Positions 1 through 22,696 of a stretch of 22,696 nucleotides of DNA are shown piece by piece. Position 1 is the stretch's first letter; every line of letters starts with the position of its first letter. Location of the stretch: positions 1 through 22,696 of the IMG/VR virus record IMGVR_UViG_3300034374_003418. One strand, written 5' to 3'. Position numbers and translations under genes: made by a program. The notes under the pieces were generated by a model. It had not been told where the DNA came from, made no database searches, and saw nothing but the letters and a program-made list of their open reading frames with translations. The DNA is from a virus.

Positions 1-205
1 CATCTCCGATTTCTTTTGCGATTTCCCCCTTGAACCGAGCGTCGTCGCGCTTGTCGCGGATGATCTTTTTAACTTTGTCCGCAACTTCACCAGCCTCTCC
101 GGCCAAACCGAGAGCGGGGTACGTCACCTTAGAAGATTCGGGATAGATGGCAAACTTACGCGCTTGCATCTGGTAGTTGTTGAGGTTCCAGTTTTCTTTG
201 ATCAC
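1..205 (-). CDS. mazG: MazG-like nucleoside triphosphate pyrophosphohydrolase, 3' part missing
   Basis: The first 68 codons of a MazG-superfamily enzyme run off the left edge of the window. The family hydrolyses (d)NTPs to monophosphates and pyrophosphate; phage copies are thought to adjust nucleotide or alarmone pools during infection. The signature is visible: GLAGEAGEVADKVKK (E37, E40) followed by KEIGD (E65, D68), matching the ExxE...ExxD metal-binding pattern. The start is GTG at 205-203, which overlaps the TGA of the upstream gene (GTGA) and has a strong GGGAGG six bases upstream. An internal ATG at 169 would cut the conserved NLNNYQ N-terminus, so GTG is preferred. It is the last visible gene of the leftward replication operon. 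Confidence 0.85.
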   Translation of the reverse strand, partial: MIKENWNLNNYQMQARKFAIYPESSKVTYPALGLAGEAGEVADKVKKIIRDKRDDARFKGEIAKEIGD

Positions 206-549
206 TGTTCCCTCCCGAAGGTTACCTTGACTATGTTGGTATCCGGATCGTGCTTCACTTCGGGACCGTTGCCTGTCTCTGCAACCATAGCCTCCTGTGT
301 AGCCTCGAACTGTAGGCGGGCGATACCCGCAGCCATCACGCGCTCGAAATCCGTCTCCATCAGTTCGACGAGTCCGGAAAGTATAACTGCACCCGCCGGG
401 ATGTACTCGTCATCCTCATCGTCTGTAGTGGTATCATACGCCGTCATCATAACGTGATCGTCGTCGTCACTCTGCCGAAAGACGAGGTACCACCGTTCGG
501 GTAGCAGACCCGCCTTCTCTAACATTCCCTGCATATCTTTATCGTCCAT
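202..549 (-). CDS. Unknown acidic protein, 115 aa
   Basis: I do not recognise this protein. It has 115 residues and a strongly acidic patch (DDEDDEY) near residues 43-49, plus RQSDDDDH at 25-32. No membrane segment, signal peptide or metal-binding cluster is visible. It sits between endonuclease I, whose 3' end it overlaps by 11 bases, and mazG, whose GTG start overlaps its stop. It is therefore co-translated with nucleotide-metabolism genes. The acidity might suggest DNA mimicry or simply a soluble phage accessory protein; nothing in the sequence decides between them. Confidence 0.75.
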   Translation of the reverse strand: MDDKDMQGMLEKAGLLPERWYLVFRQSDDDDHVMMTAYDTTTDDEDDEYIPAGAVILSGLVELMETDFERVMAAGIARLQFEATQEAMVAETGNGPEVKHDPDTNIVKVTFGREQ

Positions 550-928
550 TCTTGCACCACTCCTCTGGGATCGAACCCTCTGCCCACTCGAATTTGTGCT
601 TGGTAGCCCAGTCAGCGTAGGTGGTTTTCGAGCCTTTGTAAATCTTGTTGTTTGCTCGTAGGAATACGAAGCGTATGTCGAGGTCGGGGTACTGTTCCTT
701 GACGAGCAGCATCTTCATGCGGTCACCCTTGTCGAGGTGCCCCTTCGCTTCGACGTAAATGTTCGTCTCCGGGATGTAGAAGTCCGGCGTGTACGTGCGC
801 GGCTTGGGTATGTACGTCAGCTTCGTCATTTCGTACTCGTATGGTATGCCCTTCTCAGACAAGGCCCGGGCGAGGTTGAGTTCGAATGTCGAACGAAATC
901 CGGCCTTCATAGCCGAACTTTGCTTCAT
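539..928 (-). CDS. T7-like endonuclease I (Holliday junction resolvase)
   Basis: This is a 129-aa homologue of T7 gp3, a dimeric nuclease that cuts branched DNA such as Holliday junctions and helps degrade host DNA. Residues 11-129 follow the T7 pattern closely. E16 in FRSTFE, D49 in YTPDF, E60 and K62 in VEAKG align with the T7 catalytic set E20/D55/E65/K67. KEQYPDLDIRFVF and IYKGS are also family hallmarks. An upstream ATG at 1036 is in frame, but it would lie deep inside the preceding gene. The ATG at 928 makes a classic ATGA overlap with that gene's TGA and gives the usual T7-like length, so I start there. A further ATG at 910 is possible. Confidence 0.93.
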   Translation of the reverse strand: MKQSSAMKAGFRSTFELNLARALSEKGIPYEYEMTKLTYIPKPRTYTPDFYIPETNIYVEAKGHLDKGDRMKMLLVKEQYPDLDIRFVFLRANNKIYKGSKTTYADWATKHKFEWAEGSIPEEWCKNGR

Positions 929-1305
929 AGACGCATTCCGACGGACGCTAGCCTTTTTAGCAGATACCCTGCCAGTCTTGGGGACAGACGTTCCAAAGGC
1001 GAGAATTCGTTTGTCAAGCGAGTCAGTGGGACGCATACATTTACTCCGGAGTTTGCAAGGCGACTAATCTTCCCGATCTCAGCCTCGACGGTTGTAATGT
1101 CACGCTTCTCCGTCTCGGAGGATAGCGCACCTAAATCACTGAAATTGTTACGCAAAGTCAGGGGCAAGCCGCGCTCGTGCTGTCGGAGGAAGACAGTCTT
1201 GCGTTCACCACCCGCACCAACGTGAGACTCGATGTACACGTGGTACATGTCATTGTTGAGTTCTAAGAGTTCTAAGTCGTAGTCTCGAATAAAAACGTAC
1301 GCCAC
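925..1305 (-). CDS. Unknown protein, 126 aa
   Basis: I do not recognise this protein. It begins with GTG at 1305, preceded by AAGGAG with a seven-base spacer. That ribosome binding site lies in the last codons of the Cas4-like gene, so translation is probably coupled. Two ATGs immediately upstream are in another frame that stops after a few codons. The N-terminal half reads like mixed beta strand (AYVFIRDYDLELLELNNDMYHVYI), the C-terminal half like helix with many Arg and Leu. No Cys cluster or nucleotide-binding motif is seen. Its place between two nucleases suggests a role in DNA processing, but this is inference from position only. Confidence 0.75.
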   Translation of the reverse strand: MAYVFIRDYDLELLELNNDMYHVYIESHVGAGGERKTVFLRQHERGLPLTLRNNFSDLGALSSETEKRDITTVEAEIGKISRLANSGVNVCVPLTRLTNEFSPLERLSPRLAGYLLKRLASVGMRL

Positions 1306-1306
1306 A

Positions 1307-2194
1307 TCATAGCTCCTTTGTCTTGAGCCGTGTGTACCACACCTTCGGAGGAGACTTGGCTTGTGACGTTACCCGCTCGTGGAGGATAGCGTCAGGCCAG
1401 CAGTGACCACGAAAGCCGCAGAGGCCGCACTCTTTCGGCAAGACTTTGTTGCCGGTGCGGAGTACCTCACCCTTCCGCTTGTACGTTTCGTACTCGTCGG
1501 GGTACGGCTTGAACGGTTGCACGTCGGGGTTGGCAAGGAAGTTGACGCGCCATCCAGCCTCGAACATGTATGCAGCACGATCATCACCTGTCCAGTCGTA
1601 CGCCTCGACGATGGCAACTTCACCGCTCGACTTGTTGATGACGATCCATCCACCGAAGTCCAAGCCTGTGGCGGCACCGTACAAGTGTCCCTGCATGACG
1701 TACCCGAACGGGTCATCATTCTTGATGTGTTCGTAACCACCAGAGCCAGTGAACTTGTTCTTGAAGGCCCAGTCACTTGCGGATTTGATATCCCAGACGC
1801 GCTCCTTTCCGTCGTCACCCCGTATGATAACGTCGAGCGTACCCTTTACGGTGACGCCCTCGATCTCTAGGGAAACTTCTTTCTGGAAGTCCACGATGTC
1901 GATACCGGCCTCGCGCATCACGAGCATGAGTAACGCCTCAGTCAAGTCGCCGAACGCAAATCGTGCGATGCTGTTGTACTGCATCGACTCCTCGACGCCG
2001 TGCTTGTCCAAAACCTGCTGACACAGGGGCTTGCCCAAGCCGGACATACGAATGCGGTACTCGCGCTTGCGGCCCCCGAACTGCTTCTCGATGGCCTCGC
2101 GAGATTCTTTAACGAAGAGTTCGAGGTTCTCCGGGGAGACTTTTACGTCCCCCCGAATTGCCCGACTCATGTAGTCTTGGATGTTAAGCAGCAT
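1307..2194 (-). CDS. Cas4/RecB-like PD-(D/E)XK nuclease with a probable Fe-S cluster
   Basis: This 295-aa protein belongs to the PD-(D/E)XK superfamily of DNA exonucleases. Visible motifs in order: FGDLTE (residues 81-86), GTLD (D121), WDIKSAS (D135, K137) and the RecB-type QxxxY as QGHLY (Q168, Y172). Near the C-terminus CGLCGFRGHC gives C256, C259 and C265 in the C-x2-C-x5-C spacing of Cas4. C58 is a plausible fourth ligand, which implies a 4Fe-4S cluster. Such phage enzymes are taken to act as 5' exonucleases in recombination or host DNA breakdown; there is no CRISPR array here. The ATG at 2194 is chosen because it overlaps the upstream gene by only 11 bases. An in-frame ATG at 2224 (305 aa) is the alternative, and neither has a clear ribosome binding site. 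Confidence 0.88.
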   Translation of the reverse strand: MLLNIQDYMSRAIRGDVKVSPENLELFVKESREAIEKQFGGRKREYRIRMSGLGKPLCQQVLDKHGVEESMQYNSIARFAFGDLTEALLMLVMREAGIDIVDFQKEVSLEIEGVTVKGTLDVIIRGDDGKERVWDIKSASDWAFKNKFTGSGGYEHIKNDDPFGYVMQGHLYGAATGLDFGGWIVINKSSGEVAIVEAYDWTGDDRAAYMFEAGWRVNFLANPDVQPFKPYPDEYETYKRKGEVLRTGNKVLPKECGLCGFRGHCWPDAILHERVTSQAKSPPKVWYTRLKTKEL

Positions 2195-3050
2195 CTGTGA
2201 AGTCCGATGCCAAGTCCGAATCATCTTCGGTCATCTGAAACTTCACCTGCTCCTTGTACTCGCGAAGCACGGCTTCGTTGTGTCCCTTGATTGTGTCGTG
2301 GAACTTAACAACGAGTTCTTTGTCCTCGTTCGAAAGACCGGGAACACTGTCGAGTGTCGGCACCGGAGTCCAGTACGTGATGCTTCCCTTCTTATTGCGA
2401 TGGGTACGCAGAAGGATGCTGCAGTGTGCCATGATCTTGTCTTGACGACCGAGACCTTGAATGAAGTCAGCAATCGGCTTGAAGCCGGACTTCTTGAAGT
2501 ACGCAATCATCGGCTTGTTTTCGACTACGACCTCATCCCCAGCACCGGTCTTAAACGTACCGCTGATCGTGCCGTAGATCACTTGATTACAGATCACGGC
2601 ACGGCTCTTGAGGTAGGCCGGGTGTTGCTGATCAAGCTTCTCTTCCTCTTCACGAGAGAGACGACCGCACTTGTTGCCGCCCTCTGTGTCAGGGAACGTA
2701 CCGCCGAACCCCGGCTTCTGGACAGACTTGCACGAGAAGCCGCCCTTGCCTTCGTTCATCGTCGAGTCCCACATCGAATACTCGAAGGTACGCATGAGAG
2801 GCTGTATCTTAACTTCCGGCGCGTAAAGGAACTCGCCGTCGATAAAAATCTTCCAGTCACCGCGCGTCAAGGGACTACCGGTGTCAGTTTCCTGATCGTA
2901 GTTGATGCTCAGGCGTGGAAGACCGACACGATCTCCACCGCCCCCACCCTGTCCGGTGAGCTTCTTTAGTAGATCAGTGTCGTCACTCTGCAACGCAGAA
3001 ACGAGTGCGTCCATGTTGTTATTCATTTCCATGATTTCTGTTCCATCCAT
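2184..3050 (-). CDS. Conserved replication-module protein, candidate ssDNA-binding protein
   Basis: This 288-aa protein follows the polymerase gene after a 42-base gap and has a good AAAGGAG site eight bases before its ATG. There is a Gly-rich linker (GQGGGGGD) near residues 33-40, a mixed alpha/beta middle, and a highly acidic C-terminal tail (EDDSDLASDFTDAA). A flexible acidic tail is a hallmark of ssDNA-binding proteins such as T7 gp2.5 and bacterial SSB. No other SSB is visible in this replication block. Both points favour an SSB-like role, but I see no diagnostic OB-fold motif, so the function is inferred. Several Cys and His residues are present without a clear zinc-finger spacing. Confidence 0.8.
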   Translation of the reverse strand: MDGTEIMEMNNNMDALVSALQSDDTDLLKKLTGQGGGGGDRVGLPRLSINYDQETDTGSPLTRGDWKIFIDGEFLYAPEVKIQPLMRTFEYSMWDSTMNEGKGGFSCKSVQKPGFGGTFPDTEGGNKCGRLSREEEEKLDQQHPAYLKSRAVICNQVIYGTISGTFKTGAGDEVVVENKPMIAYFKKSGFKPIADFIQGLGRQDKIMAHCSILLRTHRNKKGSITYWTPVPTLDSVPGLSNEDKELVVKFHDTIKGHNEAVLREYKEQVKFQMTEDDSDLASDFTDAA

Positions 3051-3092
3051 ATCCTTTACTCCTTTACGATTGGATAGTCGGTAACGGCCATC

Positions 3093-4634
3093 TTACAGTT
3101 CTACTTCGTGCAAGTCAAGCCAATTTTTACCTGCTTTGATCTCTATTCCGACGGGCATGTTGTACGTGACACCATAACGTCGAACAGTTTCAAAGGGTAA
3201 ACTCAGCATAGCGTGTTTCATCATGTCTATGCAAATATTTTTTTCGTCCGGGTGTACGTCCATCACAATCGAATCGTGTACCGTGTTACAGATAACGCTC
3301 CGTACGCCGGAATCGCGTACGACCTTCTCTAAGGCGACGAGAGCAATAGGAAGCAAGTCAGCCGTAGCGAACCCCTGCACCGGGTAGTTACAGATCGAGG
3401 TGCGGTGGGTAGCCGTGCCGTACTTTGTCCAGCGGGCATCGGGGAAGGCGTACTCCCGTCCGGACGGAATGGCGATTACTCGCTTCTCAACAGCCGTACG
3501 CTGGAGGTAGTCGTGCCACTGGGTAATACCCTCGTACTTCTCCTTGAACGCCCTGTAGTAGCGTTGTTGAGCCTCTGTGCCGGTCGTGCCCCCATAGAGA
3601 GGCTTGAAGGTGTGTGCCTTCGCCTCTTGTCGTGTGCAGCCGATAACGGATGCGGTGTAGTTGTGTACGTCCGTTCCATCCCGTACGTCGATGTACGCCT
3701 GTGCATCGTTGGCAAGGAACCCGGCAACCCGAAACTCTAGCTGCGAATAATCTCCTTCAACGATGAAACCACCCTCGAAGCGGCTCTCGACCACCTTGCG
3801 TATAGCGAAGGTATTTCCACGTGGCATATTCTGAAAGTTAGGATTGCGAGACGAAAGGCGACCCGTCGCCGTAACACACTGCATAAACTCCGGATGGATG
3901 AATCCCTTCTCATCGACATTGTTCTTGATCCCTTCTACGAATGTGTTGAGGTACGTACGCAACGCATTGAACCGGACGTACCCCGTGACAAACTCACGAG
4001 CCGGACCGGACAACTCGGACGAGCGTACGTCGAGTGTCTCCTTGTCCGTACGAAACCCTGCAGAGGCCACGTCGTACGAATCTCGCGGTGATATCTTGAA
4101 CCCGGCAACTTCCGTACTCGGTATGTAAAGAACGCCGACACCATCGCACCGCTTGCACACACGTACCGCTTTGCCGAGCGTACCGTCCTTCTTCGTTACG
4201 CGGTTACGACCGTGACCGTTGCACCCGGTACACGTTTCGGCACGTGTCTTGTAAACGATGTCGGTCATACGACGTACGGTCTGGTTGAACTCACGCCGGG
4301 AGAAGCGGGTACGCTGCTTCGGCTTCATCGTTGCGCCGCGCTGTTCCATACCCAAGTTGAATGTACGCGACCAAGCCTTCTTGTCCTTAACCTTACGAGA
4401 GTAGAGTAGCATCGACCGGTCATCGGGGCTTGTCAGGCTAACAGGCGTGTCGCCCATCGCGTCACGCGCCAAGTCGTTGAGACGCGCCTCTAAGGACTCT
4501 AGCTCTTCGGTATACATCTTCTCGATCTCGTCGAGCGTATCCATGTTTATCTTTAGGCCGACACGCTCGACACGAGCGAGTACGTCTGTCATTTCAAGCG
4601 ATAGCTTTAGTGTGGGTATCAAGCCCTTTTCCAT
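3093..4634 (-). CDS. polA: Family A DNA polymerase with an internal DnaJ-type zinc finger
   Basis: This is the polymerase half of a family A replicase (513 aa); its exonuclease is a separate upstream gene. TGRLSSRNPNFQN (257-269), motif A VEGDYSQLE (D295), motif B RQEAKAHTFKPLYG (335-348) and motif C TVHDSI (D454) are all present. The residue equal to E. coli F762 is Phe, a type common among lytic phages. Motif C has HDS in place of the usual HDE. Residues 135-167 form a partial DnaJ-type zinc finger, CTGCNGHG and CKRCDGVG (C135, C138, C160, C163), inserted before the palm; this oddity has been reported in phage HMO-2011. GAGGAG lies seven bases before the ATG. The first 41 bases overlap the exonuclease gene in another frame. 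Confidence 0.96.
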   Translation of the reverse strand: MEKGLIPTLKLSLEMTDVLARVERVGLKINMDTLDEIEKMYTEELESLEARLNDLARDAMGDTPVSLTSPDDRSMLLYSRKVKDKKAWSRTFNLGMEQRGATMKPKQRTRFSRREFNQTVRRMTDIVYKTRAETCTGCNGHGRNRVTKKDGTLGKAVRVCKRCDGVGVLYIPSTEVAGFKISPRDSYDVASAGFRTDKETLDVRSSELSGPAREFVTGYVRFNALRTYLNTFVEGIKNNVDEKGFIHPEFMQCVTATGRLSSRNPNFQNMPRGNTFAIRKVVESRFEGGFIVEGDYSQLEFRVAGFLANDAQAYIDVRDGTDVHNYTASVIGCTRQEAKAHTFKPLYGGTTGTEAQQRYYRAFKEKYEGITQWHDYLQRTAVEKRVIAIPSGREYAFPDARWTKYGTATHRTSICNYPVQGFATADLLPIALVALEKVVRDSGVRSVICNTVHDSIVMDVHPDEKNICIDMMKHAMLSLPFETVRRYGVTYNMPVGIEIKAGKNWLDLHEVEL

Positions 4635-5175
4635 CGAACAACTCCTCGAATGTTACGCCAAAGGCGTCTAGCTGTTTTAGTGCAATCTCTTCCGTAGCCT
4701 TTACGTCGGCTACTCCGTACTCTCGTACGATTTCCCACGGTATGTCGTAGAACGTCTTGCCATTCTCGATATACGGCGAAACAAGGTCAGTCTCCTTTTG
4801 GGTGACACCATACTTCCTTGCAAGAGCAGCAAGTCCGAGAGGCCAACGCCGTGCCTTCGAAAGTATGTATTCAGCAACCATCGTATCATAGATGTCTCCG
4901 TCGTAAGTAAAGCCACACTCGCGTATCCACTGCAAGTCGAACTTTATGTTTTGGCCGACGAGTACGTCAGCGAAGGAAAGGGCGCGTTGAAAGTTGTCGT
5001 ACGCACCCGCTGTGGTCGGCTCGGTCGAGTGGTAGTAGCAGTCGTAGTCAACGCTGCTGGTGAGCCACTTGTACCCGATGGACACCAAGCGGTTGCCGAA
5101 GTATGGCAGAGGCGTGTAGCCCCCGCTCGGCTTCTCCACGTGCGTCGTCTCGACATCAAAAGTGAGTACGTTCAT
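4594..5175 (-). CDS. DnaQ-like 3'-5' exonuclease (proofreading partner of the polymerase)
   Basis: This 193-aa protein holds the 3'-5' exonuclease domain normally fused to family A polymerases. Exo I is LTFDVETT (D7, E9), Exo II is NIKFDLQW, and Exo III is YGVADVKATEE in the Yx3D arrangement. The ATG at 5175 overlaps the helicase stop as TGATG. An in-frame start at 5256 would only extend into the helicase gene. The 3' end overlaps the polymerase start by 41 bases. The last residues (FDGKGL) and the polymerase's first residues (MEKGL) come from the same DNA read one base apart, so a +1 slip near GGA-AAA-GGG could join the two into the usual single chain. It presumably proofreads for the polymerase in trans. 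Confidence 0.92.
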   Translation of the reverse strand: MNVLTFDVETTHVEKPSGGYTPLPYFGNRLVSIGYKWLTSSVDYDCYYHSTEPTTAGAYDNFQRALSFADVLVGQNIKFDLQWIRECGFTYDGDIYDTMVAEYILSKARRWPLGLAALARKYGVTQKETDLVSPYIENGKTFYDIPWEIVREYGVADVKATEEIALKQLDAFGVTFEELFDGKGLDTHTKAIA

Positions 5176-6404
5176 CAGTAGTATACCCCTCGCTGTACGT
5201 CGATGTTCGCGTTGATCATGTCGTGGTATCCGTTGATTTTGTTCTTCGAGATACACACGTGCCGAACCGTGTTGGTCACGTCACTCGCACCCGTCTTGCC
5301 GATACCGATGATGATGTCGGCCTCACCCGCCTTACCCGTACGCGAATTGTCGAGCATCGAGTAGTCAATAAATTGACGGTCGTGCGCTTCGTAACTCGCC
5401 TGACTCACGGCCCAGACGAGGCAGTCGTTGCGCTTGGCGATCTCCCGTGCCTTCACGTACGTTTCCTTCAAGCGTTCGTCTCCCCGGTTGTACTCGCCAC
5501 CGATACGAAACTTGTCTAGCTGGTCCATGAACATCACGTCCGGCTTGTTGAGTTTGGCGTAGTCATCCGCCTCTTCGACAGACGTACCCACCGAATCCAT
5601 GATTGTCAGGTACGGTGCGATGTCACGGGCGTACACGGTACGCATCCGCTCACGGTCCGCCTTCATCTCGTCCTTTGTTATTCCGACAAACGACTGAATG
5701 ATACGCAGCTTAATCTTCTTTGCCGGTTCCTCGTTTGCCCAGTACGTCACCCTGAACCCCTGACGAATGTACGACGCCGCAAGGAAGCAGCAGAATGTTG
5801 TCTTTCCGACTTCCGGACGCGCAAACAAGATACCCAAGTTGCCCCGGTCTAGGCCCGGTACGTGTTCCCGGATCAACTCGAACTCAAAAGGGAAGTCGGG
5901 TTCTCCCGTGTTTTCATCCAAGAGTGTGTCGATGTCATCCTCGACGACACTGTACGTCGTCTTGTCAGAAATCCGACCATCCTCTACAACGTCAATTAAC
6001 TGACGCAAGCCGCCGAAGTCCTCACTTTCTCCGGTGAAGATTTCGATTGCCTTCTCCCCGATCTGACGCGCACGATCACGCAGCCAGAAATTATTCACCA
6101 AGTCGAGATATAGGTCGTGCTTGTCAGGCATACCCGCTTCGAGTTCCGCGATCAACTCCTGTGCCTTCTCACGCGTGGAGTCCGGCATCGCAGGGTTCCT
6201 GTCGTTGAACAAGGCACCGAGTTCGCGTACGTTTACCGACGTACCGTATTGCGTGTGCGCGTACGATATCACGTCGAACACGTCACGCATCTCTCCGGTG
6301 AACATGTCTCGTGTCACGATGTTCGACACCTTCGTGAAGAAGTCGTTGTCGAGTACGAATCCGAGTACCTGTTTATCGATTGATATGGGATCGTAAGAAG
6401 TCAT
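5175..6404 (-). CDS. Replicative DNA helicase, DnaB-like
   Basis: This 409-aa protein is a RecA-fold helicase of the DnaB/T7 gp4 type that unwinds DNA ahead of the polymerase. An N-terminal helical domain (about 1-140) precedes the motor domain. Walker A is ARPEVGKT (195-202), Walker B is VMFMD (290-294), and VWAVSQAS (330-337) matches the Q-containing motif 3. YSMLDNSRTGKAGEADIIIGIGK resembles the DnaB motif 4 region. The ATG at 6404 has AAGGA eight bases upstream and overlaps the primase 3' end by 32 bases. In T7 primase and helicase are fused; here they are adjacent genes, as in many marine podoviruses. Confidence 0.94.
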   Translation of the reverse strand: MTSYDPISIDKQVLGFVLDNDFFTKVSNIVTRDMFTGEMRDVFDVISYAHTQYGTSVNVRELGALFNDRNPAMPDSTREKAQELIAELEAGMPDKHDLYLDLVNNFWLRDRARQIGEKAIEIFTGESEDFGGLRQLIDVVEDGRISDKTTYSVVEDDIDTLLDENTGEPDFPFEFELIREHVPGLDRGNLGILFARPEVGKTTFCCFLAASYIRQGFRVTYWANEEPAKKIKLRIIQSFVGITKDEMKADRERMRTVYARDIAPYLTIMDSVGTSVEEADDYAKLNKPDVMFMDQLDKFRIGGEYNRGDERLKETYVKAREIAKRNDCLVWAVSQASYEAHDRQFIDYSMLDNSRTGKAGEADIIIGIGKTGASDVTNTVRHVCISKNKINGYHDMINANIDVQRGVYY

Positions 6405-7200
6405 TCCGTTCGTCCTTTTCCATGTTCTTCAAGTCCGTGTGCAACACCATCAGGCGTGTCGGTACGTGCGAGTGGAGCGTTCGTATCATCGTAATTGCCT
6501 TATCAGTCGCGTCTTTGTCAAGAGCGACGAACACACGGTCATATTGTTTCAAAACCTCGATGTGTTCCGAAAGAAGATTAGTACCTAAGAGGGCCACGCC
6601 CGAGACAACACCGCACACACTACAAGCAGAGGCACAATCTTCCACAACACAGGCAACAGATGTACCTGTGCCAGAAACAAAAGGACTTCTACTTGATCCA
6701 TAACGATACCACTTAGGGCCACGTCCATCTAAACTCCTTCCTGCCGCATCCACGACCTTGCGTCCGTCTCGTATCAAAAAAACCACGCGGTTCATCCGTA
6801 CGTCGTACCGTATGTCCGCCGCCCCGGAAAGGTACGCATCGTACGCCCCGACCTTGCGGAGGTACGATTCCGCCTCGACACGACGAGACACGCTGACGAA
6901 CGTGTCGGGTATCTCGTAAGTGTTACTAGTACGGGGAGGCGGAACCGAAGCCGCCGACCGTTCGAAAACGTGCTTGCTCGACGTACGAGACAAGGTTATA
7001 CCAGTACGTCCGGACACGTTGCAGTCCGCATGAAAACAGAACCACACCCGCTGCAACCCGTTGTCCGTAACCGAGAAGGTATTCTTCTTGGCGCACACCG
7101 GACAGTCGGAGCGGTACTTGGTGTTCGGTACGATGTCGAGACTTTCGACGTACGTTTTTAGCCACGATGGTGATTTCATGTACGCGACGATAATCGACAT
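6373..7200 (-). CDS. DNA primase with zinc-binding and TOPRIM domains
   Basis: This 275-aa primase makes RNA primers for lagging-strand synthesis. A zinc-binding domain has C33, C36, C55 and C60 (CPVC then CFHADC), close to the T7 gp4 and DnaG N-terminus. A TOPRIM domain follows, with E187 in VVEDCAS and the DxD pair D228/D230 in VALDKDA. I start at the ATG at 7200, where GAGG sits six to seven bases upstream. An upstream in-frame TTG at 7236 is less likely. An ATG at 7179 lacks a ribosome binding site. It is the first gene of the leftward operon and so probably sits next to its promoter. Confidence 0.93.
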   Translation of the reverse strand: MSIIVAYMKSPSWLKTYVESLDIVPNTKYRSDCPVCAKKNTFSVTDNGLQRVWFCFHADCNVSGRTGITLSRTSSKHVFERSAASVPPPRTSNTYEIPDTFVSVSRRVEAESYLRKVGAYDAYLSGAADIRYDVRMNRVVFLIRDGRKVVDAAGRSLDGRGPKWYRYGSSRSPFVSGTGTSVACVVEDCASACSVCGVVSGVALLGTNLLSEHIEVLKQYDRVFVALDKDATDKAITMIRTLHSHVPTRLMVLHTDLKNMEKDERNDFLRSHINR

Positions 7201-7223
7201 CGGAAACCTCGTCAACCACAAAA

Positions 7224-7258
7224 TTTTTCTTGACAAGACGCCGACGCCAATATATCTA
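7224..7258 (+). promoter_or_regulatory. Candidate sigma70-type promoter P1 for the rightward early genes
   Basis: TTGACA at 7230-7235, preceded by TTTTTC, is followed after 17 bases by TATCTA (7253-7258); TATATC two bases earlier is an alternative -10. A start near 7265 would give a leader of about 30 bases before the small gene at 7293. The 12-mer TTTTTCTTGACA recurs exactly at P2 (7953) and, on the other strand, at the leftward promoter near 12657. That recurrence supports a shared promoter class. Confidence 0.55.
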
Positions 7259-7272
7259 CATATTACAATCCC

Positions 7273-7282
7273 CCCTATAGGG
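7273..7282. promoter_or_regulatory. Perfect 10-bp palindrome, candidate operator
   Basis: CCCTATAGGG lies in the divergent gap between the leftward primase gene and the rightward small genes, just downstream of P1. A ribbon-helix-helix protein, a type that binds short palindromes, is encoded 130 bases away. On the minus strand TAATAT follows as a possible -10 for the leftward operon, but its -35 is poor. Operator function is inference. Confidence 0.35.
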
Positions 7283-7292
7283 AAATAATCTT

Positions 7293-7433
7293 ATGAAAAA
7301 AATCAACAAGATAAATCCTATAGCTAAAGAACTTCCTAAATATGGGAAGCGGGTTGTGCCCGACAAACGTCGGACAAAAGAAAACAAACGACTTGCAAAA
7401 GAGGTACGCGATGCCAAGACCACCGAAGATTGA
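7293..7433 (+). CDS. Small basic protein, 46 aa
   Basis: A short open frame starts at ATG 7293 with AGGGA about nine bases upstream and is the first gene after P1. The product begins MKKINKINPIAKELPKYGKR and continues VVPDKRRTKENKRL. It is very rich in Lys and Arg, and its NPxAK-L...K.RVV pattern recalls short basic proteins common in marine phages (DUF7230-like) and, faintly, the ribosome rescue factor ArfA. I cannot confirm either. The last 23 bases overlap the next gene in another frame. A nucleic acid-binding role is likely from charge alone. Confidence 0.6.
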   Translation: MKKINKINPIAKELPKYGKRVVPDKRRTKENKRLAKEVRDAKTTED

Positions 7434-7629
7434 CGAGCCGACCAAAACGTACAATTTGTTACTTTCCGTTGCGGTGTACGACAGGCTAGCCAAACACGCC
7501 GAACGTCTCCACGCAAAGAGTATCAATCAAGTCTCGGTTGGTGACCTGATACGGGAGGGTATCGATATTTACTTGGAGGCACTCGACGATGACGACTACG
7601 AAGGGGGAAATGTAGATGCGAAAGATTAA
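7411..7629 (+). CDS. Ribbon-helix-helix-like DNA-binding protein, 72 aa
   Basis: The product reads like a small transcription factor of the Arc/CopG class: a short strand (TYNLLLSV), a helix (AVYDRLAKHAERLHA), a turn, and a second helix (VSVGDLIREGIDIYLEAL), with an acidic C-terminus. RHH proteins bind palindromes as dimers and often control their own operon. The start at ATG 7411 has AGAGG eight bases upstream. A longer in-frame ATG at 7342 lies inside the preceding small gene and lacks a site. Given its place beside the divergent promoters, it may be the switch protein of this phage; that is inference. Confidence 0.72.
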   Translation: MPRPPKIDEPTKTYNLLLSVAVYDRLAKHAERLHAKSINQVSVGDLIREGIDIYLEALDDDDYEGGNVDAKD

Positions 7630-7888
7630 GCTGTTCAAAGACCGAAAAGATAACGACCTCTTACCGTACGTTGTATCGAAAGATAATCGGCACGAAGTCG
7701 TCGCTCCGGTGTCATCCGTACGCATCGGAGAGACAAGTCGCGAACTCGTGAAGTCGGGGCAGTGCATCGACTACGCACGATGGGTTGCCTTGTACGTCGG
7801 AAAAAATCACGACGAGTGCAAAAAGTGGCTTGACAAGCACAAAACGGTAGTGTTAAAACTGGGCATACCTTACGAGGTGTCATCGTAG
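7616..7888 (+). CDS. Unknown protein, 90 aa
   Basis: I do not recognise this protein. It starts at ATG 7616, 14 bases inside the RHH gene, with GGGGG about eight bases upstream. The sequence is Lys- and Arg-rich at the N-terminus (MRKIKLFKDRKDND) and ends with a helical Lys-rich stretch (DECKKWLDKHKTVVLK). No known motif is visible. It is the last gene of the P1 unit: a hairpin spans its stop codon and a strong terminator follows at 7919. Confidence 0.7.
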   Translation: MRKIKLFKDRKDNDLLPYVVSKDNRHEVVAPVSSVRIGETSRELVKSGQCIDYARWVALYVGKNHDECKKWLDKHKTVVLKLGIPYEVSS

Positions 7889-7897
7889 GGTACGTTT
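7868..7897 (+). terminator. Hairpin followed by TACG and T-tract (box A)
   Basis: CCTTACGA (7868-7875) pairs with TCGTAGGG (7883-7890), eight pairs including one G-U, loop GGTGTCA. It is followed directly by TACG and TTTC. The stop codon of the 90-aa gene lies in the right arm. The hairpin-TACG-TTT layout recurs on the minus strand at 12445-12586. It is a weak terminator by ordinary criteria because TACG separates stem and T-tract. Confidence 0.4.
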
Positions 7898-7918
7898 CTC
7901 CTGTGTTACTACCGCTGG

Positions 7919-7957
7919 GCGGGACTGGTTTTCGGACTGGTCCCGCTCTTTTTTTTT
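7919..7957 (+). terminator. Rho-independent terminator
   Basis: GCGGGAC (7919-7925) and GTCCCGC (7940-7946) form a perfect seven-pair stem followed by TCTTTTTTTTT. It closes the P1 transcription unit and lies immediately before promoter P2. Confidence 0.85.
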
Positions 7958-7988
7958 CTTGACACTCCCACCCACATACCTGTATGAC
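7953..7988 (+). promoter_or_regulatory. Candidate sigma70-type promoter P2
   Basis: TTTTTCTTGACA (7953-7964) carries a perfect -35. TATGAC (7983-7988) is 18 bases downstream and preceded by TG. It would drive the small-gene cluster from 8021. The T-run of the preceding terminator forms the upstream part of this promoter, so terminator and promoter are joined back to back. Confidence 0.55.
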
Positions 7989-8020
7989 AAATTATACACA
8001 CAAACAGAAGGGAAACAGAC

Positions 8021-8293
8021 ATGCCTTATTTTGCACTGATTAACGGGGGTACAGAAGCCGAAGAGGCCACCATCGGGCTGGCCACACCGGAACAGATGGA
8101 AAAGTTTGTAGACGACGGGGTGATATCCGGTCGTTACAAGCCTCTCAAGGATGATCTGATCACTGTGACCATTGAAGACACGAGGATCGACCCTAGAACT
8201 TTGAAAAGAGGAGTTGTCAAAGCTTACCTGTGGGACTTTAAAGGTGGGAAAGATCCGTATAAAGTAGATGACTGGGACGTAGACGAGGGTTGA
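8021..8293 (+). CDS. Unknown protein, 90 aa
   Basis: I do not recognise this product. It starts at ATG 8021 with AAGGGA eight bases upstream and is the first gene after P2. The sequence is acidic overall and ends KVDDWDVDEG. A segment TPEQMEKFVDDGVISGRYKPL looks helical, and ITVTIEDTRIDPRTL looks like strands. No catalytic or metal-binding motif is seen. It opens a run of six short, closely spaced genes that has the look of a phage early accessory cluster. Confidence 0.7.
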   Translation: MPYFALINGGTEAEEATIGLATPEQMEKFVDDGVISGRYKPLKDDLITVTIEDTRIDPRTLKRGVVKAYLWDFKGGKDPYKVDDWDVDEG

Positions 8294-8297
8294 AGAG

Positions 8298-8636
8298 ATG
8301 CGGACGATTGAGAACCACGTCGAACGGTGCCACTGCTGGGAATGCGGTGGTTACGGCAAGAAGGAGTACGAACAGGCTGTCCCGGACCCAATCCGGGGTG
8401 GCGACCTTGTCGGTGTCATGGGTGAGTGCGATGGCTGCGAGGGTAACGGCGAACTGTTACGCGCAAAGATAACGCAGACGACGGTGATCCGTGCCTTCCT
8501 CACACAGGCGAAACACGCACTCGAAGACATCGAACTGCTTGACACAGACCTCGACGCCATCTATGGCAAAATAGATGACGCAATCGGTGACATCGAACGC
8601 TACGAACGAAAGGTAGGGACACGTGAAGAAGAGTGA
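8298..8636 (+). CDS. DnaJ-type zinc-finger protein, 112 aa
   Basis: Two CxxCxGxG repeats are visible, CWECGGYG (C13, C16) and CDGCEGNG (C44, C47), which together make one zinc site of the DnaJ type. There is no J domain. The C-terminal half (60-112) is a long amphipathic, probably coiled-coil helix. It starts five bases after the preceding stop with GAGGG upstream. The same partial DnaJ finger is inserted in this phage's DNA polymerase, so the two may share a partner or ancestry. Free-standing DnaJ-finger proteins of this size are common in phages and their role is unknown. Confidence 0.8.
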   Translation: MRTIENHVERCHCWECGGYGKKEYEQAVPDPIRGGDLVGVMGECDGCEGNGELLRAKITQTTVIRAFLTQAKHALEDIELLDTDLDAIYGKIDDAIGDIERYERKVGTREEE

Positions 8637-8763
8637 CTGGATAATTGTGTACGCTTACGGCGAGTGGCAAGTCTCTGACGGCCCCGTCGGCAAGCGCAGC
8701 ACGTCGTATGACTTCAAGACGCGAAAGGAAGCGGAAGAATGGGTAAAGTCAAGGACTGGGTAA
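8623..8763 (+). CDS. Small unknown protein, 46 aa
   Basis: GTG at 8623 opens a 46-codon frame (N-terminus KKSDWIIVYAYGEWQVSDG) that overlaps the previous gene by 14 bases and the next by 25. AGGGA lies about five bases upstream. The product has a compact beta-rich N-terminal part and a basic helix at the C-terminus (TRKEAEEWVKSR), typical of small phage proteins. I do not recognise it. Confidence 0.55.
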   Translation: MKKSDWIIVYAYGEWQVSDGPVGKRSTSYDFKTRKEAEEWVKSRTG

Positions 8764-8912
8764 TCGAGATGGAAGAGGACGCATCGTACATGACGCGCCA
8801 AGAATTCGTTGACAAGCACGGCGAAACCGTGATCGAATTTTACGATGAACTCCAACTGAAATGGCAGTACGATCATGCAGAACCACCCGAACCGGATTTC
8901 GATGCTGACTGA
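8739..8912 (+). CDS. Small acidic protein, 57 aa
   Basis: ATG 8739 starts a 57-codon frame within the end of the previous gene; purine-rich AAAGGAAGCGGAAG lies just upstream. The product contains WVIEMEEDASYMTRQEF, VDKHGE and FYDEL. This pattern (short, acidic, two helices) is familiar from small conserved proteins of many phages, but I cannot name a function. It ends 11 bases inside the next gene, so the cluster is probably translated as a coupled series. Confidence 0.6.
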   Translation: MGKVKDWVIEMEEDASYMTRQEFVDKHGETVIEFYDELQLKWQYDHAEPPEPDFDAD

Positions 8913-9084
8913 ACCAGAGGACGATCCGCGTCTGGAAAATGTAGCCGACAAACTGACCACACTACGGCGGCAAATCGACGAAGCAGACTGGAACGGCGAG
9001 GACGTGACAAACGTACAACGCCAAATGGCAAAACGCTTGACGCAAATGGTAAACGAGGGGACGCTATGGCTACCAAAATTCTGA
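8902..9084 (+). CDS. Small helical protein, 60 aa
   Basis: I start this gene at ATG 8902, which overlaps the preceding TGA region and has GGA six bases upstream. ATG 8875 in the same frame would add nine residues. The product is largely helical (ENVADKLTTLRRQIDEADW, VTNVQRQMAKRLTQMV). It has no known motif and its function is unknown. It overlaps the next gene by 19 bases. Confidence 0.55.
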   Translation: MLTEPEDDPRLENVADKLTTLRRQIDEADWNGEDVTNVQRQMAKRLTQMVNEGTLWLPKF

Positions 9085-9278
9085 CAAATGACAAACGCCA
9101 GACGCTGACAAAAACCAGACGAGACAAACCGACCACGCTTTCCCGCGAACACGTCTGCGATAACTGCGGCGAACCCGCCATGATCGAGGAAGGCGACCGC
9201 TTGCGCTGTCCGTCGTGCTGGCTCCGGGAACAGGGCCGGAAAATAAAACCGCTTGACCACAGCGGATATCGCCCGTAA
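9066..9278 (+). CDS. Zinc-ribbon protein, 70 aa
   Basis: CDNC (C31, C34) and CPSC (C48, C51) form a four-Cys zinc ribbon. The Lys/Arg-rich N-terminal 28 residues probably contact nucleic acid. GAGGGG lies just before the ATG at 9066. It is the third zinc-binding protein of this phage region, after the polymerase insert and the DnaJ-finger protein. Its function is unknown; small ribbons like this may bind RNA polymerase or DNA. Confidence 0.7.
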   Translation: MATKILTNDKRQTLTKTRRDKPTTLSREHVCDNCGEPAMIEEGDRLRCPSCWLREQGRKIKPLDHSGYRP

Positions 9279-9316
9279 CTTGTCCCCATCGTTTTCTAAC
9301 GAAGGGAAATAACGAC

Positions 9317-9934
9317 ATGGCAAAACAAGCCACACTATTTGATCATGAGTGCATGATCCACAACATCATCGCGGTTTACCGTGACGCCGACGCCGTACAA
9401 TACAACGAGGGCTTGGCGTGGTATTCGGACGCACAAAAGGCGGCGCACGATATCGCGGTAAAATATGACATTGCCGTTTATATTGTGGCTGCTGTCATCG
9501 CCGCGCTTTCACCCAATAACAAATGGTCCCGTAACGTGACAAACGCGGCGACACTAATTGACGCTTTCCTGCGCGGCGACGGCATCGATTCCGTGAAGGT
9601 CTCAACCTACAACAAGATGAAGGCGAAAGCTTGGGACATCTTGGCGGCGCGTCCGGACTACGACGGCGCAAAAACGATGCTCAAGGGGCAGAAGATCACG
9701 TCCTTTTTCATGGACATCATGGGCGAATTCAACGTGACAATCGATGGCCACGCCCGGAATATCGCTTACAATGAACGAGTCGGATTGGCTGACGACCGGA
9801 CAAACATCGGCGTCCGTGAATACCGCGCTTTGCAAGCCGCTTACGAAGAGGCGGCGCGGCGCGTCGGTCTCATGCCGTACCAGTTACAGGCGATCACTTG
9901 GCGCGTTTGGCGGGACCGTCACGGCATCACGTGA
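9317..9934 (+). CDS. DUF7178-like protein, possibly of the HhH-GPD glycosylase fold
   Basis: This 205-aa protein belongs, I believe, to a family of phage and plasmid proteins annotated as DUF7178. Its signatures are NEGLAWYSDAQ, IAALSPNNKWSRNV, KITSFF, VTIDGHARNIA and PYQLQAITWRVWR. The arrangement resembles the helix-hairpin-helix DNA glycosylase fold, where VDTH-like segments carry the catalytic Asp; D143 in TIDGHA would be the counterpart. If that holds, it could remove or sense modified bases. This is inference from pattern, not shown. AAGGGA precedes the ATG by nine bases. CGTAC is sparse here compared with the phage backbone. Confidence 0.75.
   Translation: MAKQATLFDHECMIHNIIAVYRDADAVQYNEGLAWYSDAQKAAHDIAVKYDIAVYIVAAVIAALSPNNKWSRNVTNAATLIDAFLRGDGIDSVKVSTYNKMKAKAWDILAARPDYDGAKTMLKGQKITSFFMDIMGEFNVTIDGHARNIAYNERVGLADDRTNIGVREYRALQAAYEEAARRVGLMPYQLQAITWRVWRDRHGIT
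9534..9556. repeat. 23-bp direct repeat, first copy
   Basis: This 23-base sequence (starting ACGTGACAAACG, ending GACACTA) lies inside the DUF7178-like gene and recurs perfectly at 9929-9951, 395 bases downstream. Here it encodes the NVTNAATL segment. Confidence 0.9.
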
Positions 9935-9951
9935 CAAACGCGGCGACACTA
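9929..9951. repeat. 23-bp direct repeat, second copy at the gene's stop codon
   Basis: This exact copy of 9534-9556 is read in another frame and supplies the TGA stop (9932-9934) of the DUF7178-like gene. The gene's present 3' end therefore appears to have been made, or replaced, by recombination at this repeat. Confidence 0.9.
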
Positions 9952-10178
9952 TAAAAATTGGGGACCGGCTAATGGTTTCCTTGCTCGGCGCGTTCTGGGG
10001 CGGGGCGGGACTTGCGGGCCGGTCGGATCGACGGCGAGACGATGGGGCCGGTTGATCGCCCGCCGGGGCTGCTGCCGGGGCCGGTACGTTTTTTTTACTT
10101 GTTACGAATCCCCGACGGTGGCATTGTGAGGGGACTGGCCGAGCGGGCCAGCGATACCAGCATGATAGGAGAAACAAA
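9935..10178 (+). other. GC-rich gap with hairpin and GTACGTTTT box (box B)
   Basis: No convincing gene is seen; a 27-codon frame at 9972 lacks a ribosome binding site. The gap is very G+C-rich with repeated CCGG and GGGGC. It then shows GGTACGTTTTTTTT at 10083-10096, a T-tract that could end transcription. A perfect six-pair hairpin, CTGGCC-GAGCG-GGCCAG, lies at 10135-10151, 15 bases before the ribosome binding site of the DUF932 gene. Confidence 0.6.
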
Positions 10179-11201
10179 ATGTTGGACATGATACCTTTTG
10201 AAGAGACCGCCGCAGCGAAGGCAAAAGCACGGGGCGGCGATATCTGGGTGACCCATCGCAACATCGAAGACGTTTCGCTTTATGAGCGATATGGCAAGAT
10301 TCGCCGGGTGCCGATCGAGGCTTTGACCTCGACGCCCGACCTGACACCGTCCGGGGAAGTTATCCGGGACATTGTCGAGCCGCAGCGCATGGATGACTTC
10401 CACGCTTTGCAAAACACGGCGACCGGTGGCCTGTTGAATGTCCGGCCTGTCGGGAAATCGTACGCGCTAGTGCCGCACGATGGCCTCTTTAAGGCGCAGG
10501 CTGACTTGTTGGCCGCGTCGGACTTGCCACTTGATAACGTCGAGGTCGTAGATCGCATCTATGAAGAAGGGGCACGGGTTCATCGTACGATTTATTTCCA
10601 CGACCTCGAAGACCTGTCGATTACGAAAGACGGCCAGCAGGACAAGGTGCGCTGCCGGATGGACATGTTTAACAGCGTCGATATGTCTTGGGCTTTGCAA
10701 ATCTTCTCGGGTGCCTATCGCGACCTCTGCCGGAATACTTTGGTATTTGGTGGGGAAAAGGCTTACCACCAGCGGAAGGTTCATCGCGGGGCGGTATCGC
10801 CGGAAGCTATGATCGCAAAAGCGACTATGGGGCTTTCGATGTGGCAGGACCAGCGCGACGTTATGGACCGCTGGCGGAATTCGCCGCTGACTGATCGCCA
10901 ATTTGCCGACATCTTAAAAGAGACGATCTGCCGCAAGAACACGAAGGCGGCAGAAGCCGACGAACGCTTGTCGGTGAATGAGTCACGCTTGAATTGGCTG
11001 CTGGAGCGGTTTGAAGAAGAGCGGCGCGAACTGGGCCATACGCTTTGGGCCGGTTACAATGCTCTGACCCACTGGGCCACGCACTTGCCGGACGCCCGTG
11101 ACCGGGGCCGCAGCGAACGCAAAAGGTACACGCGGAACGAGCAGGTCCGGGCTATCGTCGATGGGCCGTCTTGGCGGTACCTCGAGGGGCTTGCGGCGTA
11201 G
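10179..11201 (+). CDS. DUF932 family phage/plasmid protein, 340 aa
   Basis: The protein matches the DUF932 family (phage/plasmid-like protein), which is widespread on plasmids and phages and has no settled function. Typical stretches are VGKSYALVPHDGLFKAQADLL (about 92-112), VHRTIYFHDLEDLSI, MFNSVDMSWALQIFSGAYRDLCRNT and GGEKAYHQRKVHRG. The ATG at 10179 has AGGAG with a seven-base spacer. The C-terminal region is helical and basic (RGRSERKRYTRNEQ). Family members often sit near plasmid antirestriction or replication genes, which would fit an accessory, host-interaction role. The gene is G+C-rich and poor in CGTAC, unlike the replication genes, which suggests transfer from another element. Confidence 0.85.
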   Translation: MLDMIPFEETAAAKAKARGGDIWVTHRNIEDVSLYERYGKIRRVPIEALTSTPDLTPSGEVIRDIVEPQRMDDFHALQNTATGGLLNVRPVGKSYALVPHDGLFKAQADLLAASDLPLDNVEVVDRIYEEGARVHRTIYFHDLEDLSITKDGQQDKVRCRMDMFNSVDMSWALQIFSGAYRDLCRNTLVFGGEKAYHQRKVHRGAVSPEAMIAKATMGLSMWQDQRDVMDRWRNSPLTDRQFADILKETICRKNTKAAEADERLSVNESRLNWLLERFEEERRELGHTLWAGYNALTHWATHLPDARDRGRSERKRYTRNEQVRAIVDGPSWRYLEGLAA

Positions 11202-11203
11202 GG

Positions 11204-11287
11204 ATGGAAGCGATTTTATTCCTATATCGCGTCTGCGTTTGCATAATCCTGATCCTTGTTTTGGGGATCATTTTCAACGTCACATGA
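11204..11287 (+). CDS. Candidate 27-aa single-pass membrane peptide
   Basis: An ATG two bases after the DUF932 stop opens a 27-codon frame, MEAILFLYRVCV followed by CIILILVLGIIFNVT. This is one continuous hydrophobic helix. The ribosome binding site is weak (GAGGGG is 15 bases away; GTAGGG is too near). It would fill the gap between DUF932 and the winged-helix gene. It could be a membrane micropeptide or a chance frame. Confidence 0.35.
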   Translation: MEAILFLYRVCVCIILILVLGIIFNVT

Positions 11288-11304
11288 TCGAAGGAGAAAC
11301 GAAA

Positions 11305-11748
11305 ATGACGTTCAACAACATTCCGAAAAACCTTGTTAATGACCTGTGCGGTTGCCTCGATCGGATCGAAGCCGCAATTCGTACCGATGAGGCGGCGAAA
11401 GAGCGGGAGCGGATCGCTGACCTGTTCCGGGCGGAATTCCCGGAGCGGCCAGTCGCAAAGCCACCGGTTGAAAACGTACCCATGACGGGCTTGCACGGTG
11501 AGCCGCTGCACGAACCCGCCCCGCAGCCGGAAGGCTTTTGTGAGACCCATCGGCGGCTGATCGCCCGCCTGTCAGAGGGTACGTTTTACGCCGTGCCGAC
11601 ACTGGCGGGGCATCTCAACGTCAAGAAGGATTCGATCTATGCCTATCTGTGCGGCATCAAAAAGGCGGGTTATCAGCTTGAGGTGCGGAACACCGGCAAC
11701 TTAAAAGGCGGGTACCGGAATATTTACCGGCTTGCCAAGACCGGCTGA
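11305..11748 (+). CDS. Winged-helix-like DNA-binding protein, 147 aa
   Basis: The ATG at 11305 has an excellent AAGGAG eight bases upstream. A longer in-frame opening at 11098 would run back into DUF932 and encodes a low-complexity Arg/Gly stretch, so it is rejected. The N-terminal helix region (1-45) contains RIEAAIRTDEAAKERERIADLF. A Pro-rich linker follows. Residues 82-143 (HRRLIARLSEGTFYAVPTLA, GHLNVKKDSIYAYLCGIKKAGYQ) read as a winged helix-turn-helix with a NIYRL final strand. It may regulate the accessory cluster; that is inference. The stop codon abuts an AAAAACGTAC box. Confidence 0.75.
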   Translation: MTFNNIPKNLVNDLCGCLDRIEAAIRTDEAAKERERIADLFRAEFPERPVAKPPVENVPMTGLHGEPLHEPAPQPEGFCETHRRLIARLSEGTFYAVPTLAGHLNVKKDSIYAYLCGIKKAGYQLEVRNTGNLKGGYRNIYRLAKTG

Positions 11749-11757
11749 AAAACGTAC
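11748..11757 (-). repeat. AAAAACGTAC box directly after a stop codon (box C)
   Basis: AAAAACGTAC begins in the TGA of the winged-helix gene. It is one of eight copies of AAAACGTAC or its complement in noncoding or gene-end positions between 7.8 and 12.6 kb. The orientation is given as the strand reading GTACGTTTTT. A six-pair GGCGGG/CCCGCC stem lies at about 11767-11787. Confidence 0.55.
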
Positions 11758-11809
11758 AACGATGGGGCGGGGCGCTGTTGTCCCGCCTCAACCACGAAAG
11801 GATGAAACG

Positions 11810-12031
11810 ATGAAAACCACCCTTCAAAAAGAAATGACCGTTTCCGACGCCCGCGATACCGTCGTACTCACCGAGACAGAAGCCCGCGCCATCCGCAACA
11901 TGGTTTCAGGCATCCGGACACAGGTGGACGCCCTCGAAAGCGTTTTAGAGTCTTCCGGCATCAGTAGTTGGATATCCAAAAACAGTCCGCGCAGTCTTGC
12001 CAACTTTGAATTTAAGATCACCGACGAATAA
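11810..12031 (+). CDS. Unknown protein, 73 aa
   Basis: ATG 11810 follows AAAGGAT by seven bases. The product starts MKTTLQKEMTVSD, has a probable coiled helix (TETEARAIRNMVSGIRTQVDALESVLES) and ends ANFEFKITDE. I do not recognise it. An in-frame upstream ATG (11732) would begin inside the winged-helix gene and has no site. The TAA stop is immediately followed by an AAAACGTACCC box and a terminator, so it closes this unit. Confidence 0.7.
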   Translation: MKTTLQKEMTVSDARDTVVLTETEARAIRNMVSGIRTQVDALESVLESSGISSWISKNSPRSLANFEFKITDE

Positions 12032-12041
12032 AAACGTACCC
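12031..12041 (-). repeat. AAAACGTACCC box directly after a stop codon (box D)
   Basis: The box starts at the last base of the TAA stop of the 73-aa gene. It has the same sequence as the boxes at 12531 and 12565 through AAAACGTACCC. It lies between the stop codon and the 12056 terminator. Confidence 0.55.
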
Positions 12042-12055
12042 GAATATCCCCAATT

Positions 12056-12089
12056 GGCCCGCTTGGCATAGTCCGGCGGGCCTTTTTTT
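12056..12089 (+). terminator. Rho-independent terminator
   Basis: GGCCCGC (12056-12062) pairs perfectly with GCGGGCC (12076-12082), followed by seven T. It ends the accessory unit that contains the DUF932 and winged-helix genes. Confidence 0.88.
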
Positions 12090-12444
12090 GTGCGCGGCCT
12101 TGTTAAATGCTTTGCGGTTTGTAATGGCGGGATAATTCGGCGGGGCTTGCGTTCGGGGATTGCTGGCCTTTCCGGCATCGATCAATGGCATCGGGACATT
12201 AGGGGGATGACAAAAAGAGCAACGCGCGGGTGTGCGCGGCGTGTAGCCCATTGTGATTCCGGCGGGATTATTCGGCGAGTACGTTTTGCGGGGCGGTGGG
12301 CACCTCGGCGAGGTGATCCTGTGACAAGAAAAACTGAAATAAATCCGCCGTGCGCGTGGGTACGCATGGGCCACCCGGGGTACCCCCGCATTTGCATGCA
12401 ATACCGCCATCAATTTTATTTTTTTGGAGTAACCGGGGTGTATA
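12090..12444. other. Gene-free GC-rich stretch with short repeats and palindromes
   Basis: I see no convincing gene: the open frames on both strands are rich in Arg, Pro, Cys and His and lack ribosome binding sites. A 17-base sequence GGCGGGATAATTCGGCG (12126-12142) recurs with one change at 12261-12277. The second copy runs into GTACGTTTT (12279-12287, box E). Two perfect 10-base palindromes lie close together, GGGGTACCCC (12377-12386) and TTGCATGCAA (12392-12401). A T-run follows at about 12412-12426. The content fits a control or replication region more than degraded coding sequence. Confidence 0.6.
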
Positions 12445-12466
12445 AAAACGTACGCCCCCGGGAGGC
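12445..12466 (-). terminator. Hairpin-GTACG-TTTT element (box F), leftward
   Basis: On the minus strand GCCTC-CCG-GGGGC can pair (five pairs, one of them U-G), followed by GTACGTTTTT. It is the last of three such elements downstream of the leftward promoter at 12657. Confidence 0.35.
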
Positions 12467-12473
12467 ACCTTAA

Positions 12474-12513
12474 TCCCTCAATGTGCTATAAGAATATATA
12501 GCTCTTTGAGGGA
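12474..12513. repeat. 17-bp inverted repeat with six-base loop
   Basis: The left arm 12474-12490 (TCCCTCAATGTGCTATA) and right arm 12497-12513 (TATAGCTCTTTGAGGGA) pair with two mismatches around AGAATA. The centre is A+T-rich inside a G+C-rich region. This could be an operator, an origin element or a transcript hairpin. There is no T-run directly after it on either strand, so a plain terminator is unlikely. Confidence 0.8.
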
Positions 12514-12530
12514 ATAAGGCGGGGGCGGAC

Positions 12531-12555
12531 AAAACGTACCCCTTTGGGGAAAGGG
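12531..12555 (-). terminator. Hairpin-TACG-TTTT element (box G), leftward
   Basis: On the minus strand CCCTTT-CCCC-AAAGGG is a perfect six-pair hairpin, followed by G, TACG and TTTT. The box AAAACGTACCCC (plus strand 12531-12542) is identical to box H, 34 bases away, and both are flanked by the same C before and T after. Confidence 0.45.
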
Positions 12556-12564
12556 CGGGGGAGC

Positions 12565-12622
12565 AAAACGTACCCCTAACGTGGGGTCGGGGCGGGGTAT
12601 ATAGTTTACCCCGGCGGGCCTT
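12565..12622 (-). ncRNA. Candidate short leftward RNA ending at a hairpin-TACG-TTTT element (box H)
   Basis: The leftward promoter at 12657 should start near 12622. The transcript would contain a perfect hairpin with arms CGGGGTA and TACCCCG (12613-12593, seven pairs, seven-base loop). A second hairpin follows (CCCC-ACGTTA-GGGG, 12586-12573), then TACG and TTTT (to 12565). This gives an RNA of about 58 bases with no frame worth translating. It could be a small regulatory RNA, an attenuated leader, or an origin transcript. The evidence is promoter plus structure only. Confidence 0.3.
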
Positions 12623-12628
12623 AAGCCC

Positions 12629-12663
12629 AGTGTACAGTCGAAAATCGCTTTTGTCAAGAAAAA
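12629..12663 (-). promoter_or_regulatory. Candidate leftward sigma70-type promoter (PL)
   Basis: On the minus strand TTTTTCTTGACA (12663-12652) is followed after exactly 17 bases by TACACT (12634-12629). The 12-mer is identical to those of P1 and P2. It points into a region with no gene. Its -35 lies nine bases from that of the rightward promoter PR, so the two probably compete or are co-regulated. Confidence 0.55.
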
Positions 12664-12666
12664 AAG

Positions 12667-12695
12667 TTGACACCCCGGTTATTCATCGCTATACT
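12667..12695 (+). promoter_or_regulatory. Strong sigma70-type promoter (PR) for the late block
   Basis: TTGACA (12667-12672), exactly 17 bases, then TATACT (12690-12695). This is close to the bacterial consensus. The start should be near 12702, which is exactly where an 11-base inverted repeat begins. It lies upstream of terminase and all structural genes. No phage RNA polymerase is seen in this window, so host RNA polymerase is the likely user. Confidence 0.75.
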
Positions 12696-12701
12696 TAGGG
12701 C

Positions 12702-12782
12702 GTGAACCACACTTTTACCCGTCACACCACCCCATAAACGCTTCCGTTTTAACAAAGTTGGTACGACGCACGTGTGGTTCAC
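12702..12782 (+). ncRNA. Structured 5' leader RNA of the late transcript
   Basis: GTGAACCACAC (12702-12712) and GTGTGGTTCAC (12772-12782) are perfect complements and enclose nested shorter helices. These are CGTC 12720-12723 with GACG 12765-12768, ACCA 12726-12729 with TGGT 12759-12762, and AAACG-CTTC-CGTTT at 12736-12749. The outer stem begins at the predicted transcription start. The first ribosome binding site (AAAGGA, 12791) lies just outside the fold. It may stabilise the mRNA, sense a ligand or protein, or be an operator pair at DNA level. The inner helices are short and less certain. Confidence 0.55.
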
Positions 12783-12804
12783 CTCAATTCAAAGGAAAAA
12801 CCCC

Positions 12805-13005
12805 GTGTTCACCGCAATCGTATTCGCGTGTACGTTTCATATCACGCAAGAATGCCTCCGTTTCGAGGATACACGGGGTCCGTACGCCACAGAAGAGCGG
12901 TGTATCGAGCGGATCGTCGAAATGACCGCGAATATTCGCTCTATATCCCCCGAATTCCGAGTTGTACGTACGACGTGCGTACCTAATCCCGGACTAGCGA
13001 CGTAA
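12805..13005 (+). CDS. Small Cys-containing protein, 66 aa
   Basis: I start at GTG 12805, which has AAAGGA eight bases upstream. A GTG at 12772 in the same frame lies in the leader stem. The product begins MFTAIVFACTFHITQECLRF and has four Cys (A-C-T, E-C-L, R-C-I, T-C-V) in a pattern seen in short exported proteins of marine phages. The N-terminal ten residues are hydrophobic but short for a signal peptide. The function is unknown. It is the first gene of the late transcript and ends three bases before terminase small subunit. Confidence 0.65.
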   Translation: MFTAIVFACTFHITQECLRFEDTRGPYATEERCIERIVEMTANIRSISPEFRVVRTTCVPNPGLAT

Positions 13006-13008
13006 AAA

Positions 13009-13419
13009 ATGAACCTCTTACCCCAACAAAAGCCAAAAGAGCGCACCCTCACGCCTCAACAACAAACGTTTTTAGACCTGTTGTTCGAAAACGGTGGCAA
13101 TGTCACCGCCGCAGCGGTAGACGCGGGCTACTCGAAGGGTTCGAGCCAGTGGCTCAAGAAGACTTTGGCTGACGAAATCGTAGAACGTACGAAAGACATC
13201 CTTTCCGTGAACGCAATCAAGGCAGCTAACCGCCTCGTCAGTACGATTGACAACCCCGCCCCAGAACGCGGAGACGACCTGCGCCTCAAGGCAGCAGAAT
13301 CACTCTTGACACGTGTCGGAGTGAAAGCCCCCGAGCAGGTAAACCACAACGTAACGGCAGTACACGGCGTCGTCCTGTTGCCACCGAAGAATGAGGTAGT
13401 TATCGATGGAACTCCCTAG
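13009..13419 (+). CDS. terS: Terminase small subunit
   Basis: This 136-aa protein has the helix-turn-helix N-terminus typical of terminase small subunits. PQQQTFLDLLFENGGNVTAAAV is followed by DAGYSKGSSQWLKKTL (about 18-55). A helical oligomerisation segment follows (NAIKAANRLVSTI, DDLRLKAAESLLTRVGV) and a beta-rich tail. The small subunit recognises phage DNA and loads the large subunit. It begins three bases after the preceding stop without its own ribosome binding site, suggesting coupled translation. Position directly before the large subunit, with one small gene between, supports the call. Confidence 0.85.
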   Translation: MNLLPQQKPKERTLTPQQQTFLDLLFENGGNVTAAAVDAGYSKGSSQWLKKTLADEIVERTKDILSVNAIKAANRLVSTIDNPAPERGDDLRLKAAESLLTRVGVKAPEQVNHNVTAVHGVVLLPPKNEVVIDGTP

Positions 13420-13639
13420 CAATGTAATGAAAAGCTTAAAGGGCGAGAAACCCACGTACGAAGAAATTCAGCGGGACGTTATGCGTATCGCACGTGAAAA
13501 CGACTTAACTGACGAACAAGCGGGTATCTTGATGAAGCGAAAGCTCCGTCAAGCCGGACTCGAAGTGAAGGATATGCGTTATGGCGGAAAAGCCTGTCGT
13601 GGACGAAAAGCAGCCGGAAGCGCCGAGAAAGCGCGGTAG
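13406..13639 (+). CDS. Small protein between terminase subunits, 77 aa
   Basis: ATG 13406 overlaps the terS stop by 14 bases and has GAGG nine bases upstream. The sequence KPTYEEIQRDVMRIARENDL, TDEQAGILMKRKLRQAGLEV is well-formed and helical. The last 20 residues are Arg/Lys/Ala-rich and lie in a 59-base overlap with the terminase large subunit. The function is unknown; the position suggests a packaging accessory protein. The C-terminal tail looks like a by-product of the overlap. Confidence 0.65.
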   Translation: MELPSNVMKSLKGEKPTYEEIQRDVMRIARENDLTDEQAGILMKRKLRQAGLEVKDMRYGGKACRGRKAAGSAEKAR

Positions 13640-15299
13640 GCCAAAGCGCGATCCGAATGCGCCTAAAGCCACATATCAACTCTCTACAAAAGAACGTGCG
13701 AGACGCGCGGCGACGAAACGTGTTAACGCCGCCAAGCGACGTGCCCAAAAGACAAGCAAGGCCGCAGAAGACAAACGCCGCTACGCCCGTCAACTCGAAG
13801 AAAAGGTCACAAAAGTTGAAGAAGCTCTCAAAGGCAATAAGTCTGCCACAGTCGATCTTGGGGATTTGGATGATCTGCCTAGCGCAGTGGCAGACCTCGT
13901 CGGCGAAAGCGAAGTCGTTTTTCAACCGAATAGCGGACCTCAGACGGACTTTCTTTCGGCGGGTGAACGAGATGTTCTCTACGGGGGAGCAGCCGGGGGT
14001 GGTAAATCTTTCGCTCTCTTGGCCGATCCTCTGCGCTTCTGTCACAACCCTAATCATCGTGGGCTTCTTCTTAGGCGTACTCTCGACGAGCTAACCGAAC
14101 TCATCGACAAGTCACGCCAGCTATATACAAAGGCGTTCCCCGGTGCCAAGTTCCGTGAGTCGAAGTCCACGTGGGTTTTTCCGTCGGGTGCAACAATCTG
14201 GTTCACGTATCTCGACAAAGACAAAGACGTAACCCGTTTTCAGGGTCAAGCGTTCAACTGGATAGGTATCGATGAGATAACGCAATACCCCACACCGTAC
14301 GTTTGGGATTACCTTCGCTCTCGTCTCCGTGCAACAGACCCGGAGTTGCAGCAACATTTGTACATGCGCTGCACAGCCAACCCCGGTGGTGTCGGCGGCT
14401 GGTGGGTCAAGAAAACGTACATCGATGGGATCGAACCGAACAAGCCTTTTGCTGCGTTCGACATAGACACCGGAAAAGAATTCCTGTGGCCCCCCGGTCA
14501 CGAGAAAGCAGGTCAGCCCCTGTTCCTTCGCAAGTTTGTACCGGCACGGCTGACCGACAATCCCTACCTGATGGCAGACGGCCAGTACGAGGCTATGCTC
14601 AGGTCGCTCCCGGAAGTCGAGCGAAAGCGGCTTCTCGAAGGTGATTGGGACGTGGCGGAGGGAGCGGCCTTCCCCGAATTTTCGAGATCGAGACATGTGG
14701 TCGAACATTTTGAACTTCCAACCAACTGGCCCCGCATACGTGCGGCAGACTACGGGTACGCGAGTCCGTCGTGCGTTCTATGGGGGGCTATTGACTGGGA
14801 TAACAATATCTGGGTTTATCGCGAACTATATGCTAAACACTTGACAGCAGAAGAGTTGGCTGATAAAATACTAGAAGCAGAGGAGCTAGACCCACAACCG
14901 CACTACACCGTCTTGGACTCCTCGTGCTGGAACAAGACGGGTTTCGGACCCTCGATAGCAGAGACGATGATGCGAGTCGGTGTGCGTTGGACGCCATCCG
15001 ACCGTAACCGCATACAAGGCAAGATGGAAGTACATCGCCGCCTCGCTAACGACCCGTACACCGAAGAGCCTCGCCTTCGCATCTTTTCAACGTGTACGAA
15101 TACCGTAAAGCAACTCGCGGGCATACCCCTATCAAAGTCGAACTCTGAAGACGTAGACACGAAAGCTGAAGATCACGCATACGACGCTCTTCGCTACATG
15201 GTGATGACACGTATGAGTGGGTACGCTTCGATCCATCAGCAACTCGGCGCAATCAAGAACCAAGTGTACCAAGTACAAGACGCGACATTCGGATACTAA
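13581..15299 (+). CDS. terL: Terminase large subunit
   Basis: This 572-aa packaging motor has an ATPase and a nuclease domain. Walker A is GGAAGGGKS (135-143), Walker B is WIGIDE (D231, E232), and the coupling motif region contains CTANPGG. The RNase H-like nuclease shows D390 in RAADYGY, D446 in VLDSS and D535 in DHAYDALRY. The first 90 residues are an unusual basic, Lys/Arg-rich extension (PRKRGRPKRDPN, with an AT-hook-like RKRGRP) that precedes the usual start of the domain and may bind DNA. GAAGGA lies nine bases before the ATG. It overlaps the small upstream gene by 59 bases. Confidence 0.97.
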   Translation: MAEKPVVDEKQPEAPRKRGRPKRDPNAPKATYQLSTKERARRAATKRVNAAKRRAQKTSKAAEDKRRYARQLEEKVTKVEEALKGNKSATVDLGDLDDLPSAVADLVGESEVVFQPNSGPQTDFLSAGERDVLYGGAAGGGKSFALLADPLRFCHNPNHRGLLLRRTLDELTELIDKSRQLYTKAFPGAKFRESKSTWVFPSGATIWFTYLDKDKDVTRFQGQAFNWIGIDEITQYPTPYVWDYLRSRLRATDPELQQHLYMRCTANPGGVGGWWVKKTYIDGIEPNKPFAAFDIDTGKEFLWPPGHEKAGQPLFLRKFVPARLTDNPYLMADGQYEAMLRSLPEVERKRLLEGDWDVAEGAAFPEFSRSRHVVEHFELPTNWPRIRAADYGYASPSCVLWGAIDWDNNIWVYRELYAKHLTAEELADKILEAEELDPQPHYTVLDSSCWNKTGFGPSIAETMMRVGVRWTPSDRNRIQGKMEVHRRLANDPYTEEPRLRIFSTCTNTVKQLAGIPLSKSNSEDVDTKAEDHAYDALRYMVMTRMSGYASIHQQLGAIKNQVYQVQDATFGY

Positions 15300-15302
15300 T
15301 CG

Positions 15303-17321
15303 ATGGCAGACGAACCGACAAGCATAAATAAAAACAAGTCTGCTGTAGATATCTTGATAGATAGCTTAAAGCTAGACTTAAAAGAGGTACAAAAATTTGA
15401 CACGATAGATGCCGCATATTTTGGTGGTAAGGCAGGTACAACAGTACCAGTTCCAAAAAAATTTACTGCCGAACAAACTCTCTCTTTTATGAGGATGTTT
15501 CCTTCTACTTATCCACTTGCGGATGAAAACGCTTACTTCGGAATTGCAAGCGCATTGACTACGGAATCTCCTGAGTTATTTGATATAGACAGCTTTGATG
15601 CTTACGAAAAAAAATTTGGAAAGACTATGGAGATGCAAGAAAAGGGTGCATCTGCATCTAAAAATATAACAACAGCAAAGACACCGAAAGCAGCAAACGT
15701 GGCAAATATCATGGAAACACTCGATCCAAAGATAGCTACAATACGAGAAGTTGCACAGGCGTACGCTACGAAGAATAAACGTGGGGACGCCTTCGTCACA
15801 TCCTCCGTACAGTTCTTCAAAGACATCGCTGACGAACCCGGCTCTGCTATGCGCCTCTTTGAAAAGGACGCAGATGGAATCACTCTCCTCGCCCGTACGT
15901 TCAAGGATAGTGAAGACACGTCAACCGTCAAGACTGCTATGCAAAACTTGCGGCAGGTTGGCTTGACGCTTAAAGGATTGTACGGACCGGACACTCCTGA
16001 ATACAAACTCCTCCCAGACAAATCCCCAAATACGGACCTCAACAATCGAATCTTCGGACGCTCCGAACCTGCAAAGGCAGTATCTGAGGTCTCAATCAAT
16101 CCGGATAAGGCCAAGATGAGCGAGTTGTTCGCGGGTGTTGCACAGTATCTCGACGATCCCAAGACTCGTCCTATTGCACAAGCAATCATTTTTAATTTGA
16201 ACACGGGCCTACGTCCTAACGCTGCGGCAGGTCTCAAAGTAACATCTTACAAGCCTGACAGCGGTGCTATTTATATCGAATCAGAAGCAAAGGGTGCGAA
16301 GGGACGTGCTGTCAATATTCCCTTGAACCCGATTGCAGATAGCATCTTGCAACAGAACCTAGCTGCTGGCAACAAAGACTTTTTCTTTGTCAAGGAAAAC
16401 GGGAAGCCCGTAACCTCACAAGACATGACTGATCTCTTGAAGACAGTGAAAGTGGAGGACATTGCATTCGATGCAGCAACACGTCGTTACTTTGACACTC
16501 TCGCCCCCGAAGGTTTTACCGGTAAGAAGGGTTCACAACTTCTTCGAAATGTTCACGCTACAGTCGGACGATCGATTGGTATCGATCAAGACCGCCTCGC
16601 GTACCTTCAAGGTCGTAGTCTCAAGTCGGCAGGTAAAAGCAGCACAGGCGAATTGACAACCTATCAGCAAGCCTTCCCCGGTGCGGTCGGAGAGGTTGAT
16701 AGGGCAAACGCAAATATGTTTGCAAGTTTCTGGGGTGATGCTGCGGCAGAGGCTGGATTTAATATCGGGGAACGCATCCCGATGCCAACAGAAAGAATCA
16801 CTACTCAAACTCCCGGATATGAAGGATACTTTGAACTGCCTACACAAGAGGCACCCGTTAAAGTAGCTCCGGAAGCAGACGCGCCTCTGCCAACCAGTCC
16901 CGCCGACTTCGATGATGACACAAAGGCTGCCCTCAAGAAGGGTGGTTTTAACATCGACTATTCGAAACTTCCTTCGAGACTTTTAGGACCACTCGGCTTA
17001 GGCTTAACGACTGCGGCGGCTATTACGACAGGGACTGCTGTTAGACAACGAGCAGAGGCTATGGGCATACCTGATCCTCTCGCAAAGACAGCCGGTGTAG
17101 TTGCCGGAGCATCCGAGTTCCTGCCTGTGCCGCCATCAGACGTAGCAGAAGTACAGCCTGATCCGTTCTCAATGCGTCCTGTTGAGCGGGCCGCAGCAGA
17201 GAGTGAAACAGTTCGCGAAGGCTTGAAGACCACTGGTCAACTTCAAGAGGCCGCGCCACGGGAGACCCGGAAAGCTGCTCCCGCACCAATCGACGATAGC
17301 TTTCTAACAATGTCACCATAA
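15303..17321 (+). CDS. Large protein with a tyrosine-recombinase-like domain
   Basis: This 672-aa protein sits between terL and portal. Residues about 285-460 resemble a tyrosine recombinase catalytic domain. TGLRPNAAAGL (R304) matches box I, IYIESEAKGAKGRAVNIPL gives the Lys strand (K330/K334), QLLRNVHATVG (R415) matches box II with Gln for the first His, and Y454 is a candidate nucleophile. LQGRS stands where LGHS is usual, so activity may be altered or lost. The N-terminal 280 residues are unrecognised. The C-terminal part has a Pro/Ala-rich linker and a hydrophobic stretch (LLGPLGLGLTTAAAITTG, 560-577). The gene's 5' end is A+T-rich and CGTAC is sparse throughout, unlike its neighbours. 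The ribosome binding site is weak. Confidence 0.72.
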   Translation: MADEPTSINKNKSAVDILIDSLKLDLKEVQKFDTIDAAYFGGKAGTTVPVPKKFTAEQTLSFMRMFPSTYPLADENAYFGIASALTTESPELFDIDSFDAYEKKFGKTMEMQEKGASASKNITTAKTPKAANVANIMETLDPKIATIREVAQAYATKNKRGDAFVTSSVQFFKDIADEPGSAMRLFEKDADGITLLARTFKDSEDTSTVKTAMQNLRQVGLTLKGLYGPDTPEYKLLPDKSPNTDLNNRIFGRSEPAKAVSEVSINPDKAKMSELFAGVAQYLDDPKTRPIAQAIIFNLNTGLRPNAAAGLKVTSYKPDSGAIYIESEAKGAKGRAVNIPLNPIADSILQQNLAAGNKDFFFVKENGKPVTSQDMTDLLKTVKVEDIAFDAATRRYFDTLAPEGFTGKKGSQLLRNVHATVGRSIGIDQDRLAYLQGRSLKSAGKSSTGELTTYQQAFPGAVGEVDRANANMFASFWGDAAAEAGFNIGERIPMPTERITTQTPGYEGYFELPTQEAPVKVAPEADAPLPTSPADFDDDTKAALKKGGFNIDYSKLPSRLLGPLGLGLTTAAAITTGTAVRQRAEAMGIPDPLAKTAGVVAGASEFLPVPPSDVAEVQPDPFSMRPVERAAAESETVREGLKTTGQLQEAAPRETRKAAPAPIDDSFLTMSP

Positions 17322-17339
17322 AACAAGGGGAGTAACCCG

Positions 17340-17558
17340 ATGCCAGACAACAACTATAACTACGGTGCTGACTACATCATGAATTCGCCGAACACTTCGG
17401 TTGATGACGCGATGGGTTCAGACAAGTTGTACCGTGAAGGTCTCGAGTTCGATACTCGTGCCAAGACGGATGTCTTGACGGAAGATATGCCGAAGAAAAT
17501 GACTAAGGCCGCTATCGATCCGTCCGTCATGCGTATGGCCGAAGAACGCGATTACTAA
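17340..17558 (+). CDS. Small protein upstream of portal, 72 aa
   Basis: ATG 17340 has GGGGAG nine bases upstream. The product begins MPDNNYNYGADYIMNSP and contains DKLYREGLEFDTRAKTDVL and ended helices; it is acidic and soluble. I do not recognise it. It lies 12 bases before portal, and such small genes next to portal often encode head or head-completion proteins, so a virion role is possible. Confidence 0.7.
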   Translation: MPDNNYNYGADYIMNSPNTSVDDAMGSDKLYREGLEFDTRAKTDVLTEDMPKKMTKAAIDPSVMRMAEERDY

Positions 17559-17570
17559 GAAAGCGAAAGA

Positions 17571-19688
17571 ATGGCTGACAATTTCCTAGAGCCGGAAGAC
17601 GATCAGACCATCCCCCTCGTCGAACCGACGGAGCGGATGCCCGGTCTCGCCGGATATATTCGTGCGAAATTCGAAGATGCGGAAAACGGACGGTACGTTT
17701 ACGAGCAGCGATGGCTCCAAGCGTACAAGAATTTTCGCGGCATCTACGATTCGACGACACAATACCGCGACTCCGAACGGTCGAAGGTCTTCATCAAGAT
17801 CACCAAGACCAAAGTCCTTGCGGCGTACGGGCAAATTGTTGACATTCTTTTCGCTAACAAAAAGTTTCCGCTCGTAGTAGAGTCTACGCCGATGCCGGAA
17901 GGTATCGCGGAGTTTGCCCACATGCGTACTCCGGCGGATGAAGTCAATCAACAGAGCGACCCGTACGGTTTTCCGGGCGATGGTCGTGAACTCGCTCCGG
18001 GTGCTATGTCCGTTTCTGAGCCACACGTCTTGGGATCGTATGGCAAAGAATTCGGAGATATGCTCGTACCCGGCAAGGCAAAGATGGGTGAGCCGCAGTT
18101 TGAACCTGCAAAGGAACAAGCTCGGCGTATGGAAAAGTGTATCCACGATCAACTCCTCGACACAAATGCCGTCAACGTATTTCGCAAGGCGATCTTCGAG
18201 TCTGCCCTGCTCGGTACGGGCATTGTAAAGGGTCCGTTCAACTTCCACAAGCGAATTCACCAGTGGAAGCGGGGAGATGATGGAGAGCGGGAGTACGAGC
18301 CGTACGAAAAGACCGTACCGCGTATCGAACCCGTGTCCGTGTGGGACTTTCATCCGGACCCGTCCGCAACAACTATCGAGGACTGCGAGTACGTCATCGA
18401 ACGTCACCGCATGAACCGCCAACAGCTTCGTAGCCTCATCATGCGTCCGCACTTCGATGCGGAAGCGATCCGTGAGTGCCTTGCAAAGGGTCCGAACTAC
18501 GAGGACAAGTATTACGAAGATACGATCCGGGAAGACGAAACGGAGCCGTACGTAGCCGAAAACCGCTACGAAGTCCTCGAATACTGGGGCGTCTTGGATG
18601 CCCAGTTTGCAAATGCGGTGGGGATGGAAGAAGCGAAGAACATGTCCGAGTTCGACCAGATTCAGGTCAACGTCTGGGTGTGCGGCAACATGGTTCTTCG
18701 TTGTGTTGTCAACCCGTTTACTCCGGCACGTATTCCGTACCAAGCGTTTCCGTTCGAAATCAACCCGTACCAGATTTGGGGTGTCGGTGTTGCCGAGAAC
18801 ATGGAAGACGCACAGATGCTGATGAACGGTCACGTGCGTATGGCGATCGACAACCTCGCCCTTGCCGGTAACCTCGTCTTCGATGTCGATGAAGCGTCGT
18901 TGGTACCCGGACAGAACATGGACATCTTCCCGGGTAAGATTTTCCGTCGTCAGTCGGGTGTCACGGGCACGGCTATCAACGGCCTCAAGTTCCCGAACAC
19001 GGCCCCCGAAAACATACAGATGTATCAGATTTCACGCCAGCTTGCGGACGAAGAGACGGGCATCCCCTCGATTATGCACGGCCAGACGGGTGTAACCGGC
19101 ACTGGACGTACGGCAGCGGGCCTGTCGATGCTGATGGGCAGTGCGGGCTTGTCGATGAAGACGGTCATCAAGAACATCGACGATCACCTCTTGAAGCCGC
19201 TCGGCGAAGCGTACTTTCAGTGGAACATGCAGTTCAACGATGACGCCGACGATATCGTGGGCGACTTGGAGATCAAACCACGAGGCGTAGCGGCAGTTAT
19301 GCAAAAAGAGGTACGTACGCAACGTCTAACCTCTCTCTTGCAAACGGTTGCCAACCCTATGCTAGCTCCGTTTGTCAAGATTCCGAACCTGATGCGAGAG
19401 TTGGCAATCGCACAGGACATCGATCCGGACAGTCTCGTCAACGATGTCAACGAAGCACAAGTATACGCACAGATGTTACAAGGGATGATGCAAGATGCTC
19501 AACAAGCAGCAAGCGCAGAAGCTAGCGGCGCTCCTCCACAGCAAGGAATGGCCCCTAATGGAGGAGTACCTAGCGGACCTCCGGGAGGTGACGATTCAGG
19601 CCGTGGTAACGGCACAATCGGAGTCGGAGTTGCGCCAAACGCAGGGGAAGCTGGCTTTACTGGAAATGCTCCTCAAATTGAAGAGTAA
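17571..19688 (+). CDS. Portal protein (head-tail connector), 705 aa
   Basis: The protein forms the ring at the capsid vertex through which DNA passes. Its length and layout match portals of marine podoviruses. A helical N-terminus (YIRAKFEDAENGRYVYEQRWLQ) is followed by a segment of the type KITKTKVLAAYGQIVDILF, a long alpha/beta core with EPVSVWDFHPDPSA, and the helical stem region near QISRQLADEETGIPS. The placement after terminase is standard. The last 60 residues are Gly/Pro/Ala-rich low complexity (PPQQGMAPNGGVPSGPPGG). They coincide with a second gene read in another frame, so the tail probably reflects that overlap. The upstream purine stretch AAGAAAGCGAAAG serves as ribosome binding site. 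Confidence 0.93.
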   Translation: MADNFLEPEDDQTIPLVEPTERMPGLAGYIRAKFEDAENGRYVYEQRWLQAYKNFRGIYDSTTQYRDSERSKVFIKITKTKVLAAYGQIVDILFANKKFPLVVESTPMPEGIAEFAHMRTPADEVNQQSDPYGFPGDGRELAPGAMSVSEPHVLGSYGKEFGDMLVPGKAKMGEPQFEPAKEQARRMEKCIHDQLLDTNAVNVFRKAIFESALLGTGIVKGPFNFHKRIHQWKRGDDGEREYEPYEKTVPRIEPVSVWDFHPDPSATTIEDCEYVIERHRMNRQQLRSLIMRPHFDAEAIRECLAKGPNYEDKYYEDTIREDETEPYVAENRYEVLEYWGVLDAQFANAVGMEEAKNMSEFDQIQVNVWVCGNMVLRCVVNPFTPARIPYQAFPFEINPYQIWGVGVAENMEDAQMLMNGHVRMAIDNLALAGNLVFDVDEASLVPGQNMDIFPGKIFRRQSGVTGTAINGLKFPNTAPENIQMYQISRQLADEETGIPSIMHGQTGVTGTGRTAAGLSMLMGSAGLSMKTVIKNIDDHLLKPLGEAYFQWNMQFNDDADDIVGDLEIKPRGVAAVMQKEVRTQRLTSLLQTVANPMLAPFVKIPNLMRELAIAQDIDPDSLVNDVNEAQVYAQMLQGMMQDAQQAASAEASGAPPQQGMAPNGGVPSGPPGGDDSGRGNGTIGVGVAPNAGEAGFTGNAPQIEE

Positions 19689-19719
19689 TCACGAGGCGGT
19701 GGTGAGAAACGATGGCTAA
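19495..19719 (+). CDS. Overprinted small helical protein inside the portal 3' end, 74 aa
   Basis: ATG 19495 follows AAGGGA by about nine bases. The product (MLNKQQAQKLAALLHSKEWP, LMEEYLADLREVTIQAV, ESELRQTQGKLALLEMLLKLK) is a clean amphipathic two-helix protein. It resembles small conserved proteins found just after portal genes in many phages. It overlaps portal by 194 bases and the next gene by eight. Its well-formed composition, against the low-complexity portal tail in the other frame, argues that this is a real gene. Function unknown; perhaps a head-assembly factor. Confidence 0.75.
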   Translation: MLNKQQAQKLAALLHSKEWPLMEEYLADLREVTIQAVVTAQSESELRQTQGKLALLEMLLKLKSNHEAVVRNDG

Positions 19720-21397
19720 CAAAGAAAATAAAACTATTGAGCCTGTCGCTATGCAGCAGGGGGGTGTTGCCGGAACTTTAACTCCCGAACAGTATCAGCA
19801 ACAATTTATCGACTATTATAATTTTGGGGGTATCGGCGTGACAGGTGCCCCTGATCCTGATCCTGATCCCGATCCTACCCCTGATCCGGTTCGTCCGGAC
19901 ATCCTCACGCCCGTTGGTCAGCGTGATGAAAGCGCACCGAACATCTTTAGGCAAGTGCCTATCGGAACCGGTCCGGCGTACGACATATCCGATGTCGATC
20001 CGAATGAATACATTGCTAACTTTGGAAAAGACAGGACAACGTACACGAGTGACGCGGGCGGCTTCAAGGAGTATCTCAAACGAGGCGCACAATCTATCAA
20101 GGATCGGAATATGGAAGTTCCGGGCGTTGTTTCCTTGACGGGCTTACCCATAGGTGCTTTGGCGTACGGTGCGGCTGAACTCAACAGGGCACAACAAAAA
20201 AAGAACGCAAACGCAATTGGTCAAGCCGGAGGAAATGCCGGTTCGATGTTTACTCTCAACGGTCAGACCGTGAGCCGTGCGCCGGGTAGTACGCGCTTCG
20301 ACGGTACGATTGTAGGAATGTCGAACGAACAACTCTATCGTCTCGACGAGATTCGTAATAAGTTTATTCCGGGTACGATGAAAGAAACTAAAGTTACTGG
20401 ATTTCAAAATATCATCGGATCAGGGTACACGCGCACCGGCAAGGAAGCCCTATCGTCTGCGGGAGACGTTGTGATCGACGCATTCGGAACCGTACACGGT
20501 GCGGGTGGTCCGCAGATGGTCGGAGCGTTGCAAGCCGAACGTGCGCGGGAAAAGATGTTCCGAGATGCGATGTCAGGAAGAAGCCTCGAAGGTGTCAACG
20601 TATCGAGTGCAGCCCTCGCTATGAAGCAAGCTCTCGACGCGGAGATGCGCGGAAGCAAGTCGTTCTTTACGACTACGGCCCGCATGAGTGACGACGATTA
20701 TAACAAAGCCCTCACTCGTTCTCAACAGTTTATCCAAAACTACGTGTCTAAAAATTACGGATCGGAAGAAGAAGCCCCAGCCGCTCCGACTATACCCGAA
20801 ACTGTTACCCAAGCACAAGAACAGGCGGGTGGTTCGCAGCCTTCGGGTGGCGGAGGTGGAGGAGATAGCGGCGGCAGCAGTGGCAATTCGTACTCCATAG
20901 AAGAAATTGCCCGTGAGACAGAAGAAGCATACGCAGATTCTGGCGGAGCCGATTATAGCTGGGACTTTAAGATGGGCGGTCGCGTTGAGATGCAAGCGGG
21001 TGGCGTAGCCCAGCAGCCACAACCCGCCGGATTCGTCGGCGGTCCACCCGAGAACTTCACCGACGGCCAGACCGTAGCGGACGATCAGCCGATGTCCGTC
21101 CCGGAGGGTACGTTTGTCATCAACGCGGCGGCTGTCGAGTTCGCCGGATCGGACGACATCAAGAAGATGCTTTCAGATGCGTACGGTAAGATGCAGAAAA
21201 AGGTTGACAAAACTATCGGCGTTGCTAGAATACCAACAGAGGATGAAATCGATGTTGCCGTCTCTCGTGGCGAAGTCATCGTACCTCCCGAAGTAGCAAA
21301 AATCATCGGCTACGACCGTCTCGAAAAAATCAACAATCGTGGCAAGAAGGAAGTCTCCCGTCGGCAAGAAGCGGCAGGAGGTGGCTTCCTCACATAA
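19712..21397 (+). CDS. Large virion-like protein, 561 aa
   Basis: I do not recognise a named family, but proteins with this C-terminus occur between portal and scaffold in marine phages. The N-terminal part has a DPDPDPDPTPDP repeat (about 47-58). A hydrophobic segment (VVSLTGLPIGALAYGAA, about 138-154) follows, then a Gly-rich linker (GGSQPSGGGGGGDSGG). The C-terminal block has VPEGTFVINAAAVEFAG and SRGEVIVPPEVAKIIGYDRL. That last block recalls short repeats at the end of internal or tail-associated phage proteins. The ATG at 19712 lies inside the previous gene's stop region with GGTGAG upstream. A role as an internal or ejected virion protein is plausible but inferred. Confidence 0.7.
   Translation: MANKENKTIEPVAMQQGGVAGTLTPEQYQQQFIDYYNFGGIGVTGAPDPDPDPDPTPDPVRPDILTPVGQRDESAPNIFRQVPIGTGPAYDISDVDPNEYIANFGKDRTTYTSDAGGFKEYLKRGAQSIKDRNMEVPGVVSLTGLPIGALAYGAAELNRAQQKKNANAIGQAGGNAGSMFTLNGQTVSRAPGSTRFDGTIVGMSNEQLYRLDEIRNKFIPGTMKETKVTGFQNIIGSGYTRTGKEALSSAGDVVIDAFGTVHGAGGPQMVGALQAERAREKMFRDAMSGRSLEGVNVSSAALAMKQALDAEMRGSKSFFTTTARMSDDDYNKALTRSQQFIQNYVSKNYGSEEEAPAAPTIPETVTQAQEQAGGSQPSGGGGGGDSGGSSGNSYSIEEIARETEEAYADSGGADYSWDFKMGGRVEMQAGGVAQQPQPAGFVGGPPENFTDGQTVADDQPMSVPEGTFVINAAAVEFAGSDDIKKMLSDAYGKMQKKVDKTIGVARIPTEDEIDVAVSRGEVIVPPEVAKIIGYDRLEKINNRGKKEVSRRQEAAGGGFLT
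19850..19887 (+). repeat. Six-base tandem repeat (CTGATC type) in coding sequence
   Basis: Repeated CTGATC units, some changed to CCGATC or CTACCC, encode alternating Asp-Pro near the N-terminus of the 561-aa protein. Such a tract can change in length by slippage in steps that keep the reading frame. Confidence 0.8.
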
Positions 21398-21506
21398 AAA
21401 ATAAGATTTAAGGAATTCGCTGGCTACCCGCTACGTTCATTCGCGGCCCCAGCACAACCGGAGCGGCCACCCACAGCCAAGTGGCACCGCGAGTGAGGTA
21501 AAATAA
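21398..21506 (+). other. Short gap before the scaffold gene
   Basis: These 109 bases hold no gene. GCGGCCAC and GTGGCACCGC (about 21463-21493) can form an imperfect hairpin shortly before the scaffold ribosome binding site (GAGG). No promoter consensus is seen. The hairpin may protect or process the scaffold-capsid mRNA. Confidence 0.45.
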
Positions 21507-22400
21507 ATGGCAAAACGAGTAAGAGGCCACCGCGCCAACAAAGCGAATGATTCGTTTGGAACTATCAACAATGATTCGCTATATCGTGGAAAGTACCGTG
21601 ATGAAGTCTACGAAGACGAAGACGACGAAGCGGAAGAGACTGTAGAAGCACAACAGGCGGACCCCAACGAGGCTACTCCGCAGGAAAGCACCAGTTTCGT
21701 ACAAGAAAAACAAGAAACGGACCACGACTACAAGAAACGCTACGACGACCTCAAGAAGCACTACGATGCAAAGGTCAACGAGTTCAAGCAGGAAATCGCC
21801 GACTTGAAGACGGCAATGCAATCTCCTCAAGCACAGATGCCGGAAGGGGTACCAATGCCAAAGACGCCCGAAGAACTGCAAGCATTCAAAGAACAGTATC
21901 CCGAAGTGTTCGAAGTCGTACAGACCGTTTCTTCACTCCAAGCTGAATCCCAGCTATCCGAGCTTCGTAACGAACTCGGTACGATTAAAGAGCGGGAAAA
22001 GCAACTCGAAAAGCAGAAAGCCTACGAGGAACTGCTACGGTTGCATCCGGACTTTGACGATATCAAGGGCGATGAAAAGTTCCTTGAGTGGCTCGGAGAA
22101 CAGCCGGAGTCTATCTCCGACGGCATCTACAAGAACAACACAGATGCACGTTGGGCGGCACGGGTACTCGATCTGTATAAAGCAGATATGGGCCAAACCA
22201 CAAAGAAGCGTACCAAGTCAAATGCGTCTGCGGCAGAAGCGGTAACACGCACCGTCGCTCGGGATGTCAAGACGACAACCGGAAAAGACAGGATTTGGAA
22301 AGCTTCTGAAATCGGCAAGATGAAGCCGTGGGAATTCGAGAAGCTCGAAGCTGAACTCGATGCAGCACGTTCGGAAGGCCGAATCGACTACAACTCTTAA
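21507..22400 (+). CDS. Capsid scaffolding protein, 297 aa
   Basis: Position directly before the major capsid gene, high charge and long coiled-coil helices identify a scaffold, which guides capsid assembly and then leaves the shell. Residues 35-70 are acidic (EDEDDEAEETVEAQQ). Helices run at about 75-105 (KKRYDDLKKHYDAKVNEFKQ) and 140-180 (SELRNELGTIKEREKQLEKQ). A basic helical C-terminus follows (KRTKSNASAAEAVTRTVAR, DRIWKASEIGKMKPWEFEKL), as usual for scaffold regions that bind coat protein. GAGG lies about ten bases before the ATG. Confidence 0.88.
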   Translation: MAKRVRGHRANKANDSFGTINNDSLYRGKYRDEVYEDEDDEAEETVEAQQADPNEATPQESTSFVQEKQETDHDYKKRYDDLKKHYDAKVNEFKQEIADLKTAMQSPQAQMPEGVPMPKTPEELQAFKEQYPEVFEVVQTVSSLQAESQLSELRNELGTIKEREKQLEKQKAYEELLRLHPDFDDIKGDEKFLEWLGEQPESISDGIYKNNTDARWAARVLDLYKADMGQTTKKRTKSNASAAEAVTRTVARDVKTTTGKDRIWKASEIGKMKPWEFEKLEAELDAARSEGRIDYNS

Positions 22401-22430
22401 CCTTTAACCTCAAACAGGAAGGAAAGACCA

Positions 22431-22696
22431 ATGGCTTTTGATAGCGCATCAGGTTACAATAACCTGCCTTCCGGCAACTTCACGCCGGAAATCTTCAGTC
22501 AAAAGGTTCTCAAGTTCTTCCGTCGCGCTTCGGTTGCTGAAGACATCACGAATACCGACTACGCTGGCGAAATCGAGAACTATGGTGATACCGTCCGTAT
22601 CATCAAAGAGCCTACCATCACCGTTTCTAGCTACTCTCGTGGCTCGGTGGTAAACCCGCAAGACCTCGCTGACGACCAAACCACTATGGTTGTGGA
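22431..22696 (+). CDS. Major capsid protein, 5' part only
   Basis: Eighty-eight codons are visible before the right edge. The ATG at 22431 has a strong AGGAAGGAAAG site, as expected for the most abundant virion protein. The product begins MAFDSASGYNNLPSGNFTPE and continues FSQKVLKFFRRASVAEDITN, then YAGEIENYGDTVRIIKEP. This is typical of the N-terminus of HK97-fold coat proteins of marine podoviruses. Position after the scaffold supports the call. Codon choice is more biased than in the neighbours, fitting high expression. Confidence 0.9.
   Translation, partial: MAFDSASGYNNLPSGNFTPEIFSQKVLKFFRRASVAEDITNTDYAGEIENYGDTVRIIKEPTITVSSYSRGSVVNPQDLADDQTTMVV

Follow-up and report, generated by a model that had tools for sequence, protein, structure and literature searches.

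Gene content of the locus

The window analysed here is a 22.7-kb virus fragment, in which an open reading frame of 672 amino acids occupies exactly positions 15303-17321 (+), between the genes for the large terminase (terL) and the portal protein. This interval is called here the slot, and its main product the slot protein (Table 1). A tyrosine-recombinase-like domain had been placed between terL and portal by the first-pass annotation, and the claim is confirmed by the ORF coordinates, the neighbouring genes, the predicted fold and the catalytic residues described below. In most related loci the slot gene starts within a few nucleotides of the terL stop. The ORF of about 72 amino acids that separates it from portal has no annotation but is strongly conserved in the clade (sequence MPDNNYNYGADYIMNS...MAEERDY).

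The source viruses are uncultured, aquatic and HMO-2011-related. As judged from its gene content, the fragment is from an HMO-2011-type podovirus, because it encodes a DNA polymerase with a DnaJ-type insert, an endonuclease I, an SU10-type portal and terL. Among cultured phages, HTVC104P/115P, CRP phages and HMO-2011 give the best matches, with about 45-60%. In the ocean, the HMO-2011 type ranks with the most abundant phages.

Elsewhere in the window, two overlapping ORFs (3093-4634 and 4594-5256, -) together make up the family A DNA polymerase; one encodes a 3'-5' exonuclease of 220 aa, the other a polymerase of 513 aa with the DnaJ-type insert. In HMO-2011 the DNA polymerase is a single gene. 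Ahead of terS, a stretch of about 1.2 kb (11750-13008) contains little convincing coding sequence, is partly conserved in loci L046 and L068, and is possibly a packaging, origin or regulatory region. No Rfam match was found in the window.

Table 1. Features at the terL-portal slot, with positions in the window; counts given for the subfamily include only homologues that cover the residue in question
Feature	Position	Strand	Remarks
terL, large terminase	13581..15299	+	phrog_979, E 9e-61; stop just upstream of the recombinase start
Slot protein, 672 aa: N-module, tyrosine-recombinase core (predicted) and C-module	15303..17321	+	
Optional N-module, residues 1-136	15303..15710	+	GC 38%; residues ~12-112 predicted well folded
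Core-binding-type helical domain (predicted)	15711..16070	+	residues ~137-256; AF2 model, structural alignments from ~137
Catalytic domain and helical extension (predicted)	16083..16850	+	residues ~261-516; Pfam match 290-385
R304, box I catalytic Arg	16212..16214	+	subfamily 33/33; slot recombinases 43/43
K330, candidate Lys of the beta2-beta3 hairpin	16290..16292	+	subfamily 33/33; without alignable counterpart across subfamilies
R415, box II catalytic Arg	16545..16547	+	subfamily 32/32; slot recombinases 43/43
R438, at the GH His position	16614..16616	+	His in 25/45 rows, Arg in 18/45
Y454, nucleophile candidate	16662..16664	+	subfamily 30/30; Tyr in 41/45 rows
C-module, residues ~560-672	16983..17318	+	Ala/Gly-rich, moderately hydrophobic; reassorts among cores
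C-terminal motif D-D-S-F667-L-T-M-S-P	17292..17318	+	F667 invariant in the subfamily alignment
ORF of ~72 aa between slot gene and portal	17340..17558	+	in nearly all clade loci
Portal, SU10/HMO-2011 type	17571..19688	+	phrog_332, E 4e-83; SU10_portal, E 4e-26

Modular architecture of the slot protein

The slot protein is modular: its core belongs to one of about 15 clusters, an N-module may precede it, and the C-module reassorts. What had been described as a long N-terminus of unknown nature falls into two parts, the optional module (residues 1-136), which has clean breakpoints, and a core-binding-type domain that begins at about residue 140. In nucleotide alignments, the gap in L005, L006 and L007 corresponds precisely to positions 15311-15718, and Met137 is the start point of relatives lacking the N-module. 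The suggestion that base usage betrays an import applies mainly to this module, with 38% GC against 54% in terL and portal; the core has 50% GC and normal codon usage.

At the other end, nucleotide homology with L046 breaks off at 15727 and restarts at 16983, and L068 has only the C-module in common with the window, from 16986. One C-module family was found paired with six core clusters. The C-terminal stretch, previously called hydrophobic, is only moderately so, the best 19-aa Kyte-Doolittle window scoring 1.17 (family median 1.29).

Predicted fold and active site

By its predicted fold and its Arg-Arg-Tyr residues, the slot protein is a member of the tyrosine recombinase superfamily. Pfam Phage_integrase matches residues 290-385 at E 4e-5, which is below the curated cut-off, and the PHROGs integrase family phrog_216 matches at E 4e-7; PF00589 was reached by only 13 of 45 slot-set proteins, even at E 0.01. 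The AF2 model is confident at residues 12-112 and ~137-515 (pLDDT mostly ~85-95 over 137-515) and poor at the C-terminus, where pLDDT is mostly low. In Foldseek, Tn1549 Int, Xer and lambda Int matched this model with a probability of 1.00, and VIA-align of the predicted fold gave Z scores of 12-14, with Xer-like proteins and phi3T SroF among the structural neighbours. Structure prediction and both fold comparisons thus point to a tyrosine recombinase fold at residues ~137-515. A second AF2 model, for the slot protein of L110 (15 sequences), is weaker, with a pLDDT of 61 and only weak integrase matches.

The residues R304 (in TGLRP), K330 (in the Lys region), R415 (in LLRNVHAT) and Y454 (in LTTYQQAF) are located where the first-pass annotation had put them. 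An alignment of 45 rows, comprising 43 slot recombinases and two outsiders at a mean identity of 16%, has R304, R415 and Y454 as the columns conserved at 90% or more, besides Met1 and F362. The three catalytic positions, being nearly the sole conserved columns, do not vary freely, and rows without Tyr in the Y454 column are mostly misaligned beside a Tyr. A chance resemblance to integrases is rejected by the predicted fold together with this conservation.

Two departures from the canonical boxes had been remarked upon. The first box II His is indeed absent, with Gln in its place, but this is a trait of the family, which has A, Q, S or P at position 412; likewise LGHS does read LQGRS here, with Arg at 438, but His occupies that position in other cores of the same slot. 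With both Arg residues and the Tyr kept, the slot recombinase looks catalytically intact, and DNA cleavage and rejoining are its predicted activities.

Distribution and cassette exchange

The recombinase gene is universal at the terL-portal slot in the clade, as well as hypervariable and modular. The slot protein was found at 49 loci in IMG/VR, and a search of 50,697 phage records gave no homologue at E 0.01. Relatives whose terL is 70-97% identical carry a recombinase gene at this point, the order terL-recombinase-portal occurs in every informative related locus, and neither an empty slot in the clade nor a slot-type gene at other positions in relatives was seen. In loci fetched by means of terL, the space is filled by one protein of ~520-820 aa plus the conserved ~72-aa ORF; in L136 the slot protein is split into two overlapping ORFs. 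At 38% identity the cores form 15 clusters. Profile searches with two further subfamilies gave 131 informative loci, all of them adjoining terL or portal; the idea of standalone relatives of other cores was rejected, as both subfamilies occur only at terL-portal. An unbiased check that started from the ejection-type late gene discussed below found a recombinase in the slot in all eight genomes (8/8).

Outside the clade the slot is different. HMO-2011 and CRP phages have terL adjoining portal without a slot recombinase, and HTVC phages have small ORFs between the two genes. Single-linkage clustering gathered 78 of 80 unique large slot proteins into one cluster; the two outsiders, both from distant rhizobial phages, are a GDSL-type hydrolase and, as inferred from one match, an FAD-dependent oxidoreductase. 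In rhizobial relatives (L054, 3.0-6.8 kb; L056, 3.9-6.5 kb) the space between terL and portal is filled otherwise, with phoH, small ORFs and an SGNH/GDSL hydrolase in phiM6 and with an 849-aa probable FAD-dependent oxidoreductase in RHph_N3_19. Elsewhere, then, the slot takes other cargo.

Median identity between genomes is 23% for the slot protein, compared with 87% for the C-terminal part of terL, 72% for the N-terminal part of portal and 69% for the ~72-aa ORF. L006 and L046 are 99% identical in the terL C-terminal part and 2% in the slot protein. Within a cluster, the core dN/dS of 0.03-0.06 indicates strong purifying selection, and positive selection within a core is rejected on these values. 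Because the borders are sharp, the C-modules occur on different cores and dN/dS is low, the diversity is attributed to cassette exchange, and not to relaxed or positive selection; it is through such exchange that the slot gene diverges far faster than its neighbours. The ~15 very divergent recombinase cores constitute a resource for new site specificities.

A C-terminal motif in common with a putative ejection protein

Close to their C-termini, C-modules that are not otherwise related converge on the motif [GSN]F[LMI]. Of the 78 unique slot proteins, 62 have the stricter [GS] form, whereas shuffled sequences gave 0.85 on average and 5 at most. The motif is very short and was noticed post hoc; these shuffles address chance composition and not common descent of the tails. 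The wider form is found in 34 of the 56 distinct slot-protein tails of a later set. Some slot recombinases among L331-L463 have no F motif and end instead in a common LDxQIxxLLxxR, perhaps a second docking tail.

A scan of all proteins from ten long records showed that the same motif marks a gene of ~180 aa preceding two giant genes, and 45 of 58 unique homologues of its product carry it (shuffle null 1.1, maximum 4). The order and sizes of the three genes in the clade (~180, 630-1160 and 1490-1660 aa) match those of the podovirus ejection trio (PMC8954989), and the three products are, by position and size, a putative ejection-type trio. No useful PHROGs or Pfam match names the ~180-aa or the giant proteins. 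Tails from the same genome, the slot protein followed by the ~180-aa protein, include DNFLTMQP and ENFMTMKK; further pairs are DSFMTMQP/ENFMNMKP and QGFLSR/RGFLSE. A strict co-variation of G and S in the motifs inside genomes was considered and is unconvincing, the pairs being few.

The ~180-aa protein is the product of an HMO-2011-family core gene (APPPGHSLT...WPWEQPP..., loci L205-L242 and L243-L322). The 56.8-kb record G001 has near-identical, but not identical, 177-aa ORFs at its ends (L205 1-600 and L207 16044-16577), which probably reflect strain variation where a circular or permuted map overlaps. The 561-aa protein encoded after portal (19712-21397) varies in its body, is conserved over the C-terminal ~120 residues and ends in GGGFLT; endings similar to the slot motif occur in 8 of 29 of its relatives. 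Portal C-termini, such as the end of 17571-19688, have an acidic [GN]FTG stretch, AGFTGNAPQIEE, which is reminiscent of [GSN]F.

Possible functions of the slot recombinase

The combination of an intact-looking enzyme with a tail like that of an ejection protein suggests that particles may contain the recombinase, and the swapping of cores on a conserved chassis suggests a target that varies between hosts. The favoured reading, to which a probability of roughly 0.4 is given, is that a recombinase with predicted activity is made late, docked into the virion and ejected with the genome to act on specific DNA sites. The enzyme would be produced from the packaging/head operon, and its Ala/Gly-rich C-module with the [GSN]F[LMI] end would serve to dock it in the head, or in the portal core, during assembly. 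Carried in the particle and delivered with the genome, it would then cut and rejoin specific sites in the recipient. It would track something that varies between hosts, whether DNA of the host, a resident element or a competitor, and not the phage's own conserved genome. The first-pass annotation had considered a recombinase fold reused in the virion or in packaging, or a recombinase acting on concatemers, and is supported in part. Reuse in the virion gains indirect support from the motif in common with the putative ejection protein. Retention of the catalytic residues makes a purely structural, inert fold unlikely.

A fuller version, in which the clade as a whole packages its recombinase via the C-terminal docking motif and injects it, while swaps of the core redirect the enzyme to DNA of hosts, prophages or competitors, is unlikely as a whole. 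Several points weigh against packaging. No virion proteome was found, and the 50,697 phage records contain no homologue. The motif is missing in ~20% of the first set of slot proteins and in 22 of 56 tails of the later one, the ejection role of the ~180-aa protein is based on position and size, T7 gp14 homologues carry transmembrane helices, and the position of the gene can be accounted for without encapsidation.

The latter account supposes an unpackaged late recombinase that works in the producing cell, its substrate being phage DNA in replication or in concatemers, and its task perhaps multimer resolution; the gene would lie beside terL because multimers would be resolved before terminase cutting. 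The tight coupling to terL, the Xer-like structural neighbours and the finding of no other recombinase in long relatives all agree with it, and it is the rival that survives best, if still a doubtful one. Housekeeping of a phage's own DNA should not need ~15 core clusters that swap under near-constant flanks, sister HMO-2011 and CRP-type phages do without such a gene at terL-portal, and the tail motif in common with an ejection-type protein is left unexplained.

Temperate phages whose integrase has moved into the late operon, and in which core swaps change the att site, are a further possibility, and an improbable one. Integrases of HMO-2011-type phages are known upstream of the replication module or primase (HMO-2011 gp09, CRP-3 gp02), and several subgroups were reported without lysogeny genes (PMC9038755; PMC6918029). 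The canonical enzymes thus have another position, the clade has no other PF00589 match (each of 14 long relatives gives a single match, which fits the slot gene), and integrase swapping does occur among temperate phages, all of which would suit relocation. A mis-placed early integrase was rejected, since the canonical primase-side site has no integrase here and the PF00589 matches of relatives lie in the slot. On the other side, 14 records gave no HTH_3 repressor (PF01381) above cut-off and no HTH_17 excisionase (PF12728) match, although divergent or other families could escape both; seven near-complete genomes had no tRNA; and no att traces were found in the window or in near-complete genomes. 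There is also almost no intergenic space beside the gene for an attP. A genome-contig scan yielded relatives of 47-56% in MAG contigs, otherwise more distant terminases, and no prophage of the clade, an absence which, like that of att traces, is weak evidence because the hosts of the clade are undersampled. Because repressor, excisionase, tRNA and prophage were not found, a temperate role is unsupported, and the slot protein is not filed as an integrase, no lysogeny feature having been found; nor is it filed as an ejection protein, for which particles are required. To our knowledge, the early integrase is the only gene from which studies of the HMO-2011 group judge lysogeny.

Homing endonucleases beside terminases act as exclusion cassettes, and the slot gene might by analogy be a selfish or genotype-exclusion cassette that cuts the locus of a co-infecting relative, which its own cassette then replaces. 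Sharp exchange borders, reassortment of cores and C-modules, and near-identical backbones with unrelated cores (L006/L046) would be expected of such an element. This explanation is quite improbable. Homing genes pass through a cycle of gain, decay and loss, whereas here empty slots were not seen within the clade, the catalytic residues show no decay and dN/dS is very low; ordinary homologous recombination in the flanks would give the same mosaic. Least probable is a non-catalytic structural or regulatory use of the fold, which the absent box II His, the change of box III His to Arg in the subfamily of the window and the recombinase-fold phage regulator phi3T SroF among the structural neighbours might suggest, but which is at odds with both Arg and the Tyr being nearly the sole conserved columns at 16% identity and with the canonical GH kept in many sister cores.

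Under the virion-delivery reading, the slot protein would found a new class of injected enzymes. No description was found either of a recombinase delivered by virions or of a counterpart to the T4 internal proteins that is based on a recombinase, and the slot protein would be both. Even if unpackaged, it would leave a recombinase with a link to DNA packaging to be explained. The slot tails provide a candidate C-terminal packaging motif that is directly testable.

Comparison with known systems

A catalytically conserved recombinase, universal in a clade, is found here where none was expected. Nothing comparable to a virion-borne or terL-portal recombinase was found in a literature search that covered few subscription papers, and for a universal, hypervariable late-slot recombinase with an ejection-type tail no comparable system was found in what was mainly open literature.

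Tn1549 Int, XerA/XerH and lambda Int have in common with the slot protein the core-binding and catalytic domains, the R...R...Y residues and, in K330, a candidate for the catalytic Lys. The slot protein differs from these tyrosine recombinases in its added N- and C-modules, its late slot, its hypervariability, the missing box II His and the box III Arg. The canonical HMO-2011-type integrases (gp09; CRP-3 gp02) belong to the same superfamily and occur in the same virus group, but they are stand-alone early genes of ~290-360 aa, whereas the slot gene is late, large and without signs of lysogeny.

The internal proteins of T-even phages are a highly diverse set whose only common feature is a capsid targeting sequence (PMC3012670). 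Their combination of a conserved targeting signal with diverse cargo (IPI*) resembles the slot protein, by analogy only. The T-even cargo consists of small anti-restriction proteins with a processed targeting sequence, which is N-terminal, whereas the slot protein has a C-terminal motif and is always a recombinase. With the T7 gp14/gp15/gp16-type ejection proteins the connection is through the clade trio, which has that order and whose first member has the C-terminal motif in common with the slot recombinase. The slot recombinase itself has an enzyme fold and is encoded elsewhere, outside the trio. The phi3T SroF-type proteins are another case in which a phage uses the recombinase fold, but these are repressors that have lost the catalytic residues, whereas the slot protein strictly keeps its catalytic Arg and Tyr.
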